A stretch of 64,000 nt of DNA from Rhodocyclaceae bacterium (GTDB lineage: Bacteria > Pseudomonadota > Gammaproteobacteria > Burkholderiales > Rhodocyclaceae): contig JADFDU010000006.1 of the NCBI GenBank assembly GCA_018262775.1, forward strand, positions 1 through 64,000, given 5' to 3'. The notes below the pieces were generated by a model. It saw only the letters and a list, made by a program, of their open reading frames with translations. It did not search any database and was not told the DNA's origin. Positions 1 through 64,000 of the stretch are shown here, piece after piece. Each line of letters opens with the position of its first letter. Within the stretch, counting starts at the first letter, position 1. The position numbers were made by a program, and so were the translations under genes.

Positions 1-498
1 GAGGCCGACGCGCCGAACCGCAAATGGGTGGCCGACTTCACCTACATCTGGACGGCGGAAGGCTGGTTGTTCGTGGCAGCGGTGCTGGACTTGTACTCGC
101 GCCGCATCGTCGGCTGGTCGATGAGTGGTGCCATGACGGCGCAGCTGGTCAGTGACGCCCTGCTGATGGCGCTGTGGCGCCGCGGCAAACCCGACGAACT
201 GCTGCACCACTCGGACCAGGGCAGCCAATACACCAGCGAGGACTTCCAGCGCCTGCTGCACGACCACGGCATTGTCTGCAGCATGAGTCGCCGCGGCGAT
301 TGCTGGGACAACGCGGCCATGGAGAGCTTCTTCTCTTCTTTGAAGACTGAAAGAACGAGCCGCAAGCGCTATGTCACACGAGACGAGGCCCGCGCCGATG
401 TGTTCGATTACGTGGAACGGTTCTACAATCCGAGGCGCCGGCATTCGACGCTCGGCTACCTTAGCCCCATCCAGTTCGAGCAGCGCTTAATGGGCTAA
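1..498 (+). CDS. IS3-family transposase OrfB, 5'-truncated by the window edge
   Basis: This is the integrase-core part of an IS3-family DDE transposase, open from the first base of the window (165 residues seen). The catalytic triad is visible: Asp in VADFTYI (residue 12 of the visible part), Asp in HHSDQGSQY (72) and Glu in AAMESFFSSLK (108). The last two are separated by 35 residues, the D35E spacing of the family. The C-terminal motif YNPRRRHSTLGY is also typical. The catalytic core shows no frameshift, so the copy could be active. OrfA and the N-terminal helix-turn-helix of OrfB would lie to the left. Confidence 0.93.
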   Translation, partial: EADAPNRKWVADFTYIWTAEGWLFVAAVLDLYSRRIVGWSMSGAMTAQLVSDALLMALWRRGKPDELLHHSDQGSQYTSEDFQRLLHDHGIVCSMSRRGDCWDNAAMESFFSSLKTERTSRKRYVTRDEARADVFDYVERFYNPRRRHSTLGYLSPIQFEQRLMG

Positions 499-529
499 GC
501 AAACCGTCCGGGAAATCGGGGGAAGGCCA
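1..529 (+). mobile_element. 3' part of an IS3-family insertion sequence
   Basis: The element runs in from the left window edge and carries the C-terminal part of an IS3-type transposase ending at 498. The right end is placed near 529 because the bases after the stop (about 503-529) form a G-rich run ending in CA, as IS3-family right inverted repeats usually do. An unrelated open frame begins immediately after. The left end is outside the window, so the inverted repeat and target duplication cannot be checked; the boundary is inference. Confidence 0.6.
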
Positions 530-709
530 GAGGGCACGGTCTTCGGTGAGCGCAAGCTGTGGCATGACCATGCCGGCGAACAGCCCTTCACCCGCGATCT
601 GTATGGCGTGAAAATCCCGCGCGGCATCCGCACCGTCATCATCCAGGCGCGCGACCAGAAGCATGGCTACGGCGGCAAGACCGTGGACGTCCCGCTGCCG
701 GGACGCTAG
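530..709 (+). pseudogene. 3' fragment of an unidentified gene cut by the IS
   Basis: A frame stays open from the presumed IS end to a TAG at 707-709 and encodes about 59 residues with no good start codon. Residues such as YGVKIPRGIRTVIIQARD and HGYGGKTVDVPLPGR have protein-like composition and codon use, so this looks like the C-terminus of a real protein whose 5' part was removed or displaced by the IS3 element. I do not recognise the family. It is not the usual TumE partner of the regulator that follows. Confidence 0.5.
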
Positions 710-750
710 CCATCAGCCACATGCCCAAGCGCACATCGAGAGGTGGAACC

Positions 751-1098
751 ATGAAAACCGTGACGCTTGACGTGCGTGCGCCCAAGGAGGCGATGGCCGA
801 CTTCACGCGTGCCTGGAAAACTGGCAAGGCGGACAAGTCAGCGCGGATCAGCTTCGCCACGCCGGAACTGCTCTGGAAAGTGCTGACCGCCAAGCGCTGG
901 GAACTGCTCAAGGCGCTCTGCGGGGCGGGGCCCGTCTCGATCCGCGAAGCAGCCCGACGCGTAGCGCGTGACGTCAAGGCGGTTCACGGCGATGTCACGG
1001 CGTTGCTCAACGCGGGCTTGCTCGACCGCGCGGAAGGGGGCGGCATCGTTTTTCCCTTCGACTCGGTGAAGGTCGAATTCGTCCTGCAGGCGGCCTAG
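751..1098 (+). CDS. winged-helix regulator, HVO_A0114/TumA-like antitoxin family
   Basis: A 115-residue protein with a helix-turn-helix at about residues 45-95 (KRWELLKALCGAGPVSIREAARR, then DVKAVHGDVTALLNAGLLDR) and a short beta-wing end (FPFDSVKVEFVLQAA). This layout fits the HVO_A0114-type putative DNA-binding family, whose members are often antitoxins of TumE-type toxins. The start at 751 is preferred over the ATG at 721 because GAGGTGG lies just upstream of it. No TumE gene is present; the fragment upstream is unrelated, so the toxin was lost or never present. The 3' end of this gene is duplicated at 2037-2099. Confidence 0.7.
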   Translation: MKTVTLDVRAPKEAMADFTRAWKTGKADKSARISFATPELLWKVLTAKRWELLKALCGAGPVSIREAARRVARDVKAVHGDVTALLNAGLLDRAEGGGIVFPFDSVKVEFVLQAA

Positions 1099-1113
1099 GG
1101 CACTCTGAATAAA

Positions 1114-1236
1114 CGTCATTCCCGCGTCCCACAGGGATTTCCTCCGGTCACAAGCGGGAATCCAGTGTCTTAGCTTGAACGCCGCCGGGTACCCGCTTTT
1201 GCCCGAAGGAAATCCCTGTGGAACGCGGGTACGACG
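1114..1236. repeat. palindromic intergenic repeat, family A, long form
   Basis: Two 34-base arms (1114-1147 and 1203-1236) are inverted copies that match at 30 of 34 positions and share the core CACAGGGATTTCC. A central ~55 bases contains a further AAGCGGGAATCC motif. The whole would fold into a long hairpin. Related copies are at 2116-2209 and 20634-20660. The unit resembles the dispersed ATTCCC...GGGAAT elements found in many beta- and gammaproteobacteria. Confidence 0.8.
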
Positions 1237-1337
1237 GCTCTTTGTCAGCCATTTATCCGAATCTCAGTAGCACGTTGGCGCCCTGGAAAACCGGCTCTCA
1301 CATTGACGTAAGTTCGCAATATTGCTAACCTTCGTTC

Positions 1338-1664
1338 ATGGCATTTTCTGTTGAGTATTTTCATGCTCGAGTACTGGCCGAGATCGAATCTTGGCCCGTC
1401 GACGTTCTCGCAGACTACGCACGAATTGTCGAGTTGCTCATCGAGCATGGTCCCAACCTGAAGCTGCCTTATTCGCGAGCCTTCGGTGATGGTTTGTTTG
1501 AGTTGCGGCCTCGCGGCCGATCGGGCATTGGTCGGGCGTTCTACTGTTTCCTCGTCGGGAAGCGCGTAGTCGTACTCCACGCCTTTATCAAGAAGTCCCA
1601 GCAAACGCCTGACCGCGAAATCAAGCTCGCCCGAAAGCGATTGAAGGAGATTCAAAATGGCTGA
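1338..1664 (+). CDS. RelE/HigB-like (Gp49 family) toxin
   Basis: A 108-residue type II toxin of the RelE/ParE fold, phage Gp49-like branch. It shows the family pattern of an N-terminal helix (EIESWPVDVLADYARIVELLI), a beta strand with the PYSRAFGDGLFELRPRG motif, and the C-terminal core RAFYCFLVGKRVVVLHAFIKKSQQTP. The family cleaves ribosome-bound mRNA. Its stop overlaps the start of the antitoxin by 8 bases, the usual toxin-first HigB-HigA arrangement. It is lower in GC than its surroundings and sits between two direct repeats, consistent with mobility. Confidence 0.87.
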   Translation: MAFSVEYFHARVLAEIESWPVDVLADYARIVELLIEHGPNLKLPYSRAFGDGLFELRPRGRSGIGRAFYCFLVGKRVVVLHAFIKKSQQTPDREIKLARKRLKEIQNG

Positions 1665-2019
1665 TCTGAAATACCAACCTGTGCGCCATGACCATAAGGC
1701 ATTCCTTGAAAAGGCTTCCAAGCGTCGTGGCTTTAGCAAGGCATATGAAGCTCTTGAAGTCGAATATGCTCTTGCTCATGAAATGCTGGCCGCGCGCGCT
1801 CGTGCCGGCCTTACTCAGGAGGCCGTAGCGGGCCGCATGGGCACCACCAAGAGCGCCATCTCTCGTCTTGAGTCGGCCGGAAAGCATGCCCCTTCCGTAG
1901 CCTCGCTGAAGAGATATGCGGCGGCTGTTGGCTGCACGCTCAAGATCGAACTTGTTCCCGCCCGCGCCAAGCGGCGAAAGAGTGCCCAGCCCGGCGGTCA
2001 ACCGGACGCTGTGCGATAA
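1657..2019 (+). CDS. XRE/HigA-like antitoxin
   Basis: A 120-residue helix-turn-helix protein. The N-terminal 45 residues are probably the toxin-binding part; the Cro/C1-type HTH spans about 45-100 (ARARAGLTQEAVAGRMGTTK, SAISRLESAGKHAPSVASLK), followed by a basic tail. The start has AAGGAGA upstream and lies inside the toxin gene. It should neutralise the toxin encoded before it and repress the operon. Confidence 0.87.
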   Translation: MADLKYQPVRHDHKAFLEKASKRRGFSKAYEALEVEYALAHEMLAARARAGLTQEAVAGRMGTTKSAISRLESAGKHAPSVASLKRYAAAVGCTLKIELVPARAKRRKSAQPGGQPDAVR

Positions 2020-2036
2020 ATCCGCGCAGTACTGTG

Positions 2037-2099
2037 GCAGGGGACATCGTCTTTCCCTTCGACTCGGTTAAGGTCGAGTTCGTCTTGCAGGCTGCCTGA
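2037..2099 (+). pseudogene. duplicated 3' end of the HVO_A0114-like regulator gene
   Basis: The 60 bases before the TGA at 2097-2099 encode GDIVFPFDSVKVEFVLQAA, nearly identical to the last residues of the regulator gene ending at 1098. There is no start codon or HTH part. The similarity continues past the stop into the adjoining family A repeat, so the duplicated unit is about 120 bp. The two copies are about 1.0 kb apart and enclose the toxin-antitoxin pair. Confidence 0.75.
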
Positions 2100-2115
2100 A
2101 GAAGCGCGGAATTAA

Positions 2116-2209
2116 CGTCATTCCCGCGTCCCACAGGGATTTCCTTCGGGCAAAAGCGGGAATCCACAGGCGTTTGGAAATCATGGATTCCCGCTTGCGC
2201 GGGAATGAC
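2116..2209. repeat. palindromic intergenic repeat, family A, second copy
   Basis: The first 34 bases repeat the left arm of the copy at 1114 almost exactly (CGTCATTCCCGCGTCCCACA at the start). The remainder differs: it has GCGGGAATCCAC facing GGATTCCCGC and closes with CGCGGGAATGAC, so it is a composite of the same ATTCCCGC/GCGGGAAT half-sites. It lies downstream of the duplicated regulator tail. Confidence 0.75.
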
Positions 2210-2267
2210 AGAATTGGAATCAAAGTCAGTCCGCGCAAGACGGCGCGGCGGGCCATGCGAGGAGATT

Positions 2268-2804
2268 TCAGCGTGAAGGCGGTGGTGGCGGCAGAGATGG
2301 CGGCGGCTGATTGGGCGGCGGATACGCTGGCGGCACCGCCCCGCCGGATGCCGGCGAAACCTGGCGTTCCGGCGCATAGTGGCCCGACACCGGCACGCGA
2401 TGCCCCTGCGCGTACATGCACTGCACATAGGCGTTGTCGTAGCGCCGTTGCGCCTCGTAGCCCGAGACCTGCGCCGAGTTGGCGCCCGCCATGCTGCCCA
2501 CGATCAGTCCGGTGCCGGCGCCTACGGAAGCGCCACGACCGCCACTGATGACGGCACCCGCCACCGCGCCAACCGCCGTGCCGACTGCGGCGCTGCGCAC
2601 GCCCGCAGCTGTCGCCGAACCCTCGGCGGTTTGGCCGATCTGGGCAGCGGCGTACTGCCGGCATTGCGCATCGTCCTGGCGGAACTTGTCGAAGCTCATG
2701 CCCGTGCCCGGCAGCGCCAGCACGCTCGGTCCATCCGGCATGGATACGCAAGCACCCAGCGCGAAGGGCAGGATGCCGATGACGATCAAGGATGAATAAC
2801 GCAT
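2268..2804 (-). CDS. glycine-zipper outer-membrane lipoprotein
   Basis: A 178-residue predicted lipoprotein: signal peptide with lipobox ALGAC (Cys19), then a DDAQCRQYA segment. A glycine-zipper stretch at about 65-110 (AAVGTAVGAVAGAVISGG, GASVGAGTGLIVGSMAG) resembles the YMGG-like and SlyB-type families. The C-terminus is rich in proline. Such proteins insert in or stabilise the outer membrane. It lies 12 bases downstream of another exported Pro/Tyr-rich protein on the same strand, so the two are probably co-transcribed. Confidence 0.75.
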   Translation of the reverse strand: MRYSSLIVIGILPFALGACVSMPDGPSVLALPGTGMSFDKFRQDDAQCRQYAAAQIGQTAEGSATAAGVRSAAVGTAVGAVAGAVISGGRGASVGAGTGLIVGSMAGANSAQVSGYEAQRRYDNAYVQCMYAQGHRVPVSGHYAPERQVSPASGGAVPPAYPPPNQPPPSLPPPPPSR

Positions 2805-2816
2805 GGATGGCCTCGT

Positions 2817-3176
2817 TCAGTGTGGCGGCGGTGTGGGTACGACTTGCATCCAGCCGCCGGGGCATTCCTTGATGTAAGGATAGTAGCCCTGGGGGCTGCT
2901 GCAGTAATACCAGTAGCCCTGGCTTTGCGGCGCCGGCGCTGGCGTGGGCACCGGCTGCGGGGCGGCCCGCTCGATGTAGACCTGCGGCTCCGGCTGCACG
3001 ATCACCGTCGGCGGGTAGTAGTAATAGGGCGGGGGAACATACCAGGGATAAAAGAATGGGTAGCCCACATACACCCCGACATGCGCACGGCGATGACCGC
3101 GATCGGCCCACACCGATCCTGCGGCGGCGGCCAGGATCAGCGCCATCAACCCTGCTGTGAAACGGAATTTCTTCAT
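2817..3176 (-). CDS. exported Tyr/Pro-rich protein of unknown function
   Basis: A 119-residue protein with a clear signal peptide (MKKFRFTAGLMALILAAAAG, cut near VWA). The mature part is dominated by tyrosine and proline (YPFFYPWYVPPPYYYYPP) and ends with a Cys-containing segment (YYCSSPQGYYPYIKECPGG). The start at 3176 is chosen over the in-frame ATG at 3212 because a GGAG lies about 8 bases upstream and the signal peptide begins there. Proteins of this make-up are common in betaproteobacteria, paired with glycine-zipper lipoproteins as here; the role is not known. Confidence 0.65.
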   Translation of the reverse strand: MKKFRFTAGLMALILAAAAGSVWADRGHRRAHVGVYVGYPFFYPWYVPPPYYYYPPTVIVQPEPQVYIERAAPQPVPTPAPAPQSQGYWYYCSSPQGYYPYIKECPGGWMQVVPTPPPH

Positions 3177-3298
3177 GATCGACTCCATGCCGGGCAGGCC
3201 CGGCTGCAACACTCAGGTTTCACTATAGCCTCGCATGACCGGTCTGGGCGCGCCTGCAATCATTGGTTACAATTTTTCCGGGGTAGCCTGCCGGTTGC

Positions 3299-4507
3299 AT
3301 GCATCGCGCTAGAATCGCCCCAGCCACCATGCCGCCCTTCCTCTCCAGCGCCTTTCGCCCCTTCTATTTCCTCGGCACGCTCTATGCGCCGCTGCTGGTG
3401 GCCGTCTGGCTCGGGGCATTCCTCGGCGCCTGGGAGGTGCCCTCCGTGGGCACGCCGCTGCGCCTGTGGCACGGCCACGAGATGCTCTTCGGCTTCGCCG
3501 CGGCCATCATCGTCGGCATCGTCCTGACAGCACTGCCGAGCTGGGCCGGCACCGAAGAGCTCCAGGGCGGGCGCCTCGCGCTGCTCGTCGTCCTCTGGCT
3601 GGCCGGCCGCATCGCCTTCTGGGCGGCGCCCTGGCTGCCGCTACAGGCGCCGGCAATCGTCGACAGCCTGCTCTTCCCCGCCGTCTTCCTCATGCTCGCG
3701 CCGCAACTCCTGCGCGCGCCAAACCGCCTCTATCTCCTGCTGCTGCCGATCCTGCTGGCGCTGGCGGCGGCCAATCTCGCTTACCACTACGGCATCCTCA
3801 CCGCCAACACCGCCCTCGCCAGCCAGGGCCTGCGCGCCGCGATCTACGCCATCATCGTGCTTTACGTGCTCAAGGGCGGCGTGCTGACGCCGATCTTCAG
3901 CGGCAACGTGCTGCGCGAAAAAGGCCGCGGCGAGCAGGCACCCTTCAATCTCAAGCTGGAAATGCTGGCGGTGGGCGTGGTGCTGCTGCTCGCCGCGCTG
4001 GATCTCGCCGGCGCGCCGGCGCTGTGGGTCGGCCTGGCGGCACTCGCCTGCACGGGCGTGCATGGCGTGCGCATGGCGCGCTGGCAGGGCTGGCGCCTGC
4101 GCGACGTGCCGCTGGTGTTCGTCATGCACCTCGGCTTCGCCTGGCTGGTCTTCGCCTTCGCACTGAAGGCAGTCGCGGAATTAACGGGCGCGGTGCCGGA
4201 GGCGACCTGGGTGCACGCCTTCACCGTCGGCAGCCTCGGCCTGATGATGCTCGGCCTGATGACGCGCGTCAGCCTGCGCCATACCGGCCGGCCGCTGCTC
4301 GTGCCGGCTGCGATGCGCCTCGCCTACTGGATGATGTTCGCCGCCGCGCTGTTGCGGCTGGCGGCGACCGTACACGGCCTGGGCCACTGGGCCGTGGCGT
4401 TGGCCGCCGTGCTATGGGGACTGACTTTCCTGATCTACTTCATTCAGTTCGCCGCCGCCCTGCTGCGCCCGAGCCTGTCACGCGGCGACGCGGAGCGCCT
4501 TGTATAA
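3299..4507 (+). CDS. nnrS: NnrS family heme-copper membrane protein
   Basis: A 402-residue polytopic membrane protein with about 12 hydrophobic segments. It matches NnrS through the N-terminal FRPFYFLGTLYAPLLV, the WHGHEMLFGF motif at about 54-63 (likely heme/copper-ligand histidines) and the C-terminal MTRVSLRHTGRPLL. NnrS is linked to nitric oxide metabolism and nitrosative stress in denitrifiers. The true start may be the ATG at 3329 (MPPFLSSAFRPF), as neither has a strong ribosome site. I see no clear FNR box in the 86 bases upstream. A ferredoxin-NADP reductase follows on the same strand. Confidence 0.9.
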   Translation: MHRARIAPATMPPFLSSAFRPFYFLGTLYAPLLVAVWLGAFLGAWEVPSVGTPLRLWHGHEMLFGFAAAIIVGIVLTALPSWAGTEELQGGRLALLVVLWLAGRIAFWAAPWLPLQAPAIVDSLLFPAVFLMLAPQLLRAPNRLYLLLLPILLALAAANLAYHYGILTANTALASQGLRAAIYAIIVLYVLKGGVLTPIFSGNVLREKGRGEQAPFNLKLEMLAVGVVLLLAALDLAGAPALWVGLAALACTGVHGVRMARWQGWRLRDVPLVFVMHLGFAWLVFAFALKAVAELTGAVPEATWVHAFTVGSLGLMMLGLMTRVSLRHTGRPLLVPAAMRLAYWMMFAAALLRLAATVHGLGHWAVALAAVLWGLTFLIYFIQFAAALLRPSLSRGDAERLV

Positions 4508-4548
4508 TTCTCGCAACCGTTTCCGATTATTTCCCCGAGGGTAACCCC

Positions 4549-5400
4549 ATGTCCGTCAGCCAGGAACCGCAACAGCCCGAACTGTATTCCGCCACGCTGC
4601 TCCGCTCGCAGCGGATCACGCCCGAGACCTCGAAGGAGGAAGTCCGGCATATGGTGTTCCGCACGGGCGAGCGCGCCTTCGCGTGCAAGACGGGGCAAAG
4701 CATCCGCGTCATGGCGCCGGGACAGTTCGGCAACAAGTTTCACGTGCGCCTGTACACGATCGCTGATCCGGACCGGGAGACCGACGAGGGCACCGAGTTC
4801 ACCCTCTGCGTGCGGCGCTGCTTCTACGTCGACGAATACAGCGGCGAGCAGTACAAGGGCGTGGCCTCCAACTACCTGTGCGACCTGAAGCCGGGCGACC
4901 GCATCGCCTTCAGCGGCCCCATCGGGCTGGCCTTCCCTGTGCCGGCGAGCCGCTCGGCCGACCTGCTGATGATCGGCATGGGCACCGGTATCGCCCCCTT
5001 CCGCGCCTTCATCCGCCACCTCTACGAAAACCTCGGCGGCTGGGACGGCAAGGTGCGGCTCTTCTACGGCGCGCGCACCGGCCTGGAAATGCTCTACATG
5101 AACGAGCAGAACAACGACCTCGCCGACTATTTCGACGAGAAGACCTTCAAGGCCATCCAGGCCGTCAGCCCGAAACCGCACTTCGATGCCCCGGTCGCGC
5201 TGGACAAGGCGATCGAGCGCAACGCTACGGAAGTGTGGGAGATGCTGCAGAAGCCCGATACGCAGGTCTTCATCGCTGGCATGGAAACAATGCTCAAAGG
5301 CGTGGAAAAAGCCCTCTCGGACCATGTCGGTGCGGCGGAATGGGCTCGCAGGAGAAACGAGCTGGTTTCCAGCGGGCGCTGGAACGAAGTGCTTTACTGA
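4549..5400 (+). CDS. ferredoxin-NADP(+) reductase, plant-type FAD family
   Basis: A 283-residue flavoprotein. The FAD-binding barrel carries RLYTIADPDRE, and the NADP-binding half has GMGTGIAPFRAF and FYGARTGLEMLY. The chain ends in WNEVLY with a terminal tyrosine, as in plant-type FNR where it stacks on the flavin. It would transfer electrons between NADPH and ferredoxin. A GAGG element lies just upstream of the ATG. It follows nnrS by 41 bases and may share its transcript. BoxA-like reductases are related but carry an extra ferredoxin domain that is absent here. Confidence 0.85.
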   Translation: MSVSQEPQQPELYSATLLRSQRITPETSKEEVRHMVFRTGERAFACKTGQSIRVMAPGQFGNKFHVRLYTIADPDRETDEGTEFTLCVRRCFYVDEYSGEQYKGVASNYLCDLKPGDRIAFSGPIGLAFPVPASRSADLLMIGMGTGIAPFRAFIRHLYENLGGWDGKVRLFYGARTGLEMLYMNEQNNDLADYFDEKTFKAIQAVSPKPHFDAPVALDKAIERNATEVWEMLQKPDTQVFIAGMETMLKGVEKALSDHVGAAEWARRRNELVSSGRWNEVLY

Positions 5401-5426
5401 AACACGGGCCCTGCTTCGCGAAATCG

Positions 5427-5852
5427 TCAAACCTGTTTGTGGGATTCAATAATCGCCGCGTGCAGGGTCTCGAAGGGCAGCAGTACGCAGCCGTGGCGGT
5501 TGCGGTGCGGGCGCACCGGCTCGAAGAGGGAAAGTTCCGACCAGCCGGGCGGCGGCGCAGCGCCGGCGAGTGTGGCGGCGACCTGCTCGCTTAACGCAGC
5601 AGCTTCTTCCGCATTCAATCCAGTGCCGTGCAGGCCGACCAGCGAGGCGGCGGCGCGGCACAGCAGGCAGCCCTTCACGTCGTGGGCGAGGGCCTTGACA
5701 CGTCCATCCTCCAGCACCACCTGCATGCGCACGCGATCGCCGCACAGCGGGCTGTCGCGCAATGCAGTACCGTCGGGTGACGGCAGCGTACCGGCACCGT
5801 GGCCGGCCTTGGCGAGATCGAGCAGCGCCTGCTGGTAGAGATCGTCGTTCAT
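5427..5852 (-). CDS. NifU/SufU-like iron-sulfur cluster scaffold
   Basis: A 141-residue protein of the IscU/NifU N-terminal family, closest in layout to SufU. Conserved ligand cysteines are visible at 37 (SPLCGDRV), 62 and 65 (KGCLLCRAAASL) and 122 (RHGCVLLPFETL). It is the last gene of the cox-like operon and overlaps the desulfurase gene by 4 bases. SufU proteins accept persulfide sulfur from SufS-type desulfurases, so the pair probably delivers sulfur or iron-sulfur clusters to the molybdenum hydroxylase encoded upstream. That target is inference. Confidence 0.85.
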   Translation of the reverse strand: MNDDLYQQALLDLAKAGHGAGTLPSPDGTALRDSPLCGDRVRMQVVLEDGRVKALAHDVKGCLLCRAAASLVGLHGTGLNAEEAAALSEQVAATLAGAAPPPGWSELSLFEPVRPHRNRHGCVLLPFETLHAAIIESHKQV

Positions 5853-7063
5853 GTCAATCGCCTGATCACGTCGCGCATGCCTTCGAGCAGCGCGTCGATG
5901 TCGGCCTCATCGTTGTAGGGGGCGATGCTGGCACGCACGGCACCCTGCACACCAAAGAAGTCCATCAACGGCTGCGCACAGTGATGGCCGCCGCGCACAG
6001 CAACGCCACGCTCGTCCAGAACCTGGCAAATGTCGTGCGGATGGATGCCGGGCAGATCGAAGGCGACGATGGGCAAACGCTCGCGCATGTCGCGCGGCCC
6101 GATGAAAGTCAGTCCCGGCAATACGGCGAGGCCGTCGATCAGTCGCTGCGCGAGACGCGCCGTATGGGCATTCAGGGCGGTCCACGGCTGCTCACGCAAC
6201 CAATCGAGCGCGGCGCCCAGGCCGATGGCCTGGGCGATGGGCGGCGTGCCCGCCTCGAAGCGGCGCGGCGGCAGTGCATACGTCGTCTGCTCGGCGCCGA
6301 CGCGGCCGATCATGCCGCCGCCGCCGAGGAAAGGCGGTAGCGCCGCCAGCGCCTCGGCTTTCCCCCACAGCACGCCGACGCCGCTCGGGCCGAAGGCCTT
6401 GTGGCCGGAGAAAGCATAGAAATCCGCGCCGAGTGCGGCGACGTCCACCGGCCCGTGCTGCACCGCCTGGGCACCGTCGAGCAGGACGCGCGCGCCGACG
6501 GCCCGCGCCGCCGCAACGACGGGCACCAGGTCGGTGATCGCGCCGGTGACATTGGAAGCGTGGGTGACGGCGACGAGGCGGCAGCGCGGCGTGATGAAAT
6601 CGCCAAGACGCGCGAGATCGAGACGACCTTCAGTCGTCAGCGGCAGAATGCGCAGCGTCACGCCACGCCGCTCGCGCAGCATCTGCCAGGGGACGAAATT
6701 GCTGTGGTGCTCGGCGAGGCTCAGCAGCACCTCGTCGCCGGCTTTGAGGCCTTCGCCGAAGGCATGTGCGACCAGGTTGATCGAGGCCGTGGTGCCCGCG
6801 GTAAACACGACTTCAGCGTCACTTGCGGCATTGAGATACTTCGCAACCTGCTGCCGCGCGTTCTCGTAGGCGCTATCGGCCAACTCGGCGAGGCGGTAGG
6901 TGCCGCGCAGGACGTTGGCGCGATGCGTCAGCTCATGGTGTGTGACGGCGTCGAACGCCGCCTCGCATAGCTGGCCGGTGGCGGCATTGTCGAGGTAATG
7001 CAGCCGCGGATGGTTCGCCAGCAGCGGAAAATGCTTGCGCCAGGCAGCGGCCTGAAAAGTCAT
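5849..7063 (-). CDS. SufS/CsdA-type cysteine desulfurase
   Basis: A 404-residue class V aminotransferase-fold, PLP-dependent enzyme that releases sulfur from cysteine as an enzyme-bound persulfide. The PLP lysine is in YAFSGHKAFGPSG and the persulfide cysteine is in VRGGHHCAQPL near residue 360. The short loop around this Cys marks it as group II (SufS/CsdA). It overlaps both neighbours by 4 bases and lies between the Moco nucleotidyltransferase fusion and the NifU-like scaffold. This suggests service to Moco sulfuration or [2Fe-2S] assembly for the hydroxylase rather than general Fe-S supply. Confidence 0.9.
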   Translation of the reverse strand: MTFQAAAWRKHFPLLANHPRLHYLDNAATGQLCEAAFDAVTHHELTHRANVLRGTYRLAELADSAYENARQQVAKYLNAASDAEVVFTAGTTASINLVAHAFGEGLKAGDEVLLSLAEHHSNFVPWQMLRERRGVTLRILPLTTEGRLDLARLGDFITPRCRLVAVTHASNVTGAITDLVPVVAAARAVGARVLLDGAQAVQHGPVDVAALGADFYAFSGHKAFGPSGVGVLWGKAEALAALPPFLGGGGMIGRVGAEQTTYALPPRRFEAGTPPIAQAIGLGAALDWLREQPWTALNAHTARLAQRLIDGLAVLPGLTFIGPRDMRERLPIVAFDLPGIHPHDICQVLDERGVAVRGGHHCAQPLMDFFGVQGAVRASIAPYNDEADIDALLEGMRDVIRRLT

Positions 7064-8706
7064 CGGCCGTCCAGCGCGCGCAGATTGTCCGGAGTGTCCA
7101 CGTCGGCGAGGATGGCGTCGTCGTCCATGTCAACGAAGCGCAGGCGCCGGGGGTTGCCCTCGAGCAGGCCGCGCGCGCCCTGATCGCCGCTCACCGTCTG
7201 CATGGCTGCGAAGAACTCGCGCGGCCAGAGGACGGGATTGCCGCGCCGCCCACTGCGTTGCGGCACGATGATCGACGGACACTTCGCCTCGAAGGCATCG
7301 ATGAGGCGGTCGACATGCACGGCATTCACGCGCGGCATGTCGGCGAGCAGCACGATCACCGCTGCCGCCTCCGCTGGCAGCGCACCGATGCCGGCGCGCA
7401 GAGAGGTGGACATGCCCTGGGCGTATTCCGGGTTGCGCACGATGTTGAGCGTGCGCCCGGCGAGCAGCGCCTCGGCCTTGTCCGCCTCGTGGCCGAACAC
7501 CACCGTCACCGAGGCCGCCTTTGAAGCCAGCGCGGCGTTCACCGCGCGCAGCAGCATCGGCACGCCGTCGACTTCCTGCAACAGCTTGTTGCTGCCGCCC
7601 ATGCGCGAGGACTGCCCGGCGGCGAGCACCAGTGCGGCGACATTGGCCATGCCGGCCGGCACGGCGGCGACGCTGTCGACCTCGCCCTCCTCTTCGTCCT
7701 CCGCTTCGAGCGGACTGCGGATGAGTCCGCCGACGCCCATGCGCATGATCTCGGCGCGCCCGAGCGGCAGACCGGCATGCAGGCGCTGCAGCACCCAGTC
7801 GAGTCCGTTCGAGCGGCGCGAACGCGCGCAGCCGGGCAGCACCAGCACCGGCGCGGGAGCAGCGACGGATGGGAGTCCCCCGGGAACGTGCGCGAGCAGC
7901 AGCATGTTGCCCGGTTCGGCCGGCATGCCGAAATGATCCACGACGCCGCCGATGTCCGTCACCGCAGCAGGCACGACATCGAGGCGGTCCTTGGTCACCG
8001 TGGCACCGGCCACCAGCAGCAGGTCGCAGCCGGCGGCAAGCGCTTCGCGCAACTTTGCCGCGTATTCACTGCGTTCATGGCGGCAGCGCAGCACCAGGGC
8101 GAGGCGGCTGCCGAGGCCTTCCAGCCGGTTGCGCGTAGCCGTGACGGTGCCGCGGAAGACGTTTTCCTTCATGCCCGGCAGTTCGCCCATGATCAGCGCA
8201 GCGCGGCGCGGCTGCAGCGGGGCGAGCCGCAACAGCGGTCCCGAGGCGGCGATGGCGCGGCAGCGCTCGACCAGTTCGCGCGTCACCGCAAAGGGAATGA
8301 TCTTCACCGTGGCGAGCACCTGGCCCTGGCGCGCCAGCGCGTAGTCTGGCAGCGTGCCGATGGCGATCGCCTCGTCGAGTTCGTTGAGGGCGTCGATGCG
8401 CGCGACATCCACCCGCAGCACACCGCGCAGCGAGGCATGCACGTTGCAGCGGCCGGTATAGGGGCGGCGGGTTTCGGCATTCGGGCCGACCAGCAGCGCG
8501 GCGATCTCGGTGGCGCCGGTATTCTCGTCGAGGTCGCCCTCGCCCATGCGGGCGCCGGTGATGCGCTCTATGCCAGCCTGTTTGAGCAGTGCGACGTCGG
8601 CCGCGGTGAGGACGCGGCCTTTCCTCAGGGTTTTTTCGCCGAGATTCAGCGTGTGGGCCAGCGTGACGCCCTCGGCTTCCTCGCAGCTGAATTCGCCGAA
8701 GATCAT
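7060..8706 (-). CDS. molybdopterin-binding domain fused to MobA-like nucleotidyltransferase
   Basis: A 548-residue two-domain protein. Residues 1-340 form a MoeA/MogA-like molybdopterin-binding region. Residues 355-548 are a MobA/MocA-type NTP transferase with the signature LAAGQSSRMGGSNKLL and a DMPRV metal-binding motif. Such fusions are thought to attach CMP to Mo-molybdopterin, giving the cytosine dinucleotide cofactor used by xanthine-dehydrogenase-family enzymes. The start at 8706 gives a 4-base overlap with xdhC; an upstream in-frame extension to 8895 lies wholly inside xdhC and is rejected. Confidence 0.88.
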   Translation of the reverse strand: MIFGEFSCEEAEGVTLAHTLNLGEKTLRKGRVLTAADVALLKQAGIERITGARMGEGDLDENTGATEIAALLVGPNAETRRPYTGRCNVHASLRGVLRVDVARIDALNELDEAIAIGTLPDYALARQGQVLATVKIIPFAVTRELVERCRAIAASGPLLRLAPLQPRRAALIMGELPGMKENVFRGTVTATRNRLEGLGSRLALVLRCRHERSEYAAKLREALAAGCDLLLVAGATVTKDRLDVVPAAVTDIGGVVDHFGMPAEPGNMLLLAHVPGGLPSVAAPAPVLVLPGCARSRRSNGLDWVLQRLHAGLPLGRAEIMRMGVGGLIRSPLEAEDEEEGEVDSVAAVPAGMANVAALVLAAGQSSRMGGSNKLLQEVDGVPMLLRAVNAALASKAASVTVVFGHEADKAEALLAGRTLNIVRNPEYAQGMSTSLRAGIGALPAEAAAVIVLLADMPRVNAVHVDRLIDAFEAKCPSIIVPQRSGRRGNPVLWPREFFAAMQTVSGDQGARGLLEGNPRRLRFVDMDDDAILADVDTPDNLRALDGR

Positions 8707-9392
8707 GTGCGGTATTTCCCCTGAATGACCTGCGCCAGCACCGACACGGCAATCTCCGCCGGCGAGCGCCCGCCCAGATCCAGCCCGACCGGCGCATGGA
8801 TGCGCGGGATGGCTTCGGCCAACCCGGCTTCGGTGAGCCGCGCCACGCGCTTGGCATGGGTGCGCGAGCTGCCCAGCGCACCGATGTAGAAGCACGGGCT
8901 TTGCAGCGCGGCGATCAGCGCCGGATCGTCGAGCTTGGGATCATGCGAAAGCGTCACCACCGCGGTCTGCGCATCGAGGCCGATGCGCCCCAGCGCCTCG
9001 TCCGGCCACTCCGTCGTCACCGTCACGCCGGGCAGGCGCTCCGATGTCGCAAAGGCACGGCGCGGATCGACGACGATCACCTCGAAGCCGGCCATTGCCG
9101 CCATCGGCGCCAGCGCCTGGGTGATGTGCACGGCGCCGACGATGACCATGCGTGGCGCGGAGGCGTAGCAGCGAGCGAAGAGCGCGCCGCCGGAAGATTC
9201 CAGCGCACCACTCTTGTCGGCACGCAGGCGGCGCTTGATCTCGTCGAACTGTTCCGGTGCGAGTTCGAGGTCGCCGCTGGCCGCACCGTCGCGCACCAGC
9301 GCCTGGGCGCCGTCGGCGAGGCGGGTGACGAGGGTGACCGAGCGCTTGGCGGCGCGCTCAACCAGTAATTGTTCGAAGAGTTCGGTTTTCAT
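8703..9392 (-). CDS. xdhC: XdhC-family Moco insertion/sulfuration chaperone
   Basis: A 229-residue protein. The C-terminal two thirds is the XdhC Rossmann-like domain (RMVIVGAVHITQALAPMA, VIVVDPRRAF, VTLSHDPKLD, YIGALGSSRTHAKR). The N-terminal part is a divergent XdhC/CoxI domain lacking an obvious SGGC motif. XdhC proteins bind Moco, protect its sulfurated form and hand it to the large subunit. The start at 9392 (MKTELF) gives a TGATG junction with the preceding gene. The missing classic N-terminal motif is present in the GTPase fusion at 16205-17386, so the two may act together. Confidence 0.88.
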   Translation of the reverse strand: MKTELFEQLLVERAAKRSVTLVTRLADGAQALVRDGAASGDLELAPEQFDEIKRRLRADKSGALESSGGALFARCYASAPRMVIVGAVHITQALAPMAAMAGFEVIVVDPRRAFATSERLPGVTVTTEWPDEALGRIGLDAQTAVVTLSHDPKLDDPALIAALQSPCFYIGALGSSRTHAKRVARLTEAGLAEAIPRIHAPVGLDLGGRSPAEIAVSVLAQVIQGKYRT

Positions 9393-9949
9393 CAGCGCAG
9401 GGCAAAAAAGACGGCGGCAAGCGTAACAATAGCAGCGATGGCCCACACCCAAAATGGTACGGCGGCAGTCGACTTTGCTGCAACTGCCCCGGCTTCCGCC
9501 GCCACAGGAGCGACGCGGGCATTGAAGGCAGTGAAGAAGTCGCCGGCGAGCTTCTTCGCCGCGGCATCGATCAGCCGCGAGCCGACTTGCGCGAGCTTGC
9601 CGCCGACCTGGGCATGCACCGTATAGCGCATCAGCGTGTGCGTGTCATCGCCGTCGGGCGCCAGACTGACCTGGGCTTCGCCCTTGGCAAATCCGGCGAC
9701 GCCGCCCTGACCTTCGAAGCCGATGCGGTAGGAATGGGGTGGATCGAGATCGCCCAGATGCATCTTGCCCTTGAATTTCGCCTTCACCGGCCCGACGGCG
9801 GCAGTCAACGTGACCTGATGCTCTGTTGCAGAAATTTTCTCAATCGAATCGCAGCCCGGGATGCAGGCCTTCAGTACTTCCAGATCGTTCAACGCCTCCC
9901 ATACGGCCTGCTGGCCGGTGGGAATGCGCTGTTCTCCTGTCATGTCCAT
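9392..9949 (-). CDS. coxG: CoxG-like SRPBCC protein with C-terminal membrane anchor
   Basis: A 185-residue CoxG family protein. Residues 1-140 form an SRPBCC fold, with QAVWEALNDLEVLKACIPGC at the start and VGSRLIDAAAKKLAGDFF near the end. An Ala-rich linker and one transmembrane helix (VWAIAAIVTLAAVFFALR) close the chain. In Oligotropha CoxG helps attach CO dehydrogenase to the membrane; the anchor here suggests the same for this hydroxylase. It has a GGAGA ribosome site and lies 20 bases after coxE. Confidence 0.88.
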   Translation of the reverse strand: MDMTGEQRIPTGQQAVWEALNDLEVLKACIPGCDSIEKISATEHQVTLTAAVGPVKAKFKGKMHLGDLDPPHSYRIGFEGQGGVAGFAKGEAQVSLAPDGDDTHTLMRYTVHAQVGGKLAQVGSRLIDAAAKKLAGDFFTAFNARVAPVAAEAGAVAAKSTAAVPFWVWAIAAIVTLAAVFFALR

Positions 9950-9969
9950 GTGCGGTTTCTCCGTAGCAG

Positions 9970-11214
9970 TCAGGCTGCGCGCGGCTCCTGGCGGCGCATC
10001 CCGGGTGGTTTCGCGAGAACCCGGCCAAGATCGGCCAGGCTCTCCAGGTTATGCGCCGGCAGAAACAGGTCGACGTGCGGACGCATGGCGGCGATGCCGG
10101 CGGCACGCGCCTCAAAACCCTCGTAACGCAACAAAGGGTTCAACCAGATCAGTTGGCGGCAGGATTTGTGCAGGCGCTCCATCTCGACCGCGAGCGCCTC
10201 CCCGCCATCGCGGTCGAGGCCATCGGAGAGCAGCAGCACGCAGGCATTCTGCCCCAGCAGCCGGCGCGACCAGAGACGGTTGAAATCATGCAGGCAGATG
10301 CCGATGCGCGTGCCGCCGGCCCAGTCCTTGACCCGCGCCGAGACCCGGTTCAGCGCCACGTCCACGTCGCGCTGGCGCAAATCGCGCGTGATGGACGTCA
10401 GCCGCGTGCCGAAGAGCAGCACCGAAACGCGCCGGCGGGCCGAGTAGTGGTTATTGCTCAGGGCGTGCACGAAATGCAGGAACATGCGCGCATAGCGGCT
10501 CATCGAGCCGGAGACATCGACCAGGATCACCAGCGGCGGCGGCACGGTGCGCGGCGTGGCACGGCGCAAGGGGATCACGTCGCCATAGGCGGCAATGGCC
10601 GCCTTTAGCGTGGCCCGCCGGTCGATGCGCCGGCCGTGCGGATCCGGCGCCAGGCGGCGGGTGCGCACCTCGCGCAGGGGCAACAGCAGGCGTGAAATGA
10701 ACTGCCGCGCCGCCGCCAGTTCGGCGCCGGTCATCGATTCGAAATCCATCTGTTGCAGGAGTTCGCTCGACGAGAAGCTAAGGAAGGCGTCGATCTCGAT
10801 TTCCTGCTCGGGCTGCTGCGGCAACGTCGGCGCCTCGGGCGCGCCGCGGCCGAACGCCTCCTGCAAGCGGTGATGCGTCTTGTCGCGCTCCGCCGGCAGG
10901 CCTTCGACCTTGGGCAGCATCATGTGCATGATGCGGCCGAGCAGATCGGGATCGCGCCAGAACATGTGGAAAGCCTGGTCGAAAAGCTCCCGCTGCTCGC
11001 GACGATCGACAAAAACGCTGGCCAGCGTCCAGTAGAAGTCCTCGCGGCGACCGATGCCGGCGTAGTTCAGGGCGTCGAGCGCCGCCAGCACCTGATGCGT
11101 TCCTACCGGCATGCCGGCGGTGCGCAGCACCCGCGCAAAGTGCATCACGTTCTCGGCGAGGCGGCCGCCCTCGGCCGCCGGCATCCGCAGGAGCGTCACG
11201 GGCCGGTCCCCCAT
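9970..11214 (-). CDS. coxE: CoxE-like von Willebrand factor A protein
   Basis: A 414-residue VWA protein. The N-terminal half is helical and CoxE-specific; the C-terminal half has the MIDAS motif VDVSGSMSRYA. With the MoxR-type ATPase CoxD, CoxE remodels the active site of CoxL-type enzymes, in Oligotropha by building the Mo/Cu centre. The ATG at 11214 directly abuts a palindromic repeat (11215-11235) whose GGAAGG may act as ribosome site. An alternative start is 11184 (MPAAEGGRLAEN). Confidence 0.88.
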   Translation of the reverse strand: MGDRPVTLLRMPAAEGGRLAENVMHFARVLRTAGMPVGTHQVLAALDALNYAGIGRREDFYWTLASVFVDRREQRELFDQAFHMFWRDPDLLGRIMHMMLPKVEGLPAERDKTHHRLQEAFGRGAPEAPTLPQQPEQEIEIDAFLSFSSSELLQQMDFESMTGAELAAARQFISRLLLPLREVRTRRLAPDPHGRRIDRRATLKAAIAAYGDVIPLRRATPRTVPPPLVILVDVSGSMSRYARMFLHFVHALSNNHYSARRRVSVLLFGTRLTSITRDLRQRDVDVALNRVSARVKDWAGGTRIGICLHDFNRLWSRRLLGQNACVLLLSDGLDRDGGEALAVEMERLHKSCRQLIWLNPLLRYEGFEARAAGIAAMRPHVDLFLPAHNLESLADLGRVLAKPPGMRRQEPRAA

Positions 11215-11235
11215 CCCCCTTCCCGCGGAAGGGGG
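11215..11235. repeat. palindromic repeat, family B (CCCCCTTCC/GGAAGGGGG)
   Basis: A 9-base-pair perfect stem with a 3-base loop between coxD and coxE. Related G-rich palindromes are at 16544-16583, 18521-18614 and 28735-28753. It touches the probable coxE start codon. Confidence 0.7.
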
Positions 11236-11286
11236 TGACGACGGTTCAGTCGGGCGATGCCCGGCTTCCAGGCCTTGATGTTCATC

Positions 11287-12192
11287 TCAGCTTCCAGCCG
11301 CCAGGTCGGCCTGTACCTGGGCCAGAATCGATGCGGCCTCGCTACCCTTGATGCGGGCAATGTCGTCCTGGTATTTCAGCAGCACGCCGAGGGTGTCGTT
11401 GATGGTCTCGGGATCGAGGCAGATGCGGTCGAGTTCCATCAGCGAGCGTGTCCAGTCGATGGTCTCCGCCACGCCCGGCAACTTGAACAGATCCTGGCCG
11501 CGCAGGCTCTGCACAAAGCCGACGACCTCGCGCGTCAGGCGCTCGGCCGCACCGGGGGCCTTGCGCCGCACGATGTCGAGTTCGCGAGCGGCGTCGGGAT
11601 AGTCGACCCAATGGTAGAGGCAGCGGCGCTTCACCGCGTCGTGGATTTCACGGGTGCGGTTGGACGTGAGGATGACGATGGGCGGCGCTGCTGCCTTGAT
11701 GGTGCCGAGTTCGGGGATCGACACCTGGAAATCGGACAGCACCTCGAGCAGATAGGCCTCGAAAGGCTCATCGGTGCGATCCAGTTCGTCGATAAGCAGC
11801 ACCGGCGGCGCTTCCGGGTTTCCTTCCAGCGCCTGTAGCAGCGGCCGGCGGATGAGGAAACGCTCGGCGAAGATGTCAGCGGCCAGTTGCTCACGGTTCG
11901 CGCTCCCGGCTGCCTCGGCGAGGCGGATCTCGATCATCTGCCGCGGATAGTTCCATTCGTAGACCGCCGAGGCCAGGTCGAGGCCCTCGTAGCACTGCAG
12001 GCGAATGAGCGACCGCCCCAGCGTGGCGGCCAGCACCTTGGCGATCTCGGTCTTGCCGGTACCGGCCTCGCCTTCGAGCAGCAGCGGACGGCCCATGCGC
12101 AGCGCCAGAAAGGCGGCCGTGGCGAGCCCGCGCGAGGCGATGTAATCCGCCGCGGCGAGGCGCTGTTGCAGTTCGTCAATGGTCTGTGGCAC
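11287..12192 (-). CDS. coxD: CoxD-like MoxR-family AAA+ ATPase
   Basis: A 301-residue AAA+ ATPase of the MoxR/CoxD type. Walker A is LLEGEAGTGKTEIAKV (about 37-52), Walker B is VLLIDELDR, and sensor 1 lies in VILTSNRTREIHDA. It works with the VWA protein CoxE as a chaperone for post-translational maturation of the large subunit. Translation starts at a GTG (12192), and the only sequence between it and coxM holds a terminator-like hairpin, so expression is probably lower than that of the structural genes. Confidence 0.9.
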   Translation of the reverse strand: MPQTIDELQQRLAAADYIASRGLATAAFLALRMGRPLLLEGEAGTGKTEIAKVLAATLGRSLIRLQCYEGLDLASAVYEWNYPRQMIEIRLAEAAGSANREQLAADIFAERFLIRRPLLQALEGNPEAPPVLLIDELDRTDEPFEAYLLEVLSDFQVSIPELGTIKAAAPPIVILTSNRTREIHDAVKRRCLYHWVDYPDAARELDIVRRKAPGAAERLTREVVGFVQSLRGQDLFKLPGVAETIDWTRSLMELDRICLDPETINDTLGVLLKYQDDIARIKGSEAASILAQVQADLAAGS

Positions 12193-12205
12193 AGGAAGTC
12201 CCAGG

Positions 12206-12239
12206 TAAAAATGCGGAGGGGCGCCCGCGGCGCCCCTCC
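12206..12239 (-). terminator. intrinsic terminator or attenuator inside the cox-like operon
   Basis: Read on the minus strand, a perfect 11-base-pair stem (GGAGGGGCGCC / GGCGCCCCTCC, loop GCG) is followed after 3 bases by TTTTT. It separates coxS-L-M from coxD and the other maturation genes, so it should reduce transcription of the second half. It could alternatively protect the 3' end of the structural-gene mRNA. Confidence 0.75.
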
Positions 12240-12258
12240 CGCGGCGGTTATTGCGGCT

Positions 12259-13059
12259 TCAAGCCAATGCTGCTGCCACGGCCCGTCCGGCCATCACCGA
12301 CACCAGGTGCGCCCGGTACTCGGGGCTGGCGTGGATATCGCCGTTGCAGCTGTCTGCGGATATCCTGACGGCCGCCGCCGCGGCCGCGGTGAAGTTCGCC
12401 GTCAGTGCCTTTTCCAGCTCAGCCGAACGGAACACGCCGTTGCCAGCACCGGTGACCGCCACGCGAACCGTGCCATTCGCCGCCTGGCTGACGAAGACGC
12501 CGATGAGGGCGAAACGCGAGGCCGGGTTGGCGAACTTGGCGTAGCCCGCCCGCTTCGGCACGGGAAAGCTGACCGACTTGATCAGTTCCCCGGGCTTGAG
12601 CGCCGTCTCGTACAGGCCGGTGAAGAATTCGTCCGCGGCAAGACTGCGCTGCGAAGTGACGACGGTGGCACCGAGACCCAGCACGCCGGCCGGATAGTCG
12701 GCCGCCGGATCATTGTTGGCGATCGAGCCGCCGAGGGTGCCGACCGCACGCACCTGGCGGTCGCCGATGCCACCAGCGAGTTGCGCCAGGGCCGGGATGC
12801 GCTTGCCCACGTCGGCGGAAGCGGCAACGTCGGCATGACGCGTCAGGGCGCCGATCACCAGCACGTCGCCATCGGCGCGGATGCCGGACAGTTCCGCAAT
12901 GCCGCCCAGGTCAACCAGATCGGATGGCTGGGCGAGGCGCAACTTCATGGCGGCAATCAGGGTTTGTCCACCGGCAAGGGCTTTGCCCTCGCCGAGTTTG
13001 CCGAGCAACGCCGTGGCTTCGCCGATGTTGCCGGGACGATGGTATTGGAATGCGTACAT
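12259..13059 (-). CDS. coxM: CoxM-like FAD-binding medium subunit of molybdenum hydroxylase
   Basis: A 266-residue subunit of the xanthine dehydrogenase/CO dehydrogenase family. The N-terminal half is an FAD-binding PCMH-type domain with the two flavin-contacting motifs AGGQTLIAAMKLRLAQP (about 30-46) and TVGGS-like TLGGSIANNDPAADYPA (about 110-126). The C-terminal half is the CO_deh_flav_C domain. It passes electrons from the [2Fe-2S] clusters of CoxS to FAD and on to the acceptor. It lies 15 bases after coxL. Confidence 0.92.
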   Translation of the reverse strand: MYAFQYHRPGNIGEATALLGKLGEGKALAGGQTLIAAMKLRLAQPSDLVDLGGIAELSGIRADGDVLVIGALTRHADVAASADVGKRIPALAQLAGGIGDRQVRAVGTLGGSIANNDPAADYPAGVLGLGATVVTSQRSLAADEFFTGLYETALKPGELIKSVSFPVPKRAGYAKFANPASRFALIGVFVSQAANGTVRVAVTGAGNGVFRSAELEKALTANFTAAAAAAVRISADSCNGDIHASPEYRAHLVSVMAGRAVAAALA

Positions 13060-13074
13060 ATTGTTCTCCTCCTC

Positions 13075-15447
13075 TCAGGCGCGGGCGGATTGGATGGTTT
13101 GCCAGACGCGGTAAGGCGTCGCCGGCATGGCCATTTCGCGAACGCCCAAGTCCTTTAGGGCATCGATGATCGCGCTGATGACCGCGGGTGGCGAACCGAT
13201 GGCCCCCGCCTCGCCGCAACCCTTGACGCCGAGCGGGTTGTGGGTACAGGGCGTGACCTGCGTATCCACCTTGAAGCTCGGCACGTCATCGGCACGCGGC
13301 ATGGTGTAGTCGCTGTAACTGCCAGAGAGCAACTGGCCGGTCTCGTAGTCGTACACCGCCTGTTCCAGCAGCGCCTGGCCTATGCCTTGCGCCAATCCGC
13401 CGTGCACCTGCCCCTCGACGATCATCGGGTTGATGATGTTGCCGAAGTCATCCGAGGCGACGTAGTTCACCACCTTGGTGACGCCGGTCTCCGGGTCCAC
13501 CTCGACTTCGCAGATGTGGCTGCCGGCCGGGTAGGTGAAATTGGTCGGATCGTAGAAGGCCGTTTCGTTGAGACCGGGCTCCAGCTTGTCGAGCGGATAG
13601 TTGTGCGGCACGTAGGCGGCGAAGGCCACCTGGCCGAAGGCGACCTGCTTGTCGGTGCCGGCCACCTTGAAGTTGCCGTTCTCGAAGACGATGTCGCTGT
13701 CGGAGGCTTCAAGCAGGTGGGCGGCGATCTTCTTGCCCTTGGCCACCACCTTGTCGATGGCCTTCATGATCGCCGTGCCACCGACCGCCAGTGAGCGCGA
13801 GCCGTAGGTACCCATGCCGAAGGGAATGCGGCCGGTATCACCATGCACCACATCGACGTTCTCGAAGGGTATGCCGAGGCGTTCGGCCACCACTTGAGCG
13901 AAGGTGGTTTCGTGGCCCTGACCGTGGCTGTGCGAGCCGGTAAACACCGTGACCGAGCCGGTCGGGTGTACGCGCACCTCGCCGGATTCGAAGAGGCCGG
14001 CGCGCGCACCCAGGGCGCCGGCGACGTTCGACGGCGCCAGGCCGCAGGCCTCGATGTAGCACGAGTAGCCGATGCCGCGCAGCTTGCCGCGCTTCTTCGC
14101 CTCGTCGCGTCGCGCAGGGAAACCGGCAACATCGGCGATCTTGATCGCCGCGGCCAGCGTCGCTTCGTAATTGCCGGTGTCGTAGGTGAGGCCGACCGGT
14201 GTCGCGTAAGGGAATGTCTTGATGAAGTTGCGCCGGCGTATCTCGGCCTGATCAATGCCCATTTCCAGCGCCGCCTTCGACACCAGTCGCTCGACGACGA
14301 ACGTCGCCTCGGGCCTTCCCGCACCGCGGTAGGCATCCACCGGCACGGTATTGGTGAACACCCCGGTAACCTCGGCGTAGATCGCCGGCGTTGCATACTG
14401 CCCGGCCAGCAGCGTGGCGTAGAGGATGGTCGGCACCGAGGAGCCGAAGGTAGACAGATAGGCGCCGAGGTTGGCCTTCGTGTGCACGCGCATGGCGAGG
14501 AACTTGCCGTCCTTGTCCAGCGCCAGTTCGGCCTTGGTCGCGTGGTCGCGGCCGTGGGCATCGGACATGAAGGATTCCGAGCGCTCGCAGGTCCACTTGA
14601 TCGGCCGGTTCACGCGCTTGGCTGCCCAGGTGATGACGGTCTCCTCGGCGTAGAGGAAGATCTTCGAGCCGAAGCCGCCGCCAACATCCGGGGCGATGAC
14701 CCGCACCTTATGCTCGGGCAGGCCGAGGACGAAGGCCGTCATGAGCAGGCGCTCGACGTGCGGATTCTGGTTGGCGACATGCAGCGTATAGCTGTCTTCG
14801 CTGCGCGAATACTGCGCGATCGCGGCGCGCGGCTCGATGGCATTCGGAATCAGCCGGTTGTTGCGGAACTCCAGCGTCGTCACGTGCGCGGCGCCAGTGA
14901 AGGCCTTGTCCACGGCTGCCTTGTCGCCATGGCCCCAGACGTAGCAGACGTTGTCCGGCGCGATGTCGTGCACCGCCGGCTTGCCCGGCTGCGTCGCGGT
15001 GGCAACGTCCGCCACGGCGTCGAGCACCTCGTAATCGACCTCGATCAACTCAGCAGCATCCTTGGCCTGGAAATAGGTCTCGGCGATCACCACCGCGACC
15101 TGGTCGCCGACGTGGTTCACCTTGCCTTGGGCCAGGGGCGGGTGGGGCGGCTCCTTCATTGGCTGGCCGTTGACGTCGGTGATCAGCCAGCCGCAGGGCA
15201 GGCCGCCCACCTTGGCTTCGGCGAGGTCGGCGCCGGTGAAGATGCCGACAACACCCGGTGCAGCGGCCGCCGCCTTGGTGTCGATCTTCTTGATGGCGGC
15301 GGAGGCGTGCGGTGAACGCAGGAAATAGGCGTAGGTCTGCCCCTGCAGATTGATGTCGTCGGTGTAGTTGCCGGCGCCAGTGAGGAATCGCTGGTCCTCC
15401 TTGCGCCGCGGCGAAGCGCCGATGCCGTTCGGAATGTTCTCACCCAT
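13075..15447 (-). CDS. coxL: CoxL-like molybdopterin large subunit, form II
   Basis: A 790-residue catalytic subunit of a molybdenum hydroxylase. It has the Ald_Xan_dh N-terminal domain and the Moco-binding domains, including [13 protein letters not shown] and the catalytic-glutamate region [15 protein letters not shown]. The active-site loop reads AYRGAGR, the form II signature. True CO dehydrogenases (form I) have AYXCSFR with a copper-binding cysteine, which is absent. Substrate is therefore unknown: an aromatic, heterocyclic or aldehyde-type compound is as likely as CO. The start at 15447 has GGGAGGT just upstream and lies 2 bases after coxS. Confidence 0.93.
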
Positions 15448-15449
15448 GG

Positions 15450-15917
15450 TTACCTCCCGCCGGCGCAGGTCTGCACCGCCTTGACAATATTGTGGTAGCC
15501 GGTGCAGCGGCAGAAGTTGCCATCGAGGCCGGCGCGGATCTGCTCCTCGCTGGGATGGGGATTTTCCTTGAGCAGCGCCGTCGCGCTCATCACCATGCCC
15601 GGCGTGCAGAAGCCGCATTGCAGTCCATGGCATTCCTTGAAGGCCGCCTGCATCGGATGCATGTCGCCGCTCGGCGCGGCGAGCCCTTCGATGGTGGTCA
15701 CCTCGGCGCCTTGCGCTTGCAGCGCCAGCATGTTGCAGGATTTCACGGCACGTCCATTGAGGTGGATGGTGCAGGCTCCGCACTGGCCGGTGTCGCAACC
15801 GACGTGGGTGCCCGTCAAATGCAGATGATCGCGCAGGAACTGCACCAGCAGCGTGCGCGGGTCAACTTCCGCCTCCACTGCCTTGCCGTTCACTTTGAAT
15901 GACAGCTTCATGTTCAT
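15450..15917 (-). CDS. coxS: CoxS-like [2Fe-2S] small subunit
   Basis: A 155-residue iron-sulfur subunit. The N-terminal plant-ferredoxin-type cluster is bound by [15 protein letters not shown] with a later Cys in VKSCNML. The C-terminal cluster is bound by QCGFCTPGM and [11 protein letters not shown]. It carries electrons from Moco to the FAD subunit. The start at 15917 (MNMKLSF) is chosen because GGAGG lies 5-6 bases before it; the frame is open to 15968. It is the first gene of the ten-gene operon. Confidence 0.94.
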
Positions 15918-16204
15918 CCTTGCCTCCTCATTTTTGGTATGCCGATTGTTGGACTGACGATGCTGCATGCAACGGAATCAGAACCATGCGCCGCGGGTGA
16001 AACAGACATCCTTTGAGAGCAGGCGCAGAGTGGAAACAGCGGGGACGGGTCTCGCACCTCGCATTGCTCAAGCATAAACTCCCTGCCGCGAAATGTCATC
16101 GGCCGGCGCAGTTTTAAAAATGCTGCTGTGCGGCAATGCCCGGTTCTAACATGCTATTGATCGGCTACCGAAGCTGGGATCTATCGAAGACGGACAACCA
16201 GTCT
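15918..16204. other. intergenic region upstream of the cox-like operon
   Basis: These 287 bases lie between the start of coxS and the stop of the GTPase-XdhC gene, both on the minus strand. The operon promoter should be here, but I see no convincing -35/-10 pair, sigma-54 site or terminator hairpin. No coding frame is credible. Confidence 0.5.
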
Positions 16205-17386
16205 TTATCCGACCCGCTCCACGAACACCTGCACACGTCCGCCGCAGGCCAGCCCGACTTCCCAGGCACGCTCGTCAGAGACGCCGGATTCGAGCAGGCG
16301 CGGCTGGCCGTCGGCAATGGTGGCCTGCGCCTCGGCGATAACGGCGCCCTCGATGCAGCCGCCGGAAACCGAGCCGACAAAGGCACCGCCCGCCTCCACG
16401 GCAAGATGGCTGCCCTCCGGCCGCGGCGAGGAACCCCAGGTCTTCACCACCGTCGCCAGCGCCACGCTCCTGCCGGCAGTACGCCAGCGGCTCAGTTGGG
16501 CGAAGAGTTCCTCGTCCGTCGCCTGCGGCGCCACATTCCCACTCCCCTCTCCCGCGCGCGGGAGAGGGGCCGGGGGAGAGGGCAAATCAGTGCGCTTGAG
16601 GCGTTTGCCAATTCCCGTGGTTCTGCCGTGTTCCTCGATAGCATCGACCAGCGCAGCAATCCCCTCGCCGCTGGTCGCCACCGTGCGTAGCACCTGCACC
16701 TGCCAGTCACTCCGATGACGCAGACGGACGGCCGTCTTGAGATCGAGCACGGTGCGCTCGGCCTGCGGCAGATCGGCCTTGTTCACCACCAGCAGATCGG
16801 CGATCTCGATGATGCCGGCCTTGATGGCCTGCACATCGTCGCCCAGTCCGGGCGGGCAGATGACGATGTTGCTGTCGCCAAAGTGGCGGATCTCCACTTC
16901 CGACTGACCGGCGCCGACCGTCTCGACGATCACCACGTCGAAGCCGACGGCGTCGAAGACGTCGATGATGCGCCCGGTGTGGCGCGACAGGCCGCCGAGA
17001 TAGCCGCGCGCGGAAACGGAACGGATGAAAACATCGTCGCGGGAGCCGTGCTCGTCCATGCGCAGGCGGTCGCCGAGTATGGAACCGCCGCTGATCGGGC
17101 TGGAGGGGTCGACAGCGACAACAGCGACGCTGCGGCTGCGCTTGGCATATTCGCCCAGCAGTGCATTGATGAGGGTGGATTTGCCGGCTCCCGGCGCTCC
17201 GGTGATGCCGACGATGTGGGCACGACCGCAGCGCGGCGCCAGTTCGGCCATCAAAGCTTCAGCGCCGGGGCGGTCGTTTTCCAGCAGCGTGATGGCCCGC
17301 GCCAACGCAGGACGGGAGCGGTTCAGAATGGCTTCAAGGTCGATTCCCGCACTCGGCTTCATATGAAGTACCGCCAAAGGTTGCAT
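16205..17386 (-). CDS. MeaB/ArgK-type GTPase fused to XdhC/CoxI N-terminal domain
   Basis: A 393-residue fusion. Residues 1-265 are a SIMIBI GTPase of the MeaB/ArgK (LAO/AO ATPase) family: P-loop GITGAPGAGKST (about 60-71), VDPSSPISGGSILGDR, VIVETVGAGQSE and NKADLPQ. Residues 290-393 form an XdhC_CoxI domain with WGSSPRPEGSHLAV and SVSGGCIEGAV. The linker (about 270-285, PPAPLPRAGEG) is encoded by a palindromic repeat. MeaB proteins normally guard B12-dependent mutases, but no mutase is nearby. The XdhC half and location point to Moco-enzyme maturation. Start uncertain: 17386 or 17362. Confidence 0.85.
   Translation of the reverse strand: MQPLAVLHMKPSAGIDLEAILNRSRPALARAITLLENDRPGAEALMAELAPRCGRAHIVGITGAPGAGKSTLINALLGEYAKRSRSVAVVAVDPSSPISGGSILGDRLRMDEHGSRDDVFIRSVSARGYLGGLSRHTGRIIDVFDAVGFDVVIVETVGAGQSEVEIRHFGDSNIVICPPGLGDDVQAIKAGIIEIADLLVVNKADLPQAERTVLDLKTAVRLRHRSDWQVQVLRTVATSGEGIAALVDAIEEHGRTTGIGKRLKRTDLPSPPAPLPRAGEGSGNVAPQATDEELFAQLSRWRTAGRSVALATVVKTWGSSPRPEGSHLAVEAGGAFVGSVSGGCIEGAVIAEAQATIADGQPRLLESGVSDERAWEVGLACGGRVQVFVERVG
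16544..16583. repeat. palindromic repeat, family B, inside a coding sequence
   Basis: A perfect 26-base palindrome (CCCCTCTCCCGCG and its complement, 16544-16569) is followed by a second partial GGGGGAGAGGG arm. It is read in frame as the PPAPLPRAGEG linker of the GTPase-XdhC fusion. The same unit occurs between genes at 18521-18614. Confidence 0.85.
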
Positions 17387-17424
17387 GCATTATTCTGCAT
17401 TTATGGTTTTATTGATGCAGTACG

Positions 17425-17454
17425 TTGCAGTTTTAAATCGTATCATGCTATAAA
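17425..17454 (+). promoter_or_regulatory. sigma-70-type promoter for the three-gene unit
   Basis: TTGCAG (17425-17430), an 18-base spacer and TATAAA (17449-17454) precede the first small gene by about 35 bases. This 100-base divergent region, AT-rich by local standards, must also hold the promoter of the GTPase-XdhC gene on the other strand. Confidence 0.55.
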
Positions 17455-17488
17455 TTGATTCGTATCCCGACACGGCAGCGTGGCTTTC

Positions 17489-17875
17489 ATGGAAGACGGA
17501 TTTCTCGATTGTGCAGCTTGGCAATCCATGCTCGATCGCGAGGGCATGCCCGCATCGAGCGCCTCCATCGGCTTGCTGCGGCGAGACGATTTCACCGCAC
17601 GTTGCGGTACCCTGCTTGTGTGGTGTAGCGACACCACAGGCTACCGCGCTGTACTGCGCGAGTATAACGGACGGGCAAGCGAGGATGTGGCCGTGTTGCT
17701 GGTGGCCGATGCTGACGCACTGACGGCCCTGCGCGAGGAGGGATGGGCGCCCCTGCCGGGACTGATCCGGCAAGGACGGCTGCATCCCTACATGCTGAAA
17801 ACCATGGACGAACTGGAAGCGGCCGGACTGGCCGAGTTCGTCGAAGACCTTGGACTGGTGTTCCCCAAGCACTGA
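17489..17875 (+). CDS. unrecognised small protein A of a three-gene unit
   Basis: A 128-residue soluble acidic protein with no family I recognise. It is paralogous to the next gene product: both begin with an AAWQSML/ADWQAML motif, contain VAVLLVADADALTALRE/VDLLFVADSEAMAILRD, and end with DELEAAGLAEFVEDLGLVF or its equivalent. The ATG at 17489 is preferred; a GTG at 17480 is possible. It overlaps the next gene at TGATG and lies divergent to the GTPase-XdhC gene, so a link to Moco-enzyme maturation or to its substrate pathway is plausible but unproved. Confidence 0.7.
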   Translation: MEDGFLDCAAWQSMLDREGMPASSASIGLLRRDDFTARCGTLLVWCSDTTGYRAVLREYNGRASEDVAVLLVADADALTALREEGWAPLPGLIRQGRLHPYMLKTMDELEAAGLAEFVEDLGLVFPKH

Positions 17876-18342
17876 TGACTGTTGCAACTGAAAGCCTCTT
17901 CGGCGAAGTAGCGGACTGGCAGGCCATGCTGGTTCGCCACGACGAGTTGTTCACCGAGATGGTGCCCGGCTCGAGCGTGGCCATCGTGCCGAGGGACGGT
18001 TCCGGCATCCAGCCTGGCAAGCACGTCGCCGGCCTCATGGCCGCCGACGGCGCCGGCGAGATGCTGCGCTGGGAAGTCACGCCGAACGGCATGCGCGCCG
18101 CGCTCGCACCCTATCGCGGCTTCCAGGAGGCGAAGGTGGACCTGCTCTTCGTTGCCGACAGCGAGGCGATGGCAATACTGCGCGACAACATCGGCGACGA
18201 CACGTTGTCGCTGATGAAGCGGCAGATCCGCACCGGCAACATCATGTTCTTCGTCATGCGCACGAAATACGAGTTGCAGGACGCGGGCTACGAAGAATTC
18301 CTCGACACGCTCGGCCTGGCCTTCCTGGGAGCCTGCCGATGA
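17875..18342 (+). CDS. unrecognised small protein B, paralogue of protein A
   Basis: A 155-residue protein sharing three blocks with the preceding product (ADWQAML; VDLLFVADSEAMAILRD; YELQDAGYEEFLDTLGLAF). It has an additional central segment (PGKHVAGLMAADGAGEMLRW). The start codon overlaps the upstream stop (TGATG) and the stop overlaps the next start (ATGA), which implies translational coupling and a complex or fixed stoichiometry. No signal peptide, membrane segment or catalytic motif is apparent. Confidence 0.72.
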   Translation: MTVATESLFGEVADWQAMLVRHDELFTEMVPGSSVAIVPRDGSGIQPGKHVAGLMAADGAGEMLRWEVTPNGMRAALAPYRGFQEAKVDLLFVADSEAMAILRDNIGDDTLSLMKRQIRTGNIMFFVMRTKYELQDAGYEEFLDTLGLAFLGACR

Positions 18343-18518
18343 TCTTCACCAACCCATCCGGCGCCCCGGAACTGGCCTGCGAGCAGTGCGGCTGCCGCTG
18401 GTTCGACCGCATGACCAACACCTGCTACGAGTGCGGCACCGAGGTCACGGCGCAGATGCAGATCGAATTCGAACAGGCGCTGAAGGATTTCCAGGCGAAG
18501 AAGCAGGAGCAGAATTAA
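18339..18518 (+). CDS. small zinc-ribbon protein
   Basis: A 59-residue protein with two cysteine pairs, CEQCGC near residue 14 and CYECG near residue 30, forming a zinc-ribbon knuckle. A helical acidic/lysine tail follows (QIEFEQALKDFQAKKQEQN). The start overlaps the upstream stop by 4 bases. Zinc ribbons of this size often serve as protein-protein or nucleic-acid adaptors. With proteins A and B it makes a translationally coupled triad of unknown role. Confidence 0.72.
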   Translation: MIFTNPSGAPELACEQCGCRWFDRMTNTCYECGTEVTAQMQIEFEQALKDFQAKKQEQN

Positions 18519-18520
18519 CA

Positions 18521-18614
18521 CTCCCTCTCCCGCTGGCGGGAGAGGGTTGGGGTGAGGGTGGAATCGGCAAAATACCCCTCACCCTAGCCCTCTCCCCGCA
18601 AGCGGGGAGAGGGG
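18521..18614. repeat. pair of palindromic repeats, family B
   Basis: Two hairpins in tandem: CCCTCTCCCGC/GCGGGAGAGGG (18523-18546, loop TG) and CCCTCTCCCCGC/GCGGGGAGAGGG (18588-18613). They are joined by GGTTGGGGTGAGGG and its counterpart CCCTCACCCTAGCC. They lie 3 bases after the zinc-ribbon stop and before the SDR gene, and could act as a terminator or mRNA stabiliser. Confidence 0.8.
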
Positions 18615-18656
18615 ACTGAGCGTAAAGCGGAGAGAAGCCTTGAGGGGAAACACGCA

Positions 18657-19403
18657 ATGCTGTTGAAGGACAAGATCGCAATCGTCACCGGCGCCGGCCA
18701 GGGCATCGGCGCCGCCATCGCCCGGGCCTACGCCAAAGAGGGCGCCAAAGTGGCGGTGGTCGACATGAACGCCAAGGCCGCCGATGAAGTCGCCGCTGCC
18801 ATCCGCCAAGACGGCGGCGAAGCGAAAGGCTTCGCCTGCAATGTCGCCGAGCGCGCCTCGGTCGACAAGATGGTGGCCGACGTCACCGCCGCATGGGGCC
18901 GCGTCGACATCCTGGTGAACAACGCCGGCATCACGCGCACCGCCATGCTGCACAAGATGACGCCGGAACAATGGCATCAAGTCATCGACGTACACATGAA
19001 CGGCAGCTTCTACTGCCTGCAGGCGGTGGTAAACGGCATGATCGAGCGCAAGTTCGGCCGCATCATCAACGTCACCTCGGCCGCCGGCATGCTTGGCACC
19101 ATCGGCCAGATCAACTACAGCGCCGCCAAGGCCGCCATCGCCGGCATCACCAAGTCGGGCGCGAAGGAACTCGGCCGCCACGGCATCACCGTGAACGCCA
19201 TCGCCCCGGGCGCCGCCACGCCGATGACCGAAGTGATCCGTACCGACGAGCGCTTCAAGGACAAGTACCTCGAGCGCATCCCGCTCGGCCGCTGGGCCGA
19301 ACCGCATGAGGTGGCGCCCGCCTTCGTCTTCCTCGCCTCGGACGGGGCGAGCTACATCACCGGACAGATCCTCGCCGTCGACGGCGGACTGACTATTCGC
19401 TAA
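18657..19403 (+). CDS. FabG-like short-chain dehydrogenase/reductase
   Basis: A 248-residue classical SDR. It has the TGAGQGIG cofactor motif, NNAG, catalytic Ser in VTSAAGM, YSAAK (Tyr/Lys) and the C-terminal [11 protein letters not shown]. An Asp after the second strand (VVDMNAKA) suggests NAD(H) rather than NADP(H). It is 26 bases upstream of glutaryl-CoA dehydrogenase on the same strand and is likely a 3-hydroxyacyl-CoA dehydrogenase of the same acyl-CoA route. GAGGGG precedes the start. Confidence 0.88.
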
Positions 19404-19429
19404 TCATTTATTTGGAAACGGGAACCGCC

Positions 19430-20623
19430 ATGAACAAACCGACCGAGAAATTCAAAGCCGCCTTCAAGTGGGACGACCCCTTCCTGCTGGACGAGCAGCT
19501 CAGCGAGGAAGAGCGCATGGTGCGCGACACCGCCTATGCCTATTCCCAGGAAAAGCTGCAGCCGCGCGTGCGCGAGGCTTTCGAGAAGGAGCACACCGAC
19601 ATCGCCATCTTCCGCGAGATGGGTGATCTCGGCCTGCTCGGCTGCACCATCGAGGGCTACGGCTGCGCCGGCCTCAATTACGTTTCCTACGGCCTCATCG
19701 CCCGCGAGGTCGAGCGCGTCGACTCCGGCTACCGTTCCATGATGAGCGTGCAGTCTTCGCTCGTCATGCACCCGATCAACGCCTACGGCACCGACGCGCA
19801 ACGGGAAAAGTACCTGCCCAAGCTCGCCACCGGCGAATGGATCGGCTGCTTCGGCCTGACCGAGCCGAACCACGGCTCCGACCCCGGCAGCATGATCACC
19901 CGCGCCAAGAAAGTGCCCGGCGGCTACTCGATTTCCGGCGCCAAGATGTGGATCACCAACTCGCCCTTCGCCGACGTCTTCATCGTCTGGGCCAAGACCG
20001 AGGACAACGTGATCCGCGGCTTCATCCTGGAAAAGGGCATGAAAGGCCTCTCCGCGCCGAAGATCGAAGGCAAGCTCAGCCTGCGCGCCTCCACCACCGG
20101 CGAGATCGTCATGGACGAAGTGTTCGTGCCGGACGAAAACTGGCTGCCCAACGTGCAGGGCCTCGGCGGCCCCTTCGGCTGCCTCAACAACGCCCGCTAC
20201 GGCATCGCCTGGGGCGCGCTTGGCGCGGCGGAATACTGCTGGCAGGCCGCGCGCCAGTACACCCTCGACCGCAAGCAGTTCGGCCGCCCCCTCGCCGCCA
20301 CCCAGCTCGTGCAGACCAAGCTCGCCAACATGCAGACCGAGATCACCCTCGGCCTGCAGGCCTGCCTGCGCGTCGGCCGCCTCAAGGACGAGGGCAAGTG
20401 GACGCCGGAGATGATTTCCCTGATCAAGCGCAATTCCTGCGGCAAGAGCCTCGACATCGCCCGCATGGCGCGCGACATGCACGGCGGCAACGGCATCTCG
20501 GGCGAATACCACGTCATCCGCCACATGGTGAACCTGGAGACGGTGAACACCTACGAAGGCACGTATGACGTCCACGGCCTCATCCTCGGCCGCGCGCAGA
20601 CGGGAATCCAGGCATTTTCCTGA
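19430..20623 (+). CDS. gcdH: glutaryl-CoA dehydrogenase
   Basis: A 397-residue acyl-CoA dehydrogenase of the GcdH branch. It oxidises and decarboxylates glutaryl-CoA to crotonyl-CoA with FAD. Family markers are [39 protein letters not shown] and the C-terminal [17 protein letters not shown] with the catalytic glutamate. Glutaryl-CoA comes from lysine degradation and from anaerobic benzoyl-CoA breakdown. The ATG at 19430 is preferred to the TTG 18 bases earlier. A repeat and a strong terminator follow. Confidence 0.93.
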
Positions 20624-20633
20624 ACCCCCTCGC

Positions 20634-20660
20634 CGTCATTCCCGCAAAAGCGGGAATCCA
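20634..20660. repeat. palindromic repeat, family A, short form
   Basis: CGTCATTCCCGC-AAAA-GCGGGAATCCA: a minimal hairpin of the ATTCCCGC/GCGGGAAT type, immediately after gcdH. It lacks the long arms of the 1114 copy. Confidence 0.75.
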
Positions 20661-20662
20661 CC

Positions 20663-20695
20663 AAAAAAGCCGGCACCAGCCGGCTTTTTCTTTTC
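20663..20695 (+). terminator. intrinsic terminator after gcdH
   Basis: A GCCGGC stem with an ACCA loop is flanked by AAAAAA on the left and TTTTTCTTTT on the right, so it can act in both directions. It ends the SDR-gcdH transcript. Confidence 0.85.
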
Positions 20696-20773
20696 CAGGC
20701 AAAAGTCAGCCCCCGCGACACGGCGCAGTAGCCGCGCTATTCTTCCAATCTAGATCAAAAAACGAATCCTCTC

Positions 20774-20827
20774 ATGAGGAACGCTCGTGGCGACACCTTC
20801 AACGTCGAGATTACGGATTACCATTAG
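20774..20827 (+). pseudogene. vestigial HigB toxin, C-terminal 17 codons
   Basis: The short frame ATG...TAG encodes MRNARGDTFNVEITDYH. This matches the invariant C-terminal strand of HigB toxins (ending in VEIVDYH) and sits directly before a higA gene, as the toxin's 3' end would. No in-frame similarity to the rest of HigB lies upstream. The toxin gene appears to have been deleted, leaving its tail. Confidence 0.65.
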
Positions 20828-20835
20828 GAGGCTAT

Positions 20836-21183
20836 ATGGCCATCAAGCGCGAAGAATTGAAAGGAATGAATTTCCAGAATGTGGCCACTGGCCGCCGCCT
20901 GGCGCCGGTGCATCCCGGCGAAGTACTGATGAAGGACTTCATCGAACCGATGGAACTCACCCGCTACAAGGTCGCCAAGCTTGCCGGCGTGCAGCAGCGT
21001 CGCATTGACGAGATTTGCGCCGGCCAGCGCGGCATCACGGCCGATACGGCGTTACGCCTTGCCAGGCTTTTCGGCACCGATGCGCAGTTCTGGGTCAACC
21101 TTCAGGCGCAGTACGATCTGGAAACGACCGAAAGGGAGATGCGCAAGCGCATCGAGCAGGAAGTCACGCCCCTCGCCGCCTAG
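20836..21183 (+). CDS. higA: HigA-family antitoxin, orphan
   Basis: A 115-residue HigA/VapI-type helix-turn-helix protein. The HigA entry motif PVHPGEVLMKDFIEPM (about 24-40) is followed by the HTH (TRYKVAKLAGVQQRRIDEI) and the conserved LARLFGTDAQFWVNLQAQYDL. TAGGAGG lies 6-9 bases upstream. Only a remnant of the HigB gene precedes it, so it can no longer neutralise a local toxin; it may act as a stand-alone regulator or as an antidote to incoming toxins. Confidence 0.88.
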   Translation: MAIKREELKGMNFQNVATGRRLAPVHPGEVLMKDFIEPMELTRYKVAKLAGVQQRRIDEICAGQRGITADTALRLARLFGTDAQFWVNLQAQYDLETTEREMRKRIEQEVTPLAA

Positions 21184-21341
21184 CTGCCTAGCTGCGGGGA
21201 TTGTGAGCGTCTCGCCTTACGGCGATCCACTCATCCCTCGCGCTGCGAGGTACCGCCCTGCGGGCGTCCTGCGCACTCCTCCCACTGGTCGGAGCGCTGG
21301 TCGAACCGTGGGGTTCTACTGCACCCGCAGGAAGACCAAAC

Positions 21342-21370
21342 AAAAAAGCCACCGCTCAGGCGGTGGCTTT
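21342..21370 (-). terminator. terminator of the tRNA operon
   Basis: Read on the minus strand, AAAGCCACCGC and GCGGTGGCTTT pair around a CTGA loop and are followed by T residues. It lies just downstream of tRNA-Glu. Confidence 0.85.
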
Positions 21371-21376
21371 GTTGTT

Positions 21377-21452
21377 TGGCGTCCCCACGGGGATTCGAAC
21401 CCCGGTTACCGCCGTGAAAGGGCGATGTCCTAGGCCTCTAGACGATGGGGAC
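21377..21452 (-). tRNA. tRNA-Glu (anticodon TTC)
   Basis: 76 bases including an encoded CCA. The acceptor stem GTCCCCA pairs with TGGGGAC, the anticodon loop contains CTTTCAC with TTC at the anticodon, and the T arm carries GGTTCGAATCC. It is the second gene of a tRNA-Ala/tRNA-Glu transcript. Confidence 0.96.
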
Positions 21453-21484
21453 CCGAGGTGCTGCTTCGAAGTCGTTGTGTCTTG

Positions 21485-21560
<76 letters not shown>

Positions 21561-21574
21561 ACAGAGGAGCGCGA

Positions 21575-21603
21575 ATTATACGTAGCGCCCACGCCCTTGT
21601 AAA
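21575..21603 (-). promoter_or_regulatory. promoter of the tRNA-Ala/tRNA-Glu operon
   Basis: On the minus strand TTTACA (21603-21598), exactly 17 bases and TATAAT (21580-21575) form a near-consensus sigma-70 promoter. The predicted start lies a few bases upstream of tRNA-Ala. Confidence 0.85.
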
Positions 21604-21617
21604 CCCTAAAAAGCTGC

Positions 21618-23027
21618 TTAAAGCACCTTGCCCGGATTCATCAGGCCATGCGGGTCGAGGGCCTGCTTGATGGCGCGCATGAGGTCCATTTCCACGGCAC
21701 TCTTGTAGCGCAGGATCTCGCCGCGCTTGAGCTGTCCCAGACCGTGCTCGGCGGAAATCGAGCCGCCCAGCCCGGCAACGATGTCATGCACGATGCGATT
21801 GACTTCCGGCGTCTGCGCGATGAACTCGGCATTGGCGGCCGCCTCCGGCCGCGACAGGTTGTAATGCAGGTTGCCATCGCCGAGGTGGCCAAAGGTGACG
21901 ATGCGCACGGCGGGAAAGGCACGCTTCAACTCAGCATCGGCGCGGGCGATGAATTCGGCGATACGCGACACTGGCACGGCGATGTCGTGCTTGATGCTGA
22001 TGCCCTCGATGCGCTGCGCCTCGGAGATGTTCTCGCGCAGGTGCCAGAAGGCGCGCTGCTGCGTCAGGTCCTGTGTCACCGCGACGTCCGCCACCCCGCC
22101 CGCCTCGATTTCCGCGCCGAGGATCGCCTCCAGCATGCCGGCCAGGTCGACATCCACCAATGTGTCGGTGAGTTCGGCGAGCACGTACCAGGGCGAGGTG
22201 GCGGCCAGCGGATCGCGCGACTCGGGAATGTGCCTGAGCACCAGTTCCAGCGCCGGCCGGGCGACGATCTCGAAGCCGGTGACGCGCTCGCCGCAGGCGC
22301 CGCGCAAGCGCGACAGCAGCTCGACGGCCGATGCGGGATCTCGCAGCGCCAGCCAGGCGGTGGCGGTCTGCCGCGGGCGGGGAAAGAGTTTGAGCACCGC
22401 CGCGGTGATGATGCCCAGCGTGCCTTCTGCACCGATGAAGAGGTGCTTGAGGTCGTAACCGGTGTTGTCCTTGCGCAATCCGCGCAGGCCGTGCCAGATG
22501 CGCCCGTCGGGGAGCACGGCCTCGATGCCCAGCGTCAGCTCGCGCATGTTGCCGTAGCGCAGCACGGCTGTGCCGCCGGCGTTGGTGGACAGGTTGCCGC
22601 CGATCTCGCAGCTGCCCTCGGACGCCAGCGAGAGCGGAAACAGCCGCTCAGCCTGCTCCGCCGCCGCCTGCACTTCGGCCAGCAGGCAGCCGGCTTCGGC
22701 AGTGAGTGTGTTGTTGGCGGCATCGATCTCGCGAATGCGCTTCATGCGCGACAGGTTGATGACCACCTCATGGCCGTCGAGATGCGGCGTCGCACCGCCG
22801 ACCAGCCCGGTGTTGCCGCCCTGCGGCACCATGGGGATGCGCTCCCCGGCGCAGAGCGCGACGACGGCAGCGACCTCCTCCGTCGAGGCGGGTTTGACGA
22901 CGCAGCGCGCGCGGCCCGCGTAGCGGCCGCGCCAGTCGGTGAGATGGGCGTCCGCGTCGCTGCTGGTCAGCACGGCGGCTTCGCCGACGATGGCGACAAG
23001 GCGGCGGTTGAAAGCCTCTACGCTCAT
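21618..23027 (-). CDS. FAD-linked 2-hydroxyacid dehydrogenase, GlcD/D2HGDH type
   Basis: A 469-residue FAD-binding PCMH-type oxidoreductase. The flavin-binding half has [17 protein letters not shown] and [18 protein letters not shown]; the C-terminal half carries [13 protein letters not shown] and the end motif [15 protein letters not shown]...[12 protein letters not shown]. The family oxidises D-2-hydroxyglutarate, D-lactate or glycolate. It overlaps rimO by 4 bases at ATGA. Substrate cannot be fixed from sequence, but the single-gene context fits D-2-hydroxyglutarate or D-lactate better than multi-subunit glycolate oxidase. Confidence 0.88.
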
Positions 23028-24358
23028 GCTTCGACCACTTCCGCGTAAAGGTCATGCACATCGCAGTCAGTGACGCGGACGCGGGCAAACTCGCCCACCT
23101 CAAGCTGCCCGCCGTCCGGGATATGAACCAAGCCGTCGATTTCCGGCGCATCAGCCTGGCTGCGCGCCACCGCGCCCTCTTCATCCACCTCCTCGACCAG
23201 TACCTCGATTTCGCGGTCGATCTTGCGCTCCAGGCGCTGCGTGCTGATGTCCTCCTGCAGTTCCATCAGGCGCTGGCGGCGTTCCTCGCGCAGTGCTTCC
23301 GGCACCGCATCGGGCAGCTTGTTGGCTTCGGCCCCATCGACCGGCGAATAGGCGAAGGCGCCGACGCGATCGAGCTGGGCTTCTTCGAGGAATTGCAGAA
23401 GCGCCTCGAAATCGGCTTCGGTCTCACCGGGGAAGCCGGTGATGAAGGTGCTGCGGATAGTCAGTTCCGGGCAGACGGCGCGCCACGCGCGCACGCGCGC
23501 CAGCACGTTCTCGGCGCTGGCCGGTCGCTTCATCAGCTTGAGGATGCGCGGGCTGGCGTGCTGGAAGGGCACATCGAGGTAGGGCAGGATCTTGCCCTCG
23601 GCCATGAGCGGAATCAGGTCGTCAACGCTGGGATAGGGATAGACATAGTGCAGGCGCACCCAGATGCCGAGTTCGCCGAGAGCCTTCGCCAGATCGAGCA
23701 GGCGCGTCTTCACCGGCTTGCCGCCCCAGAAGCCGGTGCGGTACTTGACGTCGACGCCGTAGGCGCTGGTGTCCTGCGAGACGATGAGCAACTCTTTCAC
23801 GCCGGCGGCGACGAGGTTTTCCGCCTCGCGCATGATGTCGCTGATGGGCCGGCTGACGAGATCGCCGCGCAGCGAGGGAATGATGCAGAAGGTGCAGCGA
23901 TGATTGCAGCCTTCGGAGATTTTCAGGTAGGCATAGTGCCGCGGCGTCAGTTTGACTCCTTGCGGCGGCACCAGATCTTCAAAAGGATCGTGCGGCCTGG
24001 GCAGATGCCGGTGCACTTCCTGCATGACCTGCTCCGTGGCGTGCGGACCAGTGACGGCCAGCACCTGCGGATGAGCAGCCAGCACCACATCTTCCTTGGC
24101 GCCGAGGCAGCCGGTGACGATGACGCGGCCGTTTTCCGCCAGCGCCTCGCCGATGGCGTCGAGCGACTCGGCGACGGCGGCGTCGATGAAGCCGCAGGTA
24201 TTCACGACAACGAGGTCGGCCCCGCCGTACTCGGGCACGATGTCGTAGCCTTCGGTGCGCAGGCGCGTCAGGATCTGCTCGGAATCGACGAGGGCTTTGG
24301 GGCAGCCGAGGGAGACGAAGCCGACCTTCGGTTGTGCGGCGGATTTCTTGCGTGGCAT
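23024..24358 (-). CDS. rimO: ribosomal protein S12 methylthiotransferase RimO
   Basis: A 444-residue radical-SAM methylthiotransferase. The N-terminal UPF0004 domain has [15 protein letters not shown] with cluster cysteines (also NTCGF and VTGCLGA). The radical-SAM core has [15 protein letters not shown] and the C-terminal TRAM domain ends the chain. It adds a methylthio group to Asp of S12. The start at 24358 (MPRKKS) is chosen as the last ATG before the conserved region; the frame is open into phaR. The PHA gene phaR lies 53 bases upstream. Confidence 0.94.
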
Positions 24359-24411
24359 GCGTAGGGATCGACGTGCGGCGGGGGGTGTGGCCTGGGCCGC
24401 GGGCGCTGCGC

Positions 24412-25032
24412 TTACTTCTTCTCGGGTGCAGGTTCTCCAGAGGATTCTTTCTTCTCTGCGCCACCTCTGGCGACATCGCCTCGTTCGCCGGGCTTGGGTG
24501 CCGTGAAGGCGGGAATCTGGAAGCCCGAGAACATGTTGCGCGTCTGGCTCTCGATCTGCTCCTGCATCTGCATGAACATGTTCTTCGACTGCTCCATGTA
24601 GGAACCCATCATGCTCTGCATGGCGGGCCCCTGGAAGTTGAGGAACTGCGCCCACAAATCCTTGCTTGCGGGATTGTTCTCGCCGTACATGGTCTGCGCC
24701 TGATCCTGCAACTTGGACTGCATGTCGGTGAAAGCCTTGATGTTGCCCTCAAGGTACTTGCCCATCATGCCCTGCATGGCATTGCCGTAGAAGCGGATCA
24801 TCTGCGACAGCAGATCGCTGGTGAACATCGGCATGCCGCCGGACTCTTCATCGAGAATGATCTGCAACAGGATGCTGCGCGTCAGGTCCTCGCTGCTCTT
24901 GGCATCGATGACCTGGAAGTCCTCATTCTTCAGTACCAGTTCCTTGACGTCGGCAAGGGTGATGTATGAACTGGTCCTGGTGTCGTAGAGCCGTCGGTTC
25001 GGGTACTTCTTGATCAGTCTTGATTCGGCCAT
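24412..25032 (-). CDS. phaR: polyhydroxyalkanoate synthesis repressor PhaR
   Basis: A 206-residue regulator. The N-terminal PHB/PHA accumulation DNA-binding domain has [20 protein letters not shown], followed by two PHB accumulation regulatory segments with Met-rich helices ([32 protein letters not shown]). PhaR represses phasin and pha genes and is released when it binds PHA granules. AGGAGA precedes the start at 25032, and a TATAAT-like box lies at 25059-25064 on the same strand. Confidence 0.94.
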
Positions 25033-25101
25033 GCTGTTTCTCCTCACCACTCGCATCGATTATACGCAGAAAGCCCCACTCAACGCCGAGGCTTTCCCAT
25101 T

Positions 25102-25842
25102 TCAGTACATGTGCAAACCACCGTTGATGGACAGTGTCGATCCCGTCATATAGCCGGCATGCTCGGACGACAGATAGGCCACCAGCTTGCCGATTTCTTC
25201 CGGCTTGCCGAGTCGGCCCATCGGGATCTGCGCGACGATCTGCTCGCGCACCTCTGGCTTGATGGCCATCACCATGTCGGTGCCGACGTAACCCGGCGCG
25301 ATGGCATTGACGGTGACGCCCTTGCGCGCCACTTCCTGGGCGATGGCCTTGGTAAAGCCGAGGATGCCGGCTTTCGCGGCCGAGTAGTTGGCTTGGCCGA
25401 ATTGCCCCTTGATGCCATTCACCGAAGAGATGTTGATGACCCGGCCCCAGCCCCGCTCGGCCATGCCGGGCAACACCTGGTGGGTGACATTGAAGACGCT
25501 GTTGAGGTTCACGTCGATCACCGCAGTCCACTCCGACACCTGCATCTTGCGGAACATGTTGTCGCGCGTGATACCGGCATTGTTCACCAGCACGTCGACC
25601 GGTCCGATTTCGGACTCGATGCGCCTGACCATTTCGCTGCAGGACTCGTAATCAGACACATTGCCTTCGGCGGCGTGAAACTCGAATCCTGCCGCCTTGT
25701 TCTGCACCAGCCACTCGTCCTTCTGCAGAAAACCGGGCAGGCAATTGGCCACCACGATGAATCCATCCTCGGCCAGTGCACGGCAGATCGCCGTACCCAA
25801 TCCCCCCATGCCACCCGTAACGAGCGCTACCTTCTTCGACAT
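25102..25842 (-). CDS. phaB: acetoacetyl-CoA reductase PhaB (copy 1)
   Basis: A 246-residue SDR of the PhaB type, reducing acetoacetyl-CoA to (R)-3-hydroxybutyryl-CoA with NADPH. It shows TGGMGGLG, NNAGITRD, the catalytic SSVNG and YSAAK, and the PhaB-specific VNAIAPGYVGTDMVMAI. The ATG at 25842 is preferred; in-frame ATGs lie at 25857 and 25866. It is a tandem paralogue of the gene at 25914-26654, clearly diverged in the N-terminal half. Confidence 0.9.
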   Translation of the reverse strand: MSKKVALVTGGMGGLGTAICRALAEDGFIVVANCLPGFLQKDEWLVQNKAAGFEFHAAEGNVSDYESCSEMVRRIESEIGPVDVLVNNAGITRDNMFRKMQVSEWTAVIDVNLNSVFNVTHQVLPGMAERGWGRVINISSVNGIKGQFGQANYSAAKAGILGFTKAIAQEVARKGVTVNAIAPGYVGTDMVMAIKPEVREQIVAQIPMGRLGKPEEIGKLVAYLSSEHAGYMTGSTLSINGGLHMY

Positions 25843-25877
25843 CGTAGTACTTTCCATTAATAACAAAAATAATTGAT

Positions 25878-25905
25878 CCCGCCGCCCCGAGCCGGGGGCG
25901 GCGGG
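25878..25905 (-). terminator. GC-rich hairpin between the two phaB genes
   Basis: CCCGCCGCCCC and its near-complement pair around a short loop. On the minus strand the stem is followed by ATCAATTATTTTTG, a weak T-rich tract. It may attenuate transcription from the upstream phaB into the second copy. Confidence 0.5.
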
Positions 25906-25913
25906 CGCATTGC

Positions 25914-26654
25914 TCAGAACATGTGCTGGCCGCCGTTGATGGAGATATTGGCACCCGTGACGAAGGCCGCTTCCTCGGAAGCGAGATAGGCCACCAGGCC
26001 CGCCACTTCCTCCGGCTTACCGAGCCGCCCCTGCGGAATCTGCGGCAGTATCTTCGAATCCAGTACTTCCTGCGGGATCGCCATCACCATCTTGGTGCCG
26101 ATGTATCCCGGGCTGATGGTATTCACGGTCACGCCCTTGCGCGACACCTCCAGGGCCAGCGCCTTGGTAAAACCGTGCATGCCGGCCTTGGCGGCGGAAT
26201 AGTTGGTCTGGCCGAAGGCGCCCTTCTGGCCATTCACCGAGGAAATATTGACGACGCGGCCCCAGCCGCGATCCACCATGCCGTCCATCACCTGTTTGGT
26301 CATGTTGAAAACGCTGTCGAGGTTGGTCTTCATGACCACGTCCCAATCTCCCTTGGTCATCTTCTTGAACGTCATGTCGCGCGTGATGCCGGCATTGTTC
26401 ACCAGCACGTCGACCGGGCCGAGTTCCTTCGTCACCGTATCCACACAGGCCTTGCATGAATCGTAGTCGGCCACGTCGCAGGGATAGGCATGAAAATCGT
26501 AGCCCTGCGCCTGCATCTGCTTCAGCCAGTCCTTCGCCTTGGTATTGCTCGGGCTGTAGGTCGTTACTACCTTGTAGCCCAGTGCAGCCATCTTGATGCA
26601 GACCGCCTCGCCCAATCCGCCCATGCCTCCCGTTATCAGTGCCACTCTCGACAT
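25914..26654 (-). CDS. phaB: acetoacetyl-CoA reductase PhaB (copy 2)
   Basis: A 246-residue SDR of the PhaB family with TGGMGGLG, NNAGITRDMTFKKM, SSVNGQKG, YSAAK and VNTISPGYIGTKMVMAIPQEV. GGAGAAG lies 5 bases before the ATG at 26654; the longer frame begins with a GTG only. It stands between phaC and the other phaB, and closely resembles Cupriavidus-type PhaB, so it is the likely main reductase for poly-3-hydroxybutyrate. Confidence 0.92.
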   Translation of the reverse strand: MSRVALITGGMGGLGEAVCIKMAALGYKVVTTYSPSNTKAKDWLKQMQAQGYDFHAYPCDVADYDSCKACVDTVTKELGPVDVLVNNAGITRDMTFKKMTKGDWDVVMKTNLDSVFNMTKQVMDGMVDRGWGRVVNISSVNGQKGAFGQTNYSAAKAGMHGFTKALALEVSRKGVTVNTISPGYIGTKMVMAIPQEVLDSKILPQIPQGRLGKPEEVAGLVAYLASEEAAFVTGANISINGGQHMF

Positions 26655-26720
26655 GACCACTTCTCCTTTGTGTGCGGGGATTGTGTTTGTTTGACTCGCC
26701 GCGCTTCCCCTGTCGCGCGG

Positions 26721-28451
26721 CTAAGCTTTTTCCTTGACGTAGCGCCCCGGCGCCGCTTCCCCCGGCTTGTGGCGTTTGCTGCCGAGGGCCTTGCGCGCCG
26801 GACGTTCATCGCCCGCGAAGCGCTTGAGCCATTCTATCCAATGCGGCCACCAGCTGCCCTTGTGTTCCGCCGCGCTAGCCAGCCAGTCGTCGGCAGTGGC
26901 CGCCGGAGCATCATTGCGCCAGTGGCTGCGCTTGCCCTTGGCCGGCGGGTTGATGACGCCGGCGATGTGGCCCGAGGCGCCCATGACAAAAGTCGTCTCG
27001 CCACCAAGAATGTCGCGCGAGAGGTAGGCGCTGTGCCAGGGCACGATGTGATCCTCGCGGCTGGAATAGATATAGGCCGGCATGTCGAGGCGGCGCAGAT
27101 CAGCCGTCGTGCCACACATCGCCAGCCGATCCGGCTCTCGCAGCGCGTTTTCCAGGTAGAGGTGGCGCAGGTACCAGGCAGCGAAGGGGCCGGGCAGGTT
27201 GGTGCTGTCGGCGTTCCAGTAGAGCAGGTCGAAGGCCGGCGGCTTGCCGCCCTTGAGGTAGTTGCCGACGACATACTGCCAGATCAGATCGTTGGCGCGC
27301 AGGCTGGAAAAGGCCGAGGCCAGTTCGGCGCCGCGCAGCAGTCCGCCCTTGCCGATGGCCGCCTCGCGCGCGGCAACCGAGGCCTCATCGAGGTAATTGA
27401 CAACCTCGCCGCCGTCGGAAAAATCGAGCAGCGCGGTGAGCAGCGTGAGGCTCGTCACAGGATCTTCACCGCGTGACCTCGCTACGGCAAGCGCAGCGGA
27501 CAGGATGGTGCCGCCAACGCAAAAGCCGAGCGCGTTGATCTGATCGACAGCGGCTATCTCTCGCGTGACGTCGAGCGCCTTGAGCGCGCCCTGCTCGACG
27601 TAATCGTCCCAGCCGAGGTAGCCGAGGTCGGCCTGCGGATTGCGCCAGGAAACGAGGAACACCGTCATCCCCTGCTCCACGGCATGGCGCACGAAGGAGT
27701 TCTCCGGCTGCAGGTCGAGGATGTAGAACTTGTTGATGCACGGCGGCACGATCAGCAGTGGGCGTTCGTACACCTTCGCCGTTGCCGGCGCGTATTGGAT
27801 CAGCTGGATCAGTTCGTTCTCGAAGACCACCCGGCCCGGTGTCGTCGCCAGGTTTCGCCCCACTTCGAAGGCGGCATCATCGGTCATCGAAATGCGGCCC
27901 TTGCCGAGGTCGGCGATCAAATTCTGGATGCCTACGGTGATGCTGGCGCCCTGGGATGCCAGTGCCGTCTTGATGAATTCCGGATTGGTCGCGACGAAGT
28001 TGGAGGGCGCCATGGCATCGACGAACTGGCGCGTGAAGAACTTCAGGCGGTTGCGCACGGCCTCATCGTCCAGCGGCGCGGCCTCGACCAGCCGGGCGAG
28101 AAACTCGGCATTCAGCTGATACGCCCGGCGCACATAATCGTAGTAGGGACTCTCTGACCAGGCCGGCGAGGCGAAGCGCTTGTCGCCCAGCGGTTTGCTG
28201 GACGCGTCGTCCATTGCGGATGACACTGCGCCACCGTGCCATTGCAGCATGCTCTGCCACAGCGTGGCATGGCGCTCGGCGAATTCTTTCTGCAAGCGGG
28301 AAATGGCTTCGTTCTGCGGAAATCGGGCTGCGGCACCGGGCTGGGCATGCGACTGACCGGCCATGACATTCATGAACCCCTGCGCGAACGCTTGCCCGGC
28401 CTGAAAAAGATTCTGCAATGCAGCCGCATCGGGCTGGGGGTTACCTGACAT
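26721..28451 (-). CDS. phaC: class I poly(3-hydroxyalkanoate) synthase
   Basis: A 576-residue class I PHA synthase. The lipase-like box reads GFCVGGT with the nucleophilic Cys; the catalytic Asp lies in SREDHIVPW and the His in GASGHIAGVINPP. The N-terminal 90 residues are the variable granule-binding region. It polymerises (R)-3-hydroxyacyl-CoA on the granule surface. A good promoter lies 54 bases upstream and both phaB genes follow on the same strand. Confidence 0.95.
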   Translation of the reverse strand: MSGNPQPDAAALQNLFQAGQAFAQGFMNVMAGQSHAQPGAAARFPQNEAISRLQKEFAERHATLWQSMLQWHGGAVSSAMDDASSKPLGDKRFASPAWSESPYYDYVRRAYQLNAEFLARLVEAAPLDDEAVRNRLKFFTRQFVDAMAPSNFVATNPEFIKTALASQGASITVGIQNLIADLGKGRISMTDDAAFEVGRNLATTPGRVVFENELIQLIQYAPATAKVYERPLLIVPPCINKFYILDLQPENSFVRHAVEQGMTVFLVSWRNPQADLGYLGWDDYVEQGALKALDVTREIAAVDQINALGFCVGGTILSAALAVARSRGEDPVTSLTLLTALLDFSDGGEVVNYLDEASVAAREAAIGKGGLLRGAELASAFSSLRANDLIWQYVVGNYLKGGKPPAFDLLYWNADSTNLPGPFAAWYLRHLYLENALREPDRLAMCGTTADLRRLDMPAYIYSSREDHIVPWHSAYLSRDILGGETTFVMGASGHIAGVINPPAKGKRSHWRNDAPAATADDWLASAAEHKGSWWPHWIEWLKRFAGDERPARKALGSKRHKPGEAAPGRYVKEKA

Positions 28452-28504
28452 CCACTACTCTCCCTTTGACGGTTCCATGGCCTCAACCGTCCGCTTGATG
28501 GGGA

Positions 28505-28533
28505 ATTTTGCACCGCAACATAACCCCTGTCAA
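28505..28533 (-). promoter_or_regulatory. sigma-70-type promoter of phaC
   Basis: On the minus strand TTGACA (28533-28528), 17 bases, then CAAAAT (28510-28505). The -35 is perfect and the -10 matches four of six positions. Confidence 0.6.
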
Positions 28534-28560
28534 TGAGGTACCCGAGCGTAGAATGACCGC

Positions 28561-28779
28561 ATGTACATCGTCGCCATCGGCTGGCTCTGGGTCGTCCTCA
28601 TGATGGCGCTGACGGAAGCCAGCGTAACGGCAGGCGTGCTGACCTTCCTCTTCTATGGCCTATTCCCGCTGGCCCTGTTTCTCTGGCTATTCGGCACGCC
28701 GGCTCGACGCCGTGGACAACGACCTTCCCCCCCGCCCCTTCCCGAGGAAGGGGGTGACGGCGGGGGTGCTCAGCCGTGA
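28561..28779 (+). CDS. small two-helix membrane protein of unknown function
   Basis: A 72-residue protein with two predicted membrane helices (VAIGWLWVVLMMALTEASV and FLFYGLFPLALFLWLFG) and a Pro/Gly-rich tail. The tail is read through a family B palindromic repeat (PPPLPEEGGDGGG) and is probably not functional. The last 10 bases overlap the convergent ZIP gene. A TAGAAT box lies just upstream. Similar short membrane proteins are common in betaproteobacteria; no role is known. Confidence 0.6.
   Translation: MYIVAIGWLWVVLMMALTEASVTAGVLTFLFYGLFPLALFLWLFGTPARRRGQRPSPPPLPEEGGDGGGAQP
28735..28753. repeat. palindromic repeat, family B, in the tail of a small gene
   Basis: CCCCTTCC-CGA-GGAAGGGG hairpin, the same type as at 11215-11235, within the last codons of the small membrane protein and before the convergent ZIP stop codon. 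Confidence 0.7.
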
Positions 28780-29546
28780 TGCTCGACGAGGAAGCGCGCC
28801 AGCGCGATCGAGGCGATGCCGGCCGCGATGAGTAGCACCTGCTGCAGCGTGGCGTGCAGTTCGGTGCGCTTGTGCAAACCGGGAATGAGGTCGGCCACGG
28901 CAACATAGATCATGCTCGCCGCGGCCAGTCCCAGGAACACCGGCACCATGCCCTGCACCGCCGACAGGGCGGAGTAGGCAAGCAGGCCGCCTACCAGCGT
29001 GGCGAGGCTGGAGAGCAGGTTGTAGGCCAGCGCCTTCATGCGCGAATAACCCGAATGCAGCAGGATGAGGAAGTCGCCGACCTCCTGCGGAATCTCATGG
29101 GCGATGATGGCCAGGGCGGTGACGATGCCGAGGCGCACGTCCTGCATGAAGGCGGCAGCAATCAGCACGCCGTCGACGAAGTTGTGGAACGTATCTCCCA
29201 CGAGAATGAGCAGCCCGCTACGGCCATGGTCTTCCATTGCGGTATGCGCCTCGTGGCCTTCACAGTGGTCGTCGTGGCAATGGCGCCACAGCACCAGTTT
29301 CTCCAGCACAAAGAACCCCAGAATTCCGGCCAGGACGATGGCAGTCGCCTTGCCGGGATCGTCCTGCGCTTCGATGGCATGCGGCAGCACTTCGAGGAAG
29401 GCCGCGCCAAGGAGCGCGCCGATGGCATAGCTGATGAGGTGCGGCACCCAACTACCGCGTGCCGTCAGGGCGAAGAGCGCGGCAGCGAACACCGACAGCG
29501 CGCCGCCGGCGATGGAGGCAACGAGTATCCAGGCGAGAACGGACAT
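28770..29546 (-). CDS. ZIP-family divalent metal transporter
   Basis: A 258-residue membrane protein with about eight helices. Between helices 3 and 4 is a His-rich loop (WRHCHDDHCEGHEAH). The metal-path motifs HNFVDGVLIAAAF and HEIPQEVGDFLILLHSG are typical of ZIP carriers of Zn, Fe or Mn into the cytoplasm. A TATAAT box on the minus strand at 29573-29578 may be its own -10. It sits downstream of an EamA transporter but is probably transcribed separately. Confidence 0.9.
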   Translation of the reverse strand: MSVLAWILVASIAGGALSVFAAALFALTARGSWVPHLISYAIGALLGAAFLEVLPHAIEAQDDPGKATAIVLAGILGFFVLEKLVLWRHCHDDHCEGHEAHTAMEDHGRSGLLILVGDTFHNFVDGVLIAAAFMQDVRLGIVTALAIIAHEIPQEVGDFLILLHSGYSRMKALAYNLLSSLATLVGGLLAYSALSAVQGMVPVFLGLAAASMIYVAVADLIPGLHKRTELHATLQQVLLIAAGIASIALARFLVEHHG

Positions 29547-29587
29547 GGCGGGATCCGAAACGAGAAGCGCGGATTATACGCGCCGGC

Positions 29588-30490
29588 TCATGCCGGTTTC
29601 GGCGGCCGGTTGACCAGCCAGATGCCTGCTACCACCAGCGCCAGCGCGATGGCCAGCGCGGCGGTCACCTTTTCCGACAGCAGCAGCGCGCCGGCCAGCA
29701 CGCCGAACAGCGGCGTCAGGAAGGAAAACGCGGCAAGTCGGCCGGCAGGGTAATGCACCACCAGCCAGAACCAAGTCAGGTAGCTAGCGAAAGCCACCAG
29801 CACGGTCTGATAGGCAAGGCTGAGCAGCACCAGGGGCGTGAGGGTGATCACACCCGGCTCACCCAAGGCGATGGAAACACAAGGCAGCACCAGCGCCGAG
29901 GCTGCCAGCTGGTAAAACAGCGTCTTGGCGGGACTGACTTTTGCCAGGCGACCACCCTTGATCACCAGCGTGGTGGCCGCCCACAGCACGGCGGCGAGAA
30001 ACAGCATGGCATCGCCGATGAGCTGGCTGCGCGTCGGCATGCCGAGCGATTCAGCGAACACCGACACCACACCGGCGAAGGCGAAGGCCAGACCCAGCCA
30101 TTGCATCGGTCGCAGCTTTTCCCCCGACAGGAACCCGTGTGCGCCGAGCGCGACGATGAAGGGCGCCGTATACAGGAACACCACGCCACGCGAAGCGGTG
30201 GTGTAGCTCAAGCCCCAATAGATGAAGGCAAACTCGCCGGCGAAGAGCACGCCGACGAGCAGGCCGGCACCGAGCGAGCCGTCGCGGTCGAAGAGACGGA
30301 TGCCCTTGCGCGCTGCCCAGGCCCAGACCAGAAACACCGCGCCAATGGAGCGCAAGCCGCCCTGCCACATCGGCGAGATGCCCTCGTTCGCCACCTTGAT
30401 GGCCACCTGCTGCAGGCCCCAGGCGGCGCACAGCAGGATCATCAGCGCCATGGCGGTGCCATCGAGATGCGTTTTTCGTTCTTCCATCAT
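29588..30490 (-). CDS. EamA/DMT-family transporter
   Basis: A 300-residue protein with ten predicted helices arranged as two EamA repeats (ILLCAAWGLQQVAIKVANEG at the start, GDAMLFLAAVLWAATTLVIK at the start of the second). It belongs to the drug/metabolite transporter superfamily; substrate unknown. Its start overlaps the stop of pgeF by 4 bases, so it is the third gene of an rluD-pgeF-transporter operon. Confidence 0.88.
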   Translation of the reverse strand: MMEERKTHLDGTAMALMILLCAAWGLQQVAIKVANEGISPMWQGGLRSIGAVFLVWAWAARKGIRLFDRDGSLGAGLLVGVLFAGEFAFIYWGLSYTTASRGVVFLYTAPFIVALGAHGFLSGEKLRPMQWLGLAFAFAGVVSVFAESLGMPTRSQLIGDAMLFLAAVLWAATTLVIKGGRLAKVSPAKTLFYQLAASALVLPCVSIALGEPGVITLTPLVLLSLAYQTVLVAFASYLTWFWLVVHYPAGRLAAFSFLTPLFGVLAGALLLSEKVTAALAIALALVVAGIWLVNRPPKPA

Positions 30491-31224
30491 TCCATCCAGA
30501 TGAGTGAGGCCATGCGGCCTGTGGCTTTGTCACGGCGGTAAGAAAAGAAATGAGTCGCTTCGCGGAAGGTGCAGCGGCCACCGCCGCAGACATGGGTCAC
30601 GCCCAGTGCGTTCAGGCGCTGCGTCGCCAGCAAGTAGAGATCGGCCAGCCATTTCCCGTTGGCTTTCGGCGCAAACGCGGCCGCCGCATCGGGCGCATGC
30701 GCGACGAAGACCTCGCGCACCTCGGTTCCGACTTCAAAGGCCTGCGGGCCGATGGCCGGGCCAAGATAGGCCCGCAGGCCTGCGGGTGCCACCTGCATCG
30801 CCCGCACCGTCGCCTCGATGACGCCGCCGGCGAGGCCGCGCCAGCCGGCATGGGCAGCGGCAACCGTAGTGCCGTCAGCGTCGCACAGCAGCAGCGGCAG
30901 GCAGTCCGCGGTGAGCACCGCGCACACGATGCCCGGTGCGTTCGCCACGGCCGCATCGGCTTCGGCGCCAGGGGAAACCGCCACCGCGTTGGCGACATGC
31001 GCACCATGCACCTGGGTGAGCCAACAGGGCTCTGCCGGCAGTCGCGCGCCCATGTCAGCGATGAGGCGGCGACGGTTCTCGGCCACCGCCGCCGCCTCAT
31101 CGCCGACGTGCGTGGCGAGGTTCAGCGAGGCGTAAGCGCCGGCGCTGACGCCGCCGGCGCGCGTCGTCACGAGCGCATGCACGCCGGGCGGTGCCGGCCA
31201 GTCGGGAACGATCCACTCGCTCAC
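30487..31224 (-). CDS. pgeF: PgeF/YfiH purine nucleoside phosphorylase-laccase domain protein
   Basis: A 245-residue YfiH/DUF152 protein. Zn-ligand motifs are QVHGAHV, TADCLPLLL and AHAGWRGLAGGV, with RCTFREATHFFSYRRD near the end. The family includes PgeF, a peptidoglycan-editing factor, and also shows adenosine deaminase/phosphorylase activity. Translation begins at a GTG overlapping the rluD stop (GTGA). The rluD-pgeF pairing is conserved in proteobacteria. Confidence 0.92.
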   Translation of the reverse strand: MSEWIVPDWPAPPGVHALVTTRAGGVSAGAYASLNLATHVGDEAAAVAENRRRLIADMGARLPAEPCWLTQVHGAHVANAVAVSPGAEADAAVANAPGIVCAVLTADCLPLLLCDADGTTVAAAHAGWRGLAGGVIEATVRAMQVAPAGLRAYLGPAIGPQAFEVGTEVREVFVAHAPDAAAAFAPKANGKWLADLYLLATQRLNALGVTHVCGGGRCTFREATHFFSYRRDKATGRMASLIWME

Positions 31225-32132
31225 GCTGCCGCGCTCCGCAGTTGCGCCAGCAATTGCGCGAAGTCGTCCGGCAACGGCGCCTCCCAGCCCATCTCGGCGC
31301 GTGTCGCCGGATGCACCAGTGCCAGGCGCCAGGCATGCAGCGCCTGGCGCGCGAACACCGGCAGCGCCTGCACGGCGCGGCGCGGCCCGTAGACCGGGTC
31401 GCCGACGAGCGCATGGCCGATGCTGGCCAGATGCACGCGAATCTGGTGCGTACGCCCCGTCTCCAGCGCGCATTCGAGCAGGGTGGCCCGCGCGAAGCGC
31501 TCCAGCACGTGATAGTACGTTCGTGCCGATCGGCCGCCGCCGACCACGGCCATCTTCGTGCGCTGCACGGGGTGGCGGCCGATCGGCGCATCGACGACGC
31601 CATCGCTCGCAACGTTGCCGTGCGTCAGCGCCAGGTAGTGGCGTTTCACTGTGCGCGCCTGCAACTGGCGCACGAGATCGGTCTGCGCCTCGAGCGTCCT
31701 GGCGACGACGAGCAGGCCGCTGGTGTCCTTGTCGAGGCGATGCACGATGCCGGCGCGCGGGATGCCGGCGAGTTGCGGTGCATGGTGCAGGAGCGCGTTG
31801 AGCAGCGTGCCCTGCCAGTTGCCGCTGCCCGGATGCACCACCAGTCCGGCAGGTTTGTTGATGACGAGGATGGCCTCGTCATCATGCACGATCGTCAGCG
31901 GAATGTCCTCCGCTGCCTGCGCGGCAACATCCGCCAGCGGCGGCACGTCGAGCGCGATGCGCTCTCCGCCCCAGACCTTGCGCTTGGGATCCGCCGGCGT
32001 GTCGCCGACACTGACTTTCCCCTGTTTCATCCAGGCGGCGAGGCGGCTGCGCGAATGCTCAGGCAGCAGCCGCGCCAGCGCCTGGTCCAGGCGCATGCCG
32101 GCGCAGTCCGCGGGAATTTCCACGATACGCAC
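31221..32132 (-). CDS. rluD: 23S rRNA pseudouridine synthase RluD
   Basis: About 303 residues from a GTG at 32132. An S4-like domain (MRLDQALARLLPEHSRSRLAAW) is followed by the catalytic domain with the active-site motif RAGIVHRLDKDTSGLLVVA and later RTHQIRVHLASIGHALVGDPVY. It modifies helix 69 of 23S rRNA. The frame is open to 32288, but the extension runs into the bamD promoter and coding region; the GTG leaves 12 residues before the S4 motif, as in E. coli RluD. The exact start is uncertain. Confidence 0.9.
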   Translation of the reverse strand: MRIVEIPADCAGMRLDQALARLLPEHSRSRLAAWMKQGKVSVGDTPADPKRKVWGGERIALDVPPLADVAAQAAEDIPLTIVHDDEAILVINKPAGLVVHPGSGNWQGTLLNALLHHAPQLAGIPRAGIVHRLDKDTSGLLVVARTLEAQTDLVRQLQARTVKRHYLALTHGNVASDGVVDAPIGRHPVQRTKMAVVGGGRSARTYYHVLERFARATLLECALETGRTHQIRVHLASIGHALVGDPVYGPRRAVQALPVFARQALHAWRLALVHPATRAEMGWEAPLPDDFAQLLAQLRSAAA

Positions 32133-32155
32133 CGAGGGTGGCGGGGCAATTACGC

Positions 32156-32161
32156 TATAAT
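32156..32161 (+). promoter_or_regulatory. -10 box of the bamD promoter
   Basis: A perfect TATAAT lies 30 bases before the bamD ATG in the rluD-bamD divergent region. No good -35 is seen at the right distance. GAGG near 32180 is the likely ribosome site. Confidence 0.5.
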
Positions 32162-32190
32162 CGGCGCGGTTCGAACTCGAGGTTTTCACG

Positions 32191-32979
32191 ATGCGTAGTC
32201 TAGCTTTAATTCTTGCCCTCCTGCTCGGCGTCGGCGGTTGCGGGCTGTTGCCGGAACTGAAGGACGAGACCGCAGGCTGGTCGGCCAACCGGCTCTACTC
32301 GGCCGCCAAGGAAGCCATGGGCGACGGCTCCTACGACAAGGCCGTCAAGTATTTCGAGATCCTCGAGTCACGCTATCCCTACGGCCGTTTCGCGCAGCAG
32401 GCGCAGATCGAAATTGCCTACGCCTACTACAAGGCCAACGAACCCGCCTCGGCCATCGCCGCCTGCGACCGCTTCGTCAAGCTGCACCCGAACCACCCCA
32501 ACGTCGACTACGTCTACTACCTGAAGGGGCTGGTGAACTTCAACGAAGACCTCGGCATCATGGGCTACATCAGCATGCAGGACCAGTCCGAGCGCGATCC
32601 CAAGGCGGCGCGCGAGGCCTTCGCCGCCTTCAAGGAACTGGTGGACAAATTTCCTGCCAGCAAATATGCCGCCGATGCTGCAGCGCGCATGAAGTACCTG
32701 GTGAACACGCTGGCTTCGAACGAAGTGCATGTTGCGAACTACTACCTGAGGCGCGGCGCCTACGTGGCCGCCGCCAACCGCGCACAGTTCGCCGTCAAGA
32801 CCTACCTCGATGCACCGGCCAACGAGGAAGCGCTGTTCATCCTCGTCAAGTCCTACGACGCCCTCGGCCTGAACGACCTGCGCGACGACGCCGAGCGCGT
32901 CATGCGCACCAACTTCCCCAACAGCGAGTATTACAAGCGTGGGCTAGACCGCCAGGAGCCCTGGTGGCGGCTCTGGTAA
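32191..32979 (+). CDS. bamD: outer-membrane assembly lipoprotein BamD
   Basis: A 262-residue lipoprotein. The signal peptide MRSLALILALLLGVGGCG carries the lipobox (Cys about 17). Five TPR units follow, with the conserved LYSAAKEAMGDGSYDKAVKY, ESRYPYGRFAQQAQIEIAYAY and NHPNVDYVYYLKGL. BamD bridges BamA and BamC in the beta-barrel insertion machine. Divergent rluD upstream is the common arrangement. Confidence 0.96.
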   Translation: MRSLALILALLLGVGGCGLLPELKDETAGWSANRLYSAAKEAMGDGSYDKAVKYFEILESRYPYGRFAQQAQIEIAYAYYKANEPASAIAACDRFVKLHPNHPNVDYVYYLKGLVNFNEDLGIMGYISMQDQSERDPKAAREAFAAFKELVDKFPASKYAADAAARMKYLVNTLASNEVHVANYYLRRGAYVAAANRAQFAVKTYLDAPANEEALFILVKSYDALGLNDLRDDAERVMRTNFPNSEYYKRGLDRQEPWWRLW

Positions 32980-33020
32980 CAAAGTAGCCCAGGATCAGGC
33001 CAGTCTTCGGGCCGGTCCGC

Positions 33021-33455
33021 CTAGCGGGCCATGGCAATCATCACGCTGCAGGGCGCATCCTCGATGAGCGAGGCGCCCACCGAGCCCTTCCACCAGCGCG
33101 ACATGAAAAAGCCGTGCTTGCGATGGCCGACGACGATGAGGTCAATGCCCAGTTCGCCGGCGATGCGGCAGATCTCGTCCACCGGCTCGCCGGTGACTAC
33201 ATGACCCTCCGCCTTGACGCCGCGCTCGGCAAGCAGCTTGAGGCCCTCGTCGAGGATGTCCTTGTAGCGCCGGTTTTCGTCATCTTGCAGGGTGTCGGGG
33301 ACGAAGCCTTCCGTCAGGTAGAGCCCGGCAATCAGCGGCGCCACCGCCAGCAGGTGGATCTCGGCATGCAGGAAATTATTGATGTCGGCGCACTCGAGCA
33401 GCGCCGTGCGCCCACTTTGCGAACCGTCATAGGCCAGCAGCACCTTGTTGTACAT
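33021..33455 (-). CDS. universal stress protein UspA family
   Basis: A 144-residue Usp domain: MYNKVLLAYDGSQSGRTALL at the start and the ATP-binding end motif DLIVVGHRKHGFF...GSVGASLIEDAPCSVMI. In ATP-binding Usps the loop reads G2xG9xG(S/T); here MSRWWKGSVG partly conforms. GGAGGTG lies 5 bases upstream of the start. It is convergent with bamD, with only 41 bases between. Confidence 0.9.
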   Translation of the reverse strand: MYNKVLLAYDGSQSGRTALLECADINNFLHAEIHLLAVAPLIAGLYLTEGFVPDTLQDDENRRYKDILDEGLKLLAERGVKAEGHVVTGEPVDEICRIAGELGIDLIVVGHRKHGFFMSRWWKGSVGASLIEDAPCSVMIAMAR

Positions 33456-33571
33456 GTCGCACCTCCACCGTGTCATCGTTATGGCCCGATGGTAATGGAA
33501 GCGGCACGGCGGTTCAATCAGCACGATTGGCACGGTTGCTATACTTTTGCGTTTCCGGCTCACGTTCAAAC

Positions 33572-35104
33572 ATGAAACCCGATCCTCGCTCTCCTGTTCT
33601 GCCCCTCGGCATCGTCGGCGCTGGCGCCATGGGCCGCGGCATCGCGCAGATCGCCGCCCAGGCCGGCATGCGCGTCCTGCTGTTCGATGTGCAGCCCGGC
33701 GCCGCCGCCACCGCACGCGACGCGCTTGCCGCCACCCTGGCCGGACTCGCCGCCAAGGGCAAGATCGACAAGGCCGCAGCCGATGCGGCTGCGGCCCGCA
33801 TCGAAGCTGCCGCCGCGCTGGAAGCTCTCGCCCCCTGCGGCGTCGTGATCGAGGCCATCATCGAAAAGCTCGAGGCCAAGCGCCAGCTGTTCGCCGCGCT
33901 GGAAGGCATCGTCGGCGAGAATTGCCTGCTTGCCAGCAACACCTCCTCGCTGTCGGTGACAGAGATCGCCGCCGCCTGCAAACGGCCGGGCCGCGTCGCC
34001 GGCTACCATTTCTTCAACCCGGTGCCGCTGATGAAGGTGGTCGAAGTGATCGACGCCCTGCTCACCGAACCGTGGGTCGGAGAATACCTTGCCGAACTCG
34101 CCCGGCGCATGGGCCACACGCCAGTGCGTGCCAGGGACACGCCGGGCTTCATCGTCAATCACGCCGGCCGCGGCTACGTCACCGAGGCCCTGCGCCTGCT
34201 CGGCGAGAATGTCGCAGAAATCCAGGAGATCGACGCCATCCTGCGCGAAGCAGCCGGCTTCCGCATGGGGCCGTTCGAACTGCTCGACCTGACCGGCCTC
34301 GACGTCTCGCAGCCGGTGATGGAGGCGATCTACCGCCAGTACTACGAAGAGCCGCGCTACCGACCCTCTGCACTGGCGGCGCAGCGCCTCGCCGGCGGCC
34401 TGCTCGGCCGCAAGAGCGGGCGCGGCTTCTATACCTATGAAAACGGCAAGCAGCAGATCCCGCCGACATCACACGCGCCCACGGCCCGGCCGGCCAGCGT
34501 CTGGGTCAGCAGCGCACGGCCCGAACTGGCCGGGCGCGTACGCGACCTCGTCGTGCAACTCGGCGGCACGCTGGACGAAAGTCAGGCGCCGCAGGACGGC
34601 GCCCTCACCCTGTGTGTTGTCACGCCGCTGGGCGAGGACGCCACCACCTGTGCTGCGCGCGAGGGACTGGATGCATCGCGCACCGTCGCCATCGACGCCC
34701 TCCTCGGCCTCGACAAGCGCCGCACGCTAATGACCACGCCGCTCACCACTGCCGTCATGCGCGAGGCGGCGCAAGGCCTCTTCGCCGCCGACGGCGTGCC
34801 GGTGTCCGTCATCCGCGACAGCGCCGGTCTGGTGGCGCAACGCGTGCTGGCACACATCGTGAACATCGGCTGCGACATCGCCCAGCAGGGCATCGCCACG
34901 CCCGCGGACATCGACCGCGCCGTGACCCTCGGTCTCGGCTACCCGAAAGGTCCGCTGACGCTGGGCGACGCACTCGGCGCGCGCACCGTCCTCGCCATCC
35001 TGGAAAACCTTCAGAGTTTCTATGGTGACCCGCGCTACCGCCCCAGCCCCTGGCTGAAGCGGCGGGCGCTGCTGGATATCTCGCTGCTCACGGCAGAATC
35101 CTGA
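33572..35104 (+). CDS. 3-hydroxyacyl-CoA dehydrogenase, PaaH type
   Basis: A 510-residue NAD-dependent dehydrogenase. The N-terminal Rossmann motif is GIVGAGAMGRGIAQIAAQAG, followed by SNTSSLSVTEIAAAC, the catalytic His in GYHFFNPVPLMKVVEV and two copies of the C-terminal 3HCDH domain (RDTPGFIVNHAGRGY; RDSAGLVAQRVLAHIVNIG). This double-domain, single-polypeptide form is typical of PaaH/PaaC acting on 3-hydroxyadipyl-CoA or short 3-hydroxyacyl-CoAs. A diguanylate cyclase starts 3 bases after its stop. Confidence 0.9.
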   Translation: MKPDPRSPVLPLGIVGAGAMGRGIAQIAAQAGMRVLLFDVQPGAAATARDALAATLAGLAAKGKIDKAAADAAAARIEAAAALEALAPCGVVIEAIIEKLEAKRQLFAALEGIVGENCLLASNTSSLSVTEIAAACKRPGRVAGYHFFNPVPLMKVVEVIDALLTEPWVGEYLAELARRMGHTPVRARDTPGFIVNHAGRGYVTEALRLLGENVAEIQEIDAILREAAGFRMGPFELLDLTGLDVSQPVMEAIYRQYYEEPRYRPSALAAQRLAGGLLGRKSGRGFYTYENGKQQIPPTSHAPTARPASVWVSSARPELAGRVRDLVVQLGGTLDESQAPQDGALTLCVVTPLGEDATTCAAREGLDASRTVAIDALLGLDKRRTLMTTPLTTAVMREAAQGLFAADGVPVSVIRDSAGLVAQRVLAHIVNIGCDIAQQGIATPADIDRAVTLGLGYPKGPLTLGDALGARTVLAILENLQSFYGDPRYRPSPWLKRRALLDISLLTAES

Positions 35105-35107
35105 CCC

Positions 35108-36361
35108 ATGCAACTCGACCCCAGGACCATTCTGTTGCTGATGGCCTTCACGGCGGTGCCCACCGCGTTGGTGCTGCTGGCGGTTGCGCGCTTCTATTCA
35201 GCGCAGGTGCGCGGCGTCAAGCACTGGACCGGCGCCAACATCGCCCTGGCCTGCGGCCTGGTCCTGCTTGGTCTGTCGCAAACTGCCAACGACCTGCCCG
35301 CCCGGGTCGTCGGCAACACTCTGCTGGTACTCACCGCCGCCCTCTACTACCTTGCCATCATGCGCCTGCTCAACGAGAAGCCGCGCGCGCGGCTGGCGTG
35401 GGCGACGGTCATCATTTCAGGCGTGGCGTTCGCCCTGCTGTGGGCCACCCACGGGCCTTACCGGCTGGCCGTGGTGACCCTCTCCGCGGCGCTCATCCTC
35501 CTCACCGGCCTCAGCGCAGCGCGGCTCCTCCTGCCCGTCTCCGGCGAGCGCCGCGTCTCGCACCGCTTCACCGGCTTGCTGTTCCTCCTCGGCTGCATCC
35601 TCATGGCAATGCGCCTCGTGTACATCCTCTTCTCCGCTCATCCGCCCGGGAACCTCTTCGCATCCGATTTCTGGCATGGCATGATCCTCGGCGGCGCGCA
35701 CATCACCGTGATGCTCATGAGCCTCGGCTTCGCCCTGATGATCGTCGACCAGCTCGCCTCGGAACTGAACCGCCTGGCCACGCTGGACGCGCTCACGGGC
35801 ATCGGCAACCGCCGCGTCTTCTATGCCCGCGCCGAGGTGGAACTGGCGCGCTGCAAGCGCAAGAACACGCCGCTGTCGCTGCTGATGATCGACCTCGATC
35901 GCTTCAAGGCAATCAACGACGCGCTCGGCCATGCCGCCGGCGACGAGACCCTGCGCCGCTTCGCCGCGCTGGTCGGCCCGCACCTGCGCGAATACGATTT
36001 CTTCGCCAGACTGGGCGGCGAGGAATTCGCCGTGCTGCTGCCGGACGCCACCGAGGAATTCGCCCTCGCCATCGCCGAGCGGCTGCGCGAGCTGACCGTA
36101 GCGGAGCACTTGCCCGCGCCAGCCTTTCCCGTACCGACCACCGCCAGCATCGGTGCGGCGCAGTTGCGCCCGGATGAAACCGCGATCGACGCGCTCCTGC
36201 AGCGCGCCGACCAGGCGCTCTACGCCGCCAAGAACGGCGGGCGCAACCGCGTCGTGGCCGCCTCCTGGTTGGGCGACACGGCGCCCATGCCCACCATAGC
36301 CGCCAAGCCGGATGCCGACGCCGTATCGCCGGGACTGACTTTGCAGAGGCACGCCAAATGA
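35108..36361 (+). CDS. membrane-bound diguanylate cyclase
   Basis: A 417-residue protein. About six transmembrane helices in residues 5-215 form the sensor. The GGDEF domain at 225-390 has an intact catalytic RLGGEEF, and a REYD inhibitory (I) site sits five residues before it. It should make cyclic di-GMP with product feedback control. It follows the dehydrogenase by 3 bases and overlaps the next gene by 4, so it is translationally tied to metabolic genes. Confidence 0.92.
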   Translation: MQLDPRTILLLMAFTAVPTALVLLAVARFYSAQVRGVKHWTGANIALACGLVLLGLSQTANDLPARVVGNTLLVLTAALYYLAIMRLLNEKPRARLAWATVIISGVAFALLWATHGPYRLAVVTLSAALILLTGLSAARLLLPVSGERRVSHRFTGLLFLLGCILMAMRLVYILFSAHPPGNLFASDFWHGMILGGAHITVMLMSLGFALMIVDQLASELNRLATLDALTGIGNRRVFYARAEVELARCKRKNTPLSLLMIDLDRFKAINDALGHAAGDETLRRFAALVGPHLREYDFFARLGGEEFAVLLPDATEEFALAIAERLRELTVAEHLPAPAFPVPTTASIGAAQLRPDETAIDALLQRADQALYAAKNGGRNRVVAASWLGDTAPMPTIAAKPDADAVSPGLTLQRHAK

Positions 36362-37011
36362 TCGACTGGAGCGCCATCGACACTGTCCTGCTCGACATGG
36401 ACGGCACCCTGCTCGACCTGCACTTCGACAACCATTTCTGGCAGGAACACGTGCCGCTGCGCTATGCCGAGCGCCACGGCCTGGCGCACACCGAGGCGCG
36501 CAGCCGCCTGCTGGACGTCTACCACGCCAAGGCCGGCACGCTCGACTGGTATTGCGTGGATTTCTGGACGCGCGAATTACAGCTCGACATCGCGCATCTG
36601 AAGGAGGAAGTGGCGCACCTCATCGACGTCCATCCAGACGTCTGCCGCTTTCTCGAGGCATTGCGCCGTCACGGAAAAGGCGTCGCCCTGGTCACCAACG
36701 CACACCAGAAGAGTCTTTCATTGAAGATGGCGCGCACCGGCCTGCAGGTGCACTTCGACCTGCTTATCACCTCTCACGAAGTCGGTCTGCCCAAGGAGGA
36801 CGCGGCCTTCTGGCCGGCCTTGCGCGGACTGCTGCCCTACGACCCGGCGCGCACCCTGCTCATCGACGACAGCCTGCCGGTACTGCGCGCGGCGCGTCAG
36901 GGCGGCATCGACCACCTGATCGCCGCCTGCCGCCCCGACACCCGCCAGCCGGAAAAGGATGTCGGCGAATTCCCCGCCCTGCGGCATTTCACGGAGATCA
37001 TGCCGGAGTAG
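36358..37011 (+). CDS. yrfG: HAD-superfamily GMP/IMP nucleotidase YrfG-like
   Basis: A 217-residue HAD hydrolase. The nucleophile motif is VLLDMDGTLLDLHFDN, motif II is VALVTNAHQKSL and the acidic motif is ARTLLIDDSLPVL. The DLHFDNHFWQEHVP stretch is characteristic of YrfG, which dephosphorylates GMP and IMP. Its start overlaps the preceding stop at ATGA. It faces the convergent acyl-CoA ligase gene. Confidence 0.88.
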   Translation: MIDWSAIDTVLLDMDGTLLDLHFDNHFWQEHVPLRYAERHGLAHTEARSRLLDVYHAKAGTLDWYCVDFWTRELQLDIAHLKEEVAHLIDVHPDVCRFLEALRRHGKGVALVTNAHQKSLSLKMARTGLQVHFDLLITSHEVGLPKEDAAFWPALRGLLPYDPARTLLIDDSLPVLRAARQGGIDHLIAACRPDTRQPEKDVGEFPALRHFTEIMPE

Positions 37012-37024
37012 ATCCCTCGTCTGG

Positions 37025-38707
37025 CTATTTTCCCTGTCCGTCGCGCTCGCGCAGCTCGCGCCGCAGCACCTTGCCGACATTGCTCTTCGGCAGTTCGTCG
37101 ATGAACTCGACGCGCCGTGGCACTTTGTAGGCGGCCAGCGATTCGCGGCAATGCGCGATCAGCGCCTCCGCGGTCAGGGCAGGATCCTTCCTCACCACAT
37201 AGAGTTTGACCGCCTCGCCTGAATTCCTGTCCGGCACGCCGACCGCCGCCGCTTCAATGACCAGCGGATGCAGGGCGACCACCTGCTCCACCTCGTTCGG
37301 ATAGACGTTGAAGCCGGAGACGAGAATCATGTCCTTCTGGCGATCGACGATGCGCACGAAACCGCGTGCGTCGATGCTGGCCACGTCGCCGGTGCGCAGG
37401 AAGCCGTCCGGCGTCATGACGCGGGCGGTTTCGTCGGGGCGATTCCAGTAGCCCTGCATCACCTGCGGCCCGCGCACGCACAGCTCGCCGGCGGCGCCCA
37501 GCGGCACTTCGACGCCGTTCTCGTCGCGGATCGAGATCTCCGTCGAAGGCATCGGCAGGCCGATGGAACCGTTGAATTCTTTGAGGTCGAGCGGGTTGCA
37601 CGTGACCGTGGGAGAGCATTCGGTGAGGCCATAGCCCTCGCACAGCGGCACGCCGGTGATCTGCTGCCAGCGCTCGGCGACCGCCTTCTGTACTGCCGCG
37701 CCGCCGCCGATGGCGAAGCGCAGCTTGCTGAAATCGATTTTTGCAAAATCGGGGTGATGGATGAGACTGTTGAAGAGCGTATTGACGGCGGGCAGCGAGA
37801 CGAAGCGGTACTTCGCCAGGACCTTGACGAAGGCGGCGGTATTGCGCGGATCGGCCACCAGCACGTTGACCCCGCCGCGCACGATATGACTGACGGCCGA
37901 ACCCAGGGCAAAGATGTGGTAGAGCGGGATGGCGGTGACGAGGATGAGCTCGTCGTGCGGATCAATGAAGGGATCGCTCCACACCTGGCCCTGCCGCGCA
38001 TTGGCGAGCAGGTTGCGATGGCTGAGCATGGCGCCCTTGGAGACGCCGGTGGTGCCACCGGTGTATTGCAGGAAGGCAAGGTCGTCGGCGGCCACCTTCA
38101 CCGGCTCGAAGCGCGCGGCGGCGCCCTGCTTCAGCATCGCCTCGAAGGACACCGCACCGGGCAGGGAGAACGGCGGCACCATCTTCTTCACCCGCCGCAC
38201 GACGAAGTGGGCGAGCTGCTTTTTCGGGAAGTCGAGCAGGTCGCCCACGCCGGTCACGACCACATGGCGGATCGACGTGCGGGCAATGACCTTCTCCAGC
38301 ACATGGGCCATGTTTTCAAGAATGAAAATGACCTCCGCCCCCGAGTCGGCGAGCTGGTGCTCCAGCTCGCGGGCGGTGTACAGCGGATTGACGTTGACCA
38401 CGACATGGCCGGCACGTAGTGCGCCGAGCAGGCAGACGGGATACTGCAGCAGGTTCGGCATCATCAGCGCCACACGGCTGCCTTGCGGCAGCCTGAGCAC
38501 GGACTGCAGGTAGGCGGCGACCTGGCGCGAGCGCTCGTCGAGTTCACGGTAGGTGATGCCCACTCCGGCCGCGCCGCTGACGAAGGCAGCGCGCTCGCCG
38601 TAGGCGCGCACGCTGGCCGCGAATTTCTCGCCGATGCTGCCGAGGTCGTCGACCTCGATGTCCGCCGGCACGCCGGGGGAGTAGCTTTGCAGCCAGATCC
38701 TTTCCAT
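37025..38707 (-). CDS. fadD: long-chain fatty-acid--CoA ligase
   Basis: A 560-residue AMP-binding enzyme activating fatty acids to acyl-CoA. It has the P-loop-like LQYTGGTTGVSKGAMLSH, YGLTECSPTV, GFLRTGDVASID and the C-terminal hinge/catalytic lysine region LPKSNVGKVLRRELR. The N-terminal segment ERIWLQSYSPGVPADI is typical of FadD. The start at 38707 overlaps the upstream GST stop at TGATG. Confidence 0.92.
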   Translation of the reverse strand: MERIWLQSYSPGVPADIEVDDLGSIGEKFAASVRAYGERAAFVSGAAGVGITYRELDERSRQVAAYLQSVLRLPQGSRVALMMPNLLQYPVCLLGALRAGHVVVNVNPLYTARELEHQLADSGAEVIFILENMAHVLEKVIARTSIRHVVVTGVGDLLDFPKKQLAHFVVRRVKKMVPPFSLPGAVSFEAMLKQGAAARFEPVKVAADDLAFLQYTGGTTGVSKGAMLSHRNLLANARQGQVWSDPFIDPHDELILVTAIPLYHIFALGSAVSHIVRGGVNVLVADPRNTAAFVKVLAKYRFVSLPAVNTLFNSLIHHPDFAKIDFSKLRFAIGGGAAVQKAVAERWQQITGVPLCEGYGLTECSPTVTCNPLDLKEFNGSIGLPMPSTEISIRDENGVEVPLGAAGELCVRGPQVMQGYWNRPDETARVMTPDGFLRTGDVASIDARGFVRIVDRQKDMILVSGFNVYPNEVEQVVALHPLVIEAAAVGVPDRNSGEAVKLYVVRKDPALTAEALIAHCRESLAAYKVPRRVEFIDELPKSNVGKVLRRELRERDGQGK

Positions 38708-39396
38708 CAGGCCGACATGACGACCGGGCCGCCCTTCTCCAGCGCGCGTCGGTAGGCCGGTCGCGCCTCCATTCTTTCCTGGTACGCGCGCATGTTCGGA
38801 TAGCGTTTGTGCCCGCCGCTGCGCACCAGGGCAGCCTCGACGGGGAAGCTCATCTGGAAATCGGCGATGCTCAACTGCTCGCCGGCGAACCAGGCCTGCT
38901 TGCCGAGGTGGCCTTCGATGAACGCCAGCGCCACGCCCACGTTGGGATCGACAAGTTTCTTCAGCACCTGGGCGCACAATTGTTTTGCAATGGGCCGCAC
39001 GAAGAACGGCATGGGCTGCGTCGGAATGGTCATGAACACCAGCTTCATCACCAGCCAGTTCATCAGTGAGCCTTCGGCAAAATGCATCCAGAAGCGGCAC
39101 TGCAGGTGTTCCGGCGTACCGGGCCGCGGCAACAGGCCGGCGAGGTCGCCCTTGGCATTCCCGCCGTAGCGCTCGGCGAGGTACTCGAGGATCGCCCCCG
39201 ATTCGGCGACGGTGACATCGCCGTCGGTGATCACCGGAGACTTGCCGAGGGGATGGATGGCCTTCAGTTCCGGCGGCGCCAGGCGGGTCTTGCGGTTGCG
39301 CTTGTAGAGCACAATCTCGTAGGGCACGCCCAGTTCTTCGAGGAGCCAGAGGATGCGCTGCGAGCGCGAGGTTTCCAGATGATGGACGGTGATCAT
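38707..39396 (-). CDS. glutathione S-transferase
   Basis: A 229-residue cytosolic GST. The thioredoxin-fold N-terminal domain (ITVHHLETSRSQRILWLLEELG) carries the Ser of the active site and the glutathione-binding VTVAESGAILEYL; the helical domain begins near residue 90. It is directly translationally coupled to the acyl-CoA ligase. Target substrate is unknown. Confidence 0.9.
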   Translation of the reverse strand: MITVHHLETSRSQRILWLLEELGVPYEIVLYKRNRKTRLAPPELKAIHPLGKSPVITDGDVTVAESGAILEYLAERYGGNAKGDLAGLLPRPGTPEHLQCRFWMHFAEGSLMNWLVMKLVFMTIPTQPMPFFVRPIAKQLCAQVLKKLVDPNVGVALAFIEGHLGKQAWFAGEQLSIADFQMSFPVEAALVRSGGHKRYPNMRAYQERMEARPAYRRALEKGGPVVMSA

Positions 39397-39420
39397 GGCG
39401 GTTGTCCGGGTCGGATTTGC

Positions 39421-40188
39421 TCAGCGCCGCTCGCGCGCCACGAAGGGTTCGACGAGAGCCTCCTGCACGGAAGGCGGCCGGTTGCTGACCTGCGAGAAAT
39501 TCGCATTCCAGACATCGGCATTGGCCAGATCGGCCCGCGCCATGTCGGCCCCCTTGAACACCGCGAAACGCAATGTCGCGCCCTGCAGCCTGGTGCCGAT
39601 CAGCTTCGCCCCGGAGAAATCGGCATTCTCGGCGGCGGCGCCGGTGAGGTCAGCGCCGGAGAGGTCGGTGCCGACCAGTTTCGCATCGGTGAGAACCCCG
39701 CGGAACACATTGCAGCCGCGCAGCGAGCCGCCGGAGAGATCGATGCCCTCCATGAGGATGTCCTTGAGGTAGGCACCGGCAAAGTCAGCCCGCAGGGCAC
39801 GGGTATTGATGAAGTTGGCGCCGAACAGGTTGGCTTCGCCCAGGCGCGCATCGGTGAGGTCGGCATCGTCGAAGACGGCGTGGAAGAGGTCGGCCTTGCG
39901 GAAATCCGCAGCTTTCAGGCTCGCCTTGCCGAAGTTGGCCCACTTGGCGTTGCTGCCGCGGAAATCCGCCTCGTCGAGACGTGCCTTGCGGAAGTCGGCG
40001 TTCTCCAGCTTGGCGCCGGCGAAGCGGACGCCACGCAGATCCTTGCCCGCCAGCTTGGTGCGGGACAAATCGCAGGCCGACAGGTCGGTGCGTGCCAGCG
40101 GACGCTTGCAGTCGCCGGCCAGCAGGTCGGCCGCCTGCACGCCCGGCGGGACGATAGCCAGCATTGCGATCAGGCAGTTGAACTTCAT
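39421..40188 (-). CDS. exported pentapeptide-repeat protein
   Basis: A 255-residue protein with a signal peptide (MKFNCLIAMLAIVPPGVQAA). About 180 residues follow of A(D/N)LXX pentapeptide repeats (ADFRKARLDEADFRGSNA and similar), interrupted by two Cys-containing turns (SACDL, RGCNVF), and a non-repeat tail. Such repeats form a right-handed beta-helix. Cytoplasmic members can mimic DNA, but export makes that role unlikely here; a structural or binding role in the periplasm is more likely. Confidence 0.85.
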   Translation of the reverse strand: MKFNCLIAMLAIVPPGVQAADLLAGDCKRPLARTDLSACDLSRTKLAGKDLRGVRFAGAKLENADFRKARLDEADFRGSNAKWANFGKASLKAADFRKADLFHAVFDDADLTDARLGEANLFGANFINTRALRADFAGAYLKDILMEGIDLSGGSLRGCNVFRGVLTDAKLVGTDLSGADLTGAAAENADFSGAKLIGTRLQGATLRFAVFKGADMARADLANADVWNANFSQVSNRPPSVQEALVEPFVARERR

Positions 40189-40281
40189 CGCCCCCTCTCC
40201 TCCACGCGACCCGCTTTCCCGCCATCATAAACTTATTACCGGCCTTTTCCATTATCGCGTCGATCACTCGAATTACAGACG

Positions 40282-40309
40282 AAAAAAAACCCCGGCAAGC
40301 CGGGGTTTT
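40282..40309 (-). terminator. intrinsic terminator of the cold-shock gene
   Basis: On the minus strand AACCCCGGC and GCCGGGGTT pair around a TT-containing loop, followed by a run of eight T residues. It lies 18 bases after the csp stop. Confidence 0.9.
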
Positions 40310-40327
40310 CATGCGTGCCTTTGTCAC

Positions 40328-40531
40328 TTACAGGGGCTTGATGTTCGCCGCCTGCTTGCCTTTGGGGCCGGTAGCGTCGTCATAGGAGACCTTCTGGCCT
40401 TCCTTGAGAGACTTGAAACCGCTCGACTGGATCGCGGAGAAGTGCGCGAAGAGATCCTCGCCGCCATTGTCCGGGGTGATGAAGCCGAAGCCCTTGGCAT
40501 CGTTGAACCACTTGACTGTACCTGTTGCCAT
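40328..40531 (-). CDS. cspA: cold-shock protein CspA family
   Basis: A 67-residue cold-shock domain protein: [20 protein letters not shown] with RNP1 (KGFGFI) and RNP2 (DLFAHFSAI), ending [13 protein letters not shown]. It binds single-stranded RNA/DNA. A long AT-rich untranslated leader and a strong terminator make it a monocistronic unit. Confidence 0.97.
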
Positions 40532-40700
40532 AATTCCTATCCTAAAAATAAATGAAGGGCGACTGCCCGACGGTTCGTTCGAATACCCAGAACCGAAATG
40601 GCAGTTACATACCGCAGCATTCTGTAGCTTGAGTTCGAGCGAACCGGCATTGAACCTGTAACTCGGCAATAAATCAAGTATTTTTTCGCTTCCTCTTTTT
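40532..40700 (-). promoter_or_regulatory. long leader region of the cold-shock gene
   Basis: About 150 bases upstream of cspA are AT-rich compared with the rest of the window. They contain a TTGATT box near 40675 and several short inverted segments (for example GGGCGACTGCCC near the ATG). Long structured leaders that act as RNA thermosensors are usual for csp genes. The exact transcription start is not visible. Confidence 0.4.
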
Positions 40701-40791
40701 CGCTTATTCGGGCCATGCCGTCGTTCTGTTGCAGTGGTGAAAATCGACCCGCTTGCCTCACGGCCGATGCCATCGCCGCCGATGAATGTGA

Positions 40792-41442
40792 CTATGCTGC
40801 ATCCAGGCTCTGGCGCAGCGTGTCGAGCAGCACTTCCGGCGGTTGTGCGCCGCCGACGCCGTAACGGCCATTGAAAATGAAGAACGGCACACCGGTGATG
40901 CCCAGGCGCTGCCCGCGCTCGACCTGGGCACGCACCTCCTCCTCATCTTCCCCTGAACGCAGGTAGGCCGCTGCAGCCGCTTCCTCCTGCCCGCATTCCC
41001 CCGCAAGGCGTGCCAGCACGGCGATGTCGCCGATGTTCTCACCCTGCAGGAAGTGCGCGGCAAAAAGCCGCTCGACCAGGGCATCGGCATTGCCCGTTTT
41101 CTGCATGCGGTGGATGAGGCGATGGGCGCGCAAGGTGTTGGCGCGAATCTCGATGCGCTCGAAGGCGAAGTCGATGCCGACCGTGCGGCCCGCCTCGGCG
41201 ACATGGGCCTGGATCTGCGCCAGTTTCTCCGGCCCGCCGAATTTCTTCTCGAGGAAGGGCCGATAAGGCTCGCCTTCCACCGGTGTGTCGGGGTTAAGGA
41301 AATACGGCAACCAGCGGATGCGCGGCGCAATGTCCGGGCGGTCGGCGCGCAGCCGCTCCAGGGCGGCCTCCAGCCGGCGCTTGCCGATGAAGCACCAGGG
41401 GCAGACGGCGTCGGAAACGATGTCGATCTGAATTTCGCTCAC
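40792..41442 (-). CDS. FrnE/DsbA-family oxidoreductase
   Basis: A 216-residue protein with a thioredoxin fold interrupted by a helical domain. The redox motif CPWCF lies near residue 14 ([20 protein letters not shown]) and the cis-Pro segment is [15 protein letters not shown]. There is no signal peptide, so it acts in the cytoplasm. It overlaps the quinone reductase gene by 4 bases. Confidence 0.9.
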
Positions 41443-42422
41443 GATTTCACCTGCAGCACGATCTTGCCGATGTGGGCGCTGCTTTCCATCAGGCGGTGCG
41501 CCTCGCCTGCCTGCGCCAGCGGGAAGGTGGCATGGATATGCGGGCGCAGGCGGCCGGCGGCGATCTCCGGCCAGATGTTCTTCAACAGCGCGTCGCGGAT
41601 CGCCGCCTTCTCCGACACAGTGCGCGGGCGCATGGTGGAGCCGGTGATGGCAAGGCGCTTGAGCATCACCGGCATCAGGTCGAACTCGCCCTTGCTGCCC
41701 TCGAGGAAGGCGATCAGCACCAGGCGGCCGTCGCGCCGCAGGACGCCCAGGTTCTTCTGCAGGTAGGGCGCGCCCACCATGTCGAGGACGACGTCGACGC
41801 CCTCGCCGTTGGTGAGTTCCTTCACCTGCTTGACGAAGTCCTCCTCGCGGTAGTTGATGGCGTGGTCGGCGCCGAACTCGCGGCAGAAACGCGCCTTTTC
41901 TCCGCTGCCGACGGTGACGATGACCTCCACGCCGAGACGGCGGGCAAGCTGGATGGCGGTGAGGCCGATGCCGCTCGAACCGCCATGCACCAGCAGGCGC
42001 TCGCCGGCCTTGAGACGGCCGAGGTCAACCAGATTGGCCCATACGGTGAACCAGGTTTCCGGCAATGCCGCCGCCTCGGCCATCTCCAGACCGGTAGGAA
42101 TCGGCAAGGCCTGTGCAGCCGGCGCTACGCAGTACTCGGCGTAGCCACCGCCCGGCACCAGCGCCGTCACACGGTCACTGACTTTCCATTCGGTGACGCC
42201 CTCGCCCAGGGCCGCCACCGTGCCGGCCACTTCCAGGCCGAGGATCGGCGACGCGCCCGGCGGCGGCGGATAGCGACCGGAGCGCTGCAGCACGTCGGGA
42301 CGGTTGATGCCGGCGAAGTGCACCTCGATGAGGAGTTCGCCGGGGCCGGGTTGTGGCATCGCGCCTTCCGCCACCTGCATGGATTCCGGCGTACCGTCGG
42401 CACCGTAGATGATCTGCTTCAC
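41439..42422 (-). CDS. zinc-free quinone oxidoreductase (PIG3/QOR type)
   Basis: A 327-residue medium-chain dehydrogenase/reductase without Zn ligands. It has HFAGINRPDVLQRSGRYPPPPG, the NADPH motif VHGGSSGIGLTAIQLA and the C-terminal HIHATFPLAQAGEAHRLMESS. It reduces quinones with NADPH. The start is a GTG at 42422 with GGAGGCG about 8 bases upstream; an ATG 75 bases further up has no support. Confidence 0.9.
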   Translation of the reverse strand: MKQIIYGADGTPESMQVAEGAMPQPGPGELLIEVHFAGINRPDVLQRSGRYPPPPGASPILGLEVAGTVAALGEGVTEWKVSDRVTALVPGGGYAEYCVAPAAQALPIPTGLEMAEAAALPETWFTVWANLVDLGRLKAGERLLVHGGSSGIGLTAIQLARRLGVEVIVTVGSGEKARFCREFGADHAINYREEDFVKQVKELTNGEGVDVVLDMVGAPYLQKNLGVLRRDGRLVLIAFLEGSKGEFDLMPVMLKRLAITGSTMRPRTVSEKAAIRDALLKNIWPEIAAGRLRPHIHATFPLAQAGEAHRLMESSAHIGKIVLQVKS

Positions 42423-42459
42423 TAAAAACGCCTCCAAGAAATAAACGTCTTGCGCCAGT

Positions 42460-43356
42460 CTAGCGCGATTGCGCCTGCCTGCAGTGCGCGGCAATGGCCT
42501 CGACCAGCCGCAGCAGCAGGCCCGGCGGCAGATCGTGGCCCATGCCGTCGATGACCATCAACTTCGCGCCCCTGATGTGCCGCGCGGTGTCGCGGCCTGC
42601 CGCAACCGGCAGCAACGGATCATCGGCGCCATGGATGACCAGCGTCGGCGCGGCAATCTTGCCCAACAGGGCGCGGCGGTCGCCCGAGGCAATGATGGCG
42701 AGCAGTTGCTGCTGCACGCCGGCCGGGTGGTAGGAACGTCGCACGCCGAGTCCGATGCGCTGGCGCAGGTCGGATTGCTCGGTCGGGTAGCCGGGGCTGC
42801 CAATGACGCCGAACAGGCGGATCAGGTGTTCGATCGCCTTGTCCGGATCCTTCGCATCGGACGGTTGGCCAAGCAGCGCCTGCAACGCTCTGGGTTTCGA
42901 GCGCGACACCTTCCTGTTGCCGCTCGACGACATGATCGACGTCAGGCTCAGCACGCGCTGCGGAAAACGCGCCGCGATCACCTGCGCGATCATGCCACCC
43001 ATGGAGGCACCAACGATGTGTGCGCGCTCGATACCCAGCGCATCGAGCAGGCCAACCGTATCGCCAGCCATGTCGTTGAGGCTATAGGGCGCGCGCACCG
43101 GCAGCTTGAGCCAGGCGGCAGCAAAGGCCAGCAGCAGATTCGGCCGCTGCTTCAGGTGGATCTTGCCGGACAGGCCACTATCGCGGTTGTCGAAGCGGAT
43201 GACGCGGAACCCCCGCTCCACCAGTCCCTGGCAGAAGGCATCGGGCCAGGCGACAAGTTGCATGCCCAGGCCCATGATGAGGACGATGGCCGGATCGGAG
43301 GGATTGCCGAGCGATTCATACTCGATTGTCAGGCCGCTGACTTCGACGGATGCCAC
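42460..43356 (-). CDS. alpha/beta hydrolase
   Basis: A 298-residue esterase/lipase-like protein. The oxyanion region is VLIMGLGMQLVAW, the nucleophile elbow GASMGGM, the acid in HGADDPLLP and the His in DGMGHDLPPG. It resembles the cluster of hydrolases related to aclacinomycin methylesterase. It lies 12 bases after a second hydrolase and downstream of a wax-ester synthase, consistent with neutral-lipid turnover. Confidence 0.85.
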   Translation of the reverse strand: MASVEVSGLTIEYESLGNPSDPAIVLIMGLGMQLVAWPDAFCQGLVERGFRVIRFDNRDSGLSGKIHLKQRPNLLLAFAAAWLKLPVRAPYSLNDMAGDTVGLLDALGIERAHIVGASMGGMIAQVIAARFPQRVLSLTSIMSSSGNRKVSRSKPRALQALLGQPSDAKDPDKAIEHLIRLFGVIGSPGYPTEQSDLRQRIGLGVRRSYHPAGVQQQLLAIIASGDRRALLGKIAAPTLVIHGADDPLLPVAAGRDTARHIRGAKLMVIDGMGHDLPPGLLLRLVEAIAAHCRQAQSR

Positions 43357-43368
43357 TTCCCGGAGGCC

Positions 43369-44160
43369 CTAGAACCTGGCCCGCCGCTGCGGATTGCGAT
43401 AGAGCATGCGCGGGAAACCCGCGCGCTCGAACGGCTGCCATTCGTCTTCGGGCTGGGCCAGGCGATCGGCGATGGCAAAGAAAGTCATCGGGTTCAAGCC
43501 CATGCCGAGATGGCTTGCTTCCACTTCGATGTTATCGGCCAGCGGTCCTTCCTGCTCGAGGCTGCACTGCCAGGCCACCACGCCGTCCGTACGGCTGAAA
43601 ATGGAGGTGGTCGGCACCGGCGGCGGCGTACGCAGCGGCTCGTGCAGTTCTGCCGCACCGATCTTGTGGCCGGTGACGAATTCATAGAGCCGCCAGGCAT
43701 TGGTCGCCTTCGGATGGCCGGTGAAGGGCGTGCCCAGGGTGATGACCTGACGCACGGCGTCCGGATAGACCTTGGCCACTTCACGGGCATAGACGCCGCC
43801 CAGGCTCCAGCCGATCAGGCTGACCTTCCTGCCGTGCGCCACGTAGAGATCGCGCAACCTTCCAAGGCAGGACTCGATGACGCCCTCGCGCGGGCCGAGG
43901 TTGATGCCCTGCTTCCACGGGACGGCGGCATAGCCGCGGCCCTTGAGGAAGCGGCGCAGCGGCAGGGTGCTCATGTCGGGCGCGATCAGGCCCGGGAAAA
44001 CCAGCACCGGATGTCCGTCGCCCTTCGGCGCCAGGCGCAAGAGCGGCTTGGCGGCAATTGCGGCGCCGAACTCCCATGGCGCACGCCCCTCCAGCGCCAA
44101 TCTGACGAGGCCGGGCGCTTCCGTCATGCCGATTTCGTACCAGTGATGCGGGCTGTGCAT
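43369..44160 (-). CDS. PGAP1-like alpha/beta hydrolase
   Basis: A 263-residue lipase-like protein. GHPVLVFPGLIAPDMSTLPL precedes the nucleophile elbow GWSLGGVYAREVA, followed by ITLGTPFTG and SHLGMGLNP with the catalytic His. Members of this family are often next to WS/DGAT genes, as here (12 bases downstream), and may hydrolyse acylglycerols or wax esters. Confidence 0.83.
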   Translation of the reverse strand: MHSPHHWYEIGMTEAPGLVRLALEGRAPWEFGAAIAAKPLLRLAPKGDGHPVLVFPGLIAPDMSTLPLRRFLKGRGYAAVPWKQGINLGPREGVIESCLGRLRDLYVAHGRKVSLIGWSLGGVYAREVAKVYPDAVRQVITLGTPFTGHPKATNAWRLYEFVTGHKIGAAELHEPLRTPPPVPTTSIFSRTDGVVAWQCSLEQEGPLADNIEVEASHLGMGLNPMTFFAIADRLAQPEDEWQPFERAGFPRMLYRNPQRRARF

Positions 44161-44172
44161 GGTTCCTCCAAC

Positions 44173-45645
44173 TCAGGATTTCGAAGACACGCTTGCTTTT
44201 CCAACGGCACGCCTGGACTTTTTTGCAGCGACGGGCTTCCGTTGGAGGCTCTGCTTCAACTCCTCATGTGCCTCCAGCAACGCTTGCGCCAGCTTGCGCG
44301 GATCGGGCATCGCCTTGCGCGCGGCGACGATGCCGAAATCGAGTGAGCCGGCATAGCTCATCACCGTGATATTCAGGCCCAGTCCGTGCTCAACGATCGA
44401 CAGGGGGAAATAGGCGCGCATGGGCAGCCCGGCGGCGTACAGGGTCTCCTGCGGGCCAGGCACATTGGATATGACCAGATTGGCGATGGGCGGGATGGCG
44501 CTGGCAAGTTTTGTTTTGCCGTACAGCGCAGCCAGGCCGCCCACCAGCCAGGGCACGCCGATCGAAGGGAAGTCCGTGGGAATGACCGAGCGGGCGCGGC
44601 GGGCGGCGGACTTCATGGCCACCGAGGCATCGCGGATCGCACGCAAGCGGCGCAGCGGATCGGCGATATGGGTGGCGAGGCTGACCAGGCTCAGCGTAGC
44701 CTGGGTGGTGAAGTCCGTATTGCCGGATTCGCGCAGCGAGATCGGCATGGTCGCGATGAGCGGTTTCTTCGGGATGCCGCCACGGTGGGCAAGATAGCGT
44801 CGCAACGCGCCGCTGCACAACGCGAGTACGACGTCGTTCAGCTTGGCTTCCTGATCGGCGGCAATCGCCTTGGCGTCGGCCAAGGGAATCGACACACCGG
44901 CGAAGCCGCGCTCGGCCGTGATCGCCCCGTTGAGCGGCGTCTTCGGCCCGAACGAGAAATTCTGGCGTAGCGATGAAGGAGCAGGGTCCCTGCCGCCGGC
45001 GCTTTTCACGATCCCGGCCAGGAGGCGGAACACCTCAGGCAGGTGCCGCACCAGCTTGACGTACTGGGCCGCATCGTGGCGCAGCGCGGCGCTCGCCAGG
45101 CTGACCCTGCCCGGATGCTCGGCGCGGACGGGAATCGCTTCTGCAGAACCCGTCGTACGGCCCTGCCGCGGCGCGACATCGAACAACGCCCGGGCCAGTG
45201 CCACGCCGGCCGCGCCGTCCAGCACGGCATGGTGAACCTTCATGTAGAAGGCGGCCTGGCCGCCCTGCAGGCCCTCGATGACGTGCACTTCCCAGAGCGG
45301 CCGCTGGCGGTCCATCAGTGCCGCATGCAGGCGCGCAGTGCAACGTTCCAACTGCAGCCGGCTGCCCGGCCGGGGCAGCTTGTGGCGGCGCACATGGTAG
45401 TCGAGGTCGACTGCGCCGCCGTCCACCCACGCCGGGTTGGCGAAGTGCAACGGCATGTCCGCCAGGCGGCGACGGTACAGCGGCGCCATATCAAGACTGT
45501 GCGCCAGCAATCGACGGATCTCGGTGTAGAAGTCACGCCTGTAGCCAGGCGGCAGATCGAACAGATGCAGGGAACCGACATGCATCGGCGTCTCGGGTGT
45601 TTCGAGATGCAGGAAGGTGCCGTCGAGCCCGCTGAGGGATTTCAT
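44173..45645 (-). CDS. wax ester synthase/diacylglycerol acyltransferase
   Basis: A 490-residue bifunctional WS/DGAT enzyme. The N-terminus MKSLSGLDGTFLHLETPETP, the catalytic HHAVLDG motif (about 135-141), the PLWEVHVIEGL segment and the C-terminal NLVISNVPGPQETLYAAG are all characteristic. It esterifies fatty alcohols or diacylglycerol with acyl-CoA. Together with phaC elsewhere in the window it suggests two carbon-storage polymers. Confidence 0.93.
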   Translation of the reverse strand: MKSLSGLDGTFLHLETPETPMHVGSLHLFDLPPGYRRDFYTEIRRLLAHSLDMAPLYRRRLADMPLHFANPAWVDGGAVDLDYHVRRHKLPRPGSRLQLERCTARLHAALMDRQRPLWEVHVIEGLQGGQAAFYMKVHHAVLDGAAGVALARALFDVAPRQGRTTGSAEAIPVRAEHPGRVSLASAALRHDAAQYVKLVRHLPEVFRLLAGIVKSAGGRDPAPSSLRQNFSFGPKTPLNGAITAERGFAGVSIPLADAKAIAADQEAKLNDVVLALCSGALRRYLAHRGGIPKKPLIATMPISLRESGNTDFTTQATLSLVSLATHIADPLRRLRAIRDASVAMKSAARRARSVIPTDFPSIGVPWLVGGLAALYGKTKLASAIPPIANLVISNVPGPQETLYAAGLPMRAYFPLSIVEHGLGLNITVMSYAGSLDFGIVAARKAMPDPRKLAQALLEAHEELKQSLQRKPVAAKKSRRAVGKASVSSKS

Positions 45646-46091
45646 GACGACGCAGCGGCTTCGTCCGGCAGCATCCAGACGAACATGGCCCGACCTTGCG
45701 CCCTGGCCACCCCTGCCAGGTCGGCCAGCTCGATGACAAGGTTCCCGACCTCATCGGCCGGCCAGCCGCTCGCCTCGAACACTTCCGTCGCGGCCAGTTC
45801 CTCGCCGACCTGGTCAAGGGCCTCTTCCTCGAATCGGGCAAGCTGCTGCACCGTCTCGCCTGGCAGCTGCATGAGCCACGGACCCTCTTCATAAGCCGCA
45901 TGGAGCGGGCCGCATTCGTCCAGCGCCTCATCGAACTGCTCGCCAGTGAGCAGCGCATGCAGCATGGCGAACTTGGCCTGATCGAGCCCTCTGGCCTCAA
46001 AGCCTTTCCATTCCTCGATCGGCTTCGACGATTCGAGGATCGCCCCGGCGTCCTCCACATCGGCCACGACCACATTCACCAGCATGCCCAT
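45642..46091 (-). CDS. unrecognised acidic protein
   Basis: A 149-residue strongly acidic soluble protein without a family I recognise. Features: MGMLVNVVVADVEDAGAILE at the start, a central helical region rich in Glu and Leu (QQLARFEEEALDQVGEELAA) and FVWMLPDEAAASS at the end. GGGAG lies 8 bases before the ATG at 46091. It overlaps the WS/DGAT gene by 4 bases and follows the GIY-YIG-ArfB gene closely. Confidence 0.65.
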   Translation of the reverse strand: MGMLVNVVVADVEDAGAILESSKPIEEWKGFEARGLDQAKFAMLHALLTGEQFDEALDECGPLHAAYEEGPWLMQLPGETVQQLARFEEEALDQVGEELAATEVFEASGWPADEVGNLVIELADLAGVARAQGRAMFVWMLPDEAAASS

Positions 46092-46108
46092 CGTTACGCT
46101 CCCGTCCA

Positions 46109-46795
46109 TCAATCGGTAATCTTGCCGCGCAGCACCTTGAGCTCGCCCCGCTTGCCCTTGCTGTCGAGACGCTTCTTCTGCGAGCTGCGCGTCGGCTTGG
46201 TCGGCTTGCGCTGCCGCGGGGATACGGCGACAGCGGCGATGAGTTCCTGCAAACGCTTCAACGCCGCTTCCCGGTTCTTCTCCTGGCTGCGGAACTGTTG
46301 CGACTTGATGACGATCACGCCCTCGCGGGTAATGCGCTGGTCGCGCAACGAAAGAAGCCGTTCCTTGTAGAACTCGGGCAGTGAGGATGCACCAACATCG
46401 AAGCGCAGATGAATGGCGCTGGCGACCTTGTTGACGTTCTGGCCACCAGCACCCTGGGCGCGAATGGCGCTCAATTCGATCTCGTTCAGCGGAATGGACA
46501 CCCTGGCCGATATTTTCAGGAGGGAGTCGGGCGCACGCTCGGATGATGCCAGGCTGATGGCGAAGGCGCGCTTGGCGTCGGCGGACAGGCATTTGACCTC
46601 GTACTCGGCTTTCAACGCCGCCGATCGGTCCGGGTATTCGACGCTCGCCAGCAGGCGCTTCGGCGGATGCGAGCGGGTATAGCGTGCGCCCTTGCCGCTG
46701 GCGTGGGTCGCGTAACGCGCGGCAACATCGACGCTGATGCCGGTATAGATGCTGCCATCCTGGCATTCGATGAGATAGAGAAACCAGGCGCTCAT
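46109..46795 (-). CDS. GIY-YIG nuclease domain fused to ArfB peptidyl-tRNA hydrolase
   Basis: A 228-residue fusion. Residues 1-80 form a UPF0213/YhbQ-type GIY-YIG domain (WFLYLIECQDGSIYTGISVD, GKGARYTRSHPPKRLL, RSAALKAEYEVK). Residues 94-228 are a complete ArfB: RAQGAGGQNVNKVASAIHLR with GGQ at 117-119, SLPEFYKERLL, and a basic C-terminal tail (KPTKPTRSSQKKRL) that enters the empty mRNA channel. ArfB rescues stalled ribosomes. No start codon or ribosome site exists at the domain boundary, so both parts are one protein. The GIY-YIG part could act on nucleic acid at the stalled complex. Confidence 0.9.
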   Translation of the reverse strand: MSAWFLYLIECQDGSIYTGISVDVAARYATHASGKGARYTRSHPPKRLLASVEYPDRSAALKAEYEVKCLSADAKRAFAISLASSERAPDSLLKISARVSIPLNEIELSAIRAQGAGGQNVNKVASAIHLRFDVGASSLPEFYKERLLSLRDQRITREGVIVIKSQQFRSQEKNREAALKRLQELIAAVAVSPRQRKPTKPTRSSQKKRLDSKGKRGELKVLRGKITD

Positions 46796-47094
46796 TCCTC
46801 GCCGACCGCCTCGAAGCCGAAACGGCGCCGGACCATCCGGCAGTCCTCCGAGCCGGCCTGAAACTCGCGGCACACCAGTGGCCGGTCTGCATAGACGCTG
46901 CAGCCCACACGGCAACCGATCTCGCCTTCCAGTGCTGCACAGCGATGGCCCCAGGATTGCATGCGCTGGTTGTCGAAATCGATCAGTTCGTCCGGAATGC
47001 CTTCGCCGTCGCGCGGGCCCATCAGCACCGGCCAAGTTTCCGACCAGGCGCAACAGCCGCCGCAGACAAGGCAATCCGGAACACGCTTGCTCAC
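46792..47094 (-). CDS. YkgJ-family cysteine cluster protein
   Basis: A 100-residue protein with the YkgJ/UPF0153 pattern: CLVCGGCCAW, then C...CRVGCSVYADRPLVCREFQAGSEDC, giving eight or more cysteines for a metal cluster. The start is a GTG at 47094 with AGGAGG 5 bases before it; an ATG at 47118 lacks a site. It overlaps the fusion gene by 4 bases and heads the nine-gene minus-strand run. Confidence 0.85.
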   Translation of the reverse strand: MSKRVPDCLVCGGCCAWSETWPVLMGPRDGEGIPDELIDFDNQRMQSWGHRCAALEGEIGCRVGCSVYADRPLVCREFQAGSEDCRMVRRRFGFEAVGEE

Positions 47095-47167
47095 ACCGTC
47101 CTCCTGTTCGCCATGCACTCTCCTTGCGGGCCTCTTGCGGCTCCTTGCGGGCCCCTCGCAGGCTAGT

Positions 47168-47180
47168 TTCGCTATGCGAA
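47168..47180. promoter_or_regulatory. possible operator between ykgJ-like gene and the SDR-IclR operon
   Basis: TTCGC-TAT-GCGAA is a perfect inverted repeat 61 bases upstream of the SDR start. IclR-family proteins bind short palindromes near the operon they control, and an IclR gene ends this operon. Direct repeats of CTTGCGGG lie just to its left. Confidence 0.35.
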
Positions 47181-47241
47181 CGCTAATTTCGTTTTACTCG
47201 CCTTCATGATATCTTCTCCGCAGTTCAATTGAAACATAGCC

Positions 47242-48078
47242 ATGCACGAATTCAAGGACAGGACGGCAGTCATCACCGGCGCCGCCAGCGGCATCGGCCT
47301 GGCACTGGCGCAGCGCGCCGCGCGCGAAGGCATGCGGCTCGTGCTGGCGGACATCGACGAAGCCAAGCTGGCCGAGGCAGCCGCTACACTGCCGCTGTCG
47401 GCCGCCTCGCTGCTTGCGCGCCGCGTCGACGTCAGTCGCGAGGCGGATGTCGCGGCCCTCGCGGAAGAGGCCTACAAACGCTTCGGCGCGGTGCATCTCC
47501 TCTGCAACAATGCGGGCGTGGGCCTGACGCGGCTCTCCTGGGAAATGTCGGCGGCCGACTGGGAATGGATCCTCGGCGTCAACCTGTGGAGCGTGGTGCA
47601 TGCCCTGCATCACTTTATGCCGCGCATGCTGGCACAGGACGGCGAGAGTCACGTGGTGAACACCGCCTCCGTCGCCGGCCTGCTGTCCACCCCGGGCATG
47701 GCCGCCTACAACGTGAGCAAACACGGCGTCGTCACGTTGTCGGAAACCCTGTACACGGAACTCGCCGCACAGAATGCCAGCGTCGGCGTGTCGGTGCTCT
47801 GTCCTGCCTGGGTACCGACCGCCATCCACACCGCCGAGCGCAACCGGCCGGAGCGCTTCGGCACCACGACACTCCCCTCCTCCGCCGCCGCTGCGTACCA
47901 GGAGCGCATGGACCGGGCGGTGAAGTCCGGTCGCCTGACGGCCGACGACATGGCCAATGCGGTCTTCGAGGCGGTCGCAGCGAAGCGCTTCTACGTCATT
48001 CCGCACAGCCGCATCAAGCAGGCCGTGCGCCTGAGAATGGAAGACATCCTCGAAGACCGCAATCCGACGCCGATCTAA
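47242..48078 (+). CDS. short-chain dehydrogenase/reductase
   Basis: A 278-residue classical SDR: TGAASGIG cofactor motif, NNAGVGL, NTASVAG with the catalytic Ser and YNVSKHG with Tyr/Lys. An Asp after strand two (LVLADIDEAK) indicates NAD preference. The C-terminal extension (HSRIKQAVRLRMEDILEDRNP) is typical of a broad hydroxysteroid/alcohol dehydrogenase group. First gene of an SDR-quinone reductase-IclR operon; substrate unknown. Confidence 0.87.
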   Translation: MHEFKDRTAVITGAASGIGLALAQRAAREGMRLVLADIDEAKLAEAAATLPLSAASLLARRVDVSREADVAALAEEAYKRFGAVHLLCNNAGVGLTRLSWEMSAADWEWILGVNLWSVVHALHHFMPRMLAQDGESHVVNTASVAGLLSTPGMAAYNVSKHGVVTLSETLYTELAAQNASVGVSVLCPAWVPTAIHTAERNRPERFGTTTLPSSAAAAYQERMDRAVKSGRLTADDMANAVFEAVAAKRFYVIPHSRIKQAVRLRMEDILEDRNPTPI

Positions 48079-48086
48079 GGGAAACG

Positions 48087-49067
48087 ATGAAAGCGCTCTT
48101 GTGCTCAGAATACGGTCCGCCGCACAAACTTGCCGTGCACGACATTCCCTCACCGCAAGCCGGGCCGGGGCAGGTGGTCATCGACGTCAAGGCGAGCGCA
48201 CTTAATTTTCCTGATGCGCTGATGGTGCAGGGCCTCTATCAAGTCAAACCGCCTCTGCCCTTCTCGCCCGGTGCGGAACTGGCCGGCCTGATCAAGGAAA
48301 TCGGCGAGGGCGTGCAGGGACTGAAGGTCAACGACCGGGTCATCGCCTTTCCCGGCTTCGGCGGCTTCGCCGAGGAATGCGCAGTGGCTGCCGAACGCAT
48401 CATGCCGTTGCCCGAAGGCATGGACTTCACCACCGGCGCTGCGCTGGTACTGACTTTTGGCACCTCGCTGCATGCCCTGCAGGACTGCGGTCGGCTGCAG
48501 CCCGGCGAAACCCTGCTGGTGCTGGGCGCGGCCGGCGGCGTCGGCGTCGCGGCCATCGAGATCGGCAAGGCGATGGGCGCACGTATCATCGCCGCAGCCT
48601 CGAGCGCCGACAAGCTTGATCTGTGCAAGCGGCTCGGCGCGGACGAGACGATCAACTACGCCGCAGAAGATCTGCGCAAGCGCACGCTGGAACTGACCAG
48701 CGGCAAGGGTGCCGATGTGGTCTACGACCCGGTCGGCGGCGACTATACCGAGTCGGCGCTGCGCGCCACCGCCTGGCACGGGCGCCTGCTCATCATCGGC
48801 TTCGCCGCCGGGGAGATACCGAAAATCCCGCTCAACCTCGCGTTGCTCAAGGAACGTCAGCTGATGGGCGTGTACTGGGGCGAGTCGGTGCGCCACGACC
48901 CGCGCGGCCACGTCCGCAACATGCAGCAGCTGATGGCCTGGTTCACCGAACGAAAAATCAATCCGTTCATCAGCGAACAACTGCCGCTGGCCCAGGCGCC
49001 GGAGGCCATCGCGCGGCTGCTGGCGCGCAAGGTAATGGGCAAGATAGTGATCCTGCCGGAAGCCTGA
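48087..49067 (+). CDS. NADPH:quinone oxidoreductase family protein
   Basis: A 326-residue zinc-free medium-chain dehydrogenase. It carries ASALNFPDALMVQGLYQVKP, the cofactor motif VLGAAGGVGVAAIEIGKA and the catalytic-domain end LARKVMGKIVILPEA. It lies 8 bases after the SDR gene and 18 before the IclR gene, so it belongs to the same catabolic unit. The family includes enoyl-CoA and quinone reductases; the real substrate is open. Confidence 0.88.
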   Translation: MKALLCSEYGPPHKLAVHDIPSPQAGPGQVVIDVKASALNFPDALMVQGLYQVKPPLPFSPGAELAGLIKEIGEGVQGLKVNDRVIAFPGFGGFAEECAVAAERIMPLPEGMDFTTGAALVLTFGTSLHALQDCGRLQPGETLLVLGAAGGVGVAAIEIGKAMGARIIAAASSADKLDLCKRLGADETINYAAEDLRKRTLELTSGKGADVVYDPVGGDYTESALRATAWHGRLLIIGFAAGEIPKIPLNLALLKERQLMGVYWGESVRHDPRGHVRNMQQLMAWFTERKINPFISEQLPLAQAPEAIARLLARKVMGKIVILPEA

Positions 49068-49085
49068 TTCGAGGGAATACCAGGA

Positions 49086-49919
49086 ATGAGTGCCATGGCC
49101 AAGACAACCCGCAAGCAGCCGAACATGCCCCCGCCGACCGAAAAGTCCGCGAAGGATCGTCAGTTCGTCACGGCGCTGGCGCGTGGCCTGGACATCCTGC
49201 GTGCCTTCACGCCACGCCACCCCGTGCTCGGCAACAACGAGATCGCGCAGCGCGCCCGCCTGCCGAAACCGACCGTCACACGCCTGACCTACACCCTGAC
49301 CCAACTCGGCTACCTGAACTACTCACCCGAATCCGGCAAATATTCGCTTTCAGTGGGCGTACTCGCGCTCGGCTATTCCTTCCTCGCCAGTCAGGACATC
49401 CGCGCCATCGCGCGGCCGCTGATGCAGGCCTTCGCCGACTATGCCCGTGCCACGGTTTGCCTGGCGGCGCGCGACCAGCCGCACATGGTCTTCCTCGAGG
49501 TCTGCCAGGGCAATCCCACCTTCCAGATGCGCCTTGAAGTCGGCGCGCGCGTGCCTTATGGCATGACAGCGCTGGGGCGCGCCTATCACTGCGGGCTGCC
49601 CGAGGCGGCGCGCACGGCGATGCTCGAGGAGCACCGCAAAATGGGGCGCAAGGAGGACTGGGAGGGGTTTCGCGCCAGTTTCGAGAAGGCGGTGCGCGAA
49701 TACCAGAAGCACGGCTTCTGCGTGTCGCTCGGCGAGTGGAACAAGGACGTGTTTTCGGTTGCCGTGCCACTGGTCTCGCGCGACCACTCGAAGATTCTCG
49801 CCCTGACCTGCTCCGGCCCGCCCTTCGAGATGCCGCGCCAGCGCATCTTCGACGAACTCGGTCCGCGCCTGATCCAGTTGCGCGACCGGCTGTCCGCGAC
49901 AACCGGCGGCAACTTCTGA
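49086..49919 (+). CDS. IclR-family transcriptional regulator
   Basis: A 277-residue IclR protein. The winged HTH at about 25-90 has VTALARGLDILRAFTP and NNEIAQRARLPKPTVTRLTY; the effector domain ends with FSVAVPLVSRDHSKILALTC. The sequence resembles the PcaR/PobR/CatR branch controlling aromatic-compound genes. It probably regulates the two upstream genes; an alternative start is the ATG at 49095. Confidence 0.9.
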   Translation: MSAMAKTTRKQPNMPPPTEKSAKDRQFVTALARGLDILRAFTPRHPVLGNNEIAQRARLPKPTVTRLTYTLTQLGYLNYSPESGKYSLSVGVLALGYSFLASQDIRAIARPLMQAFADYARATVCLAARDQPHMVFLEVCQGNPTFQMRLEVGARVPYGMTALGRAYHCGLPEAARTAMLEEHRKMGRKEDWEGFRASFEKAVREYQKHGFCVSLGEWNKDVFSVAVPLVSRDHSKILALTCSGPPFEMPRQRIFDELGPRLIQLRDRLSATTGGNF

Positions 49920-49931
49920 TTTTCGGGATGG

Positions 49932-51386
49932 TTACAAGTGGTAGTCCAGCCTCAGCTTGTCCTGCAGTTTTCGTGCCATCCTGAAGGCTTCCTTGAGAAT
50001 ATGCCGGTCCAGTTGATTCAGCTTGTCGGGGTCGATGCGATTTGCTCCGGCGTCATTCCCCTGCAAGTCATGCTGGCGGCGCAGGCGCAGCAACTGGATG
50101 AAATAAAAACCATCGATCATCGCTTCCAGATCCGCCCCTAAGCTGGTAGCCACCGCCGCACCGCGCAGACGCTGAGCCGTGCCGGTCAGCGCCACATTGT
50201 TGGCCAGAGAAAAAATACGGGCGGCATCGACGAAGGGTCGGGAGCCGTACATCTTGAGATCGATCGTGTGCGGAAATTCCTTGTTTTTGTCAAAGACAAA
50301 ATCGCGGATCAGGCCGAGCGGGGGCTGGCACTGCAGCGCATTCTCGCTCATCAAGTGCAGAAACAGCGTGGCATCGCGAGCCGCCTCCAACAGCCATTCA
50401 CGCAGTATGCTGGACAGTTCATCGTCCCCATAGAGCGGACGGAAGTCGAAGAAGATCGATGCATTCAGCAGCGCCTTGGGCTCGGGTGTCCGAATCCATT
50501 TAGCGAATTTAGCCCGCCACTCCTCCAGCGACAGGCACCACTCCGGGTTGCCCGCCATGATGCCGCCTTTGCATAACGGAAAGCCGCAGGCATCCAGCTT
50601 GTGGTTGACTGCATCCGCGAACGGCAGAAAACTTCTGCGGACGGTTTCCGCAGCTTTCCCGTCGGCCTCGAATATGATGCCGTTGTCCTGGTCCGTGGAC
50701 AGCGTCTGCTCATAGCGTCCCTCTGAACCGAGGGCAATCCAGCACCACCTCACTTGCGGCAGCTCGAATTCGTCATGCGTCAGTTCGATGATGCGCAGGG
50801 TGAGGAGGTCGTTCAGGGTCGAAATCAGGTGAGTCAATTGCTCGGCGGACACGCCCTGCAGCAGCAGGGTATTGGCCATGTTGCGGATCTCTCGTGAGCA
50901 TGCCTGCAGCGATGACATGTCCCTAGCTTCGCGAATATTGCCGGTGACATCGTTGAGACCGGTGCGCTGCAGGGCGAACAGGTCGTTTTGCGATACGATG
51001 CCAATCAGCTTGCCGTCGTCACCCACCACCAACAGGTGCCGCAGGCCGCGACGCCCCATGATAAGGGCAGCTTGGTAAGCCGTCGTCTGCGGCTTGACAG
51101 TGATCACGCCGCCGGTCATCACCGCCGCAATGGGAACGTCCAGAGCGCACTCTGGCAGCGCCACCCGATGCAACAGGTCACGCAGCGTGAATATCCCCAA
51201 CGGCAATTGGCCCTCGGCATCGGCAATAATGATCGATCCGATGCGCTTTTCATCCATGACCCTGATCGCTTCGCGTATCGATGCGTCCAGCGGCACCGTC
51301 ACCGCCTGGCGCCGAATCAGGCTGCCGAGCGGGCTGTACATTGTGTTCAGGTCGCCCCCTGTGGACGGGCGCAATTGTTGTTCCAT
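49932..51386 (-). CDS. CBS-domain putative nucleotidyltransferase (DUF294 family)
   Basis: A 484-residue protein. Two CBS domains occupy residues 20-140 (SIREAIRVMDEKRIGSIIIA; TAYQAALIMGRRGLRHLLVV). A GlnD-like nucleotidyltransferase domain follows at about 180-320, with IALGSEGRYEQTLSTDQDNG containing the GSEGR and DxD metal motif. The C-terminal DUF294 substrate-binding domain completes it. CBS domains usually sense adenine nucleotides. It ends a minus-strand cluster and follows the exonuclease-sensor gene by 16 bases. Confidence 0.88.
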   Translation of the reverse strand: MEQQLRPSTGGDLNTMYSPLGSLIRRQAVTVPLDASIREAIRVMDEKRIGSIIIADAEGQLPLGIFTLRDLLHRVALPECALDVPIAAVMTGGVITVKPQTTAYQAALIMGRRGLRHLLVVGDDGKLIGIVSQNDLFALQRTGLNDVTGNIREARDMSSLQACSREIRNMANTLLLQGVSAEQLTHLISTLNDLLTLRIIELTHDEFELPQVRWCWIALGSEGRYEQTLSTDQDNGIIFEADGKAAETVRRSFLPFADAVNHKLDACGFPLCKGGIMAGNPEWCLSLEEWRAKFAKWIRTPEPKALLNASIFFDFRPLYGDDELSSILREWLLEAARDATLFLHLMSENALQCQPPLGLIRDFVFDKNKEFPHTIDLKMYGSRPFVDAARIFSLANNVALTGTAQRLRGAAVATSLGADLEAMIDGFYFIQLLRLRRQHDLQGNDAGANRIDPDKLNQLDRHILKEAFRMARKLQDKLRLDYHL

Positions 51387-51402
51387 CGTTGCCTCGATCG
51401 TT

Positions 51403-53595
51403 TCAGTATTTGACCCGGGCGTAATAGGTGCGCTCCGCCGCTTCGCGCGCCTCACGCAGTGTGCGGATGCCCATCTCCGCCAATAGAGGGATCATCTTCA
51501 GAAAAACTTCTCCGGTGACGATGGCATCGCCCAGCGCCGTATGCCGGCCGATGACGTTGATGCCGAGCCGCGCACAGATCGCCTCCAGCTTGTGCGATTC
51601 CTGATTGGGATGGATCACCGCCGAGAGCAGCAGCGTATCCAGCACAGGCTGTCGGAAACAGATCCCGGTCGACGCCTCCTTGAGCTGCAAGAAGCGCATG
51701 TCGAAGGCGGCGTTGTGCGCTACCAGCACGGTATCCCCGCAAAAGGCGTGAAAGGCAGGTAGCACCTGGCCGATGGTCGGCTGACCGCTCACCATATCCT
51801 CGGTGATGCCGTGAATTGGAATACCCTCTGGACGCAACGAGCGGCGTGGGTCGACGATCTGGTCGATGTTTTCGCTTTTCAGTAGACGCCCATTGACGAT
51901 TCGAGTCGCCCCGATCTGGATGATCTCGTCGCCGGCGGAAGGTTCGAGTCCTGTCGTTTCCGTATCGAAAACGGTATACGTCATTTCACTCAGGAGCCGG
52001 TCGTCCAGGGCCTGGCTGGCTTCGTTCTGCCGGAATAGATCGAAGTCGTAGTATTCCGGCCGGCTCTCAGCCCGCAGCAGGGTAGCAGCCTCGATGGCCT
52101 TCTTCGGTGCTGCCGCCGGAACTAGCAGCCGGATAAAGGATATATGCGATGCCTTCTCGCGCTCGAACCAGATTTCTCCGCCGTGGCGATCGATCACTTC
52201 ACGCAAGGACAGCGGACTGTTCACGCCGGCCACGTTCATCGGGTCGATTTCCCAGGAAAGCAGCGTCTGGCTGCCCATCACCGCACCCGACCAGAGCAGG
52301 TCGATGTAAGCCAGGCGTCCGGCGGGCTCCAGTCGGAAGCGGATTTCACGGATGTCGTACTCATCCAGCAGGCGCGACGCCAGGTAGGTCAGCCCCTGCA
52401 ACAAGGAGAAACTGTCCACCTTGATCCACAGGCCTTCAGCGACTGCCTCGATCTTCGTCGCGAGCGTCAGTTTCTGCTCAATGTGTCGTCGCGCCGCCTC
52501 AATCAGATCCTCGCCGAGCATGTCCTCCAGCGGCCAACGTGCCATGAGGGCTTCCGAGAACTCCGTTGCCGTGCGATCCAGCCGCTGACTCATCGTCCCC
52601 ACTTCCTCACGGATGATGCCGACGAAACGGTCGCGCTGGACCGCATCCATGTCCGGATAGTCGCGCAGGTTCTCGACAGCGGCGCGCACGATGCCCAGTG
52701 AGGCGCGACTGCCTTCGGTCAGCGACTGCAGCAACTCATCGCGCTGGCTCTCCATTTCCATATTGCGCGTTATGTTGTCCAACATGAGGATGTAGCCGGC
52801 TATGGCGCGTCCGCCCGATTCTTCTGCCTCGACCTCACCCCCGCGCGCGGCACCCATCACCGCCGCCATCTGCACTCGGATCAGTTGCCCGGCACGGCTG
52901 GTGGTAACGAAATTGGCCACCGGCTGCTGACTGCCGCGCGTCAGCCGTTGCTGGATGTTTTCCAGGGCGTGGGTAATCAGGTTACGTTCCAGGATGGCGA
53001 AGATCGAGCGTCCCAAGCCGATCAGCCCGGCGGCGGCCGGATCACCCTCCGACAATGCCCTGAATTGCAGACGGGCGCGGTTGTTGTAAAGCAGGATGCG
53101 GCCTTCGAGATTGCACACGACGACGCTTTGCGTCAGTTCCGACATGAGCGCGGCAAGGCGATTCCTTTCTTCCTCGATCGACGATTTCGCCTCCCGAATC
53201 CTGTCCTCGACATCGCGCTGCAGCGATTCCCGCTGCTCGGCGAGCGCATTGACCACCTGCGCGAGGGTGCGAATCTCCGCTGCGCCGAGTTCCTGCAGGC
53301 GCAGGCCGGGATTGGCATTGACCATGACTAGCGCCTGCTCGCGCAACGCCAGTGGCGCCAGAACATAGGCCCGGTAGATGGCATGAACGATCATGCCCAG
53401 AACGGCCCAGGCCATGAGGATGATGAGAATGGAGAGCTCGATGCGGGGTATCATGATGGCGAGGAAGGCTTCACGTTCGGCTGCCTTCATGTCTGCCCAC
53501 AATACCGCTCCAAGTGCGCCGAACAGCACGGCCAGCAGGAGATAGATGCCAGCAAGCACCAAGGCCAGCTTGAGCCGGCCGCCGCGACCTGCCAT
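51403..53595 (-). CDS. membrane sensor with degenerate kinase domain fused to DEDDh exonuclease
   Basis: A 730-residue fusion. Two membrane helices (about 10-33 and 52-75), a HAMP-like linker, a PAS domain (about 145-270) and a kinase-like region (about 275-500) precede a DnaQ-type 3'-5' exonuclease (538-730). The H-box reads LTEGSRASLGIVRAAVENL, with no phosphoacceptor His, and no full N/G boxes are seen, so it is probably a pseudokinase. The nuclease is intact: D544 and E546 (FDTET), D632, H685 and D690 (GRHTALGDA). It links to the receiver gene by TGATG. Confidence 0.88.
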   Translation of the reverse strand: MAGRGGRLKLALVLAGIYLLLAVLFGALGAVLWADMKAAEREAFLAIMIPRIELSILIILMAWAVLGMIVHAIYRAYVLAPLALREQALVMVNANPGLRLQELGAAEIRTLAQVVNALAEQRESLQRDVEDRIREAKSSIEEERNRLAALMSELTQSVVVCNLEGRILLYNNRARLQFRALSEGDPAAAGLIGLGRSIFAILERNLITHALENIQQRLTRGSQQPVANFVTTSRAGQLIRVQMAAVMGAARGGEVEAEESGGRAIAGYILMLDNITRNMEMESQRDELLQSLTEGSRASLGIVRAAVENLRDYPDMDAVQRDRFVGIIREEVGTMSQRLDRTATEFSEALMARWPLEDMLGEDLIEAARRHIEQKLTLATKIEAVAEGLWIKVDSFSLLQGLTYLASRLLDEYDIREIRFRLEPAGRLAYIDLLWSGAVMGSQTLLSWEIDPMNVAGVNSPLSLREVIDRHGGEIWFEREKASHISFIRLLVPAAAPKKAIEAATLLRAESRPEYYDFDLFRQNEASQALDDRLLSEMTYTVFDTETTGLEPSAGDEIIQIGATRIVNGRLLKSENIDQIVDPRRSLRPEGIPIHGITEDMVSGQPTIGQVLPAFHAFCGDTVLVAHNAAFDMRFLQLKEASTGICFRQPVLDTLLLSAVIHPNQESHKLEAICARLGINVIGRHTALGDAIVTGEVFLKMIPLLAEMGIRTLREAREAAERTYYARVKY

Positions 53596-53966
53596 CAGGA
53601 AAGTCCCAGCAACTGCCGCACCTGCGCGATCAGATCCTTGGTCGAAAACGGTTTGGTCATGTAAGCATCCGCACCCAGAGCCGTGCCCTTGGCCACCTCG
53701 GTGTCACGCCCCTTGGCGGTCAGCATCACGATTTTCATCGACTGCCACTGCGGATTGGCACGTAAAGTCTGGCAGACTTCGAAGCCGTTCTTTTTCGGCA
53801 GCATGATGTCGAGCAGCACCAGATCGGGCATCCTCTCCTCGACCGCGCGCAGGGCGGCTTCGCCATCACCGGCAACGGCCACCTCGTAGCCCTCCCGTTT
53901 CATGAGAAATTCAAGGGACACTACGATGTTGGGTTCATCGTCGACGATCAGTATTCGCTTGGTCAT
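53595..53966 (-). CDS. single-domain response regulator
   Basis: A 123-residue receiver domain: acidic pair D9/D10, phosphoacceptor D53 (VLLDIMLPKKNG), TAK motif with Thr near 82 and K104 in TKPFS. It has no output domain, so it would act by protein contact or phosphorelay. GGAGGAGAG precedes the ATG, and it lies between the symporter-kinase and the exonuclease-sensor genes, its likely partners. Confidence 0.93.
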   Translation of the reverse strand: MTKRILIVDDEPNIVVSLEFLMKREGYEVAVAGDGEAALRAVEERMPDLVLLDIMLPKKNGFEVCQTLRANPQWQSMKIVMLTAKGRDTEVAKGTALGADAYMTKPFSTKDLIAQVRQLLGLS

Positions 53967-53968
53967 TT

Positions 53969-56731
53969 TTACGTTCTCTCCTCCCGGCGTTCGGCGCCGC
54001 TTCCGTTCAGGGGCAGGGTAAAGGAAAACGTCGCCCCCTTGCCCAGATCGCTGCTTACCCACAGCCGCCCACCAAAATGCTCGATGATCTGTCGACTGAT
54101 CGGCAGGCCCAGGCCGGTACCTTGCGGCTTGGCGGTCATAGTATCGCCTACCTGGCGGAACTTCTCGAATATGGTGCGCTGGTCTGCTTCGCTAATGCCG
54201 GTGCCGTTATCCTCGACATCTACGCGCACCTCGCCGCCCTCTACGGACAGGGCAACCCTCACCCTTCCCCGCTCCGCCTCACAAAATTTAACCGCATTCG
54301 ACAGCAGATTCAGCATGACCTGGATCAAGCGATCACGATCCGCCCGCACCGTTGGTACATTCCCGGACAGTGCCATGTGCAAGCCGATGCGCTTGTCGCT
54401 GAACAGGGATGAAGTTGCCGCAGCCGATTCCTCGATGACCTCGTGCAAGTCAATGTCGGCTGTATGCCACTCGGCATTGCCCGACTCGATCTTGGCCAAG
54501 TCGAGAACTTGGTTGATGAGGCGCGTCAGCCGCTCGGCTTCCCTGACGATGATGGCGAGGAATTTTTTGCGCTCCAGCAGATCGATTTTCGGATCATCCC
54601 GCAGTATCTCGGAGAAGGCGCGGATGGAAGTGAGGGGCGTGCGCAACTCGTGCGTAACCGTCGACATGAAGTCGTCCTTCATGCGGTCGAGCTCCTTCAG
54701 CCGCTCGTTGGCCGCGCGCAGCTCAGAGGTGGCTTTCTCCAGTTCGTGCGATTTCTGCTCGATCTGGCGCGAATAAGCGCGCACCTGGGAAGCTTCATCG
54801 AGGATGTTCATTACCTCGTCGATGCCGAGCGGCTCTTCCTTCACCACCGAGGCCACCATCACCCGCGCCGAAGCGCCACCGATCGCGCCGGCGAGCAGAT
54901 TCTCGGCGAAATGCACCAGATCCGGGTTGGCTTCAAGCGCGTCGGCTGAGGCCAGCCCGCGCCGACGCGCATAGGCTAGAAAGGCGGCGCGCGCACGCTC
55001 CGGACCAAGGAAGCGGCTGATCAAGGGAAGCAGTTCCTGCACCTGTGCGCTACCGCGCCAAAACCGCGATCCTTCCGTGCCCGCAGTGCGCTTGAACACG
55101 TCTACGAACAGGGTCCCCTGTCCGGTCTCGGCCACGCTGGGCTGCACCCTCAGTGATATCACGACATAGCAGCCGATATTGGCCAGCATGCTCCAAAACA
55201 GGCTGTGCGAGATTTCGTCCAGTCCCGTCAGGCCAAAGAGCTGCTGTGGCCGTAGCAGTGCCATGCCGAACAATCCTTCCTTGATGAAATCGAGGGATAG
55301 CCAGCCCGATTTGGCGAAGGACGGCAGCAGCAATGTGTAGACCCATACGGCAAAACCGGCCAGCAGCCCAGCGACAGCGCCCTGGCGGGTGCCGTTTTTC
55401 CAGTAGATGCCGCCGATGATCGCCGGTGCAAATTGTGCCACGGCGGCGAATGAAATCAGGCCAATGCCGACCAAGGCATACGCCTCCCCCGCGGCGCGGA
55501 AGTAAACGTAGCCAAGCAGCAGGATGAGGGCGATCGCCCAGCGGCGAATAGACAGCAGCAGCCCGGACAGGTCCTGCTGCTCCTGCAGGCGCAACGATTT
55601 CCAGCGCAGCAATACGGGCATCACCAGGTCGTTGCAGACCATGGTGGACAGGGCGATGGTCTCGACGATCACCATGCCAGTGGCGGCCGACAGCCCGCCG
55701 ATGAAGACGAACAGGGCGAGCACTTCTTGCCGCTCGACCATCGGCAGGGTTAACACAAACGTATCGGCATCGACGTTGCCGTCGGGGAAGTGCAACAGGC
55801 CGCCGACCGCGATGGGCAGCACGAAAATATTGATAATCAGCAGGTACAGGGGGAAGAGCCAGGTTGCCCGCGCCAGGTGCCGCTCGTTCACGTTTTCCAC
55901 CACGGCGATCTGGAACTGACGTGGCAGGAACATGATGGAGAGCATGGAAAGAAAGGTCAGAGACCACCAACTGCCATAGCTTGCCCCTGTATCTGCCACC
56001 GTCATCAGGCTCTTCAGTTTGGGTACGGATTCGACACGCGAAAAGATGTCACCAAAACCACTGAAGATACCGTAGGTGACGAAGATACCCACCGCGAGGA
56101 AGGCCAGCAGCTTGACCACCGACTCGAAAGCGATCGCCGCCACCATACCCTCATGGCGCTCCGTGGCATCCAGGTGGCGCGTGCCGAAAAGAATGGTGAA
56201 GGCAGCCAGGATCATGGCAATGTAGAGGGCGCTGTCCTGTAGCAGCGGTTGGGCGGCGGCTTTGGCCGGCATGACAATGTCCGGGTAATGCAGCAGGATG
56301 GTGAAGCTGTTCGAGACCGCCTTCAATTGCAGCGAGATGTAGGGAATGATGCCGATGACGGCAATCACCGTGACCAGGCCGCCAAGCAGCTGGCTCTTGC
56401 CATAGCGCGAGGAAACGAAATCGGCGATGGAGGTGATGCGGTTGGCCTTGCTGATGCGGATAATCTTCAGCATGACGAACCACCACAGCCCGGCCATCAG
56501 AGTCGGACCGAGGTAGATCGGCAGGAAGCCGATACCGGTCGAAGCGGCACGACCGACGCTGCCGTAGAACGTCCAGGTGGTGCAATACACCGCCAGCGAC
56601 AGCGCGTAGATGGTCGGGTTGTCGATCAGCGAGCGGCCGGCGTCGGCGCGCTTGTCGCCGTAGTAGGCGATGGCAAACAGCACGCCCAGATAGGCGAAGG
56701 AAACGCTCGCGATCACCCACCCCTGGAGCAT
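53969..56731 (-). CDS. sodium/solute symporter-histidine kinase hybrid (CbrA-like)
   Basis: A 920-residue protein. Residues 1-530 are an SSS-family symporter with about 13 membrane helices (TWTFYGSVGRAASTGIGFLP; SMLSIMFLPRQFQIAVVENV). A STAC-like linker (about 560-640), a coiled coil (EKSHELEKATSELRAANERL) and a full histidine kinase follow (H-box STVTHELRTPLTSIRAFSE, N-box NLLSNAVKF, G-boxes VEDNGTGIS and GTGLGLPIS). CbrA-type kinases couple substrate transport to signalling. Next to acsA, acetate or a related carboxylate is the likely ligand. Start at 56731; the upstream extension is out of frame with biology of the next gene. Confidence 0.92.
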   Translation of the reverse strand: MLQGWVIASVSFAYLGVLFAIAYYGDKRADAGRSLIDNPTIYALSLAVYCTTWTFYGSVGRAASTGIGFLPIYLGPTLMAGLWWFVMLKIIRISKANRITSIADFVSSRYGKSQLLGGLVTVIAVIGIIPYISLQLKAVSNSFTILLHYPDIVMPAKAAAQPLLQDSALYIAMILAAFTILFGTRHLDATERHEGMVAAIAFESVVKLLAFLAVGIFVTYGIFSGFGDIFSRVESVPKLKSLMTVADTGASYGSWWSLTFLSMLSIMFLPRQFQIAVVENVNERHLARATWLFPLYLLIINIFVLPIAVGGLLHFPDGNVDADTFVLTLPMVERQEVLALFVFIGGLSAATGMVIVETIALSTMVCNDLVMPVLLRWKSLRLQEQQDLSGLLLSIRRWAIALILLLGYVYFRAAGEAYALVGIGLISFAAVAQFAPAIIGGIYWKNGTRQGAVAGLLAGFAVWVYTLLLPSFAKSGWLSLDFIKEGLFGMALLRPQQLFGLTGLDEISHSLFWSMLANIGCYVVISLRVQPSVAETGQGTLFVDVFKRTAGTEGSRFWRGSAQVQELLPLISRFLGPERARAAFLAYARRRGLASADALEANPDLVHFAENLLAGAIGGASARVMVASVVKEEPLGIDEVMNILDEASQVRAYSRQIEQKSHELEKATSELRAANERLKELDRMKDDFMSTVTHELRTPLTSIRAFSEILRDDPKIDLLERKKFLAIIVREAERLTRLINQVLDLAKIESGNAEWHTADIDLHEVIEESAAATSSLFSDKRIGLHMALSGNVPTVRADRDRLIQVMLNLLSNAVKFCEAERGRVRVALSVEGGEVRVDVEDNGTGISEADQRTIFEKFRQVGDTMTAKPQGTGLGLPISRQIIEHFGGRLWVSSDLGKGATFSFTLPLNGSGAERREERT

Positions 56732-56736
56732 CGCCG

Positions 56737-56937
56737 CTAGTCCTCCCGGCGCTCGATGGCCCAGGCCATCAGCCCGATCAGCATCGCCCAGACAGTGAAG
56801 ATGTAGAAGTACAGCAGCGGGATCTCGAACACCTTGCCGGTCTTGTTGAAAAGCGCGATGAGCGGATAGTTGAACATCACGCAGCCGAACAGAAAAACCG
56901 CTACCAGGCGTTGGCCGGTCAAGTTGGGACGATTCAT
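56737..56937 (-). CDS. small two-helix membrane protein preceding the symporter-kinase
   Basis: A 66-residue protein with two hydrophobic helices (LVAVFLFGCVMFNYPLIALF and LLYFYIFTVWAMLIGLMAWA). GGAGGAG lies just before the ATG at 56937. Small two-helix subunits often precede SSS-family transporter genes and may aid their assembly. It ends 5 bases before the symporter-kinase start. Confidence 0.82.
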   Translation of the reverse strand: MNRPNLTGQRLVAVFLFGCVMFNYPLIALFNKTGKVFEIPLLYFYIFTVWAMLIGLMAWAIERRED

Positions 56938-57011
56938 GGCTCTTCTCCTCCAAGGTTCCCGCACACCATGTCGTTTGATTATAGCGTGGCAGAACTGCGG
57001 ATAGCGGACCG

Positions 57012-57040
57012 AAAAAAAGGGCGCCCGAGGCGCCCTTGAT
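57012..57040 (-). terminator. intrinsic terminator of acsA
   Basis: On the minus strand AAGGGCGCC and GGCGCCC-type arms pair around TCGG and are followed by seven T residues. It separates acsA from the sensory cluster downstream, which would need its own promoter in 56938-57011. Confidence 0.9.
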
Positions 57041-57057
57041 CTGCTCCCTCCAATTCT

Positions 57058-59025
57058 TTAGTAGGAACTTTCCTTGAGCTGCTGCAGGATGGCCGGGTTC
57101 TCCAGCGTGGTGACGTCCTGCGTGATTTCCTCGTCCTTGGCAATCGAGCGCAACAGTCGGCGCATGATCTTGCCGGAACGGGTCTTCGGCAGGTTGTCCC
57201 CAAAACGGATGTCCTTGGGCTTGGCGATGGCACCGATTTCCTTGGCGACATGAGCGCGCAGGGCATCGGCGATCTTTTTCGCCTCAGCGCCCGAGGGGCA
57301 GGGTTGCTTGAGCACCACGAATGCGGACACTGCCTCTCCGCTCAGGTCGTCTGGGCGGCCGACCACCGCGGCTTCTGCCACCAGCGGATGAGCAACCAGC
57401 GCCGACTCGATCTCCATCGTGCCGAGACGGTGGCCGGACACATTAAGCACATCGTCAATGCGCCCCATGATCCAGAAGTAGCCGTCCATATCGCGGTTGG
57501 CACCATCACCGGCCAGGTAGTACTTGCCACCGAAGTCCGCTGGATAATAGGATGCCTTGAAGCGTTCCGGATCGCCCCAGATGTTGCGGATCATGAATGG
57601 CCACGGCTTCTTGATGACGAGAAAGCCGCCCTTGCCCAGTTCAACATCGGCGCCGGTCTCGTCCACGATGGCGGCCATGATGCCCGGCAGAGGCAGCGTG
57701 CAGGAACCCGGCTTGAGCGGCGTCGCTCCGGGTAGCGGCGAGATCATGTGGGCGCCGGTTTCAGTCTGCCACCAGGTATCAACGATCGGACAGCGCGCCT
57801 GCCCGACAGTGTTGTAGTACCACATCCAGGCTTCGGGGTTGATCGGCTCCCCCACCGAGCCAAGGATGCGCAGGCTGGAAAGATTGTAGTTCTTCGGCAA
57901 ATCGCCGCCGGCCTTGATGAGCGAGCGGATTGCCGTCGGCGCCGTGTAGAAGATACTGACTTTATGATCTTGGATCATGCGCCAGAAGCGGCCGGCATCC
58001 GGATAGGTCGGCACACCTTCGAAAATGATCTCGGTCGCGCCCATCGCCAGCGGGCCGTAAGTTACATAGGTATGCCCAGTAACCCAGCCGACATCCGCAG
58101 TACACCAGAAGATATCGTTCGACTTGAGGTCAAACACCCACTTCATGCTCATGACCGCACCGAGGAGGTAGCCGGCGCTGGAATGCTGCACGCCTTTCGG
58201 CCTGCCGGTCGAACCCGAGGTGTACAGGATGAATAGCGGATGTTCGGCACCGACAGGGGTAGGCGGACATTCGTCGGACATGCCTTCTTCCAGTTCATGC
58301 CACCACATGTCATGCGCGGCGTTCCAGGCCACTTCGCCGCCGGTGCGCTTGTAGACAATGACCTTTTCGATGGAGTCGCAGCCGCCCAGCGCGAGCGCCT
58401 CGTCGACCGCCGGTTTGAGCGCCATTTGTTTGCCGCCGCGGTATTGCCCATCGGCTGTGATGACCAACTTGGCCTTGCCATCGATGATGCGTTCCTGCAC
58501 GCTCTTCGCCGAGAAACCGCCAAACACCACAGAGTGAATCGCGCCAATGCGGGCGCACGCCTGCATGGCCACCACTGCCTCGATGGACATCGGCAGATAG
58601 ATGAGCACACGATCGCCCTTGGTCGCCCCCAGACGCTTCAGGCCATTGGCAAAGCGACATACCCGGTGATACAACTCCTTGTAGGTGACCTTGGTCACCT
58701 GGCCGTTGTCGGCCTCGAAGATCAGTGCCGTCTTGTGGGGCGTCGACTCTAGATGGCGGTCGAGGCAATTGTAGGAAACGTTGAGTTCGCCGTCCTCAAA
58801 CCACGTATAGAAAGGCGCATTCGATTCATCCAGCACCTTGGTGAACGGCTTGTCCCAGATCAGATTGTCACGGGCTATCTTGCCCCAGAACCCCTCATAG
58901 TCCTGCTCGCTCTTGGTGTATAGCTCCCGGTAGGCTTCCATCCCTGACACGTTCGCCTGAGCAACACACTCCGGGGAAGGCGGGAAAACGCGCGTTTCAT
59001 TCAAGATCGATTCAATCGTGGACAT
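57058..59025 (-). CDS. acsA: acetyl-CoA synthetase
   Basis: A 655-residue AMP-forming acetate--CoA ligase. Markers are the [20 protein letters not shown] phosphate loop, [17 protein letters not shown], the acetate pocket around [15 protein letters not shown], and the acetylatable lysine near [15 protein letters not shown] at the end. AGAGGAGAGG precedes the start. It converts acetate to acetyl-CoA and lies upstream of a two-component cluster that may sense the same substrate. Confidence 0.96.
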
Positions 59026-59401
59026 CTGCACCTCTCCTCTGGCAAGTACTGGAATTGAGCGGCAAAAACAGCTGAAATGGGCTTTCTGCAGCAAAGACCG
59101 CCTGAATACAATGGCAATTTATACCTATTTGAAGCAGGTCACTCTATTCTAGTGAAAGCTTGAATCTATACAAAATAACTTACGTTCTACTTACACATGG
59201 CCGGCCTTGCAACACCTGCCTACCGCATTGCAGCATGAATGATAGAATTTCCGATCCAGTCAGTTCCTGATCACCAGCTTTTTTTGGCAGGTAGGACTTC
59301 ACGTCGCTTCTGTGCCTCGGCCTCGGCCTTAACCATGGCCTGGACCGACACATTCATGGCCAGTTCACTGATCATGGCGAAACAGCATTGAAAGGCAACA
59401 C
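59026..59401. other. divergent intergenic region between acsA and fumarase
   Basis: These 376 bases are AT-richer than the surroundings. They must hold promoters for acsA (minus) and fumarase (plus), but I find no convincing consensus pair. TATAAA at 59117-59122 on the minus strand is a candidate -10. A 34-codon minus-strand frame at 59271-59375 is described separately. Confidence 0.5.
59271..59375 (-). CDS. possible very small protein
   Basis: ATG to TGA, 34 residues (MISELAMNVSVQAMVKAEAE then QKRREVLPAKKSW). It would form one amphipathic, charged helix. No ribosome site is obvious and no family is recognised. It may be a real small protein, the tail of a decayed gene, or chance. Confidence 0.25.
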   Translation of the reverse strand: MISELAMNVSVQAMVKAEAEAQKRREVLPAKKSW

Positions 59402-60916
59402 ATGAGCACCATACGTCAGGAAGATTTCATCCAGAGCATCGCCGACGCCTTCCAGTACATCAGCTACTACCATCCGGGCGACTACATCAAGGCGCTCGCC
59501 GACGCCTACGAGCGCGAGCAAAGCTCTGCCGCCAAGGATGCCATCGCCCAGATTCTCATCAACTCGCGCATGTGCGCCGAGGGCCACCGGCCGATCTGCC
59601 AGGACACGGGCATTGCCGTGGTGTTCCTCAAGGTCGGCATGAACGTCCGCTGGGACGCGTCCATGAGCGTGCAGGAAATGGTCGATGAGGGTGTGCGACG
59701 CGCCTACAACGATCCGGACAACAGGTTGCGTGCCTCCGTGCTGCGCGATCCGGCCGGCACGCGCACGAACACCAAGGACAATACCCCGGCCGTGGTGCAT
59801 ACCGAGATCGTCCTGGGCGACCATGTCGAGGCAACTTGCGCGGCAAAGGGTGGCGGCTCGGAGAACAAATCGAAGTTTTATGCGCTCAATCCTTCCGACT
59901 CGATCGTGGACTGGGTGTTGAAGACCGTGCCGACCATGGGCGCCGGCTGGTGTCCGCCCGGCATCCTCGGCATCGGCATCGGCGGTACGCCGGAGAAGGC
60001 CATGTTGCTGGCCAAGAAATCACTCATGGCACCGGTGGACATCCATGAACTGATCGCGCGCGGCCCGAAGACGCGCGCCGAGGAACTGCGACTGGAACTA
60101 TACGAAAAGGTCAATGCCCTTGGCATCGGCGCTCAAGGGTTGGGGGGGCTGACCACCGTTCTCGACGTCAAGGTGCTGGATTATCCGACCCATGCCGCCT
60201 CTCTGCCAATCGCCATGATTCCCAACTGCGCCGCCACGCGCCATGCGCATTTTCACCTGGACGGCTCCGGCCCGGCGCGGCTGGAGCCGCCCAATCTTGA
60301 CGACTGGCCCCGGCTCGCCTACGACTCCGGCAAGGGAAAGCGCGTCAATCTCGATGCTGTCACGCGCGAGGAAGTGGCTCGTTGGCAACCGGGCGACGTC
60401 CTGCTGCTCAACGGCAAACTGCTCACGGGCCGGGACGCAGCACACAAGCGCCTGATCGACATGCTGAACCGGGGCGAGAAGCTGCCGGTAGACTTCACCA
60501 ACCGCTTCATCTACTACGTCGGGCCGGTCGATCCGGTGCGCGACGAGGTGGTGGGCCCCGCCGGCCCGACCACGGCAACCCGCATGGATAAATTTACCCG
60601 TCAGATGCTGGAACAGACCGGGCTGCTCGGCATGGTTGGCAAAGCCGAGCGCGGCCCGGCCGCCATCGAGGCAATCCGCGACAACAAGGCGGTCTACCTG
60701 ATGGCCGTCGGCGGTGCAGCCTATCTTGTGTCGAAAGCCATTCGTGCCGCGCGTGTAGCAGCCTTCGCCGACCTCGGCATGGAGGCGATCTATGAATTCG
60801 AGGTGAAGGATATGCCGGTGACCGTAGCGGTGGATTCGCTCGGTACTTCGGTACACCAGGCCGGCCCGCAGGAATGGCGAGCCAGAATCGGCAAGCTGCC
60901 GGTGGTCAAGGTCTAG
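59402..60916 (+). CDS. fumA: class I fumarate hydratase
   Basis: A 504-residue [4Fe-4S] fumarase converting fumarate to malate. The alpha-type domain has RPICQDTGIAVVFLKVG and NAAARHAHF-like NCAATRHAHFHLDGSG; the beta-type domain has TNRFIYYVGPVDPV and GPTTATRMDKFTRQMLEQTG. Cluster cysteines are those of CQDTG, NCAATRH and the earlier CAAKGGGSENKSK. The 3' end overlaps the convergent receiver gene by 11 bases. Confidence 0.95.
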   Translation: MSTIRQEDFIQSIADAFQYISYYHPGDYIKALADAYEREQSSAAKDAIAQILINSRMCAEGHRPICQDTGIAVVFLKVGMNVRWDASMSVQEMVDEGVRRAYNDPDNRLRASVLRDPAGTRTNTKDNTPAVVHTEIVLGDHVEATCAAKGGGSENKSKFYALNPSDSIVDWVLKTVPTMGAGWCPPGILGIGIGGTPEKAMLLAKKSLMAPVDIHELIARGPKTRAEELRLELYEKVNALGIGAQGLGGLTTVLDVKVLDYPTHAASLPIAMIPNCAATRHAHFHLDGSGPARLEPPNLDDWPRLAYDSGKGKRVNLDAVTREEVARWQPGDVLLLNGKLLTGRDAAHKRLIDMLNRGEKLPVDFTNRFIYYVGPVDPVRDEVVGPAGPTTATRMDKFTRQMLEQTGLLGMVGKAERGPAAIEAIRDNKAVYLMAVGGAAYLVSKAIRAARVAAFADLGMEAIYEFEVKDMPVTVAVDSLGTSVHQAGPQEWRARIGKLPVVKV

Positions 60917-62033
60917 TAATCTCTTTCAGCTTCGTTTCGGCGCTTTCAGGGTTCATGCCGAGCTGGAGTTCGGTATCGATCAGTTTGAGCAAGGGCATGA
61001 GCTGGATGGCGAGGGCTGCCAGATGCGCCTTAACTCCCTCGGCATTGCCCGCTTGCAGCAAGGCCATGGCATCCTCGATCCCCAGACTGGGCAAGGGCGC
61101 CTCCACCGCCTCCTCGATCCCGGCCGGTTCGACAGCCTTCGCGTCCTCCTCCGCAGTCCGACCTTCGGCTAGCTGCAGCAGGTGGGTCATGGTCTGCCAT
61201 TCGTCATCCCTGCTGTTGGCCAGGCCAAATTTCAGGCCGACCTCAACCCGCTCGCCACGATAACTGATCGTGGCATTGCGGATTGTCTGATCCAGCCGAT
61301 TGGCGAAAGCACGCGCATCATCCAGGCCGATACCGGGACAAACCACCGTAAACTGCGCCGGACCGGTTTGCGAAACTGTATCTTCCAACCTCACCCGCTT
61401 CGACAGCACGGCACGAAACTGCCGGATGAGCTGATCGCCTACGGACCGGCCCAACTTCACGACCAGGTCGTCGAATCGATCGATCTCCACCACGATGACG
61501 CTGATTTCGCTACCGTGGCGCTGCGCCAACGCCAGCGCCTGCCGCCCCTGCTGCTTGAGGTATTCCGCGCTGGAGAGGCCCGATTCGGGATCCACCATGA
61601 CTTTTTTGGCCATGGCCTCGAGCTCACCGCGAGTCGTCGCCAGCTTGACCAGGGCGTCGAGACGGGCGAGCAGTTCAGCAGTGCCGATGCCCTTCGTAAT
61701 AAAGTCCGTAGCGCCGCATTCCTTGGCGTGGCTGCGCGCCGATTCATCCTCGTCGCCGGAAATCATGATGACCGGCATCTCGCGGATACGTGCAATGTCA
61801 GATTCGCGTACGCGCTTCAAAAGACCATAGCCGTCCAGCCTGGGCATGGTGAGGTCGGAGATCAGGACCTGGATGTGGGGATCGAGCATCAAGGTCTGCC
61901 AGCCGGCTTCGCCATCCCCCTCTTCGCGCACCTCAAAGCGGCCCTTGATGAGTTTGACGATGGTCGCACGCACCATGCGCGAATCATCGACGACGAGGAC
62001 ACGCGGCAGAACGGGAACGGTTGTTTCACTCAT
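60906..62033 (-). CDS. response regulator with degenerate GGDEF domain
   Basis: A 375-residue protein. The receiver (residues 1-130) has acidic residues VVDDSRM and phosphoacceptor Asp in LISDLTMPRLDG. A GGDEF-like domain follows (about 150-290: DPESGLSSAEYLKQQGRQAL, VVEIDRFDDLVVKLGRSVGD), but the signature is GPAQF instead of GG(D/E)EF, so cyclase activity is unlikely. A C-terminal helical tail ends the chain. It could be a c-di-GMP/GTP-binding or scaffold output controlled by phosphorylation. Confidence 0.85.
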   Translation of the reverse strand: MSETTVPVLPRVLVVDDSRMVRATIVKLIKGRFEVREEGDGEAGWQTLMLDPHIQVLISDLTMPRLDGYGLLKRVRESDIARIREMPVIMISGDEDESARSHAKECGATDFITKGIGTAELLARLDALVKLATTRGELEAMAKKVMVDPESGLSSAEYLKQQGRQALALAQRHGSEISVIVVEIDRFDDLVVKLGRSVGDQLIRQFRAVLSKRVRLEDTVSQTGPAQFTVVCPGIGLDDARAFANRLDQTIRNATISYRGERVEVGLKFGLANSRDDEWQTMTHLLQLAEGRTAEEDAKAVEPAGIEEAVEAPLPSLGIEDAMALLQAGNAEGVKAHLAALAIQLMPLLKLIDTELQLGMNPESAETKLKEITRP

Positions 62034-62048
62034 GGGCGTGCGGGAGTC

Positions 62049-63041
62049 TCAGCCGGCGCAATCGACGACGACGCGTCCATGCGCCTGACCCTTGATGAAC
62101 GGGTCGAATACGCCGGGCAGATCGGCAAGCTTGACCGTGCGCGTCATGCCGGCCAGGTGAGCAGGACGCATATCTCCTGCAAGGCGTTCCCAAACCTTGC
62201 GCCGTAGCGGCATCGCGGTATAGCCGGAATCGATGCCGAGCAGGCTGGCGCCACGCAGGATGAATGGCGCCACCGTGGTATTGAGGCTCATGCTCGCGGC
62301 CAGGCCGATGCTGGCGATCACCCCGTTCTGCTGCATGTTGCTGGCCATCCAGGCGAGCACTTCCCCGCCGAGGTTGTCCACAGCGCCCGCCCACAGCATT
62401 TTTTCGAGCGGCTTGATCTTGCTCAGATCTAGGCTGGAGCGCAGCATCACCTCCTTGGCACCCAAGCCCTTCAGGTATTCTGCCTGGCTTTCCTTGCCGG
62501 TGAGCGCCACGACGTCGTAACCCAGACGTGACAGAATGTCCACGGCAATGCTGCCGACGCCGCCGCTCGCGCCGCTGACGATGACCCTGCCGTTAGCCGG
62601 CTTCAGGCCGTTCTCTTCCATGCGCACCACGCCCAGTGCTGCCGTGTAGCCGGCAGTACCCAATGCCATCGAGTCATGCAACGACAGGCCATGGGGTAAC
62701 GGCACCACCCAGTCGGCCGGCACACGACCGTACTCGGCATAGCCGCCATGATGCGCCACGCCGATGTCGTAGCTGGTGGCAATGACTTCATCGCCTTCCT
62801 TGAAACGGGCATCCGTAGTCTTTGCCACAATGCCGGCCATGTCGATGCCGCCGACGCAGGGGTAGCGGCGGATGATGCGACCCGCGCCCGTAGCGGCCAG
62901 GGCATCTTTGTAGTTAACACTGGAATGGGTGATCTTGATGGTCACCTCGCCCTTGTCGAGTTGATCTTCGCCAAGCTGGGTAAAACCGGCGACGGTCTTG
63001 CTATCCTTCTGCTCGATCAGATAGGCCTTGAACAGACTCAT
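62049..63041 (-). CDS. acuI: acrylyl-CoA reductase AcuI/YhdH family
   Basis: A 330-residue medium-chain reductase of the YhdH/AcuI group. It has SSVNYKDALAATGAGRIIRR, YPCVGGIDMAGIV, VSGASGGVGSIAVDILSRLG and the C-terminal GRVVVDCAG. AcuI uses NADPH to reduce toxic acryloyl-CoA to propionyl-CoA. It lies 15 bases upstream of the receiver-GGDEF gene on the same strand and has a palindrome in its upstream region. Confidence 0.92.
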   Translation of the reverse strand: MSLFKAYLIEQKDSKTVAGFTQLGEDQLDKGEVTIKITHSSVNYKDALAATGAGRIIRRYPCVGGIDMAGIVAKTTDARFKEGDEVIATSYDIGVAHHGGYAEYGRVPADWVVPLPHGLSLHDSMALGTAGYTAALGVVRMEENGLKPANGRVIVSGASGGVGSIAVDILSRLGYDVVALTGKESQAEYLKGLGAKEVMLRSSLDLSKIKPLEKMLWAGAVDNLGGEVLAWMASNMQQNGVIASIGLAASMSLNTTVAPFILRGASLLGIDSGYTAMPLRRKVWERLAGDMRPAHLAGMTRTVKLADLPGVFDPFIKGQAHGRVVVDCAG

Positions 63042-63103
63042 GGAAATACCTCCTGTTGTCGTGTCACATACCGGCGCTATTGGCCAGTGCCAGTATAGAA
63101 TAG

Positions 63104-63123
63104 CTCGATTATACTCAATCGAG
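63104..63123. promoter_or_regulatory. inverted repeat in the acuI/peptidase divergent region
   Basis: CTCGATT-ATACTC-AATCGAG: perfect 7-base arms with a 6-base spacer that overlaps a TATAAT box on the minus strand (63108-63113). This is a good position for an operator controlling acuI. Confidence 0.45.
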
Positions 63124-63224
63124 TCTCGATTTCTCTTTATTTGTCATAGGCCTGCAACAATTCTTTCAAGTCAATACACATATTGCTCTTTACAAACGGC
63201 CATTGTGTATCTATAGTCAAGTTC

Positions 63225-63746
63225 ATGAATTTTAGACATATTGCGCTTGGCCTGTGTTTTCTTGCGACTGCCTCTTGCTCTTGGGCCGCGGAAGAACTCA
63301 CCGCCGAGAAGACGCCGTCCATCGTGGACCGCTACGCACTGAGCGCACAGGAACTGACACTGCGCGCCCTGTCCTTTGTCGGCGTGACCTATCGACGCGG
63401 AGGCGAATCTCCTGAAACCGGCTTTGACTGCAGCGGACTGGTGCGGTACGTCTTTCGCGAAGGATTGGGCCTGTTACTACCGCGCACCTCGCGCGATATC
63501 AGCCGGCTGGGAGAAACCATAAATCGAGAGGCATTACAACCGGGCGACCTTGTATTTTTCAATACCCTTCGCCGAGGTTTTTCCCACGTCGGCATCTATC
63601 TCGGTGAGCACCGTTTTGTACATGCCCCTGCCACGGGTGGCGCAGTTCGGGTGGAAGACATGCGACAAAATTACTGGACCAGGCGATTCAGTGGCGCCCG
63701 CCGCATTGCCGCAACTGAAATCGACGCTCCCAGCCAGATTCACTGA
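63225..63746 (+). CDS. NlpC/P60-family cell-wall peptidase
   Basis: A 173-residue exported endopeptidase. The signal peptide is MNFRHIALGLCFLATASCSW (possible lipobox-like ASC, or cut at WAA). The C40 catalytic set is visible: Cys in TGFDCSGLVRYVF, His in FSHVGIYLGEHRF and a third polar residue in VHAPATGG. It should cleave peptide bonds in peptidoglycan stems. The ATG at 63225 starts the signal peptide; the frame is open to 63183. Confidence 0.92.
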   Translation: MNFRHIALGLCFLATASCSWAAEELTAEKTPSIVDRYALSAQELTLRALSFVGVTYRRGGESPETGFDCSGLVRYVFREGLGLLLPRTSRDISRLGETINREALQPGDLVFFNTLRRGFSHVGIYLGEHRFVHAPATGGAVRVEDMRQNYWTRRFSGARRIAATEIDAPSQIH

Positions 63747-64000
63747 ACCTTGCCAAGCGGCGTAGCCGATCGCTGCAGCATATATACCTTGGGCGAACAG
63801 AACCGACAGCCTCAACATCGGCACCCTGTAAAAAACACCACGCAAGCGTAGAAAATCTTCGACCGTGCCGTCTGGCGGTAGGCGATCTCTCTACAAGCGC
63901 GCCGGGCGCTTTGCTCGCCCGAGGCATCCATTTTTTTTGAAATGACTTGAAGCAAGCCCAACAACCTCCTGTTTACATGTGGGTGTAAGTGCAACCCACT
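63747..64000. other. right-hand end without a recognisable gene
   Basis: The last 254 bases hold only short overlapping frames on the minus strand with no ribosome sites, no conserved motifs and poor codon use. A terminator for the peptidase is not evident. A gene could begin beyond the window. Confidence 0.5.

Follow-up and report, generated by a model that had tools for sequence, protein, structure and literature searches.

Which enzyme or pathway do three small, overlapping genes of a Rhodocyclaceae bacterium serve? The genes, here called A, B and Z, lie in the window, i.e., the whole stretch of 64,000 nucleotides that was analyzed. A reading of the letters alone (the sequence-only reading) had described them as a translationally coupled triad of two paralogues and a zinc ribbon, perhaps a small unknown complex acting on neighboring enzymes that depend on the molybdenum cofactor (Moco).

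Organization of the A-B-Z locus

The TGATG and ATGA junctions of the triad and the protein sizes of 128, 155, and 59 residues were confirmed, as was the divergent orientation of A and the GTPase-XdhC fusion gene (Table 1). The good promoter claimed for the triad was not recovered, as a sigma-70 scan of positions 17200-18800 gave 0 sites, with 0.2 expected. The SDR/GcdH block downstream of Z is syntenic across much of the window's genus, and in several genomes of the genus cox genes adjoin the A-B-Z block.

Two REP-like palindromes of 24 bases with identical 11-base arms were noticed at this locus, one at 16545-16568 within the MeaB-XdhC coding sequence (about residues 274-281, between both domains) and one at 18523-18546 directly after Z; such palindromes occurred in 0 of 100 shuffles. 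Further downstream (20836-21183), the window encodes an HTH_3 protein, which we take to resemble a HigA-type antitoxin.

Table 1. Features of the A-B-Z locus and position of the OYE gene in the same genome
Feature	Position	Strand	Remarks
Gene A	17489..17875	+	128 aa; paralogue of B; C-terminus FPKH, not GACR
Gene B	17875..18342	+	155 aa; C-terminus GACR
Gene Z	18339..18518	+	59 aa; zinc-ribbon-like
TGATG junction	17873..17877	+	stop TGA of A (17873-17875) and start ATG of B, one-base overlap
ATGA junction	18339..18342	+	stop TGA of B (18340-18342) and start ATG of Z, four-base overlap
MeaB GTPase-XdhC/CoxI fusion	16205..17386	-	divergent neighbor of A; frequent neighbor of A elsewhere
SDR and GcdH-like acyl-CoA dehydrogenase	18657..20623	+	downstream of Z; SDR by Pfam, GcdH named from sequence
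MocA-like and SufU-like (below cut-off), SufS (over cut-off)	5427-8175		beyond the cox genes in the window
OYE of the window's genome	G000:C8:27147-29108		away from A-B-Z

The claimed paralogy of A and B held: BLASTP gave 32% over 149 columns (E 9e-16), and searches with A recovered B in relatives and vice versa. With a limit of E 1, Pfam, NCBIfam, and PHROGs contained no family matching either protein, and the 68 A/B members compared with Pfam hit 12 families with one member each (best E 0.0013). For Z, only weak matches below cut-off were obtained, to Zn_ribbon_15 and to FYDLN_acid; 9 of the 21 members matched the latter family (best E 5.6e-4). The statement that no recognized family is present was thus upheld for A and B, with weak matches for Z. 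The sole PDB match of the A and B sequence profiles, LRP2-binding protein (E 0.0078 and 0.01), was dismissed as implausible. The 21 aligned Z members share the N-terminus MIFxNPxGAPEL and five invariant Cys residues (14, 17, 19, 29, and 32), of which C14/C17 and C29/C32 form a pair of C-x2-C knuckles, mostly with Gly next. Within the genus, dN/dS values of 0.10-0.43 in five comparisons show purifying selection on both A and B; for Z (0.33-0.94, four comparisons) the picture is less clear.

In a text search of the open-licence full-text literature, which was not a search by sequence, A, B, Z, or the gene order OYE-B-Z described below were nowhere named. B and Z were also considered as candidates for BzdS/T/U, the unknown proteins encoded in the bzd operon of Azoarcus, a guess without textual support that was abandoned. 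The B-Z pair of A. evansii (L101) has acyl-CoA genes and the gene for a LuxR-type regulator as neighbors; inspection of the predicted proteins of this locus by eye revealed no bcr or bzd genes.

B and Z form a near-obligate gene pair

We compared the 21-member Z alignment with the contigs of one genome per species (84,980 species) and retained the best 80 of 152 relatives. Sixty-five of the 80 records are labelled MAG and 15 are not, among them L118, L132, L100, L107, and L137; taxon names of MAG records such as 'Bacillota bacterium' are record labels and were taken as given. Gene calls in this high-GC DNA were made by homology and with our own scripts. The neighbor counts in the 80 loci are lower bounds; many loci end at contig ends.

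B was located upstream of Z in 78 of these best 80 loci, one of the two exceptions (L074) having the start of Z at base 38 of the contig. Whole B genes were extracted from 75 of the 80 loci, leaving out L062, L074, L089, L090, and L114, and 61 of the 75 pairs showed the four-base overlap of B and Z. A was present in 22 loci, all of them also containing B, and in 56 loci B occurred without A within the stored DNA. The conserved unit is B-Z, a near-obligate gene pair, and not A-B-Z. The suggested small complex therefore stays plausible for B and Z, whereas a fixed triad does not, A being separable.

Three further observations were made on these loci. Only in L090 (Z at 9220-9384) does Z clearly occur alone; B was not found there, and Z is followed by SDR and GcdH genes. 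A thioesterase-like gene, B, Z, and a LuxR-type regulator are arranged together in nine of the 80 loci (L073, L075, L082, L084, L086, L092, L096, L101, and L125), eight of the nine in Aromatoleum; this arrangement is distinct from OYE-B-Z, and the 4HBT domain of the thioesterase-like gene was checked in L101 only. Finally, L109 carries a third B-like copy (10733-11092) with a different C-terminus about 0.7 kb past a B-Z pair.

B-Z is linked to an OYE flavoenzyme

A gene for a flavoenzyme of the old-yellow-enzyme (OYE) class immediately precedes the pair, giving the order OYE-B-Z, in about 37 of the 80 loci; ahead of B and with the same orientation, it was found in 38. In 36 of these 38 loci the OYE stop codon lies at most 40 nt from a possible start codon of B, the spacing being counted to possible and not to known true starts; the spacing is 333 bases in L081, and in L118 the stop that was scored is an in-frame TGA, the OYE match itself ending about 50 bases before B. 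None of the 38 loci contains an OYE-B fusion. The order OYE-B-Z recurs in records labelled Bacillota (L087, L098, L105, and L118) and Alphaproteobacteria (L115, L122, and L132) as well as in many Betaproteobacteria. Counting OYE genes with at least 60% identity, 48 of the 80 loci contain one. For the remaining 32 loci, in which two loci share one genome, OYE is encoded elsewhere in 23 of 31 genomes. Altogether 72 Z loci are in OYE-bearing genomes, and for eight of the 80 OYE was not found in the genome.

Among 199 relatives, B occurred in 26 genomes, OYE in 25, and both in 23. The mismatches were G005, G013, and G129 with B only, and G004 and G015 with OYE only. Of these five genomes only G129 was rated more than 90% complete: rated 100% complete, it has B-Z without OYE, and its B is near a contig end. 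G004 and G015 (89% and 77% complete) have OYE and neither B nor Z. Outside the genus (n=183), B was found in 13 genomes, OYE in 12, and both in 12, with one genome having B only and none OYE only. Fisher tests of this co-occurrence gave p values of 1e-24 for the 199 relatives and 6e-18 outside the genus, which overstate independence because relatives share ancestry.

Sampling that started from OYE gave the same picture. Within the order (399 genomes sampled), OYE is encoded in four, namely the window's own and three others, and in all three others B-Z lies just behind OYE. The OYE-B-Z module is a rare one: among 398 genomes sampled throughout the phylum, Z and OYE were each found in a single genome, that of the window. 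B-Z and OYE are largely co-inherited with the recurrent gene order OYE-B-Z, and A, B, and Z are therefore probably unrecognized partner proteins of OYE. The linkage could also mean a common pathway instead of contact.

OYE is related to 2-naphthoyl-CoA reductase

OYE has about 655 residues and contains Oxidored_FMN and Pyr_redox_2 domains according to Pfam. Its best PDB match by phmmer is 2-naphthoyl-CoA reductase NCR (6qkg; E 4.9e-121, residues 10-655), one of the type III (ATP-independent) aryl-CoA reductases, and OYE aligns with NCR over its length; the match to 2,4-dienoyl-CoA reductase had an E value of 2.8e-72. The architecture of TIM barrel, Fe-S linker, and FAD/NAD domain is closest to that of NCR. 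The best NCBIfam matches (mycofactocin OYE 2, BaiCD, and long bilirubin reductase) were far below their cut-offs.

For residue counts we used 67 distinct orthologues, each aligned over 400 or more residues with at least 60% identity and separated from the others by more than 6 differences. The residues of NCR named in the accessible part of PMC6502838 are Y197, the proton donor, H284, and Y320. Y197 corresponds to Y179 of OYE (P0004) and is Tyr in 67 of 67 orthologues. In contrast, the position of H284 is occupied by Gln in all 67 and that of Y320 by Asn in 56 and Val in 11. The Fe-S cluster motif differs as well: in the alignment, C-x2-C-x3-C-x11-C of NCR corresponds to C-x5-C-x11-C of OYE. 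The second cluster Cys (within residues 349-367 of P0004) is replaced in 65 of the 67 proteins, by Ser in 61, Asp in two, Ala in one, and Gln in one, and all four Cys residues of the [4Fe-4S] site are present in two (L105 and L118). Of the type III aryl-CoA reductases AprB-AprE, AprD and AprE are reported as monomeric in the available text of PMC13365417.

The OYE gene that adjoins B-Z in L118 (Peptococcaceae bacterium CEB3) contains a single in-frame TGA (7644-7646). In 78 of 80 covered OYE matches, which were not dereplicated, this position is the second Cys of GACCVSN, and in one match it is Phe. The TGA is a candidate selenocysteine codon; no Rfam match was obtained for it, and the local fold was not unusually stable.

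The OYE gene of the window's genome adjoins genes whose products exceeded the cut-offs of Had (TIGR03201) and Oah (TIGR03200). Genes for a CoA ligase, a caprolactamase-like protein, and a large oxidoreductase of the NAD(P)-binding Fe-S type fall within the same 20 kb, and two BcrAD-family genes are located at C8:38007-39688, about 9-11 kb from OYE. Elsewhere, the neighbors of OYE include benzoate- or 2,3-dihydroxybenzoate-type CoA ligases, a Rid-family protein, GcdH, and a monooxygenase that resembles salicylyl-CoA 5-hydroxylase, namely the N-terminal half of that enzyme. Several components of the aerobic ACMR pathway (2-aminobenzoyl-CoA monooxygenase/reductase) known from Aromatoleum (Azoarcus) evansii recur beside B-Z, namely RidA, CoA ligase, FMO, and OYE-type proteins, and in L055 an FMO-OYE fusion of the ACMR kind adjoins Z-B-RidA-OYE. 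Unlike in the ACMR pathway, the main reductase beside B-Z is a separate long-form Fe-S OYE. We know of no B- or Z-like protein from the ACMR work on A. evansii.

B has a predicted SCP2-like fold and a conserved C-terminal tail

Two AlphaFold2 models of B, based on 42 and 68 sequences, reached pLDDT values of 85.5 and 88.2 and pTM values of 0.82 and 0.84 and showed a nearly identical alpha/beta secondary structure; pLDDT was below 50 only in the first four or five residues and in tail residues 153-155. When the models were compared with the PDB by Foldseek, SCP2 proteins (TT1886, 1wfr; human SCP2 domains, 8af2 and 1ikt, among the top matches of both) and alkylsulfatases occupied ranks 1-18 for the first and 1-15 for the second model. 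Alkylsulfatases carry an SCP2-like domain. Only two matches of the first model and one of the second had E values of at most 0.001 (best 2.1e-4 and 3.0e-4), and query-normalized TM scores were 0.27-0.45, with rmsd values of 5.5-10.6 Å. SCP2 (PF02036) was not among the Pfam matches of A, B, or the 68 members, and hhalign of B against a small test profile of 14 SCP2-family stretches from relatives gave a probability of 0.2% (P 0.36), the short alignment being in the register expected for SCP2. Because of the modest scores and the non-significant profile test, we claim likeness of fold and not SCP2 membership: the predicted fold of B resembles SCP2, and homology did not emerge from the sequence profiles.

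B differs from SCP2 proteins by its near-obligate zinc-ribbon partner and by a conserved Cys-Arg tail. Following each B match to its stop codon, with the tail not used as a selection criterion, we found G-x-C-R at the C-terminus of 78 of 78 Z-linked copies (GACR in 73, GTCR in three, GPCR and GSCR in one each). The same tail was present in 24 of 24 copies from 27 fetched loci (L034-L060), which partly overlap the 80. The sole B-like copy with another ending was the one in L109 that does not adjoin Z. Since the tail is also retained where B and Z are up to 70 bases apart, gene overlap is not its cause.

A tracks RidA and MeaB-XdhC

The MeaB-XdhC fusion, or its XdhC part, was found in 18 of the 22 A loci and in two of the 58 loci without A. 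In A. evansii (L226 and L227), A. buckelii (L228), and three further loci (L036, L037, and L038), A lies beside RidA and MeaB-XdhC in the order OYE-RidA-A-MeaB/XdhC, with B and Z not found in the fetched stretch. This group is followed in L226 of A. evansii by a gene weakly resembling those for molybdopterin proteins and by a SufU-like one (below cut-off); L227 has FdhD (over cut-off). A tracks RidA and the MeaB-XdhC fusion, and its C-terminus is P-K/R-H in 21 of 22 copies. Across the 80 Z loci, a Rid-family gene was present in only 11, CoxL-like genes (down to 28% identity) in nine, and gcdH in 12.

On the question raised by the sequence-only reading, whether the triad always accompanies cox or gcdH, these 80 loci thus show either gene in a minority, many of the loci being cut by contig ends. 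The wider neighbors of A in the window and in A. evansii resemble Moco-maturation and sulfur-transfer genes, and the suspicion of a Moco-enzyme factor therefore has some basis for A. For B and Z it mostly fails, the bulk of the evidence leading to OYE, which is present in 48 of the 80 loci. The XdhC/CoxI Moco-insertion factors are frequent neighbors of A, and their domain was not matched in A, B, or Z by Pfam or NCBIfam.

Discussion

Gene pairing, co-inheritance, and the predicted fold and tail of B are results of the analysis; from them we infer the complex, the ligand, and the reaction of OYE-B-Z. The reading that we prefer, with a chance that we put at about even, assigns A, B, and Z as accessory proteins to a module for degradation of aromatic CoA esters built round the NCR-related long-form Fe-S OYE. 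B would most likely be a small subunit for docking or for the handling of acyl-CoA. Its SCP2-like body would hold or pass an aryl or alicyclic CoA ester at OYE; alternatively, B might shield the reduced product there. Z, the zinc ribbon, would bind the Cys-Arg tail of B and dock the B-Z pair onto OYE, and A may have an equivalent role on the RidA/MeaB-XdhC side. In the window's genus, both units are joined as A-B-Z, with OYE remaining in the Had-Oah-OYE cluster.

A different task for the same partners would be that of a maturation or metal/sulfur-transfer chaperone, in which the C-terminal Cys of B and the five Cys of Z would supply or protect the [4Fe-4S] cluster of the three-Cys OYE. The tail present in all Z-linked B copies, modelled with low confidence, would suit such a function, as would the five invariant Cys of Z, one above the need of a zinc ribbon, the replacement of the second cluster Cys in 65 of 67 OYEs, and the SufU-like, FdhD, and MeaB-XdhC genes near A in A. 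evansii. However, the four-Cys OYEs of L105 and L118 are still accompanied by a GACR-ending B and by Z, and the general SUF/ISC systems are normally sufficient for Fe-S enzymes of this kind. We consider a chaperone function unlikely on balance.

A more far-reaching version of the substrate-presenting role, which we regard as distinctly improbable, is that OYE-B-Z together with RidA and A forms an ATP-independent system reducing 2-aminobenzoyl-CoA or 2-hydroxybenzoyl-CoA and bypassing benzoyl-CoA reductase. By atom bookkeeping, 2-hydroxybenzoyl-CoA plus two electrons would yield 6-oxocyclohex-1-ene-1-carboxyl-CoA, and so would 2-aminobenzoyl-CoA plus two electrons followed by imine hydrolysis by RidA; this product would be the substrate of Oah, encoded beside OYE. 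B would present the CoA ester, and its C-terminal Cys would act at, or complete, the three-cysteine Fe-S site of OYE. A role of B as a trans-ligand of the OYE cluster is confined to this ATP-independent reading, because the two four-Cys OYEs keep the Cys tail of their B. According to a review (PMC4539516), anaerobic A. evansii converts anthranilate via 2-aminobenzoyl-CoA to benzoyl-CoA by a 2-aminobenzoyl-CoA reductase. This reported benzoyl-CoA product counts against 6-oxocyclohex-1-ene-1-carboxyl-CoA, as does the presence of Rid genes in only 11 of 80 loci. Benzoyl-CoA is described in the accessible text of PMC6502838 as the central single-ring intermediate and the substrate of ATP- or electron-bifurcation-dependent reductases. 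No gene named for a 2-aminobenzoyl-CoA reductase was found in the open-licence full-text literature. Because MeaB and a caprolactamase-like gene are present, anaerobic indoleacetate (iaa) degradation was also considered and is a lead for the context of the module; 2-aminobenzoyl-CoA is not mentioned in the part of PMC8360864 that was available.

It also seems distinctly improbable that the triad serves the cox-like molybdenum hydroxylase operon together with MeaB-XdhC. The frequent MeaB-XdhC neighbors of A, the MocA-like, SufS, and SufU-like genes that lie past the cox operon of the window, and the adjoining cox genes in several genomes of the genus fit this assignment, but CoxL-like genes occur in only nine of 80 Z loci, MeaB-XdhC is nearly confined to loci with A (two of 58 without it), and OYE is present in 48 of 80 loci.

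For Z as a rubredoxin-like electron carrier feeding OYE, with B as its docking partner, the chance appears very small: two C-x2-C knuckles mostly with Gly next would be suitable, but they are separated by eleven residues, which better fits a zinc ribbon, the knuckle spacing of rubredoxins being much longer. For NCR, an external ferredoxin-type donor is suggested in the accessible part of PMC6502838, which would speak for such a carrier. We find it just as hard to believe that A and B are aryl-CoA sensors regulating the pathway with Z as adaptor, since their small size, paralogy, and ligand-holder-like fold and the large LuxR-type regulator adjoining B-Z in nine of 80 loci are set against the lack of a DNA-binding domain in A and B by Pfam, the separate genes for LuxR- or LysR-type regulators in these clusters, and the tight OYE-B spacing, which is better suited to an enzyme partner.

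If the preferred reading holds, an NCR-like reductase with an unusual Fe-S motif and two unnamed protein families, rare and spread over several classes, would represent a CoA-dependent branch of aromatic metabolism of which we found no description. In named Aromatoleum strains, these genes would be candidates for the anaerobic 2-aminobenzoyl-CoA reductase step described for A. evansii in the available part of PMC4539516. The linkage to OYE would also provide a first functional context for two families that are nameless in the scanned libraries.
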